Assembly (NCBI GenBank): GCA_017502865.1
Contig: JAFVUD010000004.1
Span: forward strand, 1-64,000
Origin: Alphaproteobacteria bacterium
GTDB taxonomy: Bacteria > Pseudomonadota > Alphaproteobacteria > Rs-D84
Direction of reading: 5' to 3'
DNA: 64,000 nt
Shown here: positions 1 to 64,000 of the stretch, piece after piece
Numbering within the stretch: position 1 is the first letter of the stretch
How the letters are laid out: the number at the start of each line of letters is the position of its first letter
Notes under the pieces: generated by a model
What the model was told of the DNA's origin: nothing
Seen by the model: the letters and a program-made list of their open reading frames with translations, nothing else
Database searches by the model: none
Program-made: the position numbers and the translations under genes

Positions 1-2752
1 CTTCGGGGGTTAATAATGTTTCAGATTTTGGTGAAACACGACCAACCAAGATATCGCCCTGTTTTACGCGTGCGCCAACATAGATGATACCGGATTCGTC
101 CAGATTCTTTAAGGCTTCTTCGCTGACGTTTGGAATATCACGTGTGAAGCTTTCTGGGCCCAATTGGGTATCACGAACCTTGAATTCTTTTTCAACGATT
201 TTTACAGATGTAAATACGTCGTCACGAGAAATCTTTTCCGAGATAACGATTGAGTCTTCGTAGTTATAACCACGCCATGGCATAAAGGCAACCAATACGT
301 TGCGGCCCAATGCCAATTCGCCATAGTTCATAGAAGAACCGTCTGCAATGATGTCGCCCGCAGAAATACGATCGCCAACCTTGACCAATGGTTTCTGGTG
401 AACGATTGTTTCACTGTTGCTGCGTTCGAATTTTTCCAGGTTATAGATATCTACACCGGTCACAACGTTGCGGCTGTTCATACATTTAACCACGATACGG
501 TTTGCATCAACAGATTCAACGATACCGCTGCGTTTGGCAACCTTACCCGTGCGGGAATCACGTGCCACTTCGCGTTCAATACCGGTACCGACCAATGGTG
601 CCTGGACACGCAACAATGGAACACCCTGGCGTTGCATGTTCGAACCCATCAATGCACGGTTCGCGTCGTCGTTTTCAACGAATGGAATCAAACCGGTTGC
701 GATAGATACCACCTGGCGTGGTTCAACGTCGATTAAGTCTACGTCTGCTTTGTCAACCATGGTAAATTCGCCATCAACACGGGCCGTTACTGTATCTTCG
801 GCCAAGACACCGTCTTTGGTTGTTGGGGTATTACCCTGGGCAATTTTATGACCCAATTCTTCGTCAGCGGTCAAATATACCATTTTGTCTGTCACACGAC
901 CGTTTTCAACAACATAGTATGGTGTTTCGATAAAGCCATATGGATTTACACGGGCATATGTTGACAAGTGGTTAATCAAACCGATATTCGCACCTTCTGG
1001 GGTGTGAATTGGGCACAGACGACCATAGTGTGTTGGGTGAACGTCACGGACGTCGATGCCGGCACGGTCACGGTTCAAACCACCAGGACCCAATGCAGAA
1101 ATACGACGTTTGTGTTCCAATTCAGACAATGGATTGTATGCATCCATAAACTGGGACAACTGAGACGTACCCAAGAATTCAGATACCAAAGACATCAATG
1201 GTTTTACATTGATAACGTCCTGGGGCTGCATATTGGCAATGTTTGGTGAAGACAGGCTTTCACGGACCAAGCGTTCAATACGCAACATACCGGTGCGGAA
1301 ATTCTGTTCCAACAATTCGCCAACAGTGCGAACACGACGATTTGACAGGTTATCAATATCATCAACTGTGTCTTTGCGGTCAATAATGTTTGTCAATGTT
1401 TTCAAAACAGCCAAGAAGTCTGATTTTGACAACAGGCGTTCGTCTTCTGGTTTTTTGCCAGAATCGATTTTCAAACGCTTGTTCATCTTGAAACGACCAA
1501 CAGCCGACAAATCATAGTATGCTGGTTCGAAACCTTGGCGCTGGAACAGGTTGATGGCCGCTTCCAGTGTTGGGCGTTCGCCCGGACGAATAATATTATA
1601 GATTTCAATCAAGGCTTCTTCACGGTTGGTGGTTTTGTCCGCCAACAGTGTGTTACGCATATGTGCAGTGATTGTCGCATTGTCGATAGAAATCAGGCTG
1701 ATTTCTTTGACATTCATTTTATCCAAATCAGACAAAACTTCGTCGGTGATTTCTGTACCCGCAGGCATAGCAACTTCTTCGCCATTCATAATTGGGTCAA
1801 ACAGGTATTCACCAACCAATGATTCTGGCAAGATGCCGAATTCTTTGGTTTCCATCAGTTTTTTCATGCGTTTGGCGTTCAAACGATCGCCCTTGGACGC
1901 AATGACTTTTTTGTCTTTTGGATTGATTAAGTCATAGTTCAGGCGGTATTTGTCCAGACCCTGGAAGGACGCAGTTTCACCAATCCACATTTTGCCATCA
2001 AATTTCAAGCCAATGCGGTTGTAGAATACAGACAAGATTTCTGTATCAGACATACCACGAATTGATGGTTTGCGTGGTTCGGCAATCCATTTCTTTTCGT
2101 CTTCGGCACATGGCAAGCAACGCAACAGAACAGTTGCAGGTACTTTGCGACGACGGTCGATACGAACATAGATAACACCCTTGGCTTCTTCAAAGTCAAT
2201 CCATGAACCGTGTTCTGGAATGATGCGGGCGGTGTATGTTGTTGGATTTCCGGCGACCTTGGATTCTTTGGTTGTTGCAAACACAACACCCTGGGCACGA
2301 TGCATCTGGGAAACGATAACACGTTCAACACCGGATGCGATAAAGCTGCCACGTTCAGTCATCAGTGGCACTTCGCCCATAAATATTTCTTGTTCTTTGA
2401 TGTCACGCAAAGTTTTTTTGCCATCTTCGGCGACATCCCATAAAATCAATCTCAGCTTCAATTTCAGCTTGCTGGAATATGTCATATTACGCAGCATGCA
2501 TTCTTTTACATTGTAGACAGGTTTGTCCAATGTGTATTCCACAAATTCCAGGTCGGCAATGCCGGCATAGTCTTTGATTGGGAACATGGACGAGAACACG
2601 TTCTGCAAACCCATATTTTTACGGTTTTGCGGTGCAACGTCTGCCTGCAAGAAATCTTTGTAGGAATTATATTGAATTTCAACTAAATCAGGAAGCGGAG
2701 TTTGCAAAAAACTTTTACCAAAAGATTTTCTTAGTTTCTGGATAACTGCCAT
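1..2752 (-). CDS. rpoB: RNA polymerase beta subunit, N-terminal 917 residues (runs off window)
   Basis: This is the beta subunit of RNA polymerase, which forms one side of the catalytic cleft and the rifampicin pocket. The reading frame opens with ATG at 2752 (MAVIQKLRKSF) after an AAGGA ribosome site and stays open to the window edge. It ends within the GDILVGRVSPKSE stretch that lies near residue 890 of the E. coli protein, so about a third is missing only because the window stops. The rifampicin-resistance region, decoded from about 1075-1175, reads GTSQLSQFMD, then AYNPLSELEHKRRISALGPG. All the usual resistance positions carry the sensitive-type residue (Q, D, N, S, H, R and S at E. coli 513, 516, 518, 522, 526, 529 and 531). 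It lies downstream of rplL in the ribosomal operon; rpoC would be expected beyond the edge. Confidence 0.98.
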   Translation of the reverse strand, partial: MAVIQKLRKSFGKSFLQTPLPDLVEIQYNSYKDFLQADVAPQNRKNMGLQNVFSSMFPIKDYAGIADLEFVEYTLDKPVYNVKECMLRNMTYSSKLKLKLRLILWDVAEDGKKTLRDIKEQEIFMGEVPLMTERGSFIASGVERVIVSQMHRAQGVVFATTKESKVAGNPTTYTARIIPEHGSWIDFEEAKGVIYVRIDRRRKVPATVLLRCLPCAEDEKKWIAEPRKPSIRGMSDTEILSVFYNRIGLKFDGKMWIGETASFQGLDKYRLNYDLINPKDKKVIASKGDRLNAKRMKKLMETKEFGILPESLVGEYLFDPIMNGEEVAMPAGTEITDEVLSDLDKMNVKEISLISIDNATITAHMRNTLLADKTTNREEALIEIYNIIRPGERPTLEAAINLFQRQGFEPAYYDLSAVGRFKMNKRLKIDSGKKPEDERLLSKSDFLAVLKTLTNIIDRKDTVDDIDNLSNRRVRTVGELLEQNFRTGMLRIERLVRESLSSPNIANMQPQDVINVKPLMSLVSEFLGTSQLSQFMDAYNPLSELEHKRRISALGPGGLNRDRAGIDVRDVHPTHYGRLCPIHTPEGANIGLINHLSTYARVNPYGFIETPYYVVENGRVTDKMVYLTADEELGHKIAQGNTPTTKDGVLAEDTVTARVDGEFTMVDKADVDLIDVEPRQVVSIATGLIPFVENDDANRALMGSNMQRQGVPLLRVQAPLVGTGIEREVARDSRTGKVAKRSGIVESVDANRIVVKCMNSRNVVTGVDIYNLEKFERSNSETIVHQKPLVKVGDRISAGDIIADGSSMNYGELALGRNVLVAFMPWRGYNYEDSIVISEKISRDDVFTSVKIVEKEFKVRDTQLGPESFTRDIPNVSEEALKNLDESGIIYVGARVKQGDILVGRVSPKSETLLTPE

Positions 2753-2840
2753 TGGTTTCAATCCTTTTTTTATGCGTTTTGTGCAAACAAACGATATAGT
2801 AATACCGTTTTTTATTTTCTATGTATATTTACGCCTTTGT

Positions 2841-2868
2841 GCCCGCATGGGAAAATTCCCACGCGGGC
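2841..2868 (-). promoter_or_regulatory. Hairpin between rplL and rpoB (attenuator or processing site)
   Basis: A near-perfect 13-bp inverted repeat with one G-U pair lies in the 185-base spacer between rplL and rpoB. No T-run follows it, so it is not a standard terminator. In E. coli this junction holds a partial terminator and an RNase III site. A similar role in setting the ratio of L7/L12 to beta subunit is inferred. Confidence 0.5.
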
Positions 2869-2937
2869 GGCGTTTTTGCCATATTTTCATATGGCGGTAT
2901 TTTTATTCAGAACACATGTTCCGAATGGGTGCGTGAA

Positions 2938-3303
2938 TTATTTCAATTCAACTTTTGCACCGGCGGCTTCTAATGTAGCTTTCATTTTTTCAGCTTCATC
3001 TTTTGCTACGCCTTCTTTGACAGCCTTAGGTGCGGATTCGACCAAAGCTTTTGCTTCGCCCAAGCCCAAACCTGTGATGTCTTTTACAGCCTTGATAACA
3101 GCCAATTTGTTTGCACCGGCTTCGGCCAATACAACGTCAAATTCGCTCTTTTCTTCTGCGGCTGCAGCAACTGGGCCAGCTGCAACTGCAACAGCAGCAG
3201 CGGCGCTAACGCCCCATGTTTCTTCCAATGCTTTGGACAGTTCTACTGCTTCCAAAACAGTCAATTTTGACAATTCTTCAACTAATTTCTGAATGTCTGC
3301 CAT
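2938..3303 (-). CDS. rplL: 50S ribosomal protein L7/L12
   Basis: This is the acidic stalk protein, present as dimers on L10, that recruits translational GTPases. The 121 residues show the three expected parts. An N-terminal dimerisation helix (residues 1-32) is followed by an Ala/Val-rich hinge (about 33-52). The C-terminal factor-binding domain runs from KSEFDVVL to the end and includes the conserved [19 protein letters not shown] helix region. Length matches the family. It follows rplJ by 50 bases in the usual rplJ-rplL order. Confidence 0.98.
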
Positions 3304-3353
3304 TTTTTATACTCCTATTCTTTAGGTAGGTCAGAATATTTCTATTCCGATTT

Positions 3354-3833
3354 TTATTGTTCTTTTTTTCCATACTCTGCGGATACACGTGCCAAACGAG
3401 AACCTGGTTCGACCAAGATACGTGCGATTGTGCCACGGATTTCCAACAGGGAAGGAAGCTTGGATAATTGCAATACGCCGTCTGTGTCCAAAACGTCTGC
3501 ATCCATTTTACCACCAACGATGGTCAAGTTTGGATGTGTTTCAGCGAATTTCGCCAATACTTTTGTAACCGCCAATGCATCTGTTGCAACAGCAACTGCA
3601 GTTGGACGTTTCAGCATATCGGCAACGCCGGCAAAATCAGTGTCTTGCAACGCCAATTTCATCAGACGGTTTTTGACAACTTTGAATACAGAAACCAATG
3701 GACGTAATTCGTTACGCAAGGTTTCAAATTCACTTACAGTCAAACCGTGGTTTTCAATAACGAAAACACCGTTCGCTTCTTTCAAGGACGACTGCAACGC
3801 TGAAATCAAACCTGATTTTTCTTCGCGTTTCAT
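3354..3833 (-). CDS. rplJ: 50S ribosomal protein L10
   Basis: This is the stalk base protein that anchors L7/L12 dimers to the large subunit, and in many bacteria it represses its own operon. The 159 residues begin MKREEKSGLI and contain the typical VVKNRLMKLAL segment; the Ala-rich C-terminal helix binds L7/L12. The start is supported by an AAGGA site seven bases upstream of ATG. It lies between rplA and rplL, after a 191-base structured leader. Confidence 0.97.
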   Translation of the reverse strand: MKREEKSGLISALQSSLKEANGVFVIENHGLTVSEFETLRNELRPLVSVFKVVKNRLMKLALQDTDFAGVADMLKRPTAVAVATDALAVTKVLAKFAETHPNLTIVGGKMDADVLDTDGVLQLSKLPSLLEIRGTIARILVEPGSRLARVSAEYGKKEQ

Positions 3834-4024
3834 CTGTTTTTTCCTTCAAGCTTCTTTTTGTTCAACTTTCCATCCAAGGTTGCCCTTGGGTGGGGCTTTG
3901 GTTCCTGCCCCAAAGAAATTTTTCTTTGTCTATGATGGGAATTAAGCAACGTTTGTCGTCACACCATCAGTCTTGGACAGAAATCTGTTTGGCGGGCCGG
4001 CATAAAATGCCGAACCCGCAACTG
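3834..4024 (-). promoter_or_regulatory. Structured rplJ leader, candidate L10 autoregulatory region
   Basis: This 191-base spacer between rplA and rplJ can form several hairpins in the transcript: one with GGGGC and GCCCC arms, one with CAAAGAAA and TTTCTTTG arms, and one with CAAGG and CCTTG arms. In many bacteria the L10-L7/L12 complex binds a folded leader at exactly this place. The position and base pairing are seen; the L10 function is inferred. Confidence 0.45.
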
Positions 4025-4699
4025 TTATTTTACTTCAACCTTAAGACCTGGGCCCTGGGTTGTAGCAACACTGCAACCCAAGATGTATTGACCCTTGGAC
4101 GATGCAGGTTTAACTTTTTTCAACTGGTCAATCAATGCAGTTGCATTTTCAACCAATTTTGCTGTTTCGAATGACATTTTACCGATACCAGCGTGGATGA
4201 TACCTTTCTTTTCAGCACGGTATTCAATCTGACCTGCCTTGGCTGTTTTAACAGCATCAGCAACGTTGTTTGTTACAGTGCCCAATTTTGGATTTGGCAT
4301 CAAGCCCTTTGGCCCCAAGATACGTGCGACCTTGGACATTTTTGGCATCATGTCTGGTGTTGCGATTACACGGTCAAAATTGATTTCACCGGCAACAACA
4401 CGTTCAATCAAATCTTCGCCACCAACGACGTCTGCACCAGCTTTTTTGGCTTCGTCTTGCAGATTTTCTGTGAAAACTGCAACGCGTACAGATTTACCAG
4501 TGCCGTTTGGCAAAGACAACATGCCACGAATGTTCTGATCGGCTTTGGTTACGTCAATACCCAAACGGATAGCGATTTCCAAAGATTCGTCAAACTTTTT
4601 AGAGCAGTATGGACGCAATGCTTCGATAGCATCAGCCAAAGTATAAACTTTGTCCATGTCCAGGTTTGCCCATGTCTGCTTTCTTTTTGTAGCTTTCAT
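4025..4699 (-). CDS. rplA: 50S ribosomal protein L1
   Basis: L1 builds the mobile stalk by the E site and can repress the rplK-rplA unit by binding its mRNA. The 224-residue frame has the family hallmarks PDMMPKMSKVARILGPKG and LMPNPKLGTVT in the second domain, and the expected N-terminal KxTYTLADAIE-like start (here KVYTLADAIE). Length is within the usual 225-235 range. It follows rplK by three bases, consistent with coupled translation. Confidence 0.98.
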   Translation of the reverse strand: MKATKRKQTWANLDMDKVYTLADAIEALRPYCSKKFDESLEIAIRLGIDVTKADQNIRGMLSLPNGTGKSVRVAVFTENLQDEAKKAGADVVGGEDLIERVVAGEINFDRVIATPDMMPKMSKVARILGPKGLMPNPKLGTVTNNVADAVKTAKAGQIEYRAEKKGIIHAGIGKMSFETAKLVENATALIDQLKKVKPASSKGQYILGCSVATTQGPGLKVEVK

Positions 4700-4702
4700 A
4701 TC

Positions 4703-5134
4703 TTATTCCTCCACCTTTACGCCCATAGAACGGCACTGACCCGCAACGATGTTCATAGCGGATTCAATGGTAGAGCAATTCAAGTCTGGCATTTTCGCTT
4801 CGGCGATTTCTTTAATCTGGGCTTTGGAAATTGTACCAACAAAATCACGGCCAGGTTTATGAGAACCGATTTTCAGTTTCAATGCCTTTTTGATATAGTA
4901 CGATACAGGTGGCAATTTCATAATAAATTCGAAACTGCGATCTGTGTAAACAGTGATAATGCATGGAATTGGCATTCCAGGTTCTTTATCAGATGTTTTA
5001 TCGTTAAATTGTTTGCAGAATTCTGCGATGTTCACACCAGCAGCACCCAATGCAGGCCCGATAGGAGGCGCTGGGTTTGCCTGTTTTGCAGGGACGACCA
5101 GTTTGACCAATCCCTTAACTTCTTTCTTTGCCAT
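4703..5134 (-). CDS. rplK: 50S ribosomal protein L11
   Basis: L11 forms the GTPase-associated centre with 23S rRNA and is needed for RelA activation and thiostrepton binding. The 143-residue protein has the Pro-rich N-terminal motif [20 protein letters not shown] and a C-terminal RNA-binding half ending [15 protein letters not shown]. Length is typical. It sits between nusG and rplA, behind a hairpin-rich leader of about 100 bases. Confidence 0.98.
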
Positions 5135-5236
5135 TTTTCACTCCATTTTTTTGACGCACCATTGCGTCTGTTGTGCTGTGGTACGATATGGCACATCTAC
5201 CACAGTGCATATGCCACCGTCGCCGGTGGCACACAC
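5135..5236 (-). promoter_or_regulatory. Hairpin-rich leader upstream of rplK
   Basis: Three short hairpins follow one another in the nusG-rplK spacer. One pairs GCCACCG with CGGTGGC around a GCGA (GNRA-type) tetraloop, one pairs GTGGTA with TACCAC, and one pairs GACGC with GCGTC directly before the ribosome site. Ribosomal protein L1 represses this operon through a leader structure in E. coli. A similar L1 site is the obvious reading but is not proven by sequence alone. Confidence 0.45.
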
Positions 5237-5770
5237 TTAAACTCTTTCAACCTGGCTGAATTCTAATTCCATGCTGGTTTCACGACCAAACACCAGAACA
5301 GTCACAGTCATTTTTTGTTTTACATTGTCAACGTCGGATGCGATACCGTTAAAGCCCGAGAAAGGACCATCGATAACGTGTACTTCCTGGCCAACTTCGT
5401 ATTCGATATCGTCTGTAGCGACGGCACCCTCTTCTACCTGTTTCAACAGGCGACGTGCTTCTTCTTCGCTGACGGCAATTGGCTTTTGTCTTGCACCCAA
5501 GAACATTACAACCTGGGGAATCTGGCGAACCAATGTAAAGGTTTCATTGTTCATAACCATTTGAACAACGATATAACCTGGGAAAAATTTCTTTTCTGTT
5601 TTTACACGTTTGCCGGCTTTTACTTCGGTAACTTCGCGTGTTGGGACCAAAATTTCACCAAACAACGCATTCAAACGACGTTTATCAATCTGTTCACGCA
5701 GACCACGTGCAACCTTGTCTTCGCACCCGGTATGAACATTCACGACAAACCACTGCATTCTTTCTTCCAT
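5237..5770 (-). CDS. nusG: Transcription termination/antitermination protein NusG
   Basis: NusG binds RNA polymerase through its N-terminal domain and Rho or ribosomal S10 through its KOW domain. The protein begins with the family signature QWFVVNVHTGCEDKVAR. It carries the PGYIVVQMVM stretch and ends in a KOW domain (GPFSGFNGIASDVD). I place the start at 5770 (MEERMQWF), giving 177 aa. An ATG four codons later at 5758 is equally possible. An upstream ATG at 5812 is rejected because it would overlap secE, whose stop is at 5793. Operon with secE upstream and rplK downstream. Confidence 0.97.
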   Translation of the reverse strand: MEERMQWFVVNVHTGCEDKVARGLREQIDKRRLNALFGEILVPTREVTEVKAGKRVKTEKKFFPGYIVVQMVMNNETFTLVRQIPQVVMFLGARQKPIAVSEEEARRLLKQVEEGAVATDDIEYEVGQEVHVIDGPFSGFNGIASDVDNVKQKMTVTVLVFGRETSMELEFSQVERV

Positions 5771-5792
5771 TCTATGCTTCCTTTGCCCGTTT

Positions 5793-5972
5793 TTAGAAAA
5801 TCCAACCAACAATCGCGTTCAGCACACTGTCCACCAAAAAGAAGAACAGCGCAGCCAAACCAGAAAATACCAGAATTCTGATTGTAGCACTGGTTACTGT
5901 GTCACGTGATGGCCAAACAATTTTGAACCATTCACGACGAACTGATTTAATATATTCCAGTATTTTTTTCAT
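5793..5972 (-). CDS. secE: Preprotein translocase subunit SecE
   Basis: SecE is the essential clamp subunit of the SecYEG channel. This 59-residue frame begins MKKILEYIKSVRREWFKIVW and continues PSRDTV, matching the conserved amphipathic helix and the W-P-S motif. One membrane helix follows (about 35-57). The single-helix form is the usual type outside enterobacteria. It lies directly upstream of nusG and downstream of tRNA-Trp, a classic bacterial order. Confidence 0.96.
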   Translation of the reverse strand: MKKILEYIKSVRREWFKIVWPSRDTVTSATIRILVFSGLAALFFFLVDSVLNAIVGWIF

Positions 5973-6035
5973 AAAACTTTATCCAATTTTACCAATTTTT
6001 TACCGTAACTATCCTGGCACAAAACCCCAGAAAAC

Positions 6036-6109
6036 TGGCAGGGGCAGAAGGAATCGAACCCTCATCCGCGGTTTTGGAGACCGATATTCTACCGTTGAAC
6101 TATGCCCCT
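6036..6109 (-). tRNA. trnW: tRNA-Trp (CCA anticodon)
   Basis: The gene folds into a full cloverleaf with a 7-bp acceptor stem (AGGGGCA with TGCCCCT) and anticodon loop CTCCAAA, giving anticodon CCA. It has the T-arm GGTTCGATTCC, discriminator G and an encoded 3' CCA. It is the first gene of the secE-nusG-ribosomal unit, 95 bases from a strong promoter. Confidence 0.97.
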
Positions 6110-6203
6110 ATATGAACTGCAATAAATACCTGTCTTTTGTACCGCATGCACCACAATAGTCTGCGATAGAGTAGCACACAAATACAAAAAATCAAGTGGA
6201 AAT

Positions 6204-6232
6204 ATTATAATACTTTTCACATTTCCGTGCAA
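6204..6232 (-). promoter_or_regulatory. Promoter of the trnW-secE-nusG-rpl unit
   Basis: On the minus strand a TTGCAC -35 box is separated by 17 bases from a perfect TATAAT -10 box. It points toward tRNA-Trp. The spacing and -10 are consensus sigma-70; the TTGCA-type -35 recurs elsewhere in the window. Confidence 0.75.
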
Positions 6233-6286
6233 GAATAAATTTAAACATCTTTTTTAATTTACCGGTTTGAAATTGCAAATTTTTTC

Positions 6287-6316
6287 TTGCACAGGTGGGG
6301 CTTTTTTGTCTACAAT
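6287..6316 (+). promoter_or_regulatory. Promoter of the virB8-virB9-virB10 operon
   Basis: TTGCAC, an 18-base spacer and TACAAT precede the GTG start at 6342, whose ribosome site is AAGGGGGAG. It is divergent from the trnW promoter about 60 bases away. Confidence 0.6.
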
Positions 6317-6341
6317 CCACCTATACAAGGGGGAGAATAAC

Positions 6342-7022
6342 GTGCAAAACCGCATAGAACCGCCAATTTTGATGTCCAGACTGTTGACACTGGTGTTTGC
6401 TGCGACCATGGTCGTGGTGGTGACTATGGTTATCACGTTGTCAAAATTATTCCCACTTAATCGACCACAGGTATTCTTTTTGTGGACCCAGCCACACGAA
6501 ACAGTCGAGGTTAAGTTAGCAGAAATGCCGCCGGTTGATGAAAATCTGGACCGATATAAAAAGGCATTTATCCGTGAATACATCAAGGCACGCAACGAAA
6601 TCACACCAAGCATTGCAGATGTTCGCAAAAAGTGGAGCAATGATGAAAACGCACTGGTGCGGGCATGGTCCAACGACAACGTGTACAACGAATTCACCCA
6701 GACAGCCCTGTGGAATGCGCTGATGAGTGAAATTCCAGACTTTGAATTCGCATGCCCGGTTGAATTTACCACAGGTGCGATTGTTCCACGCAGTGGTGAC
6801 GATACATACGCTGTAAATTTCCGCTATTTTTGTGTAAATAATGATGGACAGATAGCACCAAAAGATTATACAATCGTATTGAGATTAGATATGGGCGAAG
6901 GCAAAAAAATGAAATGGGCCGATCGCCTGAACAACCCACTGGGGATTCGTGTTGCTGAATACACAGTTGAATCTGTTGATGGCAACACAAATGACAAAAC
7001 AGATCCACTGAACCGTTTCTAA
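6342..7022 (+). CDS. virB8: VirB8-like type IV secretion inner-membrane protein
   Basis: VirB8 proteins are bitopic inner-membrane subunits whose periplasmic NTF2-like domain links the inner-membrane complex to the outer-membrane core. This 226-residue protein has a short cytoplasmic N-terminus and one membrane helix (about 11-33). Its periplasmic domain ends with NNPLGIRVAEYTVES, which matches the NPxG-(x)-V-xxY signature of VirB8/TrbF. I start at GTG 6342 because of the strong AAGGGGGAG site. An in-frame ATG-less extension to 6267 has no ribosome site and would bury the promoter. DotI/IcmL is the alternative family name, but the NPLG motif favours VirB8. Confidence 0.8.
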   Translation: MQNRIEPPILMSRLLTLVFAATMVVVVTMVITLSKLFPLNRPQVFFLWTQPHETVEVKLAEMPPVDENLDRYKKAFIREYIKARNEITPSIADVRKKWSNDENALVRAWSNDNVYNEFTQTALWNALMSEIPDFEFACPVEFTTGAIVPRSGDDTYAVNFRYFCVNNDGQIAPKDYTIVLRLDMGEGKKMKWADRLNNPLGIRVAEYTVESVDGNTNDKTDPLNRF

Positions 7023-7067
7023 TACACAAAGAAACGAAACATGGACACGAAAGGGAAGGAAACAGGT

Positions 7068-8585
7068 ATGACGTTTTCAAAAGCATTAAAGTTAAATATT
7101 TCTGTGATTTGTCTGGGGCTGATGTTTGCAACACCGGCGGTTTGCAGTATTCAAAGTGCATGGGATAATCCAACTGCAAACATGAGCAGTGGCAGCATTA
7201 AACCAGGATACGCACAGTTAACGTGGGCCGAAGGTTCTGTTTTACCTGTTAAATTACGCAATGGCATGGTGACAATGATTAATCTGCCAAACGGGGAACA
7301 GATTGCAGATGCCATGGTTGGCAACAGCGGATTGTTCACAATTGATGCAGAACAAGGTGGCAGAACACTGTTCATTTCACCAGAAGGTTCAAACCAGGGT
7401 TCCGACACAAATATGATTGTCACGGGTCAGTCGGGCAACAAATACATCTTTTATCTGCGTAGCGAACCTGCGAACGCCAGCGAAATCACATATTCCCAGG
7501 TTGACGTTGTTTTAGATGGCAACAGTCATTTGCCAATGGCCACAGCCGGCACATCAACCGGTGGCGGAATGAATTCTATATTCAAAAAAGCCGCCAAGAC
7601 CACCAATACAGTTGGCGTTGATGGTGAAGATTATGGATGGATTAAATCTATGAAGATTGACCCGTCTGAATTCCGTTTTGATTTGGATATTTTCGTTCCA
7701 AACCCAGACGACTATGTTATTGCACCAGAACGTGTATGGCGTGACCGCATATTTACATACATTGATTTCGGGGACAAAGTTATTTCTATGACACAACGTC
7801 CGGTTGTATCACTGTTGGTAGAAGGCGGTGAATCACCAGTTGGTTTCCGCACAGATGGTGAAGATGGCAGATTATTGATTGTGGAAGCCGTTGGTGACAT
7901 GGTTCTGCGTAGTGGTCAACGTATTGTATGTATCAAAAAGCGTGAAAAACCATTCTTAATCGCAGACACTGCATCTGTGATGGCATTGGCCGAAGCCAAC
8001 GTGGCACAAAGCATGTTATCAGGGCAATCACTGAACAACATTGCGTACACAGACAGCATGGCCGCAATGAGCATGGGCACCAGTTATACAGGCACACCAG
8101 CGTTCGTTGGCAACGGCAGCGTTAATGCGGCGACCGGTGCCGGTTATTACATGCCAATGGGCTATTCTGCCGGCAGTGGCAGTGTTACGGGTTCTGGCAC
8201 AACAACGACAATGTTGCCAACACAACGCAACACGGCCGGTGCATTTCTGCCCCAGACAAATATCCCGCTGATTACCAGCAACCAAAGTGGTGTTGCAGTT
8301 GAATTGGCATCTGACCCATCGGTCAAGGCTTTGAATGATCACTGGGCCGGGTTGTTGGCAAAATTCAGTGGCGAAGAAGGCCAAGGTCTGTTGGCAAAAT
8401 ACAAAGACAAAGTATTCTTTGCCGTTGACGAAGAAGGTGTTGGTGAATTAGGCAGCCCATCGGCCACAGCACGGTTGTACCGCCTGCGTATCGGGCCATT
8501 TGCAGATATTGATACAGCACAAAAACTGTGCGATGAATTGTTAAAGTTCAGCAGCACAAGTTGCAACATTGTTCGTATTCAGTAA
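7068..8585 (+). CDS. virB9: VirB9-like type IV secretion core protein with C-terminal SPOR domain
   Basis: VirB9 lines the periplasmic and outer-membrane ring of type IV secretion systems. This 505-residue frame starts at ATG 7068 with a good signal peptide ending ATPAVCS; an ATG 27 bases earlier lacks that fit. Residues about 50-130 form a VirB9 N-terminal beta domain (KLRNGMVTMINLPNGEQI). Residues about 215-310 form the C-terminal beta domain (RIFTYIDFGDKV; VGDMVLRSGQRIVCIKKRE). A low-complexity Gly/Thr linker follows. The last 75 residues look like a SPOR peptidoglycan-binding domain (LYRLRIGPFADIDTAQKLCD). SPOR fused to VirB9 is not something I know as standard. It follows virB8 by 45 bases and precedes virB10 by 24. 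Confidence 0.8.
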   Translation: MTFSKALKLNISVICLGLMFATPAVCSIQSAWDNPTANMSSGSIKPGYAQLTWAEGSVLPVKLRNGMVTMINLPNGEQIADAMVGNSGLFTIDAEQGGRTLFISPEGSNQGSDTNMIVTGQSGNKYIFYLRSEPANASEITYSQVDVVLDGNSHLPMATAGTSTGGGMNSIFKKAAKTTNTVGVDGEDYGWIKSMKIDPSEFRFDLDIFVPNPDDYVIAPERVWRDRIFTYIDFGDKVISMTQRPVVSLLVEGGESPVGFRTDGEDGRLLIVEAVGDMVLRSGQRIVCIKKREKPFLIADTASVMALAEANVAQSMLSGQSLNNIAYTDSMAAMSMGTSYTGTPAFVGNGSVNAATGAGYYMPMGYSAGSGSVTGSGTTTTMLPTQRNTAGAFLPQTNIPLITSNQSGVAVELASDPSVKALNDHWAGLLAKFSGEEGQGLLAKYKDKVFFAVDEEGVGELGSPSATARLYRLRIGPFADIDTAQKLCDELLKFSSTSCNIVRIQ

Positions 8586-8609
8586 AATATCTGTTGATGG
8601 GATTGGAGC

Positions 8610-10952
8610 ATGAGTAAGATAAAACAACAATTTTCAGAAATGCGCAAGAATACGCCAAAACGTATCCAGTGGCTGTTGCTGGTGGCGGCGTTTATTGTTG
8701 TGCTGATTCTGTTGACGTTGATGTTCACAGGCAGTGACGAAGAATCTATTGCACAGACAGATTCTGTACCGGTGGATTTGGTTATTACACCAGATGAAAT
8801 CGAATGGGGCAATATCATTGTTGGTGAAAAGAAATCGCAAACAATTCGTGTATCTGCAACAGCACCTGCAACAGTGTTAAAGGTTGAACGTGAACGTGAA
8901 GTTGAAGGTTTTTCCGTTCGTTCTACGTGCCCAAATGCCAAGGTTATAGATGCCGGGTTCGCATGCACAGTCACAGTCGATTATGTACCAACGGCGGCAT
9001 TATCTGCACGCAGTGCACCAATCTTTATCGAATGGCGGGCAGCCGGTGAACCAGATAAAATGAGCCGCAAGACACAAATCACAGTTGTGGTCGGGGCATC
9101 TATGCCGGAACAACCAAAACCGGTCGAAGAACCAAAGCCAGTGGTTATGCCGGAACCAGAACCAGTTGTTGTTCCAGAACCTGAACCAGAACCAATGCCA
9201 GAACCAGAGCCAGAAATTGATTTGATTGCACCGGTGGCACCGTTCCAGGAAGCCCCTGTTGCAGAACCAACTGTGACATTACCCAGTGAAGGATGTTCTG
9301 ATTTTGCGATGCCGGGATATAATGCCGCAGGTCGCCAGATTGGCTGGATTAAACCAAGCAAGGGTGCATATTATTTCCATCCATTTTCTGATACAGAATG
9401 TGAAGACCCAACAGGTGTCTATAACCCAGACAATGGTATAATCACAGATATTGATAACAGTGGCAAACGCATTGGGACAGATGCTGAACATATTGGCTAT
9501 GCCAGAATTTCAGGCGGGCAAATTCCAGAACTGTCTAACCCAGTGGTGCCACGCAATGTAAACCGTGCACAACAACTGGATACAGCTGATTTGCCCGACA
9601 GTGGTGGCATGATGCGTCTGGGTGGCGATGGGACATTGGGTTTAAGAAGAAAAACAGAAGAAGCCAAGACATATCTGGGGTCGGGCGAAGATGATGCGGT
9701 TGTTTCCAGTATGCCGTACGACAGACAATTTATTCTGCGTCAGTACAAACCTATTCCAGCAACGATTGTGTCTGAAATTCAGGCAGACCCCAACAACATA
9801 AATGAAGGATTGCCGGTACGTGCAACCGTTGATCGCAATGTATATTCTGATAACGGACGCAATGTAATTATTCCAGCGGGCACACTGTTGATGGGTTATG
9901 TCACAGGTAATTTGCCAGGACCATACACAACCATTGGCCGTATGCAGATTAAATGGTATCAATTTATCCGCCCAGACGGTGTTGAATTTAACTTTGGTGG
10001 AAACAATCCTTTCTCGGGCGATGCACAGGGTCGTGTTGGTGTGCCGGGTCATGGCAGCACAGATTATCTGGAACAATTCTTTATGCCAATGCTGACAGCG
10101 ATTGTGCCGGCGGCGGTGAACCTGATTGCACCGGTGTCTGATGCGTTTGTGAACCAGATTGATTTGGACAATAACACAGTTGTTCAAAGTGGTACAGTTC
10201 GTTCGTCTGAACTGGCAAAAAATGAAATTATTACCGCCTGGAACCAGGTTGCACAGAAATTGATTGTGGACATGATGGACAATACCGTTCCACCATTTTC
10301 AATCGCAGCGGGGACACGCATTACGGTATATTCACCGGTTGATTTGATTGTTACATGCGGCCCAGAAAACGGTCCTAACGCAGGCAAAAAGTGTGCAATT
10401 ACAGAATATGGTTCAAAGAAACGCACAACCGTACGCAACGATGCAACACCTGATTATTCTGATGGTACATGGACAGGTCAGGTTCGTTCGTTCAATCTGG
10501 ATCAGTATTGCGACGAAACAACACAATCAAAAGTTCGCAAAGGGGCAGAAGCAGAAATTTCAGCCGCTGGGTTCGATTACCGCACTGTATTGTTCTATTG
10601 CCAGTCACGTCAGTATCAGGCGATTAACAATGCAAAGCAAGAACAGGTGTGGCAGAATCAGCAATCTGCGGAAAATAAAGAAAGCATTGCGTATGTTTCA
10701 AACCAAGGCCAACAGGCATATAATGAACAGGTACTGGGGCTGACATACAACGAAGAAACAGGTGCAATCCAGAACCCATTTGAATCCACAGAATCAGCCG
10801 ACGAAGAAGTTGTAGAAGTGCTGACATGTGAAGACGGTTCATTGCCAGATGCAAATGGTTGCTGTGCCGGTGAAATATACACAGACATGGGCGACCAAGG
10901 ATTTAACTGTTGTCCAGAAAGTGGTGGCGATTGTTTCCCACCAATCAAATAA
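8610..10952 (+). CDS. virB10: VirB10/TrbI-like type IV secretion protein with Ig/ASH-like domain and Cys-rich tail
   Basis: VirB10 spans from the inner membrane to the outer-membrane ring and senses energy from the ATPases. The 780 residues divide into a short cytoplasmic start, a membrane helix (about 17-39), an all-beta domain (about 50-150), a Pro/Glu-rich linker (about 168-205) and a TrbI/VirB10 barrel (about 370-590). The all-beta domain has the pattern of ASH/choice-of-anchor Ig folds (ITPDEIEWGNIIVGEKKSQT; C-TVTVDYVP). The barrel contains the hallmark NGRNVIIPAGTLLMGYV. The last 45 residues are Cys-rich (six Cys, including two CC pairs). The family is usually 370-480 aa, so this is long. 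DotG is a possible alternative name; order and motifs fit both. Confidence 0.78.
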   Translation: MSKIKQQFSEMRKNTPKRIQWLLLVAAFIVVLILLTLMFTGSDEESIAQTDSVPVDLVITPDEIEWGNIIVGEKKSQTIRVSATAPATVLKVEREREVEGFSVRSTCPNAKVIDAGFACTVTVDYVPTAALSARSAPIFIEWRAAGEPDKMSRKTQITVVVGASMPEQPKPVEEPKPVVMPEPEPVVVPEPEPEPMPEPEPEIDLIAPVAPFQEAPVAEPTVTLPSEGCSDFAMPGYNAAGRQIGWIKPSKGAYYFHPFSDTECEDPTGVYNPDNGIITDIDNSGKRIGTDAEHIGYARISGGQIPELSNPVVPRNVNRAQQLDTADLPDSGGMMRLGGDGTLGLRRKTEEAKTYLGSGEDDAVVSSMPYDRQFILRQYKPIPATIVSEIQADPNNINEGLPVRATVDRNVYSDNGRNVIIPAGTLLMGYVTGNLPGPYTTIGRMQIKWYQFIRPDGVEFNFGGNNPFSGDAQGRVGVPGHGSTDYLEQFFMPMLTAIVPAAVNLIAPVSDAFVNQIDLDNNTVVQSGTVRSSELAKNEIITAWNQVAQKLIVDMMDNTVPPFSIAAGTRITVYSPVDLIVTCGPENGPNAGKKCAITEYGSKKRTTVRNDATPDYSDGTWTGQVRSFNLDQYCDETTQSKVRKGAEAEISAAGFDYRTVLFYCQSRQYQAINNAKQEQVWQNQQSAENKESIAYVSNQGQQAYNEQVLGLTYNEETGAIQNPFESTESADEEVVEVLTCEDGSLPDANGCCAGEIYTDMGDQGFNCCPESGGDCFPPIK

Positions 10953-10956
10953 ACTT

Positions 10957-10980
10957 AACCCACCGCATGGTGGGTTTTTA
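10957..10980 (+). terminator. Rho-independent terminator of the virB operon
   Basis: An 8-bp stem (AACCCACC with GGTGGGTT) around GCAT is followed by a T-run four bases after the virB10 stop. Confidence 0.8.
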
Positions 10981-10983
10981 ATT

Positions 10984-11008
10984 TAGGAGATAATATACAA
11001 TGAAGTAA
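10984..11008 (+). other. Orphan ribosome site with a two-codon ORF (Met-Lys-stop)
   Basis: A good TTAGGAGA ribosome site lies ten bases before ATG AAG TAA. A terminator hairpin follows 30 bases later. This could be the stump of a lost gene (for example a small lipoprotein starting MK) or a minimal regulatory ORF; nothing decides between them. Confidence 0.35.
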
Positions 11009-11036
11009 GCATCTATTTATTTTTCTGGGCGGATAC

Positions 11037-11062
11037 AAAAAACGCACATGTGTGCGTTTTTT
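11037..11062 (+). terminator. Rho-independent terminator
   Basis: AAAACGCACA pairs with TGTGCGTTTT across a two-base centre and runs into seven Ts. It ends the short segment that contains the two-codon ORF. Confidence 0.7.
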
Positions 11063-11217
11063 TATTTGTTAATCTGCAATTTTCGATTCGCAGACTAGGA
11101 AACAAATCCGCACTACGAATCGAATTTTCGATTCGAGATTCAATCGAAAGTTGTAATTATGCAATTACGTCTAACAATAAACTATAAAATATTTAACCCA
11201 ATGAAAGGAGAGAAAAA
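11063..11217 (+). promoter_or_regulatory. Palindrome-rich region upstream of an unknown gene pair
   Basis: Two inverted repeats stand out. One reads CGAATCGAATTTTCGATTCG (11116-11135, 9-bp arms), and the half-site ATTTTCGATTCG also occurs about 40 bases earlier. The other reads GTAATTATGCAATTAC (11153-11168). They sit 50-100 bases before the next start codon, as operator sites would. No protein is encoded here. Confidence 0.4.
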
Positions 11218-11565
11218 ATGAACACACAAATACAAACAATTCATAATGCTGAAAAATTCCACAATGCGGAACAATTATGGTTCTGGTTCGTGTATTCACG
11301 GGCGGTGCGTAGCGGAATGTTAAAGCCGGGGGCACGGACAACACGGCGTGTATGTGAATTGGTTGATGTTGAATCACTGATAACCAAGTTATATTTGTGT
11401 GGAAAAATAACTGATGAACAATTGACAGTTATGAAACAATTTGGCGATAAACGGCGGGCACCCCATCAACATATCTGGGCAGAAAATCGTGCGGCAGACC
11501 AATGGCGGCGTGCAATGGCAACCCTGGGGGATGCGGCGGCAAAACGTGGTTGGGTTGAAGAATAA
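11218..11565 (+). CDS. Hypothetical protein, 115 aa
   Basis: I do not recognise this protein. It begins after a strong AAAGGAGAG site. It is rich in aromatic and basic residues, with LWFWFVYSRAVRSG near residue 20 and RRAPHQHIWAENRAADQWRR in the C-terminal third. It lacks membrane segments and a signal peptide, so it should be cytoplasmic. It is followed 11 bases later by another unknown gene, probably co-transcribed. Codon use looks like its neighbours. Basic patches could fit nucleic-acid binding, but no known DNA-binding motif is visible. Confidence 0.75.
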   Translation: MNTQIQTIHNAEKFHNAEQLWFWFVYSRAVRSGMLKPGARTTRRVCELVDVESLITKLYLCGKITDEQLTVMKQFGDKRRAPHQHIWAENRAADQWRRAMATLGDAAAKRGWVEE

Positions 11566-11576
11566 GGAATAAAAAC

Positions 11577-11912
11577 ATGATGATTATTGCTTTCTCGGAT
11601 AAAACGAGCAAAATGCTGCCACGAGTTGTATGTAAAAAATTTAAGCACTGTGCACCAATTGTGCGAACAGATTGTGGGCTGGTTATGTATCATTTCGTGC
11701 GGCGGGGACATATTTATAAAATAAAACTGCGTGATTGTGATATTCGGCGTATGACACAGATGGGATGGAAATTTTGCTATATCAATGGCGAATGTAATCG
11801 ATATTTTAACCCGCATCGTGCGATGACATGTGTTGGACTAACCAAGCGTGCAATTGGCATTCACAGATGGCAAATTCAAACACCAGACAGTCTGTATAAG
11901 TATTTGAATTAA
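11577..11912 (+). CDS. Hypothetical protein, 111 aa, Cys- and basic-rich
   Basis: An unknown cytoplasmic protein, predicted strongly basic, with six Cys (for example VVCKKFKHC near residues 17-25 and NGECNRYF near 75). The Cys spacing is not a clear zinc finger. It follows the 115-aa gene by 11 bases with a weak AAGGA site and ends at a terminator shared with the convergent yidC. The pair may act together; no function is assigned. Confidence 0.72.
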   Translation: MMIIAFSDKTSKMLPRVVCKKFKHCAPIVRTDCGLVMYHFVRRGHIYKIKLRDCDIRRMTQMGWKFCYINGECNRYFNPHRAMTCVGLTKRAIGIHRWQIQTPDSLYKYLN

Positions 11913-11915
11913 AAA

Positions 11916-11940
11916 CCCGCCATACGGCGGGATTTTTTTA
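11916..11940. terminator. Bidirectional terminator between the unknown pair and yidC
   Basis: CCCGC and GCGGG arms are flanked by A-rich sequence on the left and seven Ts on the right, so the hairpin can serve both the plus-strand pair and the minus-strand yidC. Confidence 0.75.
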
Positions 11941-13503
11941 TTTAGATTGATGTTTGATGATATACATCTGGATAATGCCAAATACGTTCGATACCGTCCA
12001 ATACAAAACCAGACCAGCCGGCATCCACGCAAACATTATCGTGAATAAAATTGGCATCCAACGCATCATCTTTTGCGTTTGGGCAGTAATGTCGTTTTTG
12101 TCTGCGGTTTTGCCACGGGATGCAGACTGAAGATACTGTTGCAGCCACATTGTCGCACCCATCAATATTGGCAAGATAAAGTATGGGTCCATTACCGCCA
12201 AATCAGATATCCACAAGAAACCTGCACTGCGCATCTGGACAGATATCAGCAAGGCTTTGTACAATGCGAAAAAGATTGGAATTTGTATCAGCATTGGCAG
12301 ACAGCCAGACATTGGTGATGTTTTGTTTGTTTGGTACACCTTTAACATTTCCATTTGCAGGCGGGCTTTGTCATTTGCATACAATTTCTGGATACGCTGT
12401 AATTCAGGTTGCATTTTCTGCATTGCAATCATTGATGTATATGATTTGCGGGTCAATGGCCACATCAACAAACGCAAGAACAAGGTCATCAAGATAATTG
12501 CCAGCCCATAATTCATTACCAATGAATTCAACACATTCAGGAACCACAACATTGGACGGGCCAAGAAACCAAACCAACCATAATCAATTATATCGTCAAT
12601 GCCGTCAATATGCGAATTGGCCGCATTCAAAACATCTTGTTCCAGGGGGCCAGAAAACAGGTTATATGTAATTTTTGTTGTTGTGCCCGCAGGGACGGCA
12701 ATTGCAGATGCGGCAACGTCTGCACCATATAATTCGCCGGCTTTTTTAATGGTCATTGTTTGATCGGGTGAATCAATATTGACAATCGTTCCCCAATATT
12801 GGTCTGTGAAACCAACAAAGCCACGGGTGGTTTGATATGCGTATGAACGTTTGTCCAGTTTACGCCAATCGGCACGTTCAATGTCTGAATTTGCCAATGC
12901 AACGGCACCTGTGGATACACCAGCAGATGATGTCATATCGTTGGCACGAACAATACGGGCATAGGGTGCAAATGCAATATCACGTTTCGTTGTGTTATGA
13001 ATTTCATCAGATACAACAATATCATAACCGTCAACAGAAATTGTGCGGGTAAATGTTATGCCGTCTGGATTACGCCATGTGAATTTGCCATCTGTGGTTT
13101 TCCATACGGTTGTTGCAGTTGGTGCCGTTGTACCATTGGCGATTAAACCAAATTCTGCAAATGCACCGTCAGCAGACAACAATGATACCGGTGCGGCGTC
13201 CGTTGCGGATACAGCAAATTTAGACAATTTAACATTTGATATACGCAGACCCTGGACAGTGGCGGTGATATCATTCGATGAAATTTCGGCAGTTGGGACC
13301 GATGATAAATCAACCACAGGCGTGTTGTCTGGGGCAACGGTATTAGATGGCGGAGGTGTCATAAACAAACCAACCGTCCACCATGCGGCGACAAAGATTA
13401 AAAACCACCACATAAAACCACCCAGACCAGATTTTTTCTGGGTGTTGTTTTTATTTGCATTCCACTGGGCAAAGCCAGAATTTTTATCCAGATACTGAAC
13501 CAT
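11938..13503 (-). CDS. yidC: Membrane protein insertase YidC
   Basis: YidC inserts and folds inner-membrane proteins alone or with SecYEG. The 521 residues show an N-terminal membrane anchor (about 28-48) and a large periplasmic beta domain (about 60-320). The C-terminal insertase bundle has five helices and includes MTLFLRLLMWPLTRKSYTSM and the Pro-rich loop KTSPMSGCLPMLIQIPIFFA. Gram-negative length is normal. It starts two bases after the lspA stop, so the two are an operon. This differs from the common rpmH-rnpA-yidC arrangement; rpmH is about 30 kb away in this window. Confidence 0.97.
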   Translation of the reverse strand: MVQYLDKNSGFAQWNANKNNTQKKSGLGGFMWWFLIFVAAWWTVGLFMTPPPSNTVAPDNTPVVDLSSVPTAEISSNDITATVQGLRISNVKLSKFAVSATDAAPVSLLSADGAFAEFGLIANGTTAPTATTVWKTTDGKFTWRNPDGITFTRTISVDGYDIVVSDEIHNTTKRDIAFAPYARIVRANDMTSSAGVSTGAVALANSDIERADWRKLDKRSYAYQTTRGFVGFTDQYWGTIVNIDSPDQTMTIKKAGELYGADVAASAIAVPAGTTTKITYNLFSGPLEQDVLNAANSHIDGIDDIIDYGWFGFLARPMLWFLNVLNSLVMNYGLAIILMTLFLRLLMWPLTRKSYTSMIAMQKMQPELQRIQKLYANDKARLQMEMLKVYQTNKTSPMSGCLPMLIQIPIFFALYKALLISVQMRSAGFLWISDLAVMDPYFILPILMGATMWLQQYLQSASRGKTADKNDITAQTQKMMRWMPILFTIMFAWMPAGLVLYWTVSNVFGIIQMYIIKHQSK

Positions 13504-13505
13504 TA

Positions 13506-14045
13506 TTATTTACCTTTTGTTTTTGTTTGGGCCATGCAACGACGACGGGCCAAATACCAGTTTAACATATATAGACCAACACCCGCCACAATGCAAATGT
13601 CTGCGATATTAAATGCAGGATAATGCCAGCCACCAATATGAAAATCCAAAAAGTCTATGACCGCACCAAAGCGAACACGATCAATCAAATTGCCAATCGC
13701 ACCACCGGCAATCAATGCCAACGGAACACGTTCATAACGTGATGCACGGGCAAACAGAAAATACAAAATTACACCAATGACAAAGCCAGTCAGTACAACC
13801 AAAACAATTGGTGCATATTCGCCCAATGTTGTGAACATTGAAAATGCAGTGCCAAAATTCCATGTAAATACGATATTAAAGAAATCGCACAGATTCGCCA
13901 TCAGGTATGGCACCGGCACAACATCCCACGCCGCACCCGCCAATGGAACGGTGCCTGTGATTAAATACAGCAAAAACGATTTTGCCAATTGATCCAGTAC
14001 GATAACCCCAAAGATTATCCCCAGCATTGATAATACTTTCTTCAT
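13506..14045 (-). CDS. lspA: Lipoprotein signal peptidase (signal peptidase II)
   Basis: LspA cleaves signal peptides from diacylated prolipoproteins in the inner membrane. From ATG 14045 the protein has 179 residues and four membrane helices. It has the catalytic aspartates in GNLIDR (Asp122) and FNIADI (Asp149). An upstream ATG at 14090 would add 15 residues before a natural start with an AAGGA site, so the shorter form is preferred. It is coupled to yidC, another membrane-biogenesis gene. Confidence 0.95.
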   Translation of the reverse strand: MKKVLSMLGIIFGVIVLDQLAKSFLLYLITGTVPLAGAAWDVVPVPYLMANLCDFFNIVFTWNFGTAFSMFTTLGEYAPIVLVVLTGFVIGVILYFLFARASRYERVPLALIAGGAIGNLIDRVRFGAVIDFLDFHIGGWHYPAFNIADICIVAGVGLYMLNWYLARRRCMAQTKTKGK

Positions 14046-14107
14046 TTCCCCTGTCCTTGGTATAAGTTGTACATGAAAAAAATATAGCAATACACACAGA
14101 TAAAATC

Positions 14108-14133
14108 AAATAAAATGTCCCCATTTGGGGACA
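14108..14133 (-). terminator. Terminator of the Kef-type antiporter gene
   Basis: TGTCCCC and GGGGACA arms around a four-base loop, followed on the minus strand by TTTTATTT, directly after the antiporter stop codon. Confidence 0.65.
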
Positions 14134-14137
14134 GTTT

Positions 14138-15841
14138 TTATTGTTTGTCAGATATCTGTAAATCCAGCATATCATACTGGTTCGCACGCATTTCATCCAG
14201 CAGGCGTTCTATGGATTTTTCAGATACACCCATGTGCAACAATATTGCATGCCCCAAGAAGAACGAGGATTCAATTGTTTCAGGCATTGCGGTCAAAACA
14301 CCTTCTTTTAACAAGATACGGGAATCTGCCAGATTACGGGCACGGGCAAAAATCTTCATACGTGGGGCAATCGATTTTACAGACAGCACCGTTTTGCGGG
14401 CAGTGTATGCATTGTCCAGTGCAACAACAACACCAGACAGGCCACGTTTTACACCAAATTCACGCAGAACATCTGCGTTTGTGGTATCGCCATAGACAAC
14501 ATTAAAACCACGTTCACGACCCGCCATAACAGAATTAACATCTAAATCAATCGCAACATACGGAATGTTTTTAGATGCCAACATCTGGGCAATGATTTGG
14601 CCAACACGACCAAAACCACAGATAACAACATCCGGTTTGATTGTGATATCGGCATCATCCAATGCACGGGCAAAACGTGTAAAGCCCAGTTTGCCTGAAC
14701 GCTGTAACCGGGTGTGCAGCCACAATAAAATTGGGGTTGTCATAATAGACAAAATAATTATGGCAGATAATATTTCGCCGTGGGCAGATGGGATTGCGTT
14801 AATGCCGCTGGTTTTAATTGTCTGTAACATCAACAGGCCGAATTCACCACCCTGGGCCAGCAATAATGCAATCATACCACATTCATGAACAGGAACATTG
14901 CGAACACGGGCAACGATATAGATTGCAACAAACTTTACAAATACCAGGCCAAACAAGCCAAACAGTACGATATACCAATTATCACGCAACAGGTTTAAAT
15001 CCAATCCCATACCCAATGTGATAAAGAAGAACGCCATGAACATCATGGAATACGGACTGATTGTAGCGGTGATTTGATGACGATAAATCGTTTCTGACAT
15101 CAGCATACCGGCCAAGAATGCCCCCAACCCAGCCGGCAGCCCCATTGTATCTAGCAACACGGCCCAGATGATAATGTTCAACATTACAACCAATAAAAAT
15201 GCTTCTTTGGATTGCAGTTTAGACACCAGACGAAGCAATGGATTTAAGACAAAGCGACCGACCAAGACAACACTGAAAACCAATGCGACAGAAATTACCA
15301 CAACGTCGATTGCGGTTGCCCCCAGGTTAAATGATTTGCCAGAAAATACCGGCAACATCGCCAACAGGGGAATGGACAGTAAATCTTGGAATAACAAGAT
15401 TGAAAATGTTTGACGCCCCATATTACTGTTTAACTGGTTCCGGTCGGTTAACATTTCCAGGACGGACGAAGTACTGGACATTGCCAACATTAATGCGACC
15501 ATCATGCAACCCATCATTGTCCAGTCTGTAATACTGAACAACATTGGGAACAGCATTATTGCGACCATCATAACCTGGGCGGCACCAAAACCAAAAATTG
15601 TATGCCGCATATTCCACAGGCGTTTAATATTGATTTCCAAACCGATATTAAACCATAAAAACAGGATACCTAAATCCCCCAGGAACGACCATGTGGAATT
15701 CATTTCAAACAAATTTAATGCGTATGGTCCAGACAGGACACCTGCAAATAAAAATGCAACCAACGCACCGATTTTAGCCGTACGCAATAAATAGACCAGC
15801 ACAAAAACAATTGCAAAAAATATAAGTGCAGATATTGGCAT
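14138..15841 (-). CDS. Kef-type K+/H+ antiporter (CPA2 family) with TrkA-N domain
   Basis: Members of this family exchange K+ or Na+ for protons and are gated by a cytosolic nucleotide-binding domain. The 567-residue protein has about 12 membrane helices (1-375), including the CPA2 signature region SILLFQDLLSIPLLAMLPVF and GLPAGLGAFLAGMLMSE. A Rossmann RCK/TrkA-N domain follows, starting VVICGFGRVGQIIAQML near residue 412. Length fits KefB/KefC/YbaL types. It stands alone between lspA and rsmA. The ion cannot be told from sequence. Confidence 0.9.
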   Translation of the reverse strand: MPISALIFFAIVFVLVYLLRTAKIGALVAFLFAGVLSGPYALNLFEMNSTWSFLGDLGILFLWFNIGLEINIKRLWNMRHTIFGFGAAQVMMVAIMLFPMLFSITDWTMMGCMMVALMLAMSSTSSVLEMLTDRNQLNSNMGRQTFSILLFQDLLSIPLLAMLPVFSGKSFNLGATAIDVVVISVALVFSVVLVGRFVLNPLLRLVSKLQSKEAFLLVVMLNIIIWAVLLDTMGLPAGLGAFLAGMLMSETIYRHQITATISPYSMMFMAFFFITLGMGLDLNLLRDNWYIVLFGLFGLVFVKFVAIYIVARVRNVPVHECGMIALLLAQGGEFGLLMLQTIKTSGINAIPSAHGEILSAIIILSIMTTPILLWLHTRLQRSGKLGFTRFARALDDADITIKPDVVICGFGRVGQIIAQMLASKNIPYVAIDLDVNSVMAGRERGFNVVYGDTTNADVLREFGVKRGLSGVVVALDNAYTARKTVLSVKSIAPRMKIFARARNLADSRILLKEGVLTAMPETIESSFFLGHAILLHMGVSEKSIERLLDEMRANQYDMLDLQISDKQ

Positions 15842-15883
15842 GATATGTATTCTCTCTCTGTGATTATCCCAGGTATGATATGA

Positions 15884-16708
15884 TTATATCAAATCGTGGG
15901 CCAATGTTGCAAACATTTCTGGTGATAATTTTTCTGCACGTTCGGTTCCAGACAACCCGTACCGTTCCCAATCAACGTTTGGCATAATTGCACGTATCAT
16001 TTTGCGACGCTGGCCAAATAATTTTGCAGTTATTTGTTCAATCGCCCCCAGGTTTGTTATGCGTGCTATTTTTTCACGATTTGGAATAATCTGGACCACT
16101 GCGGATTGAACACGTGGACGTGGAACAAAGGCGGTGTTGGGAACATCAAATAAAATTTTCGCATCTGCAATCAATGATGTTAAAACCGCCAGACGGCCAT
16201 AATGTTCGTCGCCGGGGCGTGATGTGATACGCAGGGCAACTTCGCGTTGAAACATTAATGTCAAAGACGAAATCGATTCGCCGTGTGCAATCTTATGCAA
16301 CCATCCGATTAATAATTCTGTTCCAACGTTGTATGGCAAATTTGCACATATCGCATATTCGGTCAATCCCAATTTAGAAAAATCGACACGCAATGCATCA
16401 TCGAATATCACAGACAGACGACCGTTTGATGCATCAACAACACGGGATAAAATTGGTTCGGTTGTTTTATCTTTTTCAATTGCGATTACACGTGGTGCAC
16501 CCGCCATTAAAATCGCACGGGTTAAACCGGCGGGGCCAGGTCCCACTTCGACCACAGGGATGTTTGTAATATCGGGGACACTGCGTGCAATGCGGCCAGT
16601 TAAATTCAAATCAAATAAAAAGTTTTGACCAAATTGCTTTTTAGGTTCCAGTCCACAATCACGCATCATTTCAGATACAGGTGGCAATGTGGCAATCATA
16701 TCTGTCAT
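15884..16708 (-). CDS. rsmA: 16S rRNA (adenine-1518/1519-N6)-dimethyltransferase
   Basis: RsmA (KsgA) dimethylates two adjacent adenosines in helix 45 of 16S rRNA late in 30S assembly, using S-adenosylmethionine. The 274-residue sequence has the KQFGQNFL N-terminal motif and the SAM-binding EVGPGPAGLT (54-63). It has the catalytic NLPY motif (123-126). Its start overlaps the recR stop by four bases (ATGA), so the two are translationally coupled. Confidence 0.96.
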   Translation of the reverse strand: MTDMIATLPPVSEMMRDCGLEPKKQFGQNFLFDLNLTGRIARSVPDITNIPVVEVGPGPAGLTRAILMAGAPRVIAIEKDKTTEPILSRVVDASNGRLSVIFDDALRVDFSKLGLTEYAICANLPYNVGTELLIGWLHKIAHGESISSLTLMFQREVALRITSRPGDEHYGRLAVLTSLIADAKILFDVPNTAFVPRPRVQSAVVQIIPNREKIARITNLGAIEQITAKLFGQRRKMIRAIMPNVDWERYGLSGTERAEKLSPEMFATLAHDLI

Positions 16709-17301
16709 AATGATTTACGCCCCCCAAACGCCAATGTTAATGTACCATCATCAATGTAATCCAGGTCACCACCCAACGGCACACCGGACGCCAATTCAGA
16801 AAACGCAACCCCAGATACAGCACCGATGGCGGACATAATGTAATGCTGGGTTGTTTTGCCTTCGACGGTGTTAGGCAACGCAAAAATAATTTCTGTGATA
16901 TGTTCTTGTTCAATACGTGATGGCAGGTTCGATATATTCAAATCCGATGGCAAAACGCCCCCTGCCCCGGATAACAGACCGCCAATAATATGATAACGAC
17001 CATGAAATACAGATGATTTTTCCAACGTCCAAACATCGGCCAAGTCACGAACGATGCACAACTGGCCGTTGGCACGATTGGTATCACGACAAAATTCACA
17101 TACAGAATTGCGGTCGGTCAAAATTCCACATGTTGGACACGGTACAATTGTTTCGGCAGCATCAATTAACGCCGTTGCCAATGCAGATGCACGACCGGTT
17201 TTATCCTGGAGCAACGATAACACAATGCGTTGACCACCACGTGCACCAACACGTGGCAATTTTGCGAATAATTTTATTAATTTTTCAATTTTTGGATTCA
17301 T
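16705..17301 (-). CDS. recR: Recombination protein RecR
   Basis: RecR works with RecO (and RecF) to load RecA onto gaps protected by SSB. The 198 residues hold an N-terminal helix-hairpin-helix (LPRVGARGGQR) and a four-Cys zinc finger (Cys55, 58, 68, 71). A Toprim domain follows (about 80-170) and includes EIIFALPNTVEGKTTQHYI. Length is typical. It is coupled to rsmA; the usual dnaX-ybaB neighbours are absent here. Confidence 0.96.
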   Translation of the reverse strand: MNPKIEKLIKLFAKLPRVGARGGQRIVLSLLQDKTGRASALATALIDAAETIVPCPTCGILTDRNSVCEFCRDTNRANGQLCIVRDLADVWTLEKSSVFHGRYHIIGGLLSGAGGVLPSDLNISNLPSRIEQEHITEIIFALPNTVEGKTTQHYIMSAIGAVSGVAFSELASGVPLGGDLDYIDDGTLTLAFGGRKSL

Positions 17302-17318
17302 GATTGTTCATAACAATA

Positions 17319-18530
17319 CTAGTGAAAAACGTAACTGTCAATACCATTGGCGGTGGCGTTGGATTTTATTTGCTGGGCCGCAGATTCAGACAATCCGTTA
17401 ACACGAACACGATACATGCCATTTGATGCAGTTTCAATGACTGCATTTACACCCAATTTGTTTTTAACGTTTTGAACCTGGGTTTCGGCCGATGAACGTG
17501 ATGAAAATGCACCAAACTGAACCCCGGCAGAACCCGGCACAGAATTTGCCACAGGTGCCGAAGTTGTCGGTTTAGAATATACGGGGGCGGCGGCGGATGT
17601 TGCCGCATTGTATGCCGCATTAAATGTTGTCACAGGCTGGGTTGGTGCCGGCGGTGGGGGTGACGTGTATGACGCTTGGGGCGATGGCTGGGACACCGAT
17701 TGTGCCACAGGTTTTGTCACAGACACAGGTGTGGCACCATTGTTTAACATTGAAAAACCACGGTTTAACATCTGGGCGGCGACGTTTGCACGAACGTCTT
17801 TGTTTTCAGCACCCAACACAACCGACATTAATCGTTTATTGTCACGATTGGCGGTTGCAACCAATGAATACTTTGATTTTTTTGTATAGCCGGTTTTCAT
17901 ACCATCGCAACCCGCATACGAGCCCAGCAGACGATTTCCATTGGTGTATGTTTTGCCGTTGTATGTCCAACTTTTTATACCAAAGAAATGCCAATATTGC
18001 GGAAAGTGTTTATACACCGCCATGGACAGCAACGCAATATCACGGGCGGTTGACATGTGATCGTCGTTCGGCAGGCCCGATGAGTTTTCAAAATTCGTGC
18101 GTGTTAATCCAATTTCACGTGCAACACGGGTCATTAAATCGGCAAAGGATTCTTCCTGGCCACCTTTAAGGTTTTCGGCCAAAACACGGGCAACGTCGTT
18201 CGCACTGTGTACGGCCAATGCCTTAATCGCATCTTCGACACGGATTTTAGAACCCGCCGGCAATCCCAATTTTACAGGTTCTGCATTTGCGGCAGATTGG
18301 GACACAATCAAATAATCATTCAAATTCAAACGACCATGTTCCAACGCATCAAACGTCAGGTACAATGTCATGATTTTGGTCAAACTGGCCGGGTAATTTA
18401 ATTCGTTGGCATTTTCTTGGTACAGGACACGCCCGGTATCCATATCCGCAACCAACGCAGCACGATATTGGGCCGAATGGGCGGCGGTGCATGCCAATAT
18501 TGCGGATAAAATGATTAACATTCTTCTCAT
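17319..18530 (-). CDS. dacA: D-alanyl-D-alanine carboxypeptidase (DacA-type PBP) with SPOR domain
   Basis: This penicillin-binding protein trims the terminal D-Ala from peptidoglycan pentapeptides in the periplasm. The 403-residue frame starts with a signal peptide cleaved near residue 19-20. All three active-site motifs are present: SLTK (49-52), SAN (109-111) and KTG (212-214). A Pro/Ser/Ala-rich linker (about 270-335) leads to a C-terminal SPOR domain (about 338-403, GVQFGAFSSRSSAE) that binds denuded glycan and often directs proteins to the septum. The usual C-terminal amphipathic anchor is replaced by this domain. Its short upstream region has a TTGACC/TATTAT promoter overlapping the previous gene's terminator. 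Confidence 0.94.
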   Translation of the reverse strand: MRRMLIILSAILACTAAHSAQYRAALVADMDTGRVLYQENANELNYPASLTKIMTLYLTFDALEHGRLNLNDYLIVSQSAANAEPVKLGLPAGSKIRVEDAIKALAVHSANDVARVLAENLKGGQEESFADLMTRVAREIGLTRTNFENSSGLPNDDHMSTARDIALLSMAVYKHFPQYWHFFGIKSWTYNGKTYTNGNRLLGSYAGCDGMKTGYTKKSKYSLVATANRDNKRLMSVVLGAENKDVRANVAAQMLNRGFSMLNNGATPVSVTKPVAQSVSQPSPQASYTSPPPPAPTQPVTTFNAAYNAATSAAAPVYSKPTTSAPVANSVPGSAGVQFGAFSSRSSAETQVQNVKNKLGVNAVIETASNGMYRVRVNGLSESAAQQIKSNATANGIDSYVFH

Positions 18531-18544
18531 ACAACAAATGATAA

Positions 18545-18572
18545 TAAAAAACGGTTGATTGGGTCAACCGCT
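18545..18572 (-). terminator. Terminator of the Cys-rich gene
   Basis: GCGGTTGA and TCAACCG arms with a T-run on the minus strand follow the Cys-rich gene ending at 18595. The dacA promoter overlaps it. Confidence 0.7.
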
Positions 18573-18594
18573 AAATGAATATATTGGGCAAATA

Positions 18595-19635
18595 TTATAT
18601 TGCCGTGGTCTGTTCGTACGTACAACCACCACCAGATATTGTATATGAACCAGTATTATCAAAGTATGTACCACCATCAACCATTTTACACGCAGAAACC
18701 GATGTAGAACCGGGGCTGTCGGTTGTGCCACCTTCGGGACAGGCGGTACAGCCACCACCATTTACAATAACACGCCCAGACGAATAATAACCAATATTAC
18801 AAACGAATTCTGCGGTGCCACCGGCACACGTTGCATTTCTGGGACATTCCGCACATGAATATGTTGTTGTAATGGGCGACTGTGAAAAAAAGGCGGTTCT
18901 GTAATATCCTGGATTACACATTACGGTGTGGGTTTCGTTATCACAACTGGCATTATCTGGACAGGCAACACATTTCACGCCATTAAAATATTCGGCACTG
19001 GTACAAATTGCAACGCACGCATCACCGGCAGTGTTTTTTTGATAACCAGTTTTGCATACAAAAGATGCAGTACCACCCGAACACGTGGCATTTGCGGGAC
19101 AGGCCACGCACAAATTGTTGGATTTGTAATAATTGACATTACATTGAATTGCACCAGAAACACATTTGCCATTGACGGGTATCAAATTACACACAGTCGA
19201 TGTTGCCGACGTAGGGTTGCCGCAATAACCAGACGCACAGGAATATGTAGATCTGCCAGACGACACACACGTACAACGTCTGATACAATCTGTCACCCTG
19301 CCTTCTAATACCTGGGTGGTGGTTGTAATAATATGATTGGCATTTGGGCCAGACGTGCTGCTGGGACAGTTGCAATTTGGTTCATAACAACTGTTCGTCG
19401 TGGTTATGGAAGAACAAGTCCCAACTACATCAACCGCAAGATAAGGACACTGCAGTTTGTCAGTAGGCTCCACCGGCAGCAATGTATCAGAACCGTCCAC
19501 AATGCTGTCTTCTTTATCAATTGCTGTGTCGCCAACATTGGTGACAGCACGGGCAACAATGGCAGAATGCGACATTGTCGGCATTAACAACGCAATGAAA
19601 AGTGCGATATAAAACTTCACAACGAATAATTGCAT
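18595..19635 (-). CDS. Secreted Cys-rich repeat protein (TNFR/EGF-like spacing)
   Basis: A secreted protein of about 346 residues with a signal peptide starting MQLFVVKFYIALFIALLMP and cleaved near SHS-A. The mature part has more than 35 Cys arranged in repeats of about 40 residues. The repeat core reads C-x2-CP-x-NA-[ST]-C-x-GGT-x2-F-x-C-x2-GY; three clear units and several degenerate ones are present. The spacing resembles eukaryotic TNFR, EGF or ephrin-receptor Cys-rich modules, likely stabilised by disulfides. The ATG at 19635 overlaps the upstream gene by 19 bases; a GTG at 19620 gives a 4-base overlap and is an alternative start. It lies in tandem with a related gene. Function is unknown; surface exposure is inferred. 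Confidence 0.8.
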   Translation of the reverse strand: MQLFVVKFYIALFIALLMPTMSHSAIVARAVTNVGDTAIDKEDSIVDGSDTLLPVEPTDKLQCPYLAVDVVGTCSSITTTNSCYEPNCNCPSSTSGPNANHIITTTTQVLEGRVTDCIRRCTCVSSGRSTYSCASGYCGNPTSATSTVCNLIPVNGKCVSGAIQCNVNYYKSNNLCVACPANATCSGGTASFVCKTGYQKNTAGDACVAICTSAEYFNGVKCVACPDNASCDNETHTVMCNPGYYRTAFFSQSPITTTYSCAECPRNATCAGGTAEFVCNIGYYSSGRVIVNGGGCTACPEGGTTDSPGSTSVSACKMVDGGTYFDNTGSYTISGGGCTYEQTTAI

Positions 19636-20258
19636 TTTGCAGTGAATTTCTTGGTTCCTTTGTCGTCGGTCCATGTGGCGGTGGCCGGAACATAACAATC
19701 TGTCACCGCAGAGGCACCCGCAGCAGATGTTTGTTTGCCAGTTAATTCATCGGGTGGACACACAGAACAACCATCGCCGGACGAGTTTTTGTAATAACCG
19801 GCGGCACACACGAATGTCGAACTGTTTCCGCCGGCACATGTCGCATTGTCTGGACATGCGGTACAACCAGATGTTGAACCGGTGGCGGTACCATAATATC
19901 CACTGGCACAGGCATATGTTGTACGAACGCTGCGATTACATACACAAGTTACAGTTCCGGTGACACCGTCCGAGTTTGTTGTAAATTGCTGCTCGACCCC
20001 GAAATGATTGGTTGCTTCTATACCATATCTGTTCGGCAGCAGCGTCCTGCTGCCCGTGCAAGTGTATTCGCCGGTTGTGATATCCTTGCACACGCTGTTT
20101 GCATTATCTGCATAACAAGAGTCATCACGGGTATATGTTATGCCAGCCAGCTGTTGATCATTGGCCAGAACAATACACATTTCACGTGTTTCCACCCCAT
20201 GTGCAACATTTATCCCCAATAAAATCCCCACAAAAACAAACAGAAACAACTTCTTCAT
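19617..20258 (-). CDS. Secreted Cys-rich repeat protein, shorter paralogue
   Basis: This 213-residue protein has a signal peptide (MKKLFLFVFVGILLGINVAHG) and the same Cys-repeat type as the gene downstream, for example GCTACPDNATCAGG followed by STFVCAAGYYKN. Its last 60 residues carry a distinct ending, CPPDELTGKQTSAAGASAVT then a Trp/Lys-rich tail. It follows an AAGGGAC ribosome site. The overlap with the next gene suggests one transcript and possibly one complex. There is no recognised enzymatic domain. Confidence 0.8.
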   Translation of the reverse strand: MKKLFLFVFVGILLGINVAHGVETREMCIVLANDQQLAGITYTRDDSCYADNANSVCKDITTGEYTCTGSRTLLPNRYGIEATNHFGVEQQFTTNSDGVTGTVTCVCNRSVRTTYACASGYYGTATGSTSGCTACPDNATCAGGNSSTFVCAAGYYKNSSGDGCSVCPPDELTGKQTSAAGASAVTDCYVPATATWTDDKGTKKFTAKCNYSL

Positions 20259-20306
20259 GATGTCCCTTCCCCATAATCACATATTATCAGGTTAGCAATA
20301 TTAGAT

Positions 20307-20335
20307 TTGCGGTGCAAGAAAAACATTGCTATAAT
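20307..20335 (+). promoter_or_regulatory. Promoter of the HAD phosphatase gene
   Basis: TTGCGG, 17 bases, then TATAAT; the ATG follows 31 bases later after an AAAGGA site. On the opposite strand TTGCAC overlaps the same box and could serve the divergent Cys-rich genes. Confidence 0.65.
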
Positions 20336-20366
20336 GCCACTGAAAATTTTTAACAAAGGAACAAAT

Positions 20367-20963
20367 ATGTTGATAAAGAAAGATGTTGTTGTGTTTGACT
20401 TTGACGGAACACTGTCGGCGTTGGATTCAAATGTGCAATTTGCAAAATACTGCATCAAACGTGAACCACGCACATGGCTGTATATCCCACTGATGATGGT
20501 GTGTGGGGTGGCACGCTGGGTCAAACCAGATGGGGTTTGGTGGCGTGAAAATATCCGCAGATTTATGACACCGGGGTTAATCAAAAAACATTCACGTGAT
20601 TTTATCAAGCAACACAAACGTGAAAGATTTGGTTGGGCCAAAGAACGGGTCATGGCCGAACGTGAAGCCGGTCGCAAAGTCGTGTTGATTTCTGCAGGGA
20701 CAGATTATTTGGTGCCACATTTGGTCAAAGATATTAAATTTGATGCAATTTTGACATCACGCATGGACAAGAAAAAGCCATGGAAATACGAATATCTGTG
20801 CTGGGGCATGAACAAGGTTTATGCATTAGACGAATGGGCCAAAGAAAATAAAATGATTCCAAATGTTGTGCGTTCGTATTCAGACAGTAAATCTGATATG
20901 CCAATGATGGAAATCGCAGACGAACAGGTCTGGATTGACCGCAAAACAGGTATGCGAAAATAA
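20367..20963 (+). CDS. HAD-superfamily IB phosphatase (SerB/CicA-like)
   Basis: HAD phosphatases use an aspartyl-phosphate intermediate. The 198-residue protein starts MLIKKDVVVFDFDGTLSA, with the nucleophile Asp11 and acid/base Asp13. Motif II (VVLISAGTD) and motif III (YSDSKSDMPMM) are also present, and a helical cap lies between. Length and motif spacing fit subfamily IB (phosphoserine phosphatase-like, CicA). The true substrate cannot be read from sequence. The start at 20367 is chosen over an upstream TTG that falls inside the promoter. Confidence 0.88.
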   Translation: MLIKKDVVVFDFDGTLSALDSNVQFAKYCIKREPRTWLYIPLMMVCGVARWVKPDGVWWRENIRRFMTPGLIKKHSRDFIKQHKRERFGWAKERVMAEREAGRKVVLISAGTDYLVPHLVKDIKFDAILTSRMDKKKPWKYEYLCWGMNKVYALDEWAKENKMIPNVVRSYSDSKSDMPMMEIADEQVWIDRKTGMRK

Positions 20964-21003
20964 ACCCAGTGCATATTTATGGCATTTTGATAAAATAGTT
21001 TCC

Positions 21004-21255
21004 ATGGCAATCATGGAAACTTTTTTTGATTTTTTAAGTGCAACGGGCGGTGCGATATTGGGGGCGGTATTTGCGTTCTTTTTGAACCGCAATCGAAACC
21101 GACGTAAAGACAACCAGATTGTTATCGGGCGACAGGCACTGGAAAAAATCAAGATTGAAAATGCAGAATTGATGGCACGTATCCAGGAAAAAGACAAAAT
21201 GATCGCACAATTAAAATCACAATTGGAAATTCTGGAAAACAAAAAGAAGAAATAA
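21004..21255 (+). CDS. Small membrane-anchored coiled-coil protein, 83 aa
   Basis: An unknown small protein with one N-terminal membrane helix (about 5-25, rich in Ala/Phe), a basic patch NRNRNRRKD and a long charged coiled coil (about 37-83). The topology resembles small divisome or septal-ring regulators, but no family is recognised. A TAAAAT box lies seven bases before the ATG and there is no ribosome site, so the mRNA may be leaderless. It ends at a terminator shared with rmuC. Confidence 0.65.
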   Translation: MAIMETFFDFLSATGGAILGAVFAFFLNRNRNRRKDNQIVIGRQALEKIKIENAELMARIQEKDKMIAQLKSQLEILENKKKK

Positions 21256-21258
21256 AAA

Positions 21259-21280
21259 AATCCCCATGACGGGGATTTTG
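21259..21280. terminator. Convergent terminator, small coiled-coil gene and rmuC
   Basis: AATCCCC and GGGGATT arms with A- and T-rich flanks lie between two convergent stops. Confidence 0.7.
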
Positions 21281-21281
21281 T

Positions 21282-22160
21282 TTAATCTTCGCCAAAGTCC
21301 ATTCCACGCAACTTTTCTGCACGTGGGGCGATTTTGCCAACGGATGTTTGTAATTGTTCGATATCGGTTTGTGCCTGGGCAAAGTGTTGCTGGACACGGG
21401 CGGCACGGTCCGACAAGCGTGTCAAATCGGTCAGCAGCATATCCAGTTCTTTCTTAATCTGGGCGGCAACACGTTTGATTTTTATATCAGACAGTACGGC
21501 ACGAATTGTATTCAATGTTGCCCACAATGTTGATGGCGACACGATAAATACACGTTTGCGGGCCGCATAATCGATTGTGGTTGGAAATTCACGATGCAAC
21601 GTTTCAAATATAGATTCAGATGCAATGAACATCATAGCGGATTCTGCGGTGCGACCGGGGATAATGTATTTTTCCCCAATTGCATCAATGTGTTTGCGAA
21701 CATCCAGTTCAAACTGTTTACGGGCAATGCCGTCGGTATTGTCGGCCATCATGCGGTTGTATGATTCCAATGGGAATTTACTGTCGATAATCATGTCGCC
21801 CGGCGGATACGGCAGACGGATTATACAATCTGGGCGGACACCAGTTTCCAGAACACTTTGGAACGCATAACTGTCGGGGGGCATGATATCGGCCACCAAA
21901 TCTTCCAGTTGGCGTTCACCAAATGTGCCACGGGCCTGTTTATTACCCATCAAGATATTCTTAAAATTCGCAATGTCGCCACTGATGTTTTTTAATTCGA
22001 TGGCGTTCTGGGACAATGCACCCAGACGTTCTGCCAGACGTTCACGCAGACGGGCATTATCTTCACGCAGGGCCGAAATATCCACCGTTGGACGACGCAT
22101 CAACAGGGTTAACAGCAATGCGATAATTATAAACAATAATACAAAAATATAAGTTGTCAT
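21282..22160 (-). CDS. rmuC: DNA recombination protein RmuC
   Basis: RmuC is a membrane-anchored, coiled-coil protein with a PD-(D/E)XK nuclease-like core that limits inversions at short repeats. The 292 residues have an N-terminal membrane helix (2-20), a short coiled coil and the core region with GTFGERQLEDLVADI. The core continues with PDCIIRLP and IIDSKFPLESYN, the conserved catalytic-type Asp and Asp-x-Lys. A final coiled coil follows. It is shorter than the 475-aa E. coli protein but similar to alphaproteobacterial versions. It is divergent from def. Confidence 0.92.
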   Translation of the reverse strand: MTTYIFVLLFIIIALLLTLLMRRPTVDISALREDNARLRERLAERLGALSQNAIELKNISGDIANFKNILMGNKQARGTFGERQLEDLVADIMPPDSYAFQSVLETGVRPDCIIRLPYPPGDMIIDSKFPLESYNRMMADNTDGIARKQFELDVRKHIDAIGEKYIIPGRTAESAMMFIASESIFETLHREFPTTIDYAARKRVFIVSPSTLWATLNTIRAVLSDIKIKRVAAQIKKELDMLLTDLTRLSDRAARVQQHFAQAQTDIEQLQTSVGKIAPRAEKLRGMDFGED

Positions 22161-22202
22161 TTCACTTTCCTTTGCTAAAATCTATTATAAGAGGTTTTAT
22201 AA

Positions 22203-22703
22203 ATGTTGCAAATGAAACTTTGTGGGGATTTGGTTTTGCGTCAAAAATGCGAACCGGTCGAACACATTACAGATGATATTTTGGCGACCCTGGACGAAAT
22301 GGTCGCAATGATGGACGAACAGAATGGGGTTGGACTGGCCGCACCCCAGGTGGGCATTTTATCCAGATTCTTGGTTATGATGGACCCTGATTCAAAACAG
22401 GTATTCCGCATGATTAATCCACGGATTGTGTCACGCAGTGAAAAGACATGTCGCATGGAAGAAGGTTGTCTGTCGGTGCTGGGCAACGATGGGTTGCCGG
22501 TATTTTCGCATGTGGTGCGACCTGAATCTGTGGTTGTTGAATGGACCGATGAAAACGGCGACAGCAAAATGGCAGAGATGGCCGGGTTGCCGGCACGTGT
22601 GGTTCAGCATGAAACAGATCATCTGGATGGGATTTTGTTTATCGACCATTTGCCGTCTGTTAAACGTGAAATGGTTATGCGTAAAGTAAAAAAACGGAAG
22701 TAG
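22203..22703 (+). CDS. def: Peptide deformylase
   Basis: The metalloenzyme that removes the N-formyl group from nascent proteins. The 166 residues carry all three motifs: GVGLAAPQ (42-49), EGCLS (87-91, with the metal-binding Cys) and HETDH (136-140, two metal His and the catalytic Glu). It is the first gene of def-fmt-x-truA, with fmt starting five bases after its stop. Confidence 0.97.
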   Translation: MLQMKLCGDLVLRQKCEPVEHITDDILATLDEMVAMMDEQNGVGLAAPQVGILSRFLVMMDPDSKQVFRMINPRIVSRSEKTCRMEEGCLSVLGNDGLPVFSHVVRPESVVVEWTDENGDSKMAEMAGLPARVVQHETDHLDGILFIDHLPSVKREMVMRKVKKRK

Positions 22704-22708
22704 AGAAT

Positions 22709-23515
22709 ATGAAGTTGGTTTTGATGGGAACAAACAGTTTTGTTGTTCCAATCTTTGATGCGATTAAAAATGCCGGGCATGAAATTTTGGCTGTGTTCAC
22801 ACGTGCACCAAAACCTGTGGGCCGCAAACAGGTTTTAACGCCATCGCCTGTGCACATGTGGGCCGAACAAAATGGTTTGGTGGTACACACAAACATTGGC
22901 GAATACAATTATTCGCCAGATATGATTGTGGTTATTTCGTACGGTGTGATTTTGCGTGACAACGTTTTATCGTCTGGGCCGTGTGTGAACATTCACCCCA
23001 GTGCCCTGCCCCAATATCGTGGACCATCGCCAATTCGTACTGCGATTTTTAATGGCGATGAAAAGTCTGCGGTTTGTTTGATGGACGTGACAGCAGAACT
23101 GGATGCAGGTGGTGTACATATGCGACGTGAATTTGATATTGCACCAAATGACACCAATGATGATATTGAAGCCAAGGTTTCAAAATTGGCCAGTAAAATG
23201 ATGGTTGAATACCTGGACAATCCAGAAAAATATCCGGCGGTGCCACAGGTGGGCGAACCAACATTTACACGAAAATTTACCGGCGCAGATGAAATGATTG
23301 ATTGGTCCAAGTCACCAATTCAAATTCACAACCAGATTCGTGCGTTGGGATGCGGCCGCACCAAGGTTAATGGGGTGGACGTAAAAATCTTGGAAACAAA
23401 AATTGAAAATGGGGAATTAAAGGTTATTCGAATTCAGCCCGCAGGAAAAAAGCCTATGGATTGGAAAAGTTTTGTGAACGGTCTGCGTGGGGCAGAAATT
23501 AAATATGGGGAATAA
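22709..23515 (+). CDS. fmt: Methionyl-tRNA formyltransferase, short form
   Basis: Fmt formylates initiator Met-tRNA using 10-formyltetrahydrofolate, creating the substrate later processed by Def. The catalytic N-x-H (NIHPSALPQYRG) and the Asp in LDAGG are present. At 268 residues it is about 45 shorter than E. coli Fmt; the shortening is in the C-terminal OB-fold domain that helps grip the tRNA. The start sits five bases after def with an overlapping ribosome site (AAAACGGAAG). Confidence 0.95.
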   Translation: MKLVLMGTNSFVVPIFDAIKNAGHEILAVFTRAPKPVGRKQVLTPSPVHMWAEQNGLVVHTNIGEYNYSPDMIVVISYGVILRDNVLSSGPCVNIHPSALPQYRGPSPIRTAIFNGDEKSAVCLMDVTAELDAGGVHMRREFDIAPNDTNDDIEAKVSKLASKMMVEYLDNPEKYPAVPQVGEPTFTRKFTGADEMIDWSKSPIQIHNQIRALGCGRTKVNGVDVKILETKIENGELKVIRIQPAGKKPMDWKSFVNGLRGAEIKYGE

Positions 23516-23517
23516 AT

Positions 23518-23700
23518 ATGTCTGATAATGTTACAGAAGAAAAAATTTGTAAAAACTGTGATTGCTTTTTGATATTTAGCAAAGAAGGTTTGTGCTATTA
23601 CGGGGAACCAGCGAATATTTTCTTTTTTGGCCCGCGCAAGGTTAGTGCATGCGACACATGTGACCACTGGATTAAAAAACAGACTGAAAAAACACGATAA
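23518..23700 (+). CDS. Small Cys-rich protein, possible zinc ribbon (60 aa)
   Basis: A 60-residue protein placed between fmt and truA with spacings of two and four bases, so it is clearly translated as part of the operon. Six Cys include two pairs, CKNC (about residue 11-14) and CDTC (about 45-48), which could bind one zinc ion with the two chain segments folded together. There is no signal peptide. The family is not recognised. A role near translation or tRNA is suggested only by its neighbours. Confidence 0.7.
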   Translation: MSDNVTEEKICKNCDCFLIFSKEGLCYYGEPANIFFFGPRKVSACDTCDHWIKKQTEKTR

Positions 23701-23704
23701 AAAT

Positions 23705-24448
23705 ATGACACGATACAAGGTTATTTTGGAATACGATGGCACAGATTTAATCGGCTGGCAGGAAAATCGCCAGGGGCCGTCTGTGCAATCGTTGATAAAA
23801 GACGCAATTGAAAAATTCTGTGGCGTGCGACCCGATGTTGTGGGTGCAGGTCGCACAGATGCCGGCGTGCATGCGGTGGGTATGGTTGCACACATGGATA
23901 TCGATGGCGAACACAGTGCAAATACTGTGATGCGGGCAATTAACTTCTATCTGGTGGGAAAGCCGGTCGTGGTGTTGGACTGTAAAATTGTGAATGATGA
24001 TTTCAATGCACGGTTTGACTGTGTGGCACGACACTATAAATACATTGTTTCAAATCGTATGGCGGCACCGGTACTGAACAAAAATCGTGTTTACTGGGTG
24101 CCACGAAAATTAGACATAGAAAAAATGCAGGCAGCGGCCCAGAAGTTAATCGGCAACCATGATTTTACCAGTTTTCGTGCATCAGAATGCCAGGCAAAAA
24201 GCCCGATTAAAACACTGGATAAAATCAGCATTACAAAAAATGGTGATGATATTATGTTTGAATTTTCGGCACGTTCTTTCCTGCATCACATGGTGCGGAA
24301 TATTGTGGGGACACTGGTTGAAATTGGCTTAAGCAAACCGTATGATATCGATGAAATTTTAGCAGCCAAAAACCGCAGTGCCGCCGGTCCAACCGCACCG
24401 GCAGATGGGCTGTATTTTATCGGCGCCGATTATGCCAATAACGATTAG
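23705..24448 (+). CDS. truA: tRNA pseudouridine(38-40) synthase
   Basis: TruA isomerises uridines 38-40 in the anticodon arm. The protein begins MTRYKVILEYDGTDLIGWQ and has the catalytic Asp52 in GAGRTDAGVHA, with length 247 as expected. The ATG at 23705 is preferred to an in-frame upstream start inside the previous gene. Its 3' end overlaps the convergent comEC gene by 32 bases, which is unusual but both frames are well conserved to the end. Confidence 0.96.
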   Translation: MTRYKVILEYDGTDLIGWQENRQGPSVQSLIKDAIEKFCGVRPDVVGAGRTDAGVHAVGMVAHMDIDGEHSANTVMRAINFYLVGKPVVVLDCKIVNDDFNARFDCVARHYKYIVSNRMAAPVLNKNRVYWVPRKLDIEKMQAAAQKLIGNHDFTSFRASECQAKSPIKTLDKISITKNGDDIMFEFSARSFLHHMVRNIVGTLVEIGLSKPYDIDEILAAKNRSAAGPTAPADGLYFIGADYANND

Positions 24449-26366
24449 TGGTTGTTTGGCGAACGGTTCCATTTTCATAGACCACAGACCCACGGGGCAA
24501 GATTTTATGTTGGCACGCAGGTGCATCGATTTCAAAATTTGAAACGATGAAGTCTGTGTCTTTGTTGGTGCACCATTTATTAAGATTTTTCATCAGTGGC
24601 ATAAAGCGGTTGGTCTGGACCAGGCGAATTCCATTATGTTCAAATTCACATATGTTGCGGTGGCATTTCTGTTTCGTGGTGGGCGTGTCGGGGGAAATGC
24701 CAACGTACTGTTTCCATGTATCAAACGCAAAGTAATGTTTGGACGAACGTGATTTATTAAATACCAGATTCGAATCGCCATCATACATTGCGACCAATTC
24801 ATTATCGGCACTGGTTATAAAAACGGGCCGTGGGGACAATGTATACAGTGTGATTCCAGTCGTTATAAAAATACCACACAAAATATAATTTATCTTTACA
24901 CGAATTGGTCGAACGAATATCAGGCACGCAAATCCTAATATGCACAATATAATAACAAGATTTGAAATGTGTGGCATTTGGATTGTGGCGTATGGCAGGC
25001 CGGATATCGTTTGGGCGACGACAAATAATTTTTCATAGATTATGTGTGCCCATTCTGTTGCAAATGGTACACCAAATGTTCCCAGAATTACCAACGGCAT
25101 TATTGCGAACGAAAATACCGGCAATAATATCAAATTACCCACAACACCAAACAATGGCAGCGCACCAAAGTGTGCAATAACAAATGGTGCAGTGAACACG
25201 GTTGCAACAACAGATGTCATAATTGTTATGTAAATTATGCGTAATATTTTCTGGAAAAACGTACGTGGTTTGTACTGGACATCGCCCCAAAACCACACCA
25301 GGCCAAAGACGGCGGAAAAAGATAACTGAAAACCGGGCTGCATGACATAGTGTGGATTTATTAAAAACACAACCAGCATTGCCAGGCATATATTACGCAA
25401 TGATACGGCAGTGCGGCCAAATATGAATGCCATAAATACCAGTGTCGTCATTAAAAACGCACGCACAGTTGCAACATCACAACCCGACAGAAACAGGTAC
25501 CCCAGCAACCCCAACCATGCAAACGCCATTGCAGGTATGCGGGCGGGAATTCGTCGTGTAATATATGGCACGGAACGAAAGATTAAAAAGAATACTGCAA
25601 ACAGCCAGCCGCCGACCAGGGTCATATGAAAACCACTGATTGACCAGACGTGGCCAACGCCGGTTGCCGTCCAGATTTTTGATTCGTTTTCGGGCACTGA
25701 ATTTTTATACCCCAGTACCAGCGCATCGACTAAAAATGAATTTGATTCACGATGCAGATTATCACGAATTTTATTTATTACAGATGCATCACCAGATTCC
25801 AAAATGGTTATATCTGTGACATAGCCAGTGGCAGTCAGGCCGTTAAAATATGCCCAACGTGCATAATCAAATGTTTCGGGTGTATATGCGGCAGATGGCC
25901 GGTAAAGCGTTGCAGTGGCAGACACACGGTCGCCCAGGTCAGGTGTGGGTACGTCGTCGGTCAAAGAAACACGAATATTTACATCATCATCTGTGTTCAG
26001 GTACAGGCGGGTTTTATTGTTTGCGGTATCTATGTTCACAACGTTGGCTGTAATTATTGTGTCACGCATGTCGTGTTTTAACGTTGGTGTGTCTGTTATG
26101 TGTGTATATGAATATGCATAACAAAATCCAAACATAAACAGTATCAATCCACGCAACAACAAGTGCACACGTGGCACCAGTGCAAGCACCGCCAACAACA
26201 TTGTGACAGCAGTTGGAAAAATCAGTTTTGGCTCAAACGGCAACGCAAAATACAACCCCGCCCCCAGTGCCATAAGCAACCCAGACCACATGAATAGATT
26301 TCGATACTGATTTTCCAGTAATTTCTGCATATTTTCAGTATAGGAATTTATTTCGTTGCGTTGCAA
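24417..26366 (-). CDS. comEC: ComEC/Rec2-type DNA-uptake channel
   Basis: ComEC carries one DNA strand across the inner membrane in natural transformation. This 649-residue protein has N-terminal membrane helices and an OB-like periplasmic domain (DUF4131, about 60-200). The multi-helix Competence domain (about 215-490) includes GVGHVWSISGFHMTLVGGWL. The C-terminal 130 residues do not look like the metallo-beta-lactamase domain found in longer ComEC proteins; that enzyme part seems absent or degenerate. Many alphaproteobacterial homologues share this ending. comF lies elsewhere in the window. Confidence 0.9.
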   Translation of the reverse strand: MQRNEINSYTENMQKLLENQYRNLFMWSGLLMALGAGLYFALPFEPKLIFPTAVTMLLAVLALVPRVHLLLRGLILFMFGFCYAYSYTHITDTPTLKHDMRDTIITANVVNIDTANNKTRLYLNTDDDVNIRVSLTDDVPTPDLGDRVSATATLYRPSAAYTPETFDYARWAYFNGLTATGYVTDITILESGDASVINKIRDNLHRESNSFLVDALVLGYKNSVPENESKIWTATGVGHVWSISGFHMTLVGGWLFAVFFLIFRSVPYITRRIPARIPAMAFAWLGLLGYLFLSGCDVATVRAFLMTTLVFMAFIFGRTAVSLRNICLAMLVVFLINPHYVMQPGFQLSFSAVFGLVWFWGDVQYKPRTFFQKILRIIYITIMTSVVATVFTAPFVIAHFGALPLFGVVGNLILLPVFSFAIMPLVILGTFGVPFATEWAHIIYEKLFVVAQTISGLPYATIQMPHISNLVIILCILGFACLIFVRPIRVKINYILCGIFITTGITLYTLSPRPVFITSADNELVAMYDGDSNLVFNKSRSSKHYFAFDTWKQYVGISPDTPTTKQKCHRNICEFEHNGIRLVQTNRFMPLMKNLNKWCTNKDTDFIVSNFEIDAPACQHKILPRGSVVYENGTVRQTTTNRYWHNRRR

Positions 26367-26384
26367 TCCAAAATTTCCTATGAT
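26356..26384 (+). promoter_or_regulatory. Promoter of pyrG
   Basis: TTGCGT, 17 bases, TATGAT, 24 bases before the pyrG ATG, which has an AAGGGGGC site. Confidence 0.55.
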
Positions 26385-26408
26385 GAAAGTCCATAAGGGG
26401 GCAAGCTT

Positions 26409-27977
26409 ATGGCAAAGTATATATTTATTACCGGTGGTGTAGTTTCCAGTTTAGGCAAGGGCGTCGCAGCGGCAGGTTGTGGCGCCCTTCTTCAATCCAG
26501 GGGGTACACCGTTCATGCACGAAAATTCGATCCATATTTAAACATAGACCCAGGCACTATGTCACCGTTTCAACACGGCGAAGTGTACGTGACCAATGAC
26601 GGGTACGAAACAGATTTGGATTTAGGATACTATGAAAGATTTCTGGGGGCAAAACTGACACGAAATGATTCTGTGTCGGGTGGGCGTATTTACTGGGACG
26701 TGTTAAACGCAGAAAGACGTGGCGATTATCTGGGCGGAACGGTGCAGATGATTCCACACGTTTCTAATCGAATCAAAGAATACATTGGGGCACCCATTGA
26801 CACAGACTTTGTAGTGTGTGAAATCGGCGGTACCGTTGGCGATATCGAAGGCAAGATATTCTTGGAATCTATTCGACAATTCGCCAATCAGGTTGGACGC
26901 AGAAATGTTATGTTTGTGCATTTAACACTGGCACCATATCTGGAAAAGTCGGGCGAATTAAAAACCAAACCAACCCAGATGTCTGTGCGACAGTTGCTGG
27001 AAAATGGAATTCAGGCAGATATGTTAATTGTGCGTACACCACGTATGCTGACCGCAGACGAACGGGGTAAAATTGGCATGTTCTGTAATTTGCCGGCAAA
27101 AAATGTTATCAGTGGGATCGATGTAGATAATATCTATAAAATTCCGTTGGCGTACGAAGCACAACATGTGTTCGATATTATCGCAGAACATTTTGGGTTG
27201 CCAAATGCATCGGGGAATATGGAACGATTCCAGAAAATTGAAAACTATCTGGGGGCGGACATTCCAACCGTCAACATCGGGGTTGTGGGTAAATACTTTG
27301 ATGTGCCAGATGCGTACAAATCTTTGAACGAAGCGTTATTCCACGCAGGAATTCAAAACAATGTGCATGTCAAAATTCACAAGATAAATGCCGAAGATTT
27401 TACACCAGATGCATGCAATGGAATGCATGGAATACTGGTACCGGGCGGGTTCGGCACACGTGGGGTCGAAGGTAAAATTGCCGCCGCCAGGTTTGCACGT
27501 GAAAACAATGTGCCATACATGGGAATTTGTCTGGGGATGCAGGTGGCAGTTATAGAATTCGCACGCAATGTGTTGGGAATTGAAAATGCAAATTCAACTG
27601 AATTTGATAAAAACTGTACACCGATTGTAGATATTATGCCCGACCACGATGCGGCGGATATGGGTGGCACGTTGCGATTGGGGGCATATCCATGTGAAAT
27701 CAAACCAGGCACACGGGCAGAACAGATTTGGGGCACAAATAAAATTTCTGAACGGCATCGTCACAGATACGAAGTTGATGTCAAGTGGGCCGATAAATTT
27801 GCCCAGGCAGGAATGGTTGTATCGGGAATCAGTCCAGACGGACGATTACCGGAAATTGTTGAAATACCATCACATCCGTTCTTTGTTGCAGGGCAATTTC
27901 ATCCGGAATTTCAATCCAGCCCGTATTCGGGTCACCCGATGTTCAATGCGTTCATTGCCGCAGCGGCAAAGCATTAA
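26409..27977 (+). CDS. pyrG: CTP synthase
   Basis: PyrG converts UTP to CTP with ATP and glutamine. The 522 residues hold the N-terminal amidoligase domain (KYIFITGGVVSSLGKG at 3-18). The C-terminal class-I glutamine amidotransferase domain has the nucleophile Cys374 in GICLGMQ and the His498/Glu500 pair in FHPEF. Length is slightly short but complete. It stands alone with its own promoter and terminator. Confidence 0.98.
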   Translation: MAKYIFITGGVVSSLGKGVAAAGCGALLQSRGYTVHARKFDPYLNIDPGTMSPFQHGEVYVTNDGYETDLDLGYYERFLGAKLTRNDSVSGGRIYWDVLNAERRGDYLGGTVQMIPHVSNRIKEYIGAPIDTDFVVCEIGGTVGDIEGKIFLESIRQFANQVGRRNVMFVHLTLAPYLEKSGELKTKPTQMSVRQLLENGIQADMLIVRTPRMLTADERGKIGMFCNLPAKNVISGIDVDNIYKIPLAYEAQHVFDIIAEHFGLPNASGNMERFQKIENYLGADIPTVNIGVVGKYFDVPDAYKSLNEALFHAGIQNNVHVKIHKINAEDFTPDACNGMHGILVPGGFGTRGVEGKIAAARFARENNVPYMGICLGMQVAVIEFARNVLGIENANSTEFDKNCTPIVDIMPDHDAADMGGTLRLGAYPCEIKPGTRAEQIWGTNKISERHRHRYEVDVKWADKFAQAGMVVSGISPDGRLPEIVEIPSHPFFVAGQFHPEFQSSPYSGHPMFNAFIAAAAKH

Positions 27978-27982
27978 ATAAC

Positions 27983-28010
27983 AAAACCGCCCAAACGGGC
28001 GGTTTTTATT
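27983..28010. terminator. Terminator shared by pyrG and the RNHCP gene
   Basis: AACCGCCC and GGGCGGTT around AAAC, with a T-run, between convergent stops. Confidence 0.8.
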
Positions 28011-28320
28011 TCCCAAAAATAAAATCTGGATTTCTGGACAGTTCGATTATAGCGTCCATGTTATCTGCATCTGTGGTGCGTTGACGTTTTTCTTTGCCAC
28101 AGATTTCGCAACGGTGGGTGATTATAAAACGTGCACCATCCGCCACAACAGATATTGGTTTCATCATACCGCCACAGGTCGCCGCACGGTCGCCCGGATT
28201 ATTATCGACATGGCGTGACCACAGGCAATGTGGGCAATGGTTTGTATAACCATTACCATGAACAACTGTGCCACAATGGGCACAGTTAAAATCTTCGATT
28301 GTTTTGGTAAAACCTTTCAT
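28006..28320 (-). CDS. RNHCP-domain zinc-ribbon protein
   Basis: The 104-residue protein contains two Cys pairs in the first half (CAHC, CPHC), the RNHCP-like core NHCPHCLWSRHVDNNPGDRA and a later CEICG motif near residue 80, so it probably binds two zinc ions. The family is widespread but functionally unassigned; RNA binding has been suggested from its fold type. Its start shares a base with the gapR stop, indicating an operon. Confidence 0.85.
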   Translation of the reverse strand: MKGFTKTIEDFNCAHCGTVVHGNGYTNHCPHCLWSRHVDNNPGDRAATCGGMMKPISVVADGARFIITHRCEICGKEKRQRTTDADNMDAIIELSRNPDFIFGK

Positions 28321-28568
28321 TACAGTCCCAATGCGTTGCGGTACATCTGGGTTAATTCATCGGCTTCGTCCAGTTCATCTGGGTCCAATTTACGCAGACG
28401 TATCATTTGGCGGATATATTTAGGGTCAAACCCAGCCGATTTTGCTTCGCTGTAGATTTCTTTGATGTCGGCGGCGATTGCGGCGGTATCTTCGTTTAAT
28501 TTTTCAATTCTTTCGATAATGCTGACCAACTGCTGGTTATCGATTGCACCATGATTTGCTTGTTTCAT
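28320..28568 (-). CDS. gapR: GapR-family nucleoid protein (DUF2312)
   Basis: GapR encircles overtwisted DNA ahead of replication and transcription forks and stimulates topoisomerases in Caulobacter. The 82-residue sequence shows the family pattern: an N-terminal heptad helix (LVSIIERIEKLNEDTAAIAA) followed by DIKEIYSEAKSAGFDPKYIR and LRKLDPDEL. This family is a marker of Alphaproteobacteria and so supports the host assignment. It is divergent from pyk across an 18-bp palindrome. Confidence 0.93.
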   Translation of the reverse strand: MKQANHGAIDNQQLVSIIERIEKLNEDTAAIAADIKEIYSEAKSAGFDPKYIRQMIRLRKLDPDELDEADELTQMYRNALGL

Positions 28569-28597
28569 TGATGTTTTCCCCTTGTTTATTCCAAGAC

Positions 28598-28615
28598 TTT
28601 ATGATATATCATAAA
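28598..28615. promoter_or_regulatory. Perfect 18-bp palindrome between gapR and pyk
   Basis: TTTATGATATATCATAAA is an uninterrupted inverted repeat in the 87-base divergent spacer, 29 bases from gapR and 40 from pyk. It contains -10-like sequence on both strands, so a dimeric repressor bound here could control both genes. The binding protein is unknown. Confidence 0.5.
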
Positions 28616-28655
28616 ACGAAAAAATCAAGAAAAACAAAAACAACAATATCGGGGT

Positions 28656-30032
28656 ATGGATATGAATAAATATACTAAAATTACAGCATCTATTGGTCCA
28701 AATTGCGAAGACCGCGAAGTTTTAACACGTATGATTTCAGCCGGTGTAAATATGTGCCGACTGAATTTCAGCCATGACACAGGCGATGTCCAGGGACATA
28801 AAATCGATTTAATTCGTGAAATATCCACAGAATTAAACACACCTGTGGCGGTTATGATTGACCTGCAGGGGCCAAAGCATCGTATCGGTAATTTCGCAAC
28901 AGAAGATAAATACCCACTGGAAATCGGCCAGAAGTTTGTTTTTGATAACGACCCAACCCCAGGCGACAGCACACGTGTACAGTTGCCAGACGAAGACGTT
29001 TTGAAATCGTTAAAAGTTGGTGACCGTGTTCTGTTGAATGACGGTAAAATTGAAATGCGTGTTGATGCCATTCTGGATAACGGAATTGAAACAACCGTTA
29101 TGCGTGGGACAGAAATCTGGTCCAGACGTGGGTTTAATTTGCCAGACACAGAAATTGCAACATCTGTGCTGACAGAAAAAGACCGGGCAGATTTGGAATA
29201 TGCAATTACTAAAAATCCAGACTATGTTGCGATTTCTTTTGTTCAAAAACCAGAAGACGTTGCCGAAGTGCGTGATTTCATTACAGAACGCAGTGGGCAT
29301 CCAATTAAAATTATTGCTAAAATCGAACGCCCAAATGCAGTTGAACGTATCACTGATATCGCAGCAGCAGCAGATGGTATTATGATTGCACGTGGCGATT
29401 TGGCGGTAGAGGTTCCGTTCGAAGAAGTGCCGGCTATTTCACGCCACATCATTCGTGAATGTCGCAAAATGAACAAGCCTGTTATCGTAGCGACCCAGAT
29501 GTTGGGCACAATGGTGAACAGCGAATTCCCAACACGTGCAGAAATCACAGACGTTGCGAATGCTGCATATCTGCGTGCGGATTCCACCATGACATCCGAA
29601 GAAACAACAATTGGTATCAATCCGGTCAATGTTATCAATACTATGTACAAAATATTGGCGTATGCAGACAGTGACGCGATTGCTAATCCATACGATTGGT
29701 CACGTGTTGAAAATATTCCTGAAAACGATTGGTCACGTTCGGTTGCATCTATGGCATATTTGAACAAAGCAAACGCAATTGTCGTGTTTGCACGTGACAC
29801 AATTGCAGCGACACAGATTTCATGCCGTAAACCAGATATTCCAGTTATCGCAGTATGTAATGAATCTGTGATTGCGAACCAGTTATGTTTGGCACGTGGC
29901 ATTTTCCCAATTTACGACAATGAATTGTTTGGGATGCGTGATGCATTTAATGCGGCACGCCGTTTCAACATCAATACGGGCAAACTGGTTATCGTTGATG
30001 ATGAAAAAATTAGTTTGCGTACATTGGACTAA
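28656..30032 (+). CDS. pyk: Pyruvate kinase
   Basis: Pyruvate kinase makes ATP and pyruvate from phosphoenolpyruvate in the last glycolytic step. The 458-residue protein has the substrate-binding NMCRLNFSHDTGD, the catalytic-Lys region IIAKIERPNAVERI and the MIARGDLAVEVPFEEV loop. It also has VIVATQML and a C-terminal allosteric-type domain. A second in-frame ATG two codons later is possible. Its presence indicates a working lower glycolysis, so the organism is not as reduced as Rickettsia. Confidence 0.97.
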   Translation: MDMNKYTKITASIGPNCEDREVLTRMISAGVNMCRLNFSHDTGDVQGHKIDLIREISTELNTPVAVMIDLQGPKHRIGNFATEDKYPLEIGQKFVFDNDPTPGDSTRVQLPDEDVLKSLKVGDRVLLNDGKIEMRVDAILDNGIETTVMRGTEIWSRRGFNLPDTEIATSVLTEKDRADLEYAITKNPDYVAISFVQKPEDVAEVRDFITERSGHPIKIIAKIERPNAVERITDIAAAADGIMIARGDLAVEVPFEEVPAISRHIIRECRKMNKPVIVATQMLGTMVNSEFPTRAEITDVANAAYLRADSTMTSEETTIGINPVNVINTMYKILAYADSDAIANPYDWSRVENIPENDWSRSVASMAYLNKANAIVVFARDTIAATQISCRKPDIPVIAVCNESVIANQLCLARGIFPIYDNELFGMRDAFNAARRFNINTGKLVIVDDEKISLRTLD

Positions 30033-30057
30033 ATCCAGAAAAAGCACAAATAAAAAA

Positions 30058-30080
30058 AATGCCCCGATTGGGGCATTTTT
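30058..30080. terminator. Terminator shared by pyk and the RND pump operon
   Basis: ATGCCCC and GGGGCAT around GATT with A-run and T-run flanks, between convergent genes. Confidence 0.8.
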
Positions 30081-30088
30081 CTGTTTGA

Positions 30089-33000
30089 TTATTTACGGCG
30101 CCAGGTTGGCTTCCAATGACGGGCACGTTCTATCAAGAAGAACAATGCAGGTGTCAATGTGAATGTCCAAATCAAACTGGCCAGCATACCACCAATCATA
30201 ACGGCACCCATTGCAACCTTCATACCGTCGATTGACCATAACTGGGGTACCATACCTGCAATAACGGCAATAGATGTCATTAAAACCATGTTCTTTTTAT
30301 CCATCAATTCTTGCCACAGGGTGGTGTATGGATTTTCGCCGGCACTGACACGTTTAATCGTTGGTTCCAGTACCAGAATATTATTATTTACCACCAGACC
30401 AACCAACATAACAAATGCCAACATAGCACCAACGTTCATTGTGGCCCCAGACAAGAACATCATTACAAACACACCAACAAAACTGGTCAAGATTGATGTT
30501 GCGATTGTAAATGGATGTGCCAAAGAATTCAAAATAGCCGCCAACAACATAAATGTCAGGATTGTAGCCAGCAAGAAGGCACGACCAATTTCACGACCAG
30601 ATTCAGCCTGGGTATCAGACATACCACCAAATTCTGTGTAATAACCCGGTGCCCATTCCATTTTATCCAATTCGTTTTGAATCTTGGTTTGAACCGGACC
30701 CATGGTTGATTTACCGATATTAATGTCGATTTCAGTATATCTGTTTTTGTTTTTGCGGCGAATGTCTGGGGTAGAACGTTCCATTTTAATTTCACCCAAC
30801 GATGATAATGGAACCATACCTTTTTGTGAATTTACATAGACATTGTCAAACAGTGCCGCGTTTTTGAATGGTTTTGCAAATTCCAAAATGATTGGATATT
30901 CTTCGCCATTTTCTTTGTATTTGTAGTCATCGTTTCCATACAGGGCGGTACGCAATGTTGTACCGGCGTATGAATTTTGAACGCCCCAGAAACTCATTTG
31001 TTCGGTATTTGGAACAAATTGTGTTTCCATGGCCGGCAACTGTTGTGCACGCACGGCCGATTGCACTTCGGGGATACGGTTTACAATATCGATGATTTTG
31101 TCTGCGTATTCTTCACGAATTTCATCGTTATCGCCATACACATTCAATACCAAGTCCGATGAAATGCCCGTTGACATCGCTTCGCCGGCACGGATTTGGA
31201 TTTCTGCATCTGCGATATCCGATATTGCAGGCAACATTTTCTGGGCCAAAATTTTGTCTGAATCACGACGTTCAGATGCGTCAACCAATTCGATGGTGAC
31301 GGTAATGTTCTGCAAACCACGTTCACCAATTTTAACAGTGGTTGATTTTACCGCATCAAATTTGTGCAGACGTTCTTCGATTTGGGTCGCAATAGATTCA
31401 GACTTTTCATATGTGGACCCCATTGGTGCACGTGCAGTCACAGTGATTTCGTTTGCGTCTGTGGATGGCGAAAATTCATTTCCAACAAATTTCATCAGCA
31501 TTGTTGATGCAATAAATACTGCAACCGCAATACCAACAACACGCCATGGGTGTGAATGCTGGTAATCATACCAACGACGCAGACCACCGTTGACAGCCGC
31601 CGTTGCTTCGGCCTTGGCCGGGGTGGCAGCAGATTTGCGGGCACGCTTTCTGTCGGTCAGGCGCAGGAATTTCGCAATCATCATTGGGGTCAATGTGAAC
31701 GAGAACAGCAATGACAGCAATGTCAAATACACAACGGTCATACCAAACTGAACCATAAATTGACCAACGATACCGCCCATAAATGCCAATGGCAAGAACA
31801 CCACTACGTTTGTACCAACACCCGCCAATACAGAAACGGCAACTTTTTTAGTACCGTCAATGGCGGCATCTTCGGGGTCTTTGCCGGCACGCATTTCTTG
31901 CAGGGCAGATTCAATCAAAATAATCGCATTTGATACCAGTGTACCCAGTGCAGATGAATATGCCAACAATGTCAATGCGTTGATGGTAAATCCAGAACCG
32001 TCCATCATAAAGAAGCCTGCAATCAAAGATGCAGGAATAACGACACCTGCGATGACGGTTGAACGCCAGTTGCGTGTAAATACCAACAACACCAACACAG
32101 TCAGCAGAACACCCAAGATAATGCCGTTGATAGTGCTGTTGGTTTCGTCGGCAACCGCAATGGAAGAGTCCGCAGCAATCAACATTTCTGCATCTGGGAA
32201 ACGTGATTTCAAATCGTTCTGCAATGCAGGCATTTTTTCACGCAATGCATTCGAAATGTTAATCGCATTACCGTCTGATGATTTTACAACAGATGCAACA
32301 ACAACGTTTTCGCCATTATAACGTGCACCGTTTTCAATATCACGGGCGGCATCTGTAATTGTTGCAATTTCAGATAATTTAAATCTGTCACCTTCGACGG
32401 TGGTCAATTGCAGGTTTGCTATTTCATCAACAGATGCAAATTCACCAATAAAACGAACGTTCGATGAAGACTGGCTGGTTTCGATTTTACCCCCAGGAAC
32501 GTTCAAATTATGTGCACCCATTGCTGCAACGATATCCATGACTGTCACACCGTGGGCCGCCATAGAATCTGGGTTCATGGCAACACGAATTGCACGTTCA
32601 CGGCCACCGAAAACAGACACACTGGCCACGCCGGGAATGGCGGTGATTTTGTTGGACAGAACATCATCTACGTATTCTTCGACATCACGGGCATCGGCAC
32701 CACGGATAACAATATCCATAACGGATTCCTGTAATGGGTTCAATTTTTCAACAACAGGGTTATCCATGTCGTCTGGGAATTCCGAAATCAGTGCGTCCAG
32801 TTTTGTTTTTACTTCGGATGCTTTGTCGTTTACATTTACGCCCAAATTAAATTCAGCCATTACAAAACCGCTGTTTTCATAGCCGTATGATGTAATGTTT
32901 TTTAATTCAGATACTTCGGATATGGCATCTTCGGCACGTTTGATAATCTGGGATTCGATTTCTTCGGGTGATGCACCTGGATATACGAATGTCGCCGTTA

Positions 33001-33127
33001 CCATTGGAAAATCCAACGCAGGTGTGCGTTCGATGTTCATATTTGGAAATGATACAAAACCCAATACAACCCACAACAATACAAACATTAATGTGGTAAT
33101 TGGTCTGCGTACGAAAAATTTCAGCAT
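30089..33127 (-). CDS. RND efflux permease (HAE1-type) with altered proton-relay residues
   Basis: RND permeases export drugs or lipids through a trimer that works with an adaptor and a TolC channel. The 1012 residues have the duplicated six-helix layout, two large periplasmic loops and the N-terminal FVRRPITTLM start. In helix 4 the normal G-x-x-x-DD motif reads LGTLVSNAIILIESA, so the two proton-carrying Asp are Ser399 and Asn400. In helix 10 the usual Lys position is within VVNNN (about 913-916), a change seen in other members. Otherwise the protein appears intact. It is the last gene of marR-tolC-adaptor-permease. Confidence 0.93.
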   Translation of the reverse strand: MLKFFVRRPITTLMFVLLWVVLGFVSFPNMNIERTPALDFPMVTATFVYPGASPEEIESQIIKRAEDAISEVSELKNITSYGYENSGFVMAEFNLGVNVNDKASEVKTKLDALISEFPDDMDNPVVEKLNPLQESVMDIVIRGADARDVEEYVDDVLSNKITAIPGVASVSVFGGRERAIRVAMNPDSMAAHGVTVMDIVAAMGAHNLNVPGGKIETSQSSSNVRFIGEFASVDEIANLQLTTVEGDRFKLSEIATITDAARDIENGARYNGENVVVASVVKSSDGNAINISNALREKMPALQNDLKSRFPDAEMLIAADSSIAVADETNSTINGIILGVLLTVLVLLVFTRNWRSTVIAGVVIPASLIAGFFMMDGSGFTINALTLLAYSSALGTLVSNAIILIESALQEMRAGKDPEDAAIDGTKKVAVSVLAGVGTNVVVFLPLAFMGGIVGQFMVQFGMTVVYLTLLSLLFSFTLTPMMIAKFLRLTDRKRARKSAATPAKAEATAAVNGGLRRWYDYQHSHPWRVVGIAVAVFIASTMLMKFVGNEFSPSTDANEITVTARAPMGSTYEKSESIATQIEERLHKFDAVKSTTVKIGERGLQNITVTIELVDASERRDSDKILAQKMLPAISDIADAEIQIRAGEAMSTGISSDLVLNVYGDNDEIREEYADKIIDIVNRIPEVQSAVRAQQLPAMETQFVPNTEQMSFWGVQNSYAGTTLRTALYGNDDYKYKENGEEYPIILEFAKPFKNAALFDNVYVNSQKGMVPLSSLGEIKMERSTPDIRRKNKNRYTEIDINIGKSTMGPVQTKIQNELDKMEWAPGYYTEFGGMSDTQAESGREIGRAFLLATILTFMLLAAILNSLAHPFTIATSILTSFVGVFVMMFLSGATMNVGAMLAFVMLVGLVVNNNILVLEPTIKRVSAGENPYTTLWQELMDKKNMVLMTSIAVIAGMVPQLWSIDGMKVAMGAVMIGGMLASLIWTFTLTPALFFLIERARHWKPTWRRK

Positions 33128-33151
33128 GTTGTTTCCCCTTTACCTTGGCTG

Positions 33152-33760
33152 TTATTCTTTGATTTGGACTTTGTCGCCGGCGTTCACAGTGGTTAAAATA
33201 ACCATGTCGCCATCGTTCAAACCAGATGTGATGTATGCGGTTTCAGAATCTTGACGGGTAATGGTCACATTGCGTGCAACCGCAACACCATTTTCGACCA
33301 CCATTACAGAATCGTTCGCCACAGCATACAATGGAATAAAATAACCACGACCGTTGAATTCTGCAAAATGCAGGCCATCGCCAACGCCAGTGGTGCGGAC
33401 AACATACATCCCAGAATCATAATCCAGGCCAGATGACACAGAAACAATTTTGCCATTGCCCAGTTTCTGGCCGGCACGTAATTTTGATGCACGGGCACCG
33501 GTGACATATGCACGATTGTTTTGAACCGCCAATGGTTCGTATAAAACACCATCTTTCTGCTTTGCTGTGACAACTTCGATTGGGGCACCACGATCGGCAG
33601 CAACACGTGATGCATTAAATACAAAACGTGAATTTTCTGCCGCCACAGATGCAAAGCGGAACGCAACCCAGCCAATCAACAATACCGCCAATGCGATATA
33701 TAAGAACCGTTTGAATTTTTGTGTTTGCATAGTTTCTTGTATTTTTTCCATTTTATTCAC
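33152..33760 (-). CDS. Minimal RND periplasmic adaptor (membrane-fusion) protein
   Basis: Adaptors normally have 350-400 residues with a lipoyl domain and an alpha-helical hairpin that meets TolC. This one has only 202. A membrane anchor (about 20-40) is followed by a short beta region (RAYVTGARASKLRAGQKLGN) and then beta-barrel and membrane-proximal parts ending SGLNDGDMVILTTVNAGDKV. The helical hairpin is missing entirely. The frame is flanked tightly (tolC stop overlaps its start by 8 bases; permease 24 bases on) and shows no frameshift, so it looks like a stable reduced form. Confidence 0.8.
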   Translation of the reverse strand: MNKMEKIQETMQTQKFKRFLYIALAVLLIGWVAFRFASVAAENSRFVFNASRVAADRGAPIEVVTAKQKDGVLYEPLAVQNNRAYVTGARASKLRAGQKLGNGKIVSVSSGLDYDSGMYVVRTTGVGDGLHFAEFNGRGYFIPLYAVANDSVMVVENGVAVARNVTITRQDSETAYITSGLNDGDMVILTTVNAGDKVQIKE

Positions 33761-35084
33761 CCAACTTTTTCACCGCTTGTTCAGACATCAATATATTAAA
33801 TTTAGTGTTCAGCAATGCCATATCCAATTGATATAAACCCGCCGATACATCCGCCAATTCAACCGCAGACGTTTGTCCAGATGCAAAACGGTTCTGGGAC
33901 AATTCGTATGTTTTAGCGGCTAAATCACGGGCTTTGGTCAATGTGGCCAAATTACCACGCAGACGGTCATATTGACGAACTGCATTATTATACTGTTCTG
34001 TGGTCATCTTTTTTGCCTGGGCCAGGTCTTCACGGGCCGCTTCGGCATTCATGGCATCAACGGTGGCATTTGCACGATTTACACCGCCGGTAAAGATTGG
34101 CACCTGTAATGCCAGACCCCAATATGCAGATTGGCTGCCACTTTTATCAAACATGTGACCGATATCGTCAGACATTGTTGAATATGTGTATGATGCAGTT
34201 GCCGCCAATGTTGGATTGCCGTTTGCACGCTGGGAACGGGCCGAACGTTCATACATTTTTACCTGTTCATCCAGAATTTGCCATTGTGGTGTGGTCTTTA
34301 ATTCACCGGCATTCAAGTCACCAAATGTTGATGGCATTTCATCGGTCAATTTTAATTCTTCGTCAATGTTGATGCCCGCCATAATTTTCAACATTCTGTG
34401 GGCGGTATCACGATTGAATTCTGCATCCGATAAATTAATTTCTTTGGTTGCGATATCAGATTCGATTTTCAGCAGATTACTGCGGTTTGCACGACCGGCA
34501 GATGTCAATTTTTTGCGTGCAGAACGTGCGTTGTTCAAATCATTTTTTGCCAATTCTACAATTTCATCTGTCATTTTAGCAGTCCAATATAATTCGGCCG
34601 CCGCATAGCGTACAGAACGTGCGGTCATTTCACGTGACGCATCCGCCATTTTTACAGCCGATTTTACAGATTTTACCGCATTGCCGATTTTACCAAATGT
34701 GTAAATTGGCTGGGTCAGGGTCAAGCCTGCCTGGAAAATATTATCAGGAATGGTAAAGGATAAAGATTGGTCTTTTAATGTTTCCGAAATCAGTCCGCCC
34801 AGTTCAGGTGGCAATTCAATTTTCTGGGATTCAGATGGATTTTTAACATTTACCATGTTCATATACGATGCAGACCCATCCAGTTTGAACCAACGGTTTG
34901 CATTTACTGCATCCAGTGATGCTTCGGCTTTTTTTACATTAGCATCGGCTTTTTTCAAATCGTGCGATTCTGCCGTGATGCGGGACACTGCATCTGATAA
35001 AGACAAATCTAACGCAAATGCGGGCATCGAAACGATGCCACTGCACAATGCCACCAATACAGATACCATTCTTGATTTATGCAT
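33753..35084 (-). CDS. TolC-family outer-membrane efflux protein
   Basis: TolC-type trimers form the outer-membrane exit duct of efflux pumps. The 443 residues start with a signal peptide (cleaved after AFA) and contain the two-fold repeat of long helices with beta-barrel strands between, for example the stretch before QPIYTFGKIGNAVKS and the matching QVPIFTGGVNRANATVDAM. Length is normal. It overlaps marR by eight bases and the adaptor by eight, a tightly packed operon. Confidence 0.93.
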   Translation of the reverse strand: MHKSRMVSVLVALCSGIVSMPAFALDLSLSDAVSRITAESHDLKKADANVKKAEASLDAVNANRWFKLDGSASYMNMVNVKNPSESQKIELPPELGGLISETLKDQSLSFTIPDNIFQAGLTLTQPIYTFGKIGNAVKSVKSAVKMADASREMTARSVRYAAAELYWTAKMTDEIVELAKNDLNNARSARKKLTSAGRANRSNLLKIESDIATKEINLSDAEFNRDTAHRMLKIMAGINIDEELKLTDEMPSTFGDLNAGELKTTPQWQILDEQVKMYERSARSQRANGNPTLAATASYTYSTMSDDIGHMFDKSGSQSAYWGLALQVPIFTGGVNRANATVDAMNAEAAREDLAQAKKMTTEQYNNAVRQYDRLRGNLATLTKARDLAAKTYELSQNRFASGQTSAVELADVSAGLYQLDMALLNTKFNILMSEQAVKKLGE

Positions 35085-35526
35085 TATTCAACTCCACATT
35101 CTTTAAAACTTCACTTAATGTACGCAGGGCTGCTGTTAAGCGTTCTTCGTCGGCACGGGTGATACCAGAAAACATTTTTTCCATACCAGCCCGGAATAAA
35201 TTCATTGCCTGGGTCGCCAATTCCGCACCAGACGGCGACACGCAATACCATGTGTTGCGACGATCGTCTTCGTCAATTGAACGAATTACCAAACCATCAC
35301 GTTCCAGTTTACGAAATGCAGCACACAAATTCGGTGCAGACACGTGTTCACGGCGGGCAATATCCTTTAATTTTGCACGGCCACCGGTGTGCAAACGTAC
35401 CAAAATTGACATTAACTGGCGTGGATAGCCGGTTGCCTCGACACGATCAAGACGCAATCTGTCCGCCAGTTTATCCAGCGTCCAAATATTGTCTTCCATT
35501 AAACGAACAAATTCCTTGCGTGACAT
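35077..35526 (-). CDS. MarR-family transcriptional regulator
   Basis: A winged-helix repressor that usually releases DNA on binding small aromatic ligands. The 149-residue protein has the recognition-helix region REHVSAPNLCAAFRKLERDG and the wing LVIRSIDEDDRRNTWYCVSP. It is the first gene of the efflux operon and its promoter region carries a 10-bp inverted repeat, so it probably controls the pump and possibly the divergent HD gene. Confidence 0.93.
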   Translation of the reverse strand: MSRKEFVRLMEDNIWTLDKLADRLRLDRVEATGYPRQLMSILVRLHTGGRAKLKDIARREHVSAPNLCAAFRKLERDGLVIRSIDEDDRRNTWYCVSPSGAELATQAMNLFRAGMEKMFSGITRADEERLTAALRTLSEVLKNVELNNA

Positions 35527-35534
35527 TTTTTTCT

Positions 35535-35599
35535 CCTATATAATAGGATTGGTTACAGATTTGTTATAAACTTTAATTATTATATGTTTTAACAAATCT
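35535..35599. promoter_or_regulatory. Candidate MarR operator region
   Basis: AGATTTGTTA (35557-35566) and TAACAAATCT (35590-35599) are perfect inverted arms 23 bases apart, just upstream of marR. A second near-palindrome, CCTATATAATAGG (35535-35547), overlaps the ribosome site. Either could bind the regulator. Confidence 0.5.
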
Positions 35600-35639
35600 T
35601 TTTCAAGTATTATTTTTAATAAAAAGTGATTTTTTCAAA

Positions 35640-36344
35640 ATGGCTAAATTTTTTCGCAATATTTTTCGCAAAAATGTACTGACCCAGGTACAAAAAATGC
35701 ATACAGATGCACCGATAGTAATCGAAAGTACATCGAAAAACGATACAACACGTGCCATTTACGCACGCAAGTTTGTTTATGAAATTTTACCATTGCTGGA
35801 ACAGGTTTCAAATCAATCCAGATATGGATATCATGGCCTGACACACACAGAACAGGTTGCAATGTTTGGTATCGATTTGGCAATCGCAGCGGAAACAGAT
35901 GTGCTGCCTGTGGTTTTGGCATGCGGATTGCACGATTGTGCACGCAAGCATGATAAATACGACGAACTGCACGGGCCGGCATGCGAACCAATCGCACGTA
36001 AATTCTTGGCCGAACATTATCCAAACGTGCCACAGCCAACGGTTGAAAAAATTGTGCAGGCGGTAAAAAACCACACCACAGGTCGCCAGGCACCAGATAT
36101 GATTTCGGCATGCCTGTGGGATGCCGACAGAATTCGTTTGGGATGGGAATATGGATACAGACCACAATTCATGTCAACACCACGTGGACATCAGTTGGCG
36201 TCTTTGTCGCCCCAGGACCAGAACACATATATCGCAGACCAGGAAAACTTCCTGGTACGCCATCATATTAAAACCCGTGAACAGATTGAATTTGAAAAGG
36301 CATGCAATATGGCCCAAAACGCAACTAAGTTCAAAGTACGCTAG
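35640..36344 (+). CDS. HD-domain phosphohydrolase
   Basis: HD proteins are metal-dependent phosphohydrolases acting on nucleotides. The 234 residues keep every metal ligand of the fold: His in GYHGLTHTEQ (about 66-75), the His-Asp pair in CGLHDCARK (about 97-105), a His in VKNHTTG and an Asp in LWDADRIRLG. N-terminal residues 1-45 are basic and possibly disordered. The ATG is preceded by only a weak ribosome site. The substrate is unknown. It ends with a four-base overlap against the convergent LamG-like gene. Confidence 0.88.
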   Translation: MAKFFRNIFRKNVLTQVQKMHTDAPIVIESTSKNDTTRAIYARKFVYEILPLLEQVSNQSRYGYHGLTHTEQVAMFGIDLAIAAETDVLPVVLACGLHDCARKHDKYDELHGPACEPIARKFLAEHYPNVPQPTVEKIVQAVKNHTTGRQAPDMISACLWDADRIRLGWEYGYRPQFMSTPRGHQLASLSPQDQNTYIADQENFLVRHHIKTREQIEFEKACNMAQNATKFKVR

Positions 36345-37270
36345 AATTCTGTCCCGTATGTAAATGTGCCCGATCCAGAATTTCCATAAAATGTCTGGGA
36401 TACTATGTCGAACATACCATTTGACGGGACCGTATAATCCCCAATAACCATGCCAGCCGGTACCGGAACCAGATGCATTACTATGTCTGCACCATCTGTT
36501 ATGACCGCAGAATATATCTTGGTTGCAGAACAATTTGTCGCCTTGCCTTTGGCATTAGAGCAAAACAGATATACAGAATAATTCAGTCCTGGGTGCGTAA
36601 AGGTTAAATCACCATAGGACACACCATTATATGAAACCAGGCGGTCATTTTTATAGTTTAGTGTTGCAACATAGCGTGCATCGATCGACAATCCCGATAC
36701 ATCATAATACGCACCCCAACCATACAGTGGCGACGACATTGTTCCCAACGAAAAGCGTGCATGGGTTGAAGATTGGGCGTTTTGATTTGATTCTACCCCC
36801 ATATGTATTTGACGAGAAGTCGCCAAAACCATCGTGCCATCGCCAACATATTGGTACGACAGTTTTACCCCCTTGGAATCCGATGGGTTGATGCCGGTGT
36901 CAATATACTGGGTCCCAGAACTTTCCAGATAGATATCAGGATGTGCCCAGACCAAACGTCCATTTACTATTTCATATATACTGTCTATGGCAGAATACGT
37001 GATACCGTCATATTGTGTATGCAGTTGGGACGAAACCACATTTTCTGTGCCATCGGGGGCAAAACTGACGTGCCAGGTGGACCCTTCTGAATCCATAATG
37101 TGCAATGCTGGCGATGTCTGGGCCGTATCAAACGCACGGAACGAAACACCACCAATAGACAGAGTCCGCCAGCATTTATAATCATCGCATTCAACTGCGA
37201 TACAGGCGTGATGAACAGTTGCGAAAACTATCGCAGAACAACCAGATAAAATCTTTTTCCACCACACCAT
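36341..37270 (-). CDS. Secreted LamG-like surface protein with N-terminal MDS module
   Basis: About 309 residues from ATG 37270, with a signal peptide (MVWWKKILSGCSAIVFATVH). Residues about 40-75 hold a module (SIGGVSF...SPALHIMDSEGSTW) also seen in the two Gly-rich proteins at 44.8-46.9 kb. A concanavalin-like LamG domain follows, beginning YLESSGTQYIDTGI and closing with G-x-FD-x-V-x3-FYGNSGSGTFTYG, a form common in phage tail fibres and gut bacterial surface proteins. A longer frame to 37363 lacks a signal-like start. A GGAGGAG stretch lies about 16 bases upstream, an unusual distance. Adhesion or glycan binding is a guess. Confidence 0.75.
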   Translation of the reverse strand: MVWWKKILSGCSAIVFATVHHACIAVECDDYKCWRTLSIGGVSFRAFDTAQTSPALHIMDSEGSTWHVSFAPDGTENVVSSQLHTQYDGITYSAIDSIYEIVNGRLVWAHPDIYLESSGTQYIDTGINPSDSKGVKLSYQYVGDGTMVLATSRQIHMGVESNQNAQSSTHARFSLGTMSSPLYGWGAYYDVSGLSIDARYVATLNYKNDRLVSYNGVSYGDLTFTHPGLNYSVYLFCSNAKGKATNCSATKIYSAVITDGADIVMHLVPVPAGMVIGDYTVPSNGMFDIVSQTFYGNSGSGTFTYGTEF

Positions 37271-37371
37271 AAAAAAAGTGTAGACTCCTCCAGTTTTTAT
37301 CATAAAAAAATCAACGAATCGGGCACAAGATAAAAAATTCATAAAACAATAAAAACAGTACAATTTTTTTA

Positions 37372-37400
37372 TTGCACTTTTGTATCTGCATCTTTATAAT
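37372..37400 (+). promoter_or_regulatory. Promoter of tRNA-Gln
   Basis: TTGCAC, 17 bases, TATAAT; the tRNA begins 13 bases after the -10 box. It is nearly identical in boxes to the trnW promoter. Confidence 0.75.
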
Positions 37401-37412
37401 TGTGTCTGCTAT

Positions 37413-37486
37413 TGGGGTGTCGTCTAATGGTAGGACAAGAGATTTTGGTTCTCTTTATCATGGTTCGAATCCGTGCGCCCCAACCA
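37413..37486 (+). tRNA. trnQ: tRNA-Gln (TTG anticodon)
   Basis: A full cloverleaf has acceptor arms TGGGGTG and CGCCCCA (one G-U), anticodon loop TTTTGGT giving TTG, T-arm GGTTCGAATCC and an encoded CCA. A terminator follows ten bases later. Its last 14 bases recur twice downstream. Confidence 0.97.
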
Positions 37487-37491
37487 AATTC
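37473..37491 (+). repeat. tRNA-Gln 3' end repeat, copy 1 (inside the tRNA)
   Basis: GTGCGCCCCAACCAAA spans the end of the tRNA-Gln acceptor strand, CCA and two further bases. It is the parental copy of a three-copy direct repeat. Confidence 0.85.
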
Positions 37492-37495
37492 AAAA

Positions 37496-37518
37496 ACACC
37501 CCAGCCGGGGTGTTTTTT
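37496..37518 (+). terminator. Terminator of tRNA-Gln
   Basis: ACACCCC and GGGGTGT around AGCC followed by six Ts. Confidence 0.85.
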
Positions 37519-37652
37519 CATTTGCTATGCGCAACGGATTGTACAATCAGTTTCAGTGATTGTACCGCAAAACATTATCAATGTTTTGTACGTGTTTCGG
37601 GAAATCTGCGTTTTCCCAAAAACACTAGTGGGGAACATCCCCACCCCCCTGT

Positions 37653-37671
37653 GTGCGCCCCAACCAAAAAT
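37653..37671 (+). repeat. tRNA-Gln 3' end repeat, copy 2
   Basis: GTGCGCCCCAACCAAA recurs exactly, and copies 2 and 3 agree for 19 bases. No tRNA body precedes it. A terminator follows three bases later, as after the real tRNA. Confidence 0.8.
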
Positions 37672-37673
37672 TA

Positions 37674-37700
37674 AATCGCCCTTGTGGCGATTTTATTTTT
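37674..37700 (+). terminator. Terminator after repeat copy 2
   Basis: AATCGCC and GGCGATT around CTTGT followed by TTATTTTT. Confidence 0.65.
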
Positions 37701-37823
37701 GGTTAGAGCCACGGTTCGTAATCTGCAACGTCAGTTGCCAGTTCGACAATGAGTAGATTTGATAAGTGAAACGCTATCAAATCGTCAGGAATGCCCCGCA
37801 GGCATTTATGCCGAGGGAATTGA

Positions 37824-37842
37824 GTGCGCCCCAACCAAAAAT
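37824..37842 (+). repeat. tRNA-Gln 3' end repeat, copy 3
   Basis: The third exact copy of the 16-base core, 32 bases upstream of the tRNA-Glu -10 box. Confidence 0.8.
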
Positions 37843-37891
37843 AAAATAATGACTTTGTGGGAAAAAGTGATATTATAATAGGCACGCATGT

Positions 37892-37966
37892 GGTCCCATC
37901 GTCTAGTGGTTAGGACGTCAGATTCTCATTCTGATAACACGGGTTCGAGCCCCGTTGGGACTGCCA
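37892..37966 (+). tRNA. trnE: tRNA-Glu (CTC anticodon)
   Basis: The cloverleaf has acceptor arms GGTCCCA and TGGGACT, anticodon loop TTCTCAT (anticodon CTC), T-arm GGGTTCGAGCCCC and an encoded CCA. A TATAAT box lies at 37874-37879. The CCA abuts the stop codon of the convergent gene with no gap. Confidence 0.96.
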
Positions 37967-38725
37967 CTAATTTGATGACTTTTTGCGTGATGGTTTGGAA
38001 TAGTATAATTTCGAATATTCGGCCAGTAAATCAACCATTAAACCATGATAGCCATGTTTATCCCAGAAATGTTCTGCCGCGGTTAATGACGTACGAAAAT
38101 CACAAAATGCAGCCTTTTCTGCATCGATAAAGCCGACAATATTCAAATCATCATCCATAAGGAAGTTCTGGCCAATGTCGTTATGAAACCAGCCGTACAT
38201 GTAATCGGGTTTGGCATCGGCATCTGGTTTCAAATCACGAATTTCTGCAAAATCAACACGGCCGATTTCGTACATAAATTTGGCCAGTTGGTGTGCAATC
38301 TTGGCACGGTTGGCGACAATGTATTTCGCATCAAAATCGCATAACAATTTACCATGAATAAATTCATATCTGCGGACCAGAACGCCGTCCCAATTCATAA
38401 TTTCCATTTCTGGGAAATATATCGGTGAAACAGTTCGCATTGCATCGACAATACGCTTTTCACGGGGACCGGGATTTTCACGTTTCAACAGTGGAATCTT
38501 GAACACATGTTCATCATTTAACATCACCACCAGATTATGACAACCAACACCAAAATCCAATTTTAATTTGCGAACGCCACCACAATTTTTATCCGCCCAG
38601 CCACGCACCATACGGACATATTTATGAACAGATGGATTATTCAAAACAACACGAACACGACTGCGTGTTTTATGATTAGGAATAAATCCACAAACGATAT
38701 TTGCAAACAAACTGCGAACAGACAT
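37967..38725 (-). CDS. Kinase-like (APH-fold) protein, paralogue A
   Basis: This 252-residue protein looks like a small-molecule or sugar kinase of the aminoglycoside-phosphotransferase fold. An N-lobe Lys sits in NDEHVFKIPL (about 70-80). The catalytic loop is WFHNDIGQNFLMDDD (Asp and Asn in the HxDxxxxN pattern). The metal-binding Asp is in VGFIDAEKA. The substrate is unknown. It begins one base inside the stop of its paralogue (TAATG), so the two are an operon. Identity between them is moderate, and the motif order is the same. Confidence 0.75.
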   Translation of the reverse strand: MSVRSLFANIVCGFIPNHKTRSRVRVVLNNPSVHKYVRMVRGWADKNCGGVRKLKLDFGVGCHNLVVMLNDEHVFKIPLLKRENPGPREKRIVDAMRTVSPIYFPEMEIMNWDGVLVRRYEFIHGKLLCDFDAKYIVANRAKIAHQLAKFMYEIGRVDFAEIRDLKPDADAKPDYMYGWFHNDIGQNFLMDDDLNIVGFIDAEKAAFCDFRTSLTAAEHFWDKHGYHGLMVDLLAEYSKLYYSKPSRKKSSN

Positions 38726-39450
38726 TATTTTTTCCCGTTGTATAGTTTTTCGTATTCAATTTGTACCTGGGCCATGAATTCACGTGCAGGCGAACGTTTT
38801 TCATTTTTAAACAAATAACTGAAATCGCCAAAAAAGGCATCTTCCCAGTCAATAAAGGCAATGATTTTATGCGTTTTTTCATCAATTAAAAAATTGTCGC
38901 AAACGTCGCCCTGGGTCCAGCCGAACATATAACCAGACTTTGCATTCTTGGTTGGTTTATACTGGGCAATTTCGGGTGGATTTGCACACGCAATTGTATA
39001 CAAGAAATTCGCAACAACCGGCGCCAATTCATCAATCAATTCCATTGCTGTATTTAATGGCAATTTACGCAACTGGACCCCGTTGATAAATTTATATTTG
39101 CGAACCAACATATCTTTGTATTCCAAAATTTCAACCGGCGGGATATAGACCGGCGACAACGGTGCCAGGGCCGACACAATATCACGTTCACGCAACGCTA
39201 ATTCGTTTGCATCGCTGCGACGCAGGGGAAATTTATAAATATATTCGTCGTTCACACTTATCAACAGGCTGCGGGCCTGGTAGCCGACGAATGTTTTAAC
39301 CTTGCGCAGAGTGCCAATATCGTGACGAATAAACCGAAGATAGCCACCAATATCCGAATTCAATATTACACGAACACGCTTGCGGGTATCTTTGTTCGCA
39401 ATAAACCCGCTTATCACATTTGCAAAAAAACGTCTTAACGATGATGCCAT
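38725..39450 (-). CDS. Kinase-like (APH-fold) protein, paralogue B
   Basis: The 241-residue paralogue of the preceding gene begins with nearly the same N-terminus (SLRRFFANVISGFIANKDTR against SVRSLFANIVCGFIPNHKTR). It keeps the Lys in NDEYIYKFPL, a QGD-x4-N catalytic loop (TQGDVCDNFLID; Gln replaces His) and the metal Asp in AFIDWEDAFFGDF. It is the first gene of the pair. The family resembles choline/ethanolamine and lipopolysaccharide kinases as well as antibiotic kinases, so an envelope role is as likely as any. Confidence 0.75.
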   Translation of the reverse strand: MASSLRRFFANVISGFIANKDTRKRVRVILNSDIGGYLRFIRHDIGTLRKVKTFVGYQARSLLISVNDEYIYKFPLRRSDANELALRERDIVSALAPLSPVYIPPVEILEYKDMLVRKYKFINGVQLRKLPLNTAMELIDELAPVVANFLYTIACANPPEIAQYKPTKNAKSGYMFGWTQGDVCDNFLIDEKTHKIIAFIDWEDAFFGDFSYLFKNEKRSPAREFMAQVQIEYEKLYNGKK

Positions 39451-39507
39451 GTCACAATAATACTAGATAATATTGCATATAACCGCAAGGAAAACTTTTA
39501 TCCATGA

Positions 39508-39536
39508 TTGACAATGGGTGTTTTTGTGAATATAGT
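39508..39536 (+). promoter_or_regulatory. Consensus promoter before the 193-aa membrane protein gene
   Basis: TTGACA, 17 bases, TATAGT, 49 bases before the ATG. Confidence 0.65.
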
Positions 39537-39585
39537 GGGCACGAAAAATATGACGACAAAAAACATATAACACAAGGCGGCTAAT

Positions 39586-40167
39586 ATGAAAAAAGAAGAT
39601 ATAAAAGAATGGCGGGATATTATCATTGTGACTGCTGTATCGATTGCATTGGTAGCCAGTATGCACCCGGCCAAAAAATCCAATTCTAGAACCAACGACA
39701 TTGAAAAAATCGACAGTGCACTGTATGACGCACACTATAAAATCGACAGCATGCGTTATGGTATCGATGATGCAATCCAAGATTCTTTACAAAAAAATCC
39801 AACATATACAATGATGCGTGATAACGCAATTAAAACAGACAGCCTGAGACACGCAAACGACAGTTTGATAAACACTGCATACAACTGGGCACAGCAATTT
39901 TCAATCGTTACATTGCCACGAAAAAATACATCTGTATTCAGCGAATACAAACACCTGTCGTATGTACGTGAAGCATCATATAAATACTGGCAAAATAAAA
40001 AATTGATTTCAGGACTGGAAAAATCTGTGGCAGGACGCACCAATCCAGAACATGATGTTCGCAGATTTTTGGACAGCACCAACACAGCCAACATCCGCAA
40101 TATGCAAATCAAAATTGATTCGCTGTTAAAACAAAAAGACCGTGTGATATCTGGCAAACAAAAATAA
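39586..40167 (+). CDS. Hypothetical membrane-anchored protein, 193 aa
   Basis: I do not recognise this protein. After a short charged start (MKKEDIKEWRD) there is one membrane helix (about 12-29). The remaining 160 residues are polar, Asp/Ser/Lys-rich and predicted mostly helical, probably coiled coil, with repeated I/L-D-S-[LM]-x motifs (KIDSALYD, KIDSMRYG, IDSLLKQKD). No Cys are present. An AAGGCGG ribosome site and a consensus promoter support the start. It ends at a terminator shared with the MerR gene. Confidence 0.7.
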   Translation: MKKEDIKEWRDIIIVTAVSIALVASMHPAKKSNSRTNDIEKIDSALYDAHYKIDSMRYGIDDAIQDSLQKNPTYTMMRDNAIKTDSLRHANDSLINTAYNWAQQFSIVTLPRKNTSVFSEYKHLSYVREASYKYWQNKKLISGLEKSVAGRTNPEHDVRRFLDSTNTANIRNMQIKIDSLLKQKDRVISGKQK

Positions 40168-40169
40168 AA

Positions 40170-40195
40170 AATGCCCAAACGGGCATTTTTTTATT
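40170..40195. terminator. Convergent terminator
   Basis: AATGCCC and GGGCATT around AAAC with a seven-T run. Confidence 0.8.
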
Positions 40196-40571
40196 TCAAC
40201 AATTCACGGGCACGTTCCAACAATCCAATCGCTGTTTTTATTTCACCGGTCGATGGCATGTTTGGTACAGATGCCGGTGTGACCGATACAGACACAGGTT
40301 GCCCAGTTGGAATTTCGGTAATATGTTTTGGAAAATCCCCGTCACGAAACAACTTTTTCACACCAGCAATTGTCATACCACGTGTATATAACAATTCTTT
40401 GATTATCGTCAGGCGTTCAACTGTTTCCGTTCGGTAATAGCGACGGCCACCAGCACCCGTCGTTGGGCGAATTGCAGTTGGAAACTGCTTTTCCCAATAT
40501 CGCAGGGTGTGTGCCGGCACGCCCAGACGTGTCGACACTTCGTTTATTGATGCAAAATATTCGTTTTCCAT
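40191..40571 (-). CDS. MerR-family transcriptional regulator
   Basis: The 126 residues have a MerR-type winged helix at the N-terminus: INEVSTRLGVPAHTLRYWEK, then a wing with GAGGRRYYRTETVERL. The C-terminal half lacks the Cys of metal sensors and ends in a short coiled coil. This architecture fits the small MerR-like regulators found beside ihfA in many proteobacteria, but no such neighbour is present here. It lies 24 bases after gyrA on the same strand. Confidence 0.9.
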   Translation of the reverse strand: MENEYFASINEVSTRLGVPAHTLRYWEKQFPTAIRPTTGAGGRRYYRTETVERLTIIKELLYTRGMTIAGVKKLFRDGDFPKHITEIPTGQPVSVSVTPASVPNMPSTGEIKTAIGLLERARELLK

Positions 40572-40595
40572 TACGGTACCCCCCTGCCCCGTGAA

Positions 40596-43358
40596 TTATT
40601 CCGATACCGTTTCTGCTGGTTCAACCGATGTGCTTTCGACATCTGTGGTTGTGCCTTCTTCGTCGGCGGATTCATCACGTTCAATTGCAATCGCAGATAC
40701 AACCTGTTCATTTTCGGCGGTGCGGAACAATGTTACACCAGCGGTCGAACGGCCTGCAATGCGAACATCGTCAACAGGTGTGCGGATGATTTTGCCACCG
40801 TTGGTAACCATGATAATATCTTGGTTATCCAGCACAGGGAAAGACCCAGCCACAGCGGTATTTTTACCACCCAGTTTAATGTTGGTAAATCCACCACCAC
40901 CACGATGGGTTAAACGATATTCATAAGAACTGGTACGTTTACCAAAGCCATTTTCAGAAATGGTCAAGATAAATTCTTCTTTTTCTGCCATGCGGGCCAT
41001 GGTGGCTTCGTCCAGAACCAGGGTTGTTGTTTCTTCGTCGGCATCGGCTTCTTCTTCGATACCGGTTTCTGCACGACGGGCGGCACGTGATTGTTTGATA
41101 TACGCAGCACGAACCGCAGAATCAGTTTCACCACGGTTCAACATCGCCATACCAATAATCTTGTCATCGGTGCCCAATGTCAACCCACGAACACCGGTTG
41201 AATTACGGCCGGCAAACACACGGATTTCTGGCACAGGGAATCGAATCGCACGGCCACGATATGTTGCCAAGAATACGTCTTGGTCTTCGTTACATGGCAA
41301 TACAGAAATCAAGCTGTCGCCTTCGTCCAGTTTCATTGCAATTTTACCGTTGGCACGGATTGAATCAAAGTCAGACATACGATTACGACGAACCGTTCCA
41401 GATGCAGTTGCAAACATCAAGAAATGTTCTTTGCCAGAATCTTTTACACGCTGGACATCTTCGTCGGACACAGGCAAGATGGCGGTGATTGTTTCGCCAT
41501 TTTCCAGTGGCAACAGATTTACCAGTGGACGACCCTTGGCTGCGGCGGCGGCTTCGGGTAATTTGTATGTTTTTAATTTATAACACAGCCCCTTGGAACT
41601 GAAGAACAGCAATGGTGTGTGGGTGTTTGCAACGAATACCTGGACCACATAGTCGTCGTCTTTGGTTGCCATTGCATTGCGGCCTTTGCCACCACGTTTT
41701 TGTGCACGATATGTATCCAATGCAACACGTTTGATATAACCAGTGTTAGATACAGTGACAACCATGTCTTCACGGGCAATCAAATCTTCGATATCAATGT
41801 CGATTTCTGCATCAGAAATTTCTGTGCGACGTGGGGACGCCCAACTGTCACGTACCAATGTTGTTTCATCACGAATGATTTGAACAATGCGTTCATAACT
41901 GCCCAAGATTTCCAACAGGTCTTTAATCGTTGCACCCAGTGTTGTTAAATCGTCGTGAATTTTATCACGTTCCAGACCAGTCAAACGATGCAGTTGCAAT
42001 TCCAGAATTGCACGGGCCTGGTCTTCGGACATATAGAACATGCCGTCTTTGTATTCTGTGTTTGGATCGTCAATCAGTTGAATGTACGATTCAATATCTG
42101 ATGCACGCCAACCACGGGCAATCAAAGATGCACGGGCGGCATCTGGGTTTGGACTGGATTTAATCAGTTCGATAACTTCGTCCAGATTACCAACGGCAAC
42201 CGACAGACCCAACAATGTGTGGGCACGATTGCGGGCCTTGTTCAAATCAAAGATTGTGCGACGACGGATAACTTCGGCACGGAATTCGATAAACGCATCC
42301 AGAACACCACGAACGTTGAACAACATTGGACGACCACGGTTCAACGCCATCATGTTCACAGGGAAATTTGTCTGCATTTCTGTGTACTGGAACAAATGAT
42401 TCAGCACAACATCTGCAATCGCATCACGTTTTAATTCGATTACGACACGCAGACCTTCTTTGGATGATTCATCACGGATTTCCGAAATACCTTCGATACG
42501 TTTGTCTTTTATCAATTCGGCGATTTTGATAATCATCTGGGCTTTGTTCACCTGGTACGGTAATTCGTCAACGATGATAGCGGTATGATCACGAAAATCT
42601 TCATAGTGTGTTTTTGCACGAATAATAATTGAACCACGACCGGTGGTGTGTGCTTTATATGCGCCGGCATGCCCCATGATGACGGCACCTGTTGGGAAAT
42701 CTGGCCCAGGGATGATTGAGAACAATTCGTCATCGGTCAATTCACGATTATCTAAAATCGCCAAAATACCATTGCAGATTTCGCCCAGATTATATGTTGG
42801 AACATTTGTCGCCATACCAACCGCAATACCAGAACCACCGTTTACCAAAAAGTTTGGGAATTTAGTTGGCAGAACAACTGGTTCCTGAAGCGAACCGTCA
42901 AAGTTAGGTTGCCAATCAACGGTATCTTTGTCCATGTCGTCCATCAGGGATGCACCCAGTTTGGACAGGCGTGCTTCGGTATAACGCATAGCAGCCGCTT
43001 TGTCACCGTCACGTGAACCAAAGTTACCCTGGCCCTGGACCAACATTTCACCCATCGAGAAATCCTGGCCCATGCGGACCATGGCTTCGTAAATAGAACT
43101 GTCCCCGTGTGGGTGGTATTTACCCATAACGTCACCGACAATACGTGCCGATTTAACCGTTGGTTTGGTTGCAGGTGCAACATCGTTCATAACATACAGA
43201 ATTCTGCGGTGCACAGGTTTGCACCCGTCACGAACATCAGGCAACGCACGGTCAACAATAACCGACATTGCATAGTCCAAGAAACTGGTCCGCATTTCAT
43301 GTTCCAACGATGACTGAGGAACCCGTGTTTCAATAACTTCGTTGATATTTTCTGACAT
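40596..43358 (-). CDS. gyrA: DNA gyrase subunit A
   Basis: GyrA breaks and rejoins DNA during supercoiling. The 920-residue protein has the active-site Tyr126 in RYTEARL and the quinolone region [16 protein letters not shown]. Ser87 there is the sensitive-type residue and Glu91 replaces the usual Asp. It has a full set of six C-terminal blades, including the GyrA box QKRGGKG. The acidic C-terminal tail of about 30 residues is typical of alphaproteobacteria. A ribosome site GGGGAAAAG supports the start. Confidence 0.98.
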
Positions 43359-43494
43359 ACTTACTTTTCCCCTATTTATAACATATGCAACATAGCAAAA
43401 AATAAGGGTTTAGGTCAAGAAATAAAGCCCAAAAAACACATTGACAAAACACATTGGTTCGATAGCATATTATTGGCAAACAAAAAGGAAAAAT

Positions 43495-43656
43495 ATGGGC
43501 AATTTTAGACAAGATGTCGTATGGACATACCAACAGGCAATGGATTTACAGAAAAAGCACCCAGACATGCTGCCATGTGAAACCAAGGTCACAATCGCAT
43601 GTTCCAGAATACTGATAAACATTATGAACATGATGGAACGCATAAAAACAAAATAA
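43495..43656 (+). CDS. Small hypothetical protein, 53 aa
   Basis: An unknown protein starting at ATG 43495 after an AAAAAGGAAAA site. It is hydrophilic with two predicted helices (VVWTYQQAMDLQKKHP; SRILINIMNMMERIK) and no membrane segment. An upstream TTGACA box (43441-43446) has a poorly spaced -10. It is followed 38 bases later by another small gene. Confidence 0.55.
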   Translation: MGNFRQDVVWTYQQAMDLQKKHPDMLPCETKVTIACSRILINIMNMMERIKTK

Positions 43657-43659
43657 CCG

Positions 43660-43687
43660 TTGACAAAACATTGTTTTGTAATACAAT
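43660..43687 (+). promoter_or_regulatory. Consensus promoter giving a likely leaderless mRNA
   Basis: TTGACA, 16 bases, TACAAT. The next ATG (43695) starts seven bases after the -10 box, where transcription itself should begin, and there is no ribosome site. Confidence 0.6.
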
Positions 43688-43694
43688 ACAGACT

Positions 43695-43880
43695 ATGAGC
43701 AAACTGAAAGACACTTTGTTAGAAACAAAACAACTGGCCCAGGAAATCGCCGACACATACAGCGACGACCCATTTATGGTTGCCCAGATGCGGGTTTCAA
43801 CGTGGAATCTGGACAGATTTATTGACATTGTGGATTTCGGCACCAGAATTGTTAACAAAATTCGAACAAAAAGCAGATAA
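43695..43880 (+). CDS. Small hypothetical protein, 61 aa, probably leaderless
   Basis: The unknown helical protein MSKLKDTLLETKQLAQEIAD... has Asp/Glu in the middle and a basic C-terminus (RIVNKIRTKSR). There is no signal peptide or membrane segment. The start is supported by a strong promoter that would place the transcription start at or next to the ATG. Two bases after its stop a 35-aa membrane peptide begins. Confidence 0.6.
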   Translation: MSKLKDTLLETKQLAQEIADTYSDDPFMVAQMRVSTWNLDRFIDIVDFGTRIVNKIRTKSR

Positions 43881-43882
43881 AT

Positions 43883-43990
43883 ATGACAGAAAAAGTGTTT
43901 TTACCGTTCTGGAATTTGTTTGTTGTGATATTCATGTATCACATCCTGTTAGAGGGGTTAAAAAAATTAGGTTTAGTAAAATCTAAATAA
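43883..43990 (+). CDS. Very small membrane protein, 35 aa
   Basis: Residues 5-24 form one hydrophobic helix (VFLPFWNLFVVIFMYHILLE) followed by a basic tail KKLGLVKSK. It starts two bases after the previous stop, so translational coupling is likely. Small inner-membrane peptides of this kind are often real but rarely annotated; no homologue is recognised. Confidence 0.5.
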   Translation: MTEKVFLPFWNLFVVIFMYHILLEGLKKLGLVKSK

Positions 43991-43994
43991 ATAG

Positions 43995-44023
43995 TTGCAT
44001 TTTCTAAAAATGTATGCTTAAAT
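43995..44023 (+). promoter_or_regulatory. Promoter of rpmH
   Basis: TTGCAT, 17 bases, TTAAAT, 22 bases before the rpmH ATG. Confidence 0.6.
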
Positions 44024-44045
44024 ATACCGGCAAAAGGATTTTAAA

Positions 44046-44198
44046 ATGGCTACAAAACGTACATATCAACCATCTAAAACACGCCGTGTTCGTACACACG
44101 GGTTCCGTGCAAGAATGGAAACCAAGGGCGGTCGCGATGTATTAAACCGTCGTCGTGCAGCGGGTCGTAAACGCTTGGCTGTGACTGCCGTAAATTAA
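44046..44198 (+). CDS. rpmH: 50S ribosomal protein L34
   Basis: A 50-residue, strongly basic protein. It has the L34 pattern [20 protein letters not shown] followed by [21 protein letters not shown]. The ribosome site is AAAGGA. In most bacteria rpmH heads an rpmH-rnpA-yidC cluster near the origin. Here it stands alone with its own promoter and terminator. Confidence 0.97.
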
Positions 44199-44224
44199 AA
44201 AATCCGCCGTTTGGCGGTTTTTTT
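44199..44224 (+). terminator. Terminator of rpmH
   Basis: CCGCC and GGCGG arms around GTTT, followed by seven Ts. Confidence 0.8.
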
Positions 44225-44281
44225 ATCCGTAAAAATGTGATATAATATACGGGTATTGAAAAAATAAAAAGGATATAAAAA

Positions 44282-44791
44282 ATGTTCAAAAAAGCACAAG
44301 ATAAAGTTCGCACAATGGACGCATTGCAGACAATGCGTAACCAGTTGGTAGAATTAGGTGAACCACCACGCGGCACAGCCGTCTATGACTATGCGGTGAA
44401 ATTCTTTAACATTATCGTAGATTTCCAAGACAGTTTTGCGTTGGGTGACAAATTTCCTAAATCACAAGATGCAGTAAAAATATTGAACAAACATATTAGC
44501 AATGCAGGTCGCCATGAATACGGTTGGGTCCGTGCAAAAGAAGGCAAACGTGTCACACTGAGCAATCTGTATTTGGGTGATATTAATGGCATTTGGACAA
44601 ACACTGCGGCAAAATTCAAAGAAAGCACAGATGCGGATGTCCAGAAGGCTATCCAGGGCCAGGTTTCACGCTTTATCAAATCACATCGCGAACCAATGAT
44701 TACATACATTGATGAAGTGTTGCAAAAGAACCCACGTCCAAACTCTTTGGTTTTGGCATTAAGTGGTTATAAAAAAGAAACTGTACGCTAG
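44282..44791 (+). CDS. Hypothetical protein, 169 aa
   Basis: An unrecognised cytoplasmic protein, mostly helical and basic at the start (MFKKAQDKVRTMDALQTM), without Cys or membrane segments. A TATAAT box lies about 30 bases upstream and the ribosome site is AAGGAT. It has its own strong terminator, so it is a single-gene unit. Nothing links it to a pathway. Confidence 0.75.
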   Translation: MFKKAQDKVRTMDALQTMRNQLVELGEPPRGTAVYDYAVKFFNIIVDFQDSFALGDKFPKSQDAVKILNKHISNAGRHEYGWVRAKEGKRVTLSNLYLGDINGIWTNTAAKFKESTDADVQKAIQGQVSRFIKSHREPMITYIDEVLQKNPRPNSLVLALSGYKKETVR

Positions 44792-44810
44792 TTGTACAAT
44801 ACGAATGAAA

Positions 44811-44842
44811 AAACACCCCGCAAGTTTGCGGGGTGTTTTTTT
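44811..44842. terminator. Strong convergent terminator
   Basis: ACACCCCGC and GCGGGGTGT (9-bp arms) with a seven-T run, between the 169-aa gene and the Gly-rich cassette. Confidence 0.85.
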
Positions 44843-45842
44843 ATAATCTGTAAATCTTGATATAACTGGTCGACGAGGTGTTGGTACTGCCGCTGGCACC
44901 ATCTGTGCCACCAAAGCAGCCTGCGTTCGTTGTATCAACAACATGATAGCATACCGCACCACCACCGCCGCCACCGTACGAATACGCCGTGCGACCGCCA
45001 CATGAATAAGAAACCGTTGCACCGCCATTACCACCCGATGCACTGAATGTTGTATCGCCGACAGTTAATGACATGCCACCCCCCATACCGCCCGATGCAG
45101 ACGTGCCGGCCGTTTGGGTTAAATTGTACACGGCATTCGTATCAGCCATTGCACGAACTGTACCGGCCGCACCACCAATGGCACCACCCCCAGATGGTGC
45201 ACGATATGTTTTAATTTCTTGAATCGATGTCCCACCTGTTGAACACCATGCCTGGCCCGAACTGCCCAGGGCATTACTGTTTGTTGTATTTAACGAACCA
45301 GACCCGCCATACGAACCACTGACCGAACAGCCGGCATTCGCACTGGAAACATTATAGCCCGCCGGTACACCCGCACACTTTTCACCATCGCCACCGGCAG
45401 CAACCACAAATTCATCGCCCATAACAACAAAACTGTCCAGACCAGATGCACTGCCCCCGATTCCATATCCGGATTTAATTTCTGCACTGTTGCCATCGCC
45501 ACCACGAAACAAAGATATTTCCATGGGTTCCTGAATACGCAAATTATATGATGCAACCGCACCCATCTGGTCGGCATCATCACCGGCATTGCATTGCCCG
45601 CCACCAAAGCCACCCTGTAATTCGATACGATAACAACCTGCGGGCAATGTTAATGTTTTGCATGTATTTATTTCTGTTTCTTCATAATACAATTCTTTGG
45701 TACCTGTGGCAATACAGCCCCCTTCGCTAATTAGGGGGATATAGTACAGCATACCTTTGGAATCCATAACTTTTAGGGTTGGAGAAGAAACCTGGGTTGT
45801 GTACAAAGGAACCTGAACATCGCCAAAATTTAATACCGCCAT
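44841..45842 (-). CDS. Gly-rich phage-fibre-like protein 2 with N-terminal MDS module
   Basis: A 333-residue protein. Residues about 6-38 form the module FGDVQVPLYTT...SPTLKVMDSKG, shared with the LamG-like protein. Next come LPAGCYRIELQGGFGGG and a long Gly/Ser/Thr-rich region with conserved Cys, ending SSTSYIKIYRL. The Gly-rich part resembles phage tail-tip and adhesin Gly-rich domains that fold as polyglycine-II bundles. No signal peptide is visible. The previous gene ends nine bases upstream in the same frame, separated only by one TAG codon. It may be translated by coupling or readthrough. Confidence 0.75.
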   Translation of the reverse strand: MAVLNFGDVQVPLYTTQVSSPTLKVMDSKGMLYYIPLISEGGCIATGTKELYYEETEINTCKTLTLPAGCYRIELQGGFGGGQCNAGDDADQMGAVASYNLRIQEPMEISLFRGGDGNSAEIKSGYGIGGSASGLDSFVVMGDEFVVAAGGDGEKCAGVPAGYNVSSANAGCSVSGSYGGSGSLNTTNSNALGSSGQAWCSTGGTSIQEIKTYRAPSGGGAIGGAAGTVRAMADTNAVYNLTQTAGTSASGGMGGGMSLTVGDTTFSASGGNGGATVSYSCGGRTAYSYGGGGGGAVCYHVVDTTNAGCFGGTDGASGSTNTSSTSYIKIYRL

Positions 45843-45851
45843 ACAATCACC

Positions 45852-46853
45852 CTAGTTCGTCTTGAAAATTCTAATATAACTGGTCGAAGAAGTACCAACA
45901 CTGCCCGAGCCACCCGGCATACCAGATATACAAACTAAATCACGGGTAAAGCCATTATGCTTAGACGAGTCGATTAAAAATCCACCTGTACATAATGCAG
46001 GCCCACCGCCACCACCATACGAATACGCCGTTGCAATACCACACGACCAACCGACCGTTTCACCGCCAACGCCACCTGTTGCAGATAACGATATGTCTTC
46101 GAATGTTAAATATGCATCGCCACCCGAACCACCGGCATCCGCCGTCGCATTGGTGCCGGGGGTGGCACCCGCACTGCAATTTGCACCGTCAACATTACAT
46201 ACATCAATTGATGTAGTTTTGTACGTGCACGATGTACGCATTGTATTGGTACCATATGGTGCACCGCCACCGCCACCAGCAATTACCGCAATCCCAGACA
46301 TACACGCACCAGAACGTGCATTTATAACCGGCGTATTATAATAACCACGCAGTGCGGTATTTAACCCACCACCACCAGGCAAACCTTCGGTATAAGAATT
46401 TCGACCAATTACTTTACCGGCATTATATCCAGAACATCCATATGTAGCACCATTGCCACCGTTGGCACGAACAACTGTGTCACCCGTTATAAACAGCGTA
46501 TCAACACCCGAAGAACCACCACCTGTCACACCATTTGATGCACACAGTCCAGCACCATCGCCACCACGAAATAAATTTACAGTTGTATCAACAGGTGTAG
46601 AAAAGTCATAGTTTACAACATCTCCTTCGAAACTGGCACCGCCGATGTCTTTGCCAGCACCTTTGCCGCCCTTTAATTCAATACGATATTTGCCAGACGG
46701 CAATGTGATGGATTGACACACATTGACCGTCGCTTCTTCGTAGAACAATTCTTCGTCACCACCCATAACAAAACCGCCCGATGGAACGGTTGCCATTTCA
46801 TAGATAATACCATCTGAGTCCATTAATTTCAAAACAGGCACATCAACAGACAT
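45852..46853 (-). CDS. Gly-rich phage-fibre-like protein 1 with N-terminal MDS module
   Basis: A 333-residue paralogue of the next gene, with a shorter N-terminal module (VPVLKLMDSDGIIYEMA), then ELFYEEATVNVCQSITLPSG and KYRIELKGGKGAG. A Gly-rich core with about 14 Cys ends in SSTSYIRIFKTN, almost the same ending as its paralogue. ATG 46853 (or GTG 46856) has AGGTGG just upstream. It lacks a signal peptide even though the Cys content suggests an oxidising compartment. It lies eight bases after the fibre-like gene. Confidence 0.75.
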   Translation of the reverse strand: MSVDVPVLKLMDSDGIIYEMATVPSGGFVMGGDEELFYEEATVNVCQSITLPSGKYRIELKGGKGAGKDIGGASFEGDVVNYDFSTPVDTTVNLFRGGDGAGLCASNGVTGGGSSGVDTLFITGDTVVRANGGNGATYGCSGYNAGKVIGRNSYTEGLPGGGGLNTALRGYYNTPVINARSGACMSGIAVIAGGGGGAPYGTNTMRTSCTYKTTSIDVCNVDGANCSAGATPGTNATADAGGSGGDAYLTFEDISLSATGGVGGETVGWSCGIATAYSYGGGGGPALCTGGFLIDSSKHNGFTRDLVCISGMPGGSGSVGTSSTSYIRIFKTN

Positions 46854-46861
46854 CACACCAC

Positions 46862-47338
46862 CTATTTTTCAAACCATATCCACACCATACCAGTTGGTGG
46901 GGTACCCGCTGGCTGGGTCGTAGAAACAGCATTAAAACGTACATCATTGCCCGCTGCAACAGTACTGGCCGCGGTACCAACCGGCAAACGACCATACGCA
47001 ACCGTCCCAGACGTCAAATTACTTGCGTTTGTTTGATCAACATTTTGAACATTACCCAAACCAACCTGGGCCTTGGTGACAGAATGGGGATTTGCAGTAT
47101 CTGCAACATGTTCGGCAATTGCACCAGACACCGTTGCGTTTAATTCCCACACAGCCTGGGCGGTGGGCAATTCTGTGTCGGTTGAAGCAGATGTAATTTG
47201 AGATGTTTTTTCAATACTATCAACAATGGCACGAACATAATCGGTAGATGCAATCGAACACCATGCCGCATGCGGAACCAAAAATCCAACAACAATGAAA
47301 AGCAACAATCGGTTAAACAACGTGTCCCCCCAACACAT
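46862..47338 (-). CDS. Secreted phage-tail-fibre-like protein
   Basis: The 158 residues begin with a signal peptide (LFNRLLLFIVVGFLVPHAAWC). A short helical region follows, then a motif typical of phage tail fibres: HVADTANPHSVTKAQVGLGN followed by V-QNVDQTNASNLTSGTVAYGRLP. The end is GMVWIWFEK. A signal peptide on a phage-fibre motif suggests domestication as a surface protein. It heads the three-gene cassette with the Gly-rich proteins. A TTGTCA/TATAAT promoter eight bases before the ATG suggests a leaderless message. Confidence 0.78.
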   Translation of the reverse strand: MCWGDTLFNRLLLFIVVGFLVPHAAWCSIASTDYVRAIVDSIEKTSQITSASTDTELPTAQAVWELNATVSGAIAEHVADTANPHSVTKAQVGLGNVQNVDQTNASNLTSGTVAYGRLPVGTAASTVAAGNDVRFNAVSTTQPAGTPPTGMVWIWFEK

Positions 47339-47346
47339 TATTTTGT

Positions 47347-47374
47347 ATTATATCACAATTCGGCCCAGTGACAA
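47347..47374 (-). promoter_or_regulatory. Promoter of the fibre-like cassette
   Basis: On the minus strand TTGTCA, 16 bases, TATAAT; the ATG is eight bases beyond. It lies over the end of the thioesterase gene. Confidence 0.55.
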
Positions 47375-48081
47375 ACAACAACTGCATGTTCGGTGTCGCC
47401 GGTACGAATTTTGTGTTTTGACACCAGACCATCAATCGCAACATCTATGCAGATTTCTGGGGTATCTGGACTGACTTCTTTTTTGAAATTGATATCTATT
47501 TTTTTCAATTTGTGGTTTGAACGATACACATAACCGACACTTTCGGTTGCCCAAACAGCATAGACCGCATTGTTTATATGCTGGTTCACGTCAATATCAT
47601 CAAAGCGACATTTCATAACATGTGTTTTTGTCGTTTCGAAATCTGGGAATTTTTCAAATGCACAACCATATGCACGTGTTGGCACAACAACATCAGGCGA
47701 CAGATGATTTGCCAATGGCAATGGACGACGACGTGCCATATCAATCAATATCCATTGCGATGTGGCACGCACCATCAAGCGACCATCAGCCCCGTGAATT
47801 TCAAAATCACGGGTGGCACGCAGGGCGTCCTGGCATGATGGCCATGTGGTAAATGCTAACTCTTCACCTTCACGGGGTAATTCAACAATATCAACCAGAT
47901 AATATGTGACAACCCAACCAACATTATTTTCCAAACAATACGTACGGCCACAGCCCAATACTTCGGCATGACGGTCGGCAATAGATTGCAATTCGTTCAT
48001 CAAAATCAATGGACGAACATTGCCAAATCTGTCGCACTGATATGCTTGCAAAACCCTTTTTTCGGTCAGTTTGTCAGCCAT
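47353..48081 (-). CDS. Acyl-ACP thioesterase (FatA/oleoyl-ACP hydrolase-like)
   Basis: This enzyme releases fatty acids from acyl carrier protein. The 242-residue protein from ATG 48081 (MADKLTEKRV) has two hotdog domains. The second carries the catalytic-type motif DDIDVNQHINNAVYAVWATE (Asp-x-Asn-x-His). A longer frame back to 48162 overlaps valS by more and lacks a ribosome site, so the shorter start is used. Bacterial relatives occur in gut anaerobes. It begins inside valS's 3' flank, so it is probably read with valS. Confidence 0.88.
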   Translation of the reverse strand: MADKLTEKRVLQAYQCDRFGNVRPLILMNELQSIADRHAEVLGCGRTYCLENNVGWVVTYYLVDIVELPREGEELAFTTWPSCQDALRATRDFEIHGADGRLMVRATSQWILIDMARRRPLPLANHLSPDVVVPTRAYGCAFEKFPDFETTKTHVMKCRFDDIDVNQHINNAVYAVWATESVGYVYRSNHKLKKIDINFKKEVSPDTPEICIDVAIDGLVSKHKIRTGDTEHAVVVCHWAEL

Positions 48082-48100
48082 AAAAATCCCCCTGTTGTTT

Positions 48101-50500
48101 TTATTGCTTTTGTTCGGCAACGACAAAGTCAATCGCATCACCCAGTGTAATTTCGTTTGCACGGGCCGCAGATTTAATCAGGCCATGCAAAATTTCTGGG
48201 GTGTCGGTTGGGATTGTCAATGTTTCCAATTTGGCACCATTGCCAACCTTTCTGTCGGTGCGCAGACCACGAACGTTTTTCAAGATTTCCAGCGCAATAT
48301 CCATTTGGGCAACATCTGTTTCATATTCAGATTTGTATTCTGGATACTGGGTCAGGTGTAATGTTTCGCCGCCTTCGAATGGCTGATAAATCTTTTGCCA
48401 CAGTTCTTCGGTCAGGAATGGAATAAACGGTGCATACAGACCGATTATCGTACGCAATACAGTGTACAATGTCCACTGGGCAGACAGTTTCGATTCTGCA
48501 CTGTATTTTTCGGGTGCCCAGAAGCGATCTTTGATAAATTCCAAATATTGGTCACAGAAGATATCCCAGAAGAACGTATCAATTGCAGCACGTGAATTAT
48601 AGTTATCGTATTTATCCAAATGTTTACGTGTTTCCGCAATCGCTTTGTTCAATTCGTTCAACACCCATCTGTCTTCGATAAAGCGTTCAGATACAGGAAT
48701 TTGCTTTGCGGTTTCTGGTTCGAAATCAGACAAATTCATCAACACATATTTTGATGCATTCCATAACTTTGTCAGCAGTTTGGAACCACGTTTAACCTCG
48801 TCATCACTGTAACGAATGTCTGTGCCGATTGGGGCGGTTGCAATCCAATAACGCAGGGCATCAACACCAAACTTGTCAACGGCGGTCAAAGGATCAGTTC
48901 CATTACCCTTGGTCTTGGACATTTTTTGTCCCTTAGCATCACGAATCAAACCATGGAAGTTAACCGTGTGGAATGGAACGTCACCCATTACATAAATCCC
49001 CATCATAACCATACGTGCAACCCAGAAGAAGATAATGTCTGCGGCCGTGTACAGCAAATCGGTTGAATAATAACGGGCCAATTCTGGGGTCTGTTCAGGC
49101 CAACCCAGTGTCGAGAATGGCCACAGCCCAGACGAGAACCATGTATCCAAAACGTCTGGGTCACGGGTCAATGTTTTACCGCCCGACATTTCAATTGCAG
49201 CACTTTCAGTTTCTGCAACATAGACGTTACCATCTGCATCATACCATGCAGGGATATGATGGCCCCACCACAACTGGCGTGAAATTGTCCATGGGCGGAT
49301 ATTTTTCATCCATGCCATAAACAGGTTATAACGATGTTCAGGCATAAATTTAATTTTGCCGGCTTCGACCGCTGCGATTGCAGGCTGGGCCAATTTTTCG
49401 GCATCAACAAACCATTGATCTGTCAGGTATGGTTCAACAGGAACCTGGCCACGTTCAGAATATGGTGTTGGAATAATTTTGTCTTCGATTTTTACCAACA
49501 GGCCGGCGGCTTCGATATCTGCGACAACGGCTTCGCGTGCCTTGTATCTGTCCAGGCCACGATATTTGGTCGGCACAACCGGATTGTCGTTCATTTTGGC
49601 ATCTGGGGTCAAAATGCAGACCGGTGTCAGGTTATGACGAACGCCAACTTCCCAGTCGTCAAAGTCGTGGGCCGGTGTAATTTTTACCGCACCTGTACCC
49701 TTGTCCGGGTCAGCGTGTTCGTCACCAATGATTGGAATTTCAATGTCTGTTAATGGAATGATTGCACGACGACCAATCAGGTGTTTTAATTTTTCGTTTT
49801 CAGGGTGCACGGCAATGGCCTGGTCCCCGAATAATGTTTCAGGACGTGTTGTCGCAATTTCAATCACACCACCATCAACCAACTGATAGTTAAAGTAATA
49901 GAATTTTCCATGTTCGTCACGTGTTTCCACTTCTAGGTCAGAAACGGACGTCATTTGTTTTGGGCACCAATTTACCAAACGCTTTTCACGATAAATCAGA
50001 CCTTCGTTATACATTTTTACAAACAGTTTTGTGACAGCGTTTGACAAACCTTCGTCCATAGTGAAACGTTCGCGCGACCATGTTGGTGTGACCCCCAGGA
50101 TATGCAACTGGTTCATGATTTGTCCGCCCTTGTCCGCTTTCCATGCCCAGGCGGCGTTTAATTTTTCATCCAACGGCAATGAATGTGGGTTGATGCCACG
50201 TTTGGACAAATCACGTTCAACCAATAACTGGGTTGCAATAGATGCGTGGTCGGTTCCAGGTTGCCACAAAACATCAAAGCCACACATACGTTTATAGCGA
50301 CACATGATGTCTGTTAAAACATTGTTCATTGCATGGCCCATATGCAAATTACCAGTGACATTGGGTGGCGGCATCATCACGCAAAATGGTGTTTTATCCG
50401 AATTTACATTGTTATTCCAAAATGTGTTTTTATCCCAGAATTCTTGGATTCTGGTTTCGATTTCACGTGGATTGATATTCTTGCCCAATTCAATGTTCAT
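48101..50500 (-). CDS. valS: Valine-tRNA ligase, short archaeal/Rickettsiales-like form
   Basis: ValS charges tRNA-Val and edits mischarged threonine. The 799 residues have HMGH (53-56), the editing-domain region with GTDHASIATQ, KMSKTKGNG (526-534) and an anticodon-binding domain. It is about 150 residues shorter than E. coli ValS and ends soon after the anticodon domain, so the long C-terminal coiled coil is missing or reduced. Rickettsia has a similarly short ValS. Confidence 0.97.
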   Translation of the reverse strand: MNIELGKNINPREIETRIQEFWDKNTFWNNNVNSDKTPFCVMMPPPNVTGNLHMGHAMNNVLTDIMCRYKRMCGFDVLWQPGTDHASIATQLLVERDLSKRGINPHSLPLDEKLNAAWAWKADKGGQIMNQLHILGVTPTWSRERFTMDEGLSNAVTKLFVKMYNEGLIYREKRLVNWCPKQMTSVSDLEVETRDEHGKFYYFNYQLVDGGVIEIATTRPETLFGDQAIAVHPENEKLKHLIGRRAIIPLTDIEIPIIGDEHADPDKGTGAVKITPAHDFDDWEVGVRHNLTPVCILTPDAKMNDNPVVPTKYRGLDRYKAREAVVADIEAAGLLVKIEDKIIPTPYSERGQVPVEPYLTDQWFVDAEKLAQPAIAAVEAGKIKFMPEHRYNLFMAWMKNIRPWTISRQLWWGHHIPAWYDADGNVYVAETESAAIEMSGGKTLTRDPDVLDTWFSSGLWPFSTLGWPEQTPELARYYSTDLLYTAADIIFFWVARMVMMGIYVMGDVPFHTVNFHGLIRDAKGQKMSKTKGNGTDPLTAVDKFGVDALRYWIATAPIGTDIRYSDDEVKRGSKLLTKLWNASKYVLMNLSDFEPETAKQIPVSERFIEDRWVLNELNKAIAETRKHLDKYDNYNSRAAIDTFFWDIFCDQYLEFIKDRFWAPEKYSAESKLSAQWTLYTVLRTIIGLYAPFIPFLTEELWQKIYQPFEGGETLHLTQYPEYKSEYETDVAQMDIALEILKNVRGLRTDRKVGNGAKLETLTIPTDTPEILHGLIKSAARANEITLGDAIDFVVAEQKQ

Positions 50501-50569
50501 ATTTATACCCTGTTATTTTTTATAAAACCTGGGGGTAATCGTAGCAAATTAAAATAAAAATTCAAGAAA

Positions 50570-50597
50570 AACGCCCCATGCGGGGCGATTTTTATTT
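50570..50597 (-). terminator. Terminator after a tiny minus-strand frame upstream of valS
   Basis: CGCCCC and GGGGCG around GCAT with T-runs on both sides. On the minus strand it directly follows a TAA stop at 50592. Confidence 0.6.
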
Positions 50598-50723
50598 TAT
50601 AACCACAGGTGTCCATTTTGTTGTGTCCAAAGACTGTAATTCAGCCGGCAATGCGGACACAAAAATCCACAACCAGAAAAATATAATTGACAAAATATTA
50701 TTTGTACAGCAAAATAACCCCAT
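50592..50723 (-). CDS. Possible tiny secreted or membrane protein, or gene remnant
   Basis: An open frame ends exactly at the terminator above. Its last 33 residues start with a hydrophobic stretch (SIIFFWLWIFVSALPA) that looks like a signal peptide, followed by ELQSLDTTKWTPVVIK. The start is unclear: ATG 50723 is antisense to the start of the plus-strand gene, and a TTG further in is also possible. It could be a short secreted peptide or the tail of a lost gene. Confidence 0.3.
   Translation of the reverse strand: MGLFCCTNNILSIIFFWLWIFVSALPAELQSLDTTKWTPVVIK
50687..50715 (+). promoter_or_regulatory. Promoter for the small paralogous pair, likely leaderless
   Basis: TTGACA, 17 bases, CAAAAT, then six bases to the ATG at 50722, with no ribosome site. 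Confidence 0.5.
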
Positions 50724-51081
50724 GGAACAACATGTGTTAGAATTTTTATACAATGCAATCAAACGATACAAAATATCGGTCAACCATGATGACGTGTCCG
50801 CAGAATACAGCATTGAATTGGATTCAGGTTCTGTTTTGTTCTTTGAATGCAGATATGCGTGCGACGATAAAAATCGCCCTGCCCGATACTATGCCGTATC
50901 TTTGAACGACCAAATAATTTCTGAATCATATTGCCTGAATTCTTGCAAAAAGCCAACACCACAAACACGACAGTTGATGCGATTAATCGAAAGATGTTCC
51001 AGCAAAGTACTGGCCCAGGAAATTCAGGCACGAAAGACAGGTCTGTTAAGCCAAATCACATCACCAAAAATACACAGTTAA
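50722..51081 (+). CDS. Hypothetical protein, 119 aa, paralogue of next gene
   Basis: An unknown cytoplasmic protein starting MEQHVLEFLYNAIKRYKISV. An N-terminal helix is followed by a beta-rich middle (SIELDSGSVLFFECRYAC) and a C-terminal helix (LMRLIERCSSKVLAQEIQAR). It shares layout and several motifs with the gene downstream (KRYKISV with KKYTVSV; KVLAQEIQARK with KIIAQEALAQK). The likely leaderless start is set by a consensus -35 box. Confidence 0.7.
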   Translation: MEQHVLEFLYNAIKRYKISVNHDDVSAEYSIELDSGSVLFFECRYACDDKNRPARYYAVSLNDQIISESYCLNSCKKPTPQTRQLMRLIERCSSKVLAQEIQARKTGLLSQITSPKIHS

Positions 51082-51083
51082 AC

Positions 51084-51449
51084 ATGAATTCGGAAAACAA
51101 AAAATTTTTGTTGGATATGTTCAAAAAATACACTGTATCGGTGTCACGCATGCACGAAGGCATGCTGTCGTATGCGGCAAGCCTGCCCAATGAAGACTAT
51201 ATCAGTGTCGGTTTTGTAAAAATACCCGACGGCAAAGGCGGCACGGATTACTATTACAATGCATGCATAAATGACGATCTGTTGGGTGAAGTCGTTGTTA
51301 ATCAAAATGACAAATTCTTGCCCCAGATGGCAAAAGACATCATAGAACTGATGAAATTTTGCAGTCTTAAAATTATTGCCCAAGAAGCATTGGCACAAAA
51401 ATCAAAATTCGTTGATATGATGATGGCTGATAAAAAGCAATTCAGTTAA
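51084..51449 (+). CDS. Hypothetical protein, 121 aa, paralogue of previous gene
   Basis: The second member of the pair begins two bases after the first stop. Its sequence MNSENKKFLLDMFKKYTVSV then SYAASLPNEDYISVGFVKIP and LMKFCSLKIIAQEALAQKSK follows the same helix-sheet-helix plan. No family is recognised. The pair may form a heterodimer; that is inference from tandem duplication. It ends with a four-base overlap against comF. Confidence 0.7.
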   Translation: MNSENKKFLLDMFKKYTVSVSRMHEGMLSYAASLPNEDYISVGFVKIPDGKGGTDYYYNACINDDLLGEVVVNQNDKFLPQMAKDIIELMKFCSLKIIAQEALAQKSKFVDMMMADKKQFS

Positions 51450-52162
51450 ATTGCACGAACAACACGACAAAATGTCACACCATATACAGCCACAGCACCA
51501 CATGCCATTAATGTGCGACGCAATTCAATAAACGTTGCACCAGACGTCATAACATCGTCGACCAACAAAATTCTTTTGCCACGCACGTTATCCGGACAGA
51601 CAACAGAAAACACACCACGAATATTTTCACTGCGGGCACGTGCATTCATGTGACCCATATTTTGACGATATTTGCGGCGGACAGAATCTAAATCCATTGG
51701 AATACCCAACGATTTGGCAATTGGCCGGCCCAGCAAGGTGGCCTGGTTATAGGCACGATGGAACAGACGGCGACGTGCCAGTGGAACCGGCATAACAATA
51801 TCTATGTCGTGCGAAACATCGTTCAGTGCTGTAATCATCGCCCGGGCCATAAATGGTGCGTATAAAATTCGCCCAGCATGCTTAAACGGCAACATGGCCG
51901 AACGTGACACATCGTCATATACACATGCAGACCGAATCCAATCCAGTTCACAATTTCCCGATGCACACGTTGGACACATTGGGTTTGGCCCTAAATCCAG
52001 ATTTGCAGGAAACGGATAGCCACAACGAACGCATTTGGGATTTGATATCCAATTAAAACCCGCCCAACATTTTGGACATAATTCGCCATGATTTGACACC
52101 GGCGTGCCACAAAGTGGACACGCCGGCGGAAACAGAAATTCAAGTATTGATTTTACATTCAT
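51446..52162 (-). CDS. comF: ComF-family phosphoribosyltransferase-like protein
   Basis: ComF proteins help DNA uptake and have a phosphoribosyltransferase fold. The 238-residue protein starts MNVKSILEFLFPPACPLCG, with four Cys pairs forming an N-terminal zinc finger (CPLC, CPKC, CVRC, CPTC). It carries the PRPP loop GKRILLVDDVMTSGATFIEL. The ATG overlaps the previous stop as TAATG. Together with comEC it suggests competence genes, though no pilus genes are in the window. Confidence 0.93.
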   Translation of the reverse strand: MNVKSILEFLFPPACPLCGTPVSNHGELCPKCWAGFNWISNPKCVRCGYPFPANLDLGPNPMCPTCASGNCELDWIRSACVYDDVSRSAMLPFKHAGRILYAPFMARAMITALNDVSHDIDIVMPVPLARRRLFHRAYNQATLLGRPIAKSLGIPMDLDSVRRKYRQNMGHMNARARSENIRGVFSVVCPDNVRGKRILLVDDVMTSGATFIELRRTLMACGAVAVYGVTFCRVVRAI

Positions 52163-53520
52163 TACCACGACATGCTTTTGTACGATTTGGTATCGATTGT
52201 GTCACCAAAAATGTCACGCTTTTTCTGGGTCAGGCTGTCATACTGGTCATTCGAGATGACACGCAAGACAAAACTGTCGTCGTCACGCTGGGACAAGACC
52301 GGTAAAATGCGTTGCTGGGACACACCGGTATCACGTAAAACCTGTTCTACGATGGCCAAGCGACGGGCCGCCAATTTACGGGCATCTGAACTGGTCGTGG
52401 AACGCTGGGGGATGCCGATTTGAATTGCACGTGTTGGATTGTGCACAACAATCGCGGCATATTCTGCCAGCAAATTATAATTATCACGTGTCAGGGCAGA
52501 ATCTTCGTTGCGGAAACGGATTTTAATTTCCAACGGACGAACATCTGTGGTTTCAGACAAATCACGACGTGATGTGAAACCTTCGACACTGGATGACATA
52601 TCACTGGCGACGTCAAAACGGTCGTCAATTTGGAATGTTGACAGGTGTTTATTTTCAGACAAGAACGTTTTGCGGAACGCACGGCGTAATTCAGTTGGTG
52701 ACATTTTTGACATGTCGTCACGAACACTGGCAATGCGTGGCGATTTCACACGTTCAACGGTACGAACAATTACGTCTGGTTCCATTGGAACAACCATGCG
52801 GCGTAATGACACACCATCGGCTGCTTTTTCAACCGGTTCGACCGATGCAATTTTTTCGACATGTGCCACCACAGGTTCAGCACGTTCAACAACCGTACGT
52901 GTTGGTGCGGCGGTACGTTCGGCCGCAATTGGTGCCGCAATCACACGATCAGATGTGCGGGTGATGCTGCGTTCGGTTTCATCAACACGACGTTGCAATT
53001 CGACCAGACGTGCGATTTGTGCATCAATATCTGCCATTGGTTCGCTTTTAACAACGTTGGTCTGGACAGGTGTGGAATCATATGCGAATGTTGGTGCCAT
53101 TGCCCGACCATCCAGGCTTTCTTCGGGTAATACAGAATCGGAACGGAACACTGCGAATTCAGAAGGAGATGGCATACGCAGTGGTGCATCGGTTGCAGCA
53201 CGTGCCCATAAATCATTACTGGGGCGCTGGGGCAACAAAACATCGTTTGATGCAACAATTTTTTCACCTGTATCAACCGGGGCCGGTGTATATTTTGTCA
53301 CAGTGCCACGGGCAACAACACGACGTGTTGGTGCAGCAGGTTTCGTTTCAGTTTTTTCAACAGATGATGCAACGGTGCGTGTTGGTGTGGCAACCGTTTC
53401 ACCAAATGCAGCACGGGCAGAAACACCGCCCGACGACAGATTCACAACCGGCAAACGCACGTCTGCAAAGGCCGGCAATGCAATCAGTGTTGCAAATACA
53501 GAGATTGTTATACGACGCAT
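52162..53520 (-). CDS. Secreted OmpA-like C-terminal domain protein with long disordered linker
   Basis: About 452 residues from ATG 53520 after AAAGGAATT. It has a signal peptide (RRITISVFATLIALPAFA) and a long Ala/Thr/Val/Pro-rich region with a short coiled coil (MADIDAQIARLVELQRRVDE). The C-terminal domain of about 110 residues resembles OmpA peptidoglycan-binding domains (IKIRFRNEDSALT; ARKLAARRLAIVEQVLRD). The match is loose and the key Asp/Arg diaminopimelate site is not certain. It lies in the peptidoglycan cluster after murG, which fits a wall-binding role. Confidence 0.75.
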   Translation of the reverse strand: MRRITISVFATLIALPAFADVRLPVVNLSSGGVSARAAFGETVATPTRTVASSVEKTETKPAAPTRRVVARGTVTKYTPAPVDTGEKIVASNDVLLPQRPSNDLWARAATDAPLRMPSPSEFAVFRSDSVLPEESLDGRAMAPTFAYDSTPVQTNVVKSEPMADIDAQIARLVELQRRVDETERSITRTSDRVIAAPIAAERTAAPTRTVVERAEPVVAHVEKIASVEPVEKAADGVSLRRMVVPMEPDVIVRTVERVKSPRIASVRDDMSKMSPTELRRAFRKTFLSENKHLSTFQIDDRFDVASDMSSSVEGFTSRRDLSETTDVRPLEIKIRFRNEDSALTRDNYNLLAEYAAIVVHNPTRAIQIGIPQRSTTSSDARKLAARRLAIVEQVLRDTGVSQQRILPVLSQRDDDSFVLRVISNDQYDSLTQKKRDIFGDTIDTKSYKSMSW

Positions 53521-53591
53521 AATTCCTTTCCTTCCGCTACTATCATAGAACAAATGACGAATCGCACGCAAGAGGAAAAATGCAACGTATA

Positions 53592-54638
53592 TTATTTTGT
53601 GATTTCATCTGCAATCAATTCGACCGCATGATTTGGCACCAATGCTTTCTGGGCCATCTTGGCCAGGCGTGATGGATTGTCAAATAATTCAGTCAATGTT
53701 GCAGATAACCACTTTGGTGTGAACTTAGATTGTTCAATCGCGAAACCACCACCCAATTTCGCAAAACTGGCGGCGTTGGCGGCCTGGTCTGGATTAATAT
53801 TTAATGGCACAAAAATCGCAGGACGACCAATTGTTTCCAATTCTATGACCGTGCTGGCACCACTGCGACCGATAACTAAATCAGATGCGACGATTGCCCC
53901 CGCCATATCATGAATGAACGACAACACATTCGCATGAATTTTATTTTCTGCGTAAAAGCGTTGCAGACGTTCTACATTTTCAGGACGGGTTTGGTGGGTC
54001 ACAAAAATCTTTTTATTTTTCATTGATGCAATTGCGGCAGGTACAACGTCGTCCAGAATTTGCGCACCCAATGAACCACCTGTGACCAATAATTTCATTT
54101 CGTTTGGTAATGGTGCACCGGCCGCATCCAGGAAATCACGACGTACCGGTAAACCGGTATAAACAACACGGGCCGATGAATTTGATGGAATACCATCTAC
54201 GGTTGAAAAACTGGTCATCAGTGTTTTTACCCAGCGCATTGTAAATTTATTCGCACGACCAATGGCGGCATTTTGTTCGTGCAAGAATGTTGGAATTTTC
54301 CACAGGTGTGCCGCAAACACAGCCGGCACAGATGCATAACCACCAAACGCAACAACACGGTCTGGACGTGACACCATAAAACGCAATGTCAATGCAGTGG
54401 CAGAAACACCTATTTTAGTCAGGGCCCAGATTTGTTTCAGGCGACTTTTTGCACCAACACCCGATGCCCATATGTGCGACATGCGGGCAGATTCTGGTTT
54501 GCCACGGGCGACCATTTGACGAACACGACCGTCGCACGAAATTATGATTTTATGTTTACGTGATGCCAATTCCTGGGCAACGGCCAAGGCTGGAAATACA
54601 TGTCCACCTGTTCCACCGGTTGCAATCCATATTTTCAT
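53592..54638 (-). CDS. murG: UDP-N-acetylglucosamine transferase MurG
   Basis: MurG makes lipid II by adding GlcNAc to lipid I at the inner face of the membrane. The 348 residues have the N-terminal ATGGTGGHVFPALAVAQEL loop, FGGYASVPAVFAA and HEQNAAIGRANK. The C-terminal donor site begins GGSLGAQ, with SDLVIGRSGASTVIELETIG. Length is typical. It follows ftsW by 15 bases. Confidence 0.97.
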   Translation of the reverse strand: MKIWIATGGTGGHVFPALAVAQELASRKHKIIISCDGRVRQMVARGKPESARMSHIWASGVGAKSRLKQIWALTKIGVSATALTLRFMVSRPDRVVAFGGYASVPAVFAAHLWKIPTFLHEQNAAIGRANKFTMRWVKTLMTSFSTVDGIPSNSSARVVYTGLPVRRDFLDAAGAPLPNEMKLLVTGGSLGAQILDDVVPAAIASMKNKKIFVTHQTRPENVERLQRFYAENKIHANVLSFIHDMAGAIVASDLVIGRSGASTVIELETIGRPAIFVPLNINPDQAANAASFAKLGGGFAIEQSKFTPKWLSATLTELFDNPSRLAKMAQKALVPNHAVELIADEITK

Positions 54639-54653
54639 TTTTTATCCTTTTGA

Positions 54654-55799
54654 CTATTTCCATTTGTCTTCACGAACAATCGCCAAGACCATACCAAACA
54701 ACAAACAATATCCCAGGAACGAACTGCCCCCTGATGAAATGAATGGCAGTGTCATACCCTTAGGCGGCATAAGATGCAGTGTCGTTGCCAGATTGATACA
54801 TACCTGGGTACCGAACAGGGCCGCCGTGCCAGCAGTGGCATAAAACACAAATGAATCACGTGCAGACATTGCGTTTGTGACCAATCTGCGAATTACACAC
54901 AGCAAGAATATCAACAGAAAGCACGCAATTATCGCACCCCAGTCTTCGACCAATGCCGCATAGATAAAGTCTGTGTGGGCATCGGGCAGGCTTTCTTTGG
55001 CAAAGGCTTCGTCACCCATACCAAACAGACCGCCCTGGCGAATGGCGTTCACAGAATAGCCAACCTGGGTTGTTGGGTCCAGGGGCTGAAAGAAATCCAT
55101 AACACGGCGGTGTACGTGGGGCTGGAACAAAAACGCCAACAGACCGCCCACACCAAATATGCACGCCAATGGAACAATAATTATATATGGCAACCCCGCT
55201 ACAAACAAGAATACACAAAACACGATGAAATACAGCATCATGGTACCAATATCGGGCTGCATAAACAAAATAAGCAGCACAATAGCAAATGGTATCAAGT
55301 ACACCCACCAACTTAACAACGATAAACGCCACGCATCACGGTTCAAGAATATATCATCGCCATACTTTTCCTTCATCTTGGTCAGGAACCATGCACTTAA
55401 CATGATAAAGCCGGGCTTCATAATGTCAGATGGCATCAACCGGAATCCCAGTATTGGAATCCAGCGTTCAGACCCATGATGCACAGGCGAACAAAACAGT
55501 GTTAAAACCAACAACACAAAGCAAACTGCAACATTCAACACAGACAGCCCCAACACCAAACGTTTGTTTAACATACTGGTGGCGAATAAAGTGATTAAGC
55601 CAATACCATAAAACGGCAACATGCGCTGCAAGAAATAGTACCATTCCCAGCCTTTGCGTAGGGCCTGGACCGAGCCGGCCGACACAACACATAAAACACC
55701 AATAAAAATTAAGCCCAAAACACACCCCAGCAATCGCCGGTCTATGCTGTAATACCAACTGGTAAGTTTACTTTCTTCGGTTCTTCCACTTCCAAACAT
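54654..55799 (-). CDS. ftsW: Cell-division SEDS protein FtsW
   Basis: FtsW is the septal glycan polymerase that works with FtsI. The 381 residues have about ten membrane helices and the SEDS signature near the C-terminus (PFISSGGSSFLGYCLLFGMV). A terminator separates it from mraY, and a TATAAT box lies only six bases before the ATG, so it may be expressed as a leaderless message of its own. murD, normally between mraY and ftsW, is absent. Confidence 0.96.
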   Translation of the reverse strand: MFGSGRTEESKLTSWYYSIDRRLLGCVLGLIFIGVLCVVSAGSVQALRKGWEWYYFLQRMLPFYGIGLITLFATSMLNKRLVLGLSVLNVAVCFVLLVLTLFCSPVHHGSERWIPILGFRLMPSDIMKPGFIMLSAWFLTKMKEKYGDDIFLNRDAWRLSLLSWWVYLIPFAIVLLILFMQPDIGTMMLYFIVFCVFLFVAGLPYIIIVPLACIFGVGGLLAFLFQPHVHRRVMDFFQPLDPTTQVGYSVNAIRQGGLFGMGDEAFAKESLPDAHTDFIYAALVEDWGAIIACFLLIFLLCVIRRLVTNAMSARDSFVFYATAGTAALFGTQVCINLATTLHLMPPKGMTLPFISSGGSSFLGYCLLFGMVLAIVREDKWK

Positions 55800-55844
55800 A
55801 ATCGCATTATAACATGTTTAATTGCGAAAATATACCGCCAAAGG

Positions 55845-55875
55845 CAAAAAAATTCCCCACCGGACGGTGGGGGAT
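55845..55875 (-). terminator. Terminator between mraY and ftsW
   Basis: CCCCACC and GGTGGGG around GTCC with a run of seven Ts on the minus strand, just after mraY. Confidence 0.75.
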
Positions 55876-55878
55876 ATT

Positions 55879-56970
55879 TTACGCAAATTTCAGCATCGCC
55901 AATGCCAAGCCCGAAAACACAATCGACATTATGAAAAAGCGTTCTACAATCTTGGTTTCTGGCCAACCCAGTTCTTCGAAATGATGATGCAATGGTGCAC
56001 GCAAGAATACACGGCGACCGGTACCGGATATTTTGCGTGTGGCCTTGAAATACATGGTCTGGACAAAAGACGATAATAATATCAGCACCATCATGCCGGC
56101 AGATACCGCCATAATAACTTCGGATTTCAGCAACATGGCGACAGTACCCATAAAGCCGCCCAATGCCAGTGAGCCGACGTCCCCCATAAAGATGGACGCA
56201 GGTTTCGCATTAAACCACAAGAATCCCAATACAGCACCGAATGCCGCACCCAGTACTGCGTACAGGCCACTGGCCGTGGGCAAGAACATAACTGTATCCA
56301 TAAATCCAATGCGGGTTGCACCGTACAACGCAACAACCAAAACCAGCAATACCGGCAAATACAATTTAGACAACATACCATCCAGACCGTCTGTAATGTT
56401 GGTTGCATTTGCCGAACCGCATATTACAAAATACGCAAACACATAGTAAAAGATTCCCAATGGCAAAATGATTCCAAACGGCAATGCCAATGACAATTCT
56501 GGGATATATGGTGGCATTGTGCGATTAATCAAGAATGCCAAGATGACAACAAAGATTCCTTCGACACACAGACGGGTCAATGGCGACAGACCATTTGATG
56601 CCTTTTTAGATTGACTGGTGACCTTTTTATAATCATCAACAAAGCCCAATGCACCAAACATAACCAACGATGATAATGCAACCCAGCCCGCCAGATTGTT
56701 TGACATTGGCATAAACAAAATTGCACCCAACACAATCGCAAACACAACCAGAATACCGCCCATTGTTGGGGTACCGGCCTTTTTACGATGTGATTCTGGG
56801 ACATTTTCACTGATTGGCTGACCCTTTTTCTGCCATGCGTGCATTGCACGAACAAAGCCACGACCAAACAGCAGCATTACCAGAAATGCAACGGCAAACG
56901 CACCGGCAAACTGGGACCAGCCACTGGCAAACAAAGACAGACCATGTGATACAAAATAATCAGTCAGCAT
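55879..56970 (-). CDS. mraY: Phospho-N-acetylmuramoyl-pentapeptide-transferase MraY
   Basis: MraY makes lipid I by transferring the Mur-pentapeptide to undecaprenyl phosphate. From ATG 56970 with a GAAGGAGA site the protein has 363 residues and about ten helices. The active-site motifs are present: FVDDYKKV, NITDGLDGM and FMGDVGSLALGG. A final histidine cluster (LHHHFEELGWPE) is also typical. An upstream ATG at 57003 is rejected in favour of the ribosome-site-linked start. Confidence 0.97.
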   Translation of the reverse strand: MLTDYFVSHGLSLFASGWSQFAGAFAVAFLVMLLFGRGFVRAMHAWQKKGQPISENVPESHRKKAGTPTMGGILVVFAIVLGAILFMPMSNNLAGWVALSSLVMFGALGFVDDYKKVTSQSKKASNGLSPLTRLCVEGIFVVILAFLINRTMPPYIPELSLALPFGIILPLGIFYYVFAYFVICGSANATNITDGLDGMLSKLYLPVLLVLVVALYGATRIGFMDTVMFLPTASGLYAVLGAAFGAVLGFLWFNAKPASIFMGDVGSLALGGFMGTVAMLLKSEVIMAVSAGMMVLILLSSFVQTMYFKATRKISGTGRRVFLRAPLHHHFEELGWPETKIVERFFIMSIVFSGLALAMLKFA

Positions 56971-57024
56971 AAAAATCTCCTTCTTATGCTGACATTCTAT
57001 CACAATAAAATATGAAAATAAATC

Positions 57025-57336
57025 TTATTTAGCAATACATTCGACAGATGTTTCTTCTGGGCCGACGAACATTGTCCAGGTATCACCTTTGCCCCACAAA
57101 ACCATATCTGTATCATTGAATTTACCAACATAGCGCGTACCAGATGCAGATAAAGACAATACAAATTCTGCTGGCACACCCGAAATTACCGCATCCATTA
57201 CGGAACCATCTTCGGAAAAACTGATAGAAACACTGTGTTCGCCACACTGGTATGTAAGTTTTTCAGAAACCGCGTCCGATTTATCACAGGCCGCAACCGC
57301 CAATACCGCCAAGATTGACAACAATATTTTTTTCAT
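57025..57336 (-). CDS. Small lipoprotein, 103 aa
   Basis: The 103-residue protein begins MKKILLSILAVLAVAACDKS, a signal peptide with a lipobox ending at Cys17, so LspA would process it. The mature part is a compact beta-rich domain with two further Cys (QCGEHSVSISFSEDGS; TSVECIAK) and W residues near the end. This resembles small lipocalin-like or MliC-type lysozyme-inhibitor lipoproteins in size and Cys count, but the motif match is not convincing. It lies 34 bases after PBP1A. Confidence 0.75.
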   Translation of the reverse strand: MKKILLSILAVLAVAACDKSDAVSEKLTYQCGEHSVSISFSEDGSVMDAVISGVPAEFVLSLSASGTRYVGKFNDTDMVLWGKGDTWTMFVGPEETSVECIAK

Positions 57337-57370
57337 AATGCCCCTCCTTTATCTTTTGCGTTGATTTTGA

Positions 57371-59443
57371 TTAGAAGACACCGCCAACCATTGGAACACT
57401 GGCGGGAACAGATACCGTTGTGCCAGACGTTGTTGGAACAACCACAGTCTGGGGGGCGGGGTTTGGTTTTTGCCCCGGTTTGAACGCTTCGGAAATAATG
57501 GTACCGGTTGGGTCGGCCGATGCAGCAACACCGGTGCGACGATTTACACGCATAAATGTCATTCCGTTGGGAACAGGGAATGGTTGATCCTTTTTATCGG
57601 CCAAGGCAACACGCATAAAATCTGCGAATACACGGGCCGCCATATGGGAACCAGCCCCACGACCCAATGATTTTGGTGTGTCATAGCCCAGATAGACCCC
57701 GGCAATTAAATCTTTGGTAAAGCCAACAAACCATACGTCTTTGACATCGTTTGTAGTGCCGGTTTTACCCGCAATTGTGTGCCCAGGAACACGGGCCTGT
57801 TTTCCGGTGCCGCGTTCAACCGCACCCTGTAAAATAGAAACCATTTGATACAGGCTTTGCGGGTCAGATAACGGTTCGGCGGTTTCCGCAACAGTTGGTG
57901 GCAGCAATTCGGCATCCCATTCGATAATTTCGGTTTCATTACCACCGATGACACGGCCATATCTGTCTTCGATATAGTCAACCAATTTAGGCTGAATCGC
58001 ATGGCCACCGTTCACAAAGGCAGAATAGCCCAACACCAATTTTTCCAATGTTGTTTCGCCAGACCCCAATGCCATAGACAGATTAATATTTTTCATGTCG
58101 GCGGGATAAACACCAAAACGCTGGGCCACTTCGATAGATTCACGTTCACCAACCGTCTGGACCAGACGTACAGTTGGAACATTGCGTGATGTTTCCAATG
58201 ACAAACGCAGTGGTACATCGCCCAAGAATTTCTTGTCATAATTTTCGGGTTTCCACAATGTATTATCTTCACGCCAGCCAACAATTGGTGCATCCAGCAA
58301 TATTGATTGTGGTGAATAACCACGTTCCAACGCCGCCAGATACACGAATGGTTTGATGGTGGAACCAACCTGGCGGTATGCCTGGGTGGCACGGTTAAAT
58401 GAACTTTCGTTAAATGAACGACCGCCGGTCATTGCCAAAATACGTCCAGTGTGTGGATTCATCGCAATAATTGCACCCTGTAATTTTTCGGTACGTCCCT
58501 GGTTGAACACGTCCAATTCTTTGTTCAATGCGGCGGCGGCGGCACGTTGCAATTCCGGCACAATTGTTGTTTTGATATACAGACCCTGGTTATACAGGGT
58601 TTCACGCCCCAACGAATTCAATAATTGGCGGCGAACATCTTCGGCAAAGTATTGAAAGTCTTCTTCCATTTGGGCGGTAAAACCGCTGTTGATATTTAAT
58701 TCTTCGGCGGCGGCGGTGTCGGCGGCGTCCTGGGTAATAAAGCCTTCTTCGACCATGCGACGCAGTACATAGTTGCGACGTTCAACCGCCATGTTGCGGT
58801 TATTTGGTGCCTTGGGCAGAGAGGCCAGAAATGCACACTGGGCCAGTGACAATTCCGATACAGGTTTATTGAAATACATCAATGCAGCCGATCCAACACC
58901 ATATGCACGGGCCCCCAGGAAAATCTGGTTCAGGTACAGGGTCATGATATGCTGTTTAGAAAATGCACGTTCCAAACGCAGTGCCAAAATCGCTTCTTTG
59001 ATTTTGCGTGAAATTGTGCGTTCAGACGTCAGGAAGAAATTCTTGGCCACCTGTTGGGTGATGGTGGATGCACCGGAAAAGCGGGTATTAAATCCCATCA
59101 TACGCATAACATTATTTGTGGCGGCACGAATGATACCCTGGACATCAATGCCAGGATGGGTCCAGAAATTCTGGTCTTCGGCGGCGATAAATGCATTTAC
59201 CAACTGGGGCGGCATGTCGGCATAGTCGATAAACACACGACGTTCTTCGGCGTATTCGATTAACAACGAACCGTCTGATGCATACAGACGTGTTGCAACC
59301 GGTGGTGCATATGTTGCCAATTTCTTGTAATCAGGCAGGTCATTACCATAGATTAAAATTAATGCAGCCAATGCAGCAATTGCACCGGTAAAACACCAAA
59401 AGATTACATTTAATAAAATGCGTAAAAATTTTTTGAATTTCAT
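57371..59443 (-). CDS. mrcA: Penicillin-binding protein 1A (bifunctional glycosyltransferase/transpeptidase)
   Basis: PBP1A polymerises and cross-links peptidoglycan. From ATG 59443 the protein has 690 residues. It has a membrane anchor (about 10-32) and a GT51 domain with the catalytic Glu89 in AAEDQNFWTHPG. The transpeptidase domain has Ser361 in STIKPF and KTGT in AGKTGTTNDVKD. A Pro/Thr-rich tail ends the protein. It has its own TTGCAA/TAAAAT promoter with a leader of about three bases. An upstream ATG at 59482 is before the -10 box and is rejected. Confidence 0.96.
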   Translation of the reverse strand: MKFKKFLRILLNVIFWCFTGAIAALAALILIYGNDLPDYKKLATYAPPVATRLYASDGSLLIEYAEERRVFIDYADMPPQLVNAFIAAEDQNFWTHPGIDVQGIIRAATNNVMRMMGFNTRFSGASTITQQVAKNFFLTSERTISRKIKEAILALRLERAFSKQHIMTLYLNQIFLGARAYGVGSAALMYFNKPVSELSLAQCAFLASLPKAPNNRNMAVERRNYVLRRMVEEGFITQDAADTAAAEELNINSGFTAQMEEDFQYFAEDVRRQLLNSLGRETLYNQGLYIKTTIVPELQRAAAAALNKELDVFNQGRTEKLQGAIIAMNPHTGRILAMTGGRSFNESSFNRATQAYRQVGSTIKPFVYLAALERGYSPQSILLDAPIVGWREDNTLWKPENYDKKFLGDVPLRLSLETSRNVPTVRLVQTVGERESIEVAQRFGVYPADMKNINLSMALGSGETTLEKLVLGYSAFVNGGHAIQPKLVDYIEDRYGRVIGGNETEIIEWDAELLPPTVAETAEPLSDPQSLYQMVSILQGAVERGTGKQARVPGHTIAGKTGTTNDVKDVWFVGFTKDLIAGVYLGYDTPKSLGRGAGSHMAARVFADFMRVALADKKDQPFPVPNGMTFMRVNRRTGVAASADPTGTIISEAFKPGQKPNPAPQTVVVPTTSGTTVSVPASVPMVGGVF

Positions 59444-59453
59444 AGTGATATAA

Positions 59454-59482
59454 ATTTTAAGATAAACACAAAAGTTTTGCAA
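59454..59482 (-). promoter_or_regulatory. Promoter of PBP1A gene
   Basis: TTGCAA, 17 bases, TAAAAT, and ten bases later the ATG; no ribosome site is visible in the very short leader. Confidence 0.6.
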
Positions 59483-59495
59483 GTTTGTATTAAAT

Positions 59496-59520
59496 TAAAA
59501 ATCCCCCGTTGGGGGATTTG
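59496..59520 (-). terminator. Terminator of the large Cys-rich gene
   Basis: AAATCCCCC and GGGGGATTT arms with a T-run on the minus strand. Confidence 0.8.
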
Positions 59521-59523
59521 TTT

Positions 59524-61992
59524 TTATGCACCGGACGTGTCTTCTACACAGGTACCATTATTTTCTTTATAGCCTGCATCACACGTACACTTGCCGTCGG
59601 TCCAAGAAGCATACTCAACCGCTTCACACTCCGTAGGATCTGTTGGCAATTGGGCAGCAGGGGAAGGGGCAGGGCTTGGTGTGTTGCCCGTTTTTGGAAT
59701 ACATACGCCATCATTATCCGGGTCAGGGTCATATCCAGACGCACAGGCATCGCACGTTTGACCGGTATAACCTGTTTTACATACACATGTGCCGTATGAA
59801 TTACGTTCTGCATTTTTACCGCATACCGCAACACACAATGTTCCATATGGCTGGTACCCGGGCAAGCATTTGCAACGGGCGTTAACATAGTCGCCATCTG
59901 CGGTGCCAATTGTACCCTCGGTAGAGGTGTATTGAGAATTATCCGGGCACAACAGTGATTCATAGAACATTTCTGAAACACAGTTGATAATACCGTCGTT
60001 ATAGACAGAAGAGCCGTAATCCACACCTTCGGCATATTTACAGCCAGAAACGGTCACATCTGATTCCGGATTATCAATTTCGGGTGGGCCGGCAAAGATT
60101 GCAAAGCCACATGTCAATGCAACATTGCGGCATGCACCACGCATAACGTTATAGATACTGTTGATGCTGGCACTGGACGACCAGGTGTTAATCTGGGTGA
60201 CCTGTTGGTTATAACAGGTGGCAACATCAATCATACAATTTGACGAATATTCCGAAATAATACGTTTCTGGGCCGCACGAACATTTACCATCGCACGTTG
60301 GATATAATTTACAACAACATCGTTTGTGGCATTATATGTATCTGTGTCACTGTATGTATAACGTTGACATTTGTCCAACACGGCACGACACAGACCGTTA
60401 TCTGTTACTTTTTGGCCGGTGCCAATCTTGCTCATCAAATATTTTACGACACAGGCACCATCGCCCAAATCATTGCTAGGATCTGTGCTAGCGGCGATTG
60501 CCTGGTGCGTACCGCAGGCAGCAGGGGTCATGCTGACCGTGTTGCCGATTGATTTTTGCAAAAATCCACTGTCAATACTGGCGTTATTGTAATCTTCCAT
60601 AAACTGGGTAATTTTGGTGATGTCTTGACCCAAGACAACCTTGCCATTTTCGTCGATATATCGTTTGGTTGGGTCAACACACTTGTAATAGTTATCGCCA
60701 CAAACCATGTCGTCTTTCATACATGTTTCCAGGGCAGAGATGCAGCCCTTGGCATCGTATTGATTCTTGTTTTGCAGAACGGCCAGACGTGCCTTTTGCA
60801 ACATGCGTTCGGCACTGCGTACATTGTTTTTCAATGTATCGTTCATCTTGGTCAGGCCCTTTTCATAGGCGATACAATCTTTATCAATTGCCAATTCATA
60901 ATTGCCGGTGACCTGTTGCGATGTGGCACCCGCTTCTTTGCATTGGGATAAAATTGTGCTGCAACGTTTTTTGGCAGCGTTATATAAATCTGTGCCACGT
61001 AATTTGGCGAAACTGCCACTGGTGCCGGTGTTCAAGAAATCCAGACTGAATAAATCAGCACTGTCGGCGGTAAAATCCAAATCCATGTCCAGACCGGTAA
61101 ATGAATCGGCGGAATATGTGGTCGCACTGGTCGGGTCTTTGATTAAATCTTCGATTTGGGCCAACATGTTGCGGGTTTCGGTGGTATCAACCTGGCCGGA
61201 CAAGGCCTCTTCCGCTTCGGTGGCGGTTAAAATCGCACGAATTTCATCGGCAGACAGACCAACATAACGGATACGTTGGGCAACGTCGTTTAATTCGCTG
61301 TTGGCTTCTTTGACGGCCTCTTCTACCTTGGTATATTTGGACAGGTTGCCAGAACAACTGCAACGGCCCTGGTTCGTGTCAACAACGTTGCAAAACTGGT
61401 CCATGCAATCGTTATACTGTTGCTGGCACGTGTTGTTTAATTCAGACAACTGTTCCAGGCGTTCTTTAGCCTCGGCAATGGATTCACGGGTGACTTCTTT
61501 GGATGCGGCACGGGATTGAACCGAACGCAAAGATTCATCTATGTTAGATCCGGTTTGCAGACCACTGCCCGCAATGGTGGCACGACCGCCAACCTCGGCT
61601 GTGGAGGGACGCAAAGACAACCCAGCACGACGAATTGTGGGGTTGTTGTTTATGCTGGCACTGGAAACACGGGCATTACGGCCAACCGTGGACACAACAT
61701 CAGACAATGTCATGTTTGCACCACCTGCAACAACAGAACGTGAAACCGTCGAACGTGCCGCCGTGCCAGATTGCGACGTAGTTGGCGTGACAGCAGTTGT
61801 GACATTACGTGATATTGCAGTGCGGGATTGTTTGGCCGACGATGGTGCAACACGTTCGGTTGCCACAGTCGCCGATGTACCAGCAGTTGTTTTTGTGTTT
61901 GTTGATGGAATGACACGCGACGCAGCCGACGCGGCAGAAACAGCCGGCGCACATATGGCTAATGCGAAAAAACACGTCGCAAGTTTTCTCAT
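59524..61992 (-). CDS. Large secreted Cys-rich protein with C-terminal EGF-like repeats
   Basis: An 822-residue protein of unknown family. A signal peptide (MRKLATCFFALAICAPAVSA) is followed by about 130 residues of Ser/Thr/Val-rich, probably disordered sequence. A long helical part (about 160-560) has scattered Cys pairs (NTCQQQYNDCMDQFCNV; CISALETCMKDDMVCGDNYY). The C-terminal 200 residues have EGF-like Cys spacing (CKCLPGYQPYGTLC, CVCKTGYTGQTC, CTCDAGYKENNGTC) and a Pro/Ser linker. Total Cys exceeds 40, so disulfides and export are expected. It lies between PBP1A and an inactive phosphatase-fold gene. Confidence 0.82.
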   Translation of the reverse strand: MRKLATCFFALAICAPAVSAASAASRVIPSTNTKTTAGTSATVATERVAPSSAKQSRTAISRNVTTAVTPTTSQSGTAARSTVSRSVVAGGANMTLSDVVSTVGRNARVSSASINNNPTIRRAGLSLRPSTAEVGGRATIAGSGLQTGSNIDESLRSVQSRAASKEVTRESIAEAKERLEQLSELNNTCQQQYNDCMDQFCNVVDTNQGRCSCSGNLSKYTKVEEAVKEANSELNDVAQRIRYVGLSADEIRAILTATEAEEALSGQVDTTETRNMLAQIEDLIKDPTSATTYSADSFTGLDMDLDFTADSADLFSLDFLNTGTSGSFAKLRGTDLYNAAKKRCSTILSQCKEAGATSQQVTGNYELAIDKDCIAYEKGLTKMNDTLKNNVRSAERMLQKARLAVLQNKNQYDAKGCISALETCMKDDMVCGDNYYKCVDPTKRYIDENGKVVLGQDITKITQFMEDYNNASIDSGFLQKSIGNTVSMTPAACGTHQAIAASTDPSNDLGDGACVVKYLMSKIGTGQKVTDNGLCRAVLDKCQRYTYSDTDTYNATNDVVVNYIQRAMVNVRAAQKRIISEYSSNCMIDVATCYNQQVTQINTWSSSASINSIYNVMRGACRNVALTCGFAIFAGPPEIDNPESDVTVSGCKYAEGVDYGSSVYNDGIINCVSEMFYESLLCPDNSQYTSTEGTIGTADGDYVNARCKCLPGYQPYGTLCVAVCGKNAERNSYGTCVCKTGYTGQTCDACASGYDPDPDNDGVCIPKTGNTPSPAPSPAAQLPTDPTECEAVEYASWTDGKCTCDAGYKENNGTCVEDTSGA

Positions 61993-62055
61993 CTCTTTGG
62001 GTAATTATATCACAAGATTGTTTTTTAGGAAAGTGATTAGTTGTGTTTTATGCAA

Positions 62056-62080
62056 TAAAAAAATGCCCCAAATGGGGCAA
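62056..62080 (-). terminator. Terminator of the IMPase-fold gene
   Basis: TGCCCC and GGGGCA around ATTT with seven Ts on the minus strand. Confidence 0.8.
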
Positions 62081-62084
62081 AAAT

Positions 62085-62792
62085 TTACATTTCTACTTTG
62101 CCGTTGGTGGCAACCAAATCTGCCATCATTTCGATTTTACCGCCCGCTTCACGGACCAACAAATCACCGGCAGCAATTTCTGCGAAATCCAATGGATCAG
62201 ACACGAATGCGTCCAATTTACCGGCGGCAACCCATGCCAAATCCAATGCAGGACAGCCTGTACGCAGGGTATTTTCACCAACCAATGGACGTGCATCAGA
62301 TGTGTTATATGCAACCGTTAATTCCGCTGGTTCTTTTAAATTGGAAACACGAATACGGGCAGAATGGAATGCAGAAAATACGTATGCACCGGCGCCCGCT
62401 TCGGCATAGTACAGACGTTCGTCGATTGGCGAATATACCAATGCGATTTTTGTTTCATCATTTGAACGCAGTGCCAAAGAAATTGCAAAGTGTGCATTGC
62501 CACGGACAAAATTAGATGCCCCAGACAAAGACAATACGAATTCGTCACGACCGTCACCTTCGCGGGAAACGTTTGGGGTCAACAGACCGGCCGACGGACG
62601 AACCAATAACAAATCAGACAGGATACTTTCTTCGATACGGGCAGAAGCCTTGGCAACGAAGTCACGGGCACCACGCAGGGATTGTTGCAGATTTTCCACT
62701 TCGCCAAAGTCACGACGCAGACCAGATGCTGTGCGTTGCAACGCCATAAACATTTTGTTTAATTCCGACGAACCTTTAATCATCAATTCCAT
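62085..62792 (-). CDS. Inositol-monophosphatase-fold protein lacking catalytic residues
   Basis: The 235-residue protein follows the SuhB/IMPase layout (N-terminal helices, FAISLALRSNDETKIALVYS-like strands, C-terminal AAGDLLVREAGGKIE). The metal site is gone, however. The usual Glu-Glu near residue 70 reads LLTPN, the DPLDGTxNF motif reads LSLSGASNF (87-95), and the C-terminal Trp-Asp before AAG reads Ala-Glu. It therefore cannot work as a normal Mg-dependent phosphatase. E. coli SuhB also has a non-catalytic job in rRNA antitermination, which would tolerate this. rpmE lies upstream. Confidence 0.82.
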   Translation of the reverse strand: MELMIKGSSELNKMFMALQRTASGLRRDFGEVENLQQSLRGARDFVAKASARIEESILSDLLLVRPSAGLLTPNVSREGDGRDEFVLSLSGASNFVRGNAHFAISLALRSNDETKIALVYSPIDERLYYAEAGAGAYVFSAFHSARIRVSNLKEPAELTVAYNTSDARPLVGENTLRTGCPALDLAWVAAGKLDAFVSDPLDFAEIAAGDLLVREAGGKIEMMADLVATNGKVEM

Positions 62793-62826
62793 GTCCCGCC
62801 CCCATCAGACAGTAATTAGTTGATTA

Positions 62827-63039
62827 TTAAAATTTGAAACCTGCAAATTTTGCCTTGAAATCGGCGGCACGCTGACCTTTGTCGGCGGCGTTAGAACGCT
62901 GGCCAGTCCAGGCAGAATGGTTCAAATTGTCTGTTGACAAAACCAAGTCTTTCTTTACAGAAGAGTACATTTTTACAGTTTTGCCGTCTGTCATTGTCAC
63001 GTTAATTTCGTGATATTCAGGATGAATTCCTTGTTTCAT
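62827..63039 (-). CDS. rpmE: 50S ribosomal protein L31
   Basis: The 70-residue protein begins MKQGIHPEYHEINVTMTDGK, a clear L31 start, and ends in a basic tail. It has no Cys, so it is the zinc-free form. A ribosome site AAAAGGGTAA precedes it. It may be read together with the IMPase-fold gene 34 bases on. Confidence 0.94.
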   Translation of the reverse strand: MKQGIHPEYHEINVTMTDGKTVKMYSSVKKDLVLSTDNLNHSAWTGQRSNAADKGQRAADFKAKFAGFKF

Positions 63040-63113
63040 AGTATTACCCTTTTATAAAATTTAGCCCAATGATTATATAAATATTTTTACAGAAATCAAG
63101 CAATATTCGAAAT

Positions 63114-63623
63114 TTAATATCGGCCAATGCAACCCAGATATGAATTGCCCGTCGATTCCAGCACATTTATAAACTGGGACTGGTTACGGCCGGAAAACAG
63201 TGCCAGAATCGTTCCGGCATCTGTTGCCAACATATCTGCAACCGTCGCAATACCAGAATTCATTTTCTTGAAAAAACCACTGGTTGGGTAAATTTCCGCC
63301 GCCAACAACTGATTTTTCCCGGATGTGTTGGCATTTTGTTCACGCTGAATCACCATTAACTGGCATTCAGGGGAAATTATCATTTTATCGGTCACAACAG
63401 CATCACTGCCCAGCAGTTCACCCCACCAACCGGTCGATTCACAGAAAACCGGATAGTAAACCGCCGCATCTGGGTTCGTATTCAGGATTTCACCCAAATC
63501 TAAATCACCATTAATAACCGTCGGCATTTGACCGGTGGCATTATTAATGACACGACGTGCCAATTGGTACACCGGGTCGCGTGTGGTCTTGCGTGGCCAA
63601 TAAAGAATCGGAAACTGAGTCAT
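63114..63623 (-). CDS. Hypothetical protein, 169 aa
   Basis: I do not recognise this protein. It has no signal peptide or long hydrophobic helix. A beta-rich middle (DAAVYYPVFCESTGWWGELL; IISPECQLMVIQREQN) is followed by a C-terminal part with SGFFKKMNSGIATVADMLA and a final Cys (YLGCIGRY). It lies 68 bases downstream of the VirB6-like gene on the same strand, so it may be a type IV secretion accessory protein. A TATAAT box eight bases before the ATG, with no ribosome site, suggests a leaderless message. Confidence 0.65.
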   Translation of the reverse strand: MTQFPILYWPRKTTRDPVYQLARRVINNATGQMPTVINGDLDLGEILNTNPDAAVYYPVFCESTGWWGELLGSDAVVTDKMIISPECQLMVIQREQNANTSGKNQLLAAEIYPTSGFFKKMNSGIATVADMLATDAGTILALFSGRNQSQFINVLESTGNSYLGCIGRY

Positions 63624-63691
63624 TGCTATGAATTATATCAGATTCGGTTTGCACAAAAAAGGGGGCCAGAGCAAATAAAGGGCTTGATTTT

Positions 63692-64000
63692 TTATTTTTT
63701 CATTACGGCCCACAGTTTCTGCAGGTTTGACCAGACAATCTGGACATCCTTTTTAACCGTGTCATAGTATTTTGTCGATATGCCGGTGTTGAACAAAGTC
63801 TTCATAAGTGCCGGAATTGACGTCATAAACATGGCAATAAACACACCCATCAGGATAATTGTAATCAAGCTGTCGTTGCGCATCATCAAACCGTCCATAA
63901 TGATTGTCGAATCGTTATTGGAAATCGCCGCCATCAAGGCAGAACCGCCATTCCAACGACCAAAAAGCGAATCGACAAAGATAAATCCAAACGAAACAAA
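63692..64000 (-). CDS. VirB6/TrbL-like membrane protein, C-terminal end (runs off window)
   Basis: The frame is open from the window edge to the stop at 63692, so only the last 102 residues are seen. They contain a hydrophobic segment near the edge, then GGSALMAAISNNDSTIIMDG and a strong membrane helix LITIILMGVFIAMFMTSIPA followed by LMKTLFNTGIS and a basic tail. The arrangement resembles the C-terminal end of VirB6/TrbL inner-membrane channel proteins. If right, this adds to the virB8-10 operon at the other end of the window. Confidence 0.45.
   Translation of the reverse strand, partial: FVSFGFIFVDSLFGRWNGGSALMAAISNNDSTIIMDGLMMRNDSLITIILMGVFIAMFMTSIPALMKTLFNTGISTKYYDTVKKDVQIVWSNLQKLWAVMKK

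Follow-up and report, generated by a model that had tools for sequence, protein, structure and literature searches.

tRNA-linked repeats (TLRs) have been known since 1978, mainly from Escherichia coli, and are described as being without known function (Stenum et al. 2021, PMC8144298). They sit in tRNA or rRNA operons, singly or several to a locus. In E. coli K-12 there are 22 of them at ten loci, their hallmark being a copied tRNA end of 18–19 bp (PMC8144298); the repeats at tyrT are 178 bp long (Egan and Landy 1978; Rudd 1999; both as cited in PMC8144298). Some E. coli TLR/rtT RNAs are transcribed and processed: read-through transcription of the rrn TLRs, which are reported to be conserved within Enterobacteriales, followed by processing yields RNAs of about 115–173 nt that bind Hfq and CsrA, and the copied end has been suggested to act as an RNase E processing signal (PMC8144298). 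In the tyrT repeats of E. coli K-12 we read a complement of the tRNA end, GAGAAGC or GAGAACC, GGTTCGA, AATCC and the tRNA end itself. The corresponding Rfam family, RtT (RF00391), turned up in 25 of the 200 genomes sampled from the phylum, in some of them as arrays, and units beside tRNA-Tyr, tRNA-Ser and tRNA-Lys in such genomes have the same layout as those at E. coli tyrT.

The locus considered here lies in a stretch of 64,000 nt (herein referred to as the window) from an uncultured ruminant-gut alphaproteobacterium, whose assembly spans 889 kb and is 78% complete. Like E. coli TLRs, the units of this organism and its relatives lie directly 3′ of tRNA genes, are of similar size, occur singly or as several in tandem, have a 3′ end identical to that of the upstream tRNA, and carry a GAGAACC..GGTTCGA motif and a complement of the tRNA end (the 5′ strand of a helix, P1); like the rrn TLRs, they have terminators on both sides (PMC8144298). 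They differ in that their hosts are alphaproteobacterial, their cores are distinct (module A, family B and the unit 1 family), within a single genus they follow tRNA genes of about 20 types, none was found after 5S rRNA in the nine congeners searched, and the stable stems of module A are almost without G-U pairs. The Rfam RtT family is alike in class and layout; however, its model does not match the alphaproteobacterial units. A further likeness is to REP/BIME sequences, which are also intergenic and dispersed and in which, as in module A, GTAG precedes an imperfect hairpin; unlike these, the units described here are tied strictly to tRNA 3′ ends, of which they copy the local one, and no Y1 (RAYT-type) transposase was found in the genome assembly. 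We consider it likely that the locus is a two-unit array of the TLR/rtT class behind tRNA-Gln, subject to the processing, unit turnover and core exchange proposed below.

Anatomy of the tRNA-Gln locus

The tRNA-Gln (TTG) gene occupies positions 37413..37486 of the forward strand, on which all features of the array lie (ARAGORN; Rfam tRNA score of 57.7 bits), and its 3′ end, GTGCGCCCCAACCA, is the first of three copies. Exactly as a preliminary description of this DNA had claimed, the 16-mer GTGCGCCCCAACCAAA occurs at 37473, 37653 and 37824, at spacings of 180 and 171, and copies 2 and 3 agree over the 19 nt GTGCGCCCCAACCAAAAAT; all three are identical for 14 nt leftwards from the CCA. No other occurrence of GTGCGCCCCAACCAAA with at most one mismatch was found in the 889-kb assembly. 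By simple arithmetic, about 3e-5 exact occurrences of a 16-mer are expected in 64 kb on both strands, and for 8 of the 44 tRNA genes of the genome an exact 12-nt match to the gene's own 3′ end lies no more than 500 nt downstream, compared with none in upstream, reverse-complement and tRNA 5′-end controls; the repeats are hence not a product of chance. Internal tRNA 12-mers, as a further control, matched the same downstream regions in 2 of 325 cases. The copied end of the window units, at 14 exact nt, is shorter than that of E. coli TLRs (18–19), and in other units of the same genome it is mostly 19 nt.

The terminators that had been noted after copies 1 and 2 are indeed present. The first lies directly 3′ of tRNA-Gln (37492..37518; ACACCCC-AGCC-GGGGTGT followed by a T run; −16.2 kcal/mol) and the second opens unit 2 (37673..37699; −11.2 kcal/mol); folding of the locus gave no terminator hairpin downstream of copy 3. 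Unit 1 (37487..37666, 180 bp) ends in copy 2 (37653..37666, an exact match including the CCA), and one relative of it was found, at the tRNA-Gln gene of the genome G020. Its segment GCGCAACGG (37529..37537) is complementary to the tRNA-Gln 3′ end, ranks near the top as a complement of this local end and, as the 5′ strand of P1, pairs with 37649–37658 in the minimum free energy fold, in which P1 closes four hairpins (37541–37565, 37567–37589, 37592–37625 and 37628–37644, together 37541..37644). This fold has an energy of −54.2 kcal/mol and a z-score of −6.85 against shuffles, and some of the hairpin arms change together between the genome of the window and G020. Unit 2 (37667..37837, 171 bp) ends in copy 3 (37824..37837, again exact and including the CCA) and belongs to family A, which follows many tRNA genes of the genus. 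It contains the structured module A (37741..37822; 92.3 bits with our module A model, R1), composed of hairpin 1 (37756..37783, preceded by GTA(G) and covarying) and hairpin 2 (37795..37817, CCC-GCA-GGCA..TGCC-GA-GGG, with covariation in both stems), and its fold gains modestly over shuffles (z of −2.0). Two palindromes singled out earlier are genuine and sit in different units, that at 37567–37589 in unit 1 and that at 37756–37783 in unit 2.

Dispersal and turnover of units in the genus

When 40 relatives were searched with the locus, the segment from copy 2 to copy 3 proved to represent a family dispersed in the genus. In the loci that we fetched, many tRNA genes are followed, mostly at a distance of 130–230 bp, by copies of their own 3′ end, frequently as tandem copies, and the structured module follows tRNA genes of about 20 isoacceptors in this genus of uncultured gut Alphaproteobacteria, usually with the local 3′ end last. 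R1 matches in 55 of 99 relatives, all except one of them within the genus, and an exact 25-mer of module A occurs in public genomes only in uncultured proteobacterial MAGs, many of them named from ruminant or deer gut. Among 100 distinct module matches (a set from loci picked for strong R1 matches that includes the 15 model sequences and is not a random sample), 87 lie at most 700 nt after a tRNA, 82 of these in the orientation of the tRNA, and some of the matches without a tRNA sit at contig ends. The local tRNA end, scored at 11 or more of 12 positions, follows 51 of the 82 same-orientation modules, against a mean of 1.6 and a maximum of 5 for the ends of other tRNAs; by eye, many of the remaining modules appear to be followed by shortened copies of the local end. 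Within module A, 14 of 25 pairs changed on both sides compared with 8.4 in shuffles, in an alignment of 15 units (A2) whose structure was drawn by hand from that alignment, so that the pair counts lean towards the drawn structure. Two arrangements depart from the usual one: tandem pairs of module A inside single units with no tRNA end between them (loci L098, L047 and L139), and modules inverted relative to the tRNA (L069, at tRNA-Pro TGG in the genome of the window, and L052 in the genome G004).

These distributions bear on two readings of the repeats that do not involve a TLR-class unit. The preliminary description had suggested that the three copies may be att sites left behind by small integrated elements; on this reading they would be scars or remnants made by a tyrosine integrase acting on the tRNA 3′ end, and direct repeats of the tRNA end, a tandem layout and variable unit number are what such elements would leave. 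The proposal did not hold up and we regard it as very improbable: one family occupies about 20 isoacceptors and carries at each the end of the local tRNA, the interior is conserved and covaries, the units are mostly 130–230 bp and too short for an integrase gene, and the module 25-mer has no exact match in viral contigs. Our search of the genome and its congeners found no dedicated integrase; only two tyrosine recombinases are encoded in the 78%-complete assembly and in several fuller, unit-rich congeners. Two is the number expected for XerC and XerD. Equally improbable is that the units are degenerate, functionless tandem duplicates of tRNA genes, a reading that would account for the tRNA 3′ end closing each unit and for the terminator that follows most such ends; their interiors are not tRNA sequence, are common to units at different tRNAs and covary, and their distinct, non-tRNA anatomy occurs also in E. 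coli. The further suggestion, of a structured RNA that has a tRNA-like end, agrees with the data better than att scars do, given the P1 pairing, the fold of unit 1 and the TLR/rtT anatomy.

Variation between relatives is by whole units. The preliminary description had named a lack of size variation at the tRNA-Gln locus in any strain as one observation that would refute it, and such variation was found: tRNA-Gln is followed by a unit of the unit 1 type only (G020), by one of the unit 2 type only (G017, G042 and G050), or by no clear copy. The cores vary in a different manner. Module cores up to 97% identical occur at different tRNAs of one genome, their ends remaining local, and the module nearest in sequence sits at a different isoacceptor in about 86% of 73 arrays. 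Nearest-neighbor modules nevertheless share a genome in 18% of cases against 5% when shuffled, and an isoacceptor in 14% against 5%, which indicates some local spread together with some inheritance in place. Exchange between resident units would be the simplest account of similar cores at different tRNAs.

The complementary helix and relation to the TLR class

The 5′ side of many units is complementary to the local tRNA 3′ end, such that the copied end could close the P1 helix. A first test, based on duplex energy over whole units, mildly favored the local end (mean rank fraction of 0.33), not in every unit, and ranked the complementarity of unit 2 to its own end 51st of 74. A second test, with a different score and only the segment between terminator and core (a region narrowed after the first test was seen), placed the local end in the top tenth for 42% of 60 alphaproteobacterial units, 74% of 23 beta- and gammaproteobacterial units and both unit 1 relatives, against about 5% for the sense-strand control in the two large sets; the tested units are related to one another, and p-values are not to be read literally. 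Family B gave 40% of five units against a control of 20%, too few to judge. RNAalifold recovers P1 unprompted in the beta/gamma units, with 5 of 8 pairs changed on both sides. P1 complementarity is thus a trend in sequence over many units, clear in unit 1 of the window and weak in unit 2.

The Rfam RtT model (RF00391) had no match that reached its gathering cut-off in the window, the rest of the genome or 14 alphaproteobacterial loci, and Rfam scans of the window and those 14 loci at gathering or permissive thresholds returned only tRNAs and chance or tRNA-derived matches. Conversely, R1 gave weak matches only, with no clear recognition, on E. coli and beta/gamma loci; cross-class relatedness was therefore assessed with a second model, R2, built solely from 12 beta/gamma TLR units. 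In 71 alphaproteobacterial loci (220 kb, chosen for having tRNAs and units), R2 had 21 matches, of which 20 follow a tRNA and share its strand and one falls on a tRNA, with a best E-value of 4.8e-5; the two units of the window were not among these matches, and two other units of the same genome scored E-values of 7e-4 and 7e-3. A class-wide search with R2 found matches in 14 of 289 alphaproteobacterial genomes, representing 13 genera, and at most of the loci that we read the local tRNA end was present as an orphan copy; several lacked a tRNA in the stretch or showed no exact copy, and the genome of the window had no match at an E-value of 0.001 in this search. A loose pattern, GAGAACCN{2,30}GGTTCGA, was also tried over the phylum and set aside, since most of its hits are due to chance in large G+C-rich genomes; it was of use only for a few genomes that we selected by their high counts.

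Because the RtT model misses the alphaproteobacterial units and R1 does not clearly recognize those of beta- and gammaproteobacteria, class membership rests on R2 and on shared anatomy. The order P1, GAGAACC..GGTTCGA, AATCC, tRNA end and CCA is found in the genus and is weak in the two units of the window; the beta/gamma units were gathered partly by pattern and partly by RtT, which favors the shared motif. We conclude from these comparisons that the alphaproteobacterial units belong to the TLR class, to which those of the window are tied through family (unit 2) and anatomy and not through R2. The TLR class emerges here as widespread, with units that vary between tRNA genes and usually carry the local tail.

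Maintenance as RNA or as DNA

Across 19 columns of module A that pair well, picked after the pair table was seen, G-U accounts for 0.29% and A-C for 0.81% of cells, compared with 7.7% G-U in the acceptor and T stems of 116 tRNAs from the same loci. This paucity is limited to the stable stems, since columns outside the 19, in upper hairpin 1, do contain G-U and all 25 pairs together hold 79 G-U against 69 A-C. Module A nonetheless contains 369 double-change cells and many pair-type switches, the latter inferred on a poorly resolved tree. The near-absence of G-U from stable stems is unusual for RNA and suggestive, short of proof, of upkeep as DNA palindromes.

It is accordingly possible, if rather unlikely, that the modules are non-autonomous DNA mobile elements (REP-like or MITE-like palindromes) that insert at tRNA 3′ ends, duplicating the target end, with the structure acting as DNA. 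Few G-U pairs despite so many double changes speak for such elements, as do similar modules at different tRNA types and the inversion at tRNA-Pro(TGG) in two genomes, and hairpin 1, GTAG included, is similar to one of REP type close to E. coli tyrT (a weak R1 match of 8 bits). Yet a Y1 transposase was found neither in the genome of the window (G000) nor in nearly all congeners, nearly all modules hold one orientation and position, simple target duplication leaves the 5′ complement of the local end unexplained, and gene conversion of old variants could likewise remove G-U intermediates. More doubtful is a narrower version, in which tRNA-linked palindromic DNA elements of gut Alphaproteobacteria, with flanks matched to the local tRNA as copy and complement, spread without a transposase of their own and keep Watson–Crick-only hairpins through a DNA-level process such as template switching.

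We favor the TLR/rtT-class reading, in which a unit comprises, besides its terminator and structured core, a complement of the tRNA 3′ end and a copy of that end with the CCA. Copy and complement can pair as P1, a helix like that of an acceptor stem and tailed by CCA, which fits the idea that the copied end is a processing signal. By analogy with E. coli TLRs, the units are probably transcribed by read-through of the tRNA terminator, and, as has been suggested for those repeats, RNA processing enzymes may cleave the transcripts at their tRNA-like ends. Recombination between the direct repeats would alter unit number, and cores would be swapped from one tRNA gene to another, for which gene conversion among resident units is the simplest route, the ends staying local. 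At the level of sequence, our data document the array, the local copies, a covarying core, a class-wide anatomy and the presence or absence of whole units between species. TLR anatomy behind many tRNA genes of distant Alphaproteobacteria, together with a helix that could form from the local tRNA end, offers a testable idea on the purpose of the copied end, and the units constitute a large natural data set for how TLRs arise, move and are processed.

Three minor observations concern the surroundings of tRNA genes and of the array. A second recurrent sequence, (C/T)ACTTCGCCAAGGCTTCGTGTGGCACAG or CCCTTCGCGTCTG..CTTCGGGTGGCA, stands immediately after the CCA of tRNAs in the genome of the window (L059, L061, L062 and L086) and of tRNA-Gln in G018, G012 and G015 (L013, L022 and L020, respectively), and looks like another tRNA-downstream element. 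Downstream of the array, two similar neighboring genes on the reverse strand (37967–38725 and 38725–39450) share a kinase-like motif (HNDIGQNF/GDVCDNF..IVGFIDAE) and are perhaps phosphotransferases of the choline kinase/APH type. Farther on, two mutually similar, glycine-rich long reading frames lie side by side at 44841–46856, also on the reverse strand.
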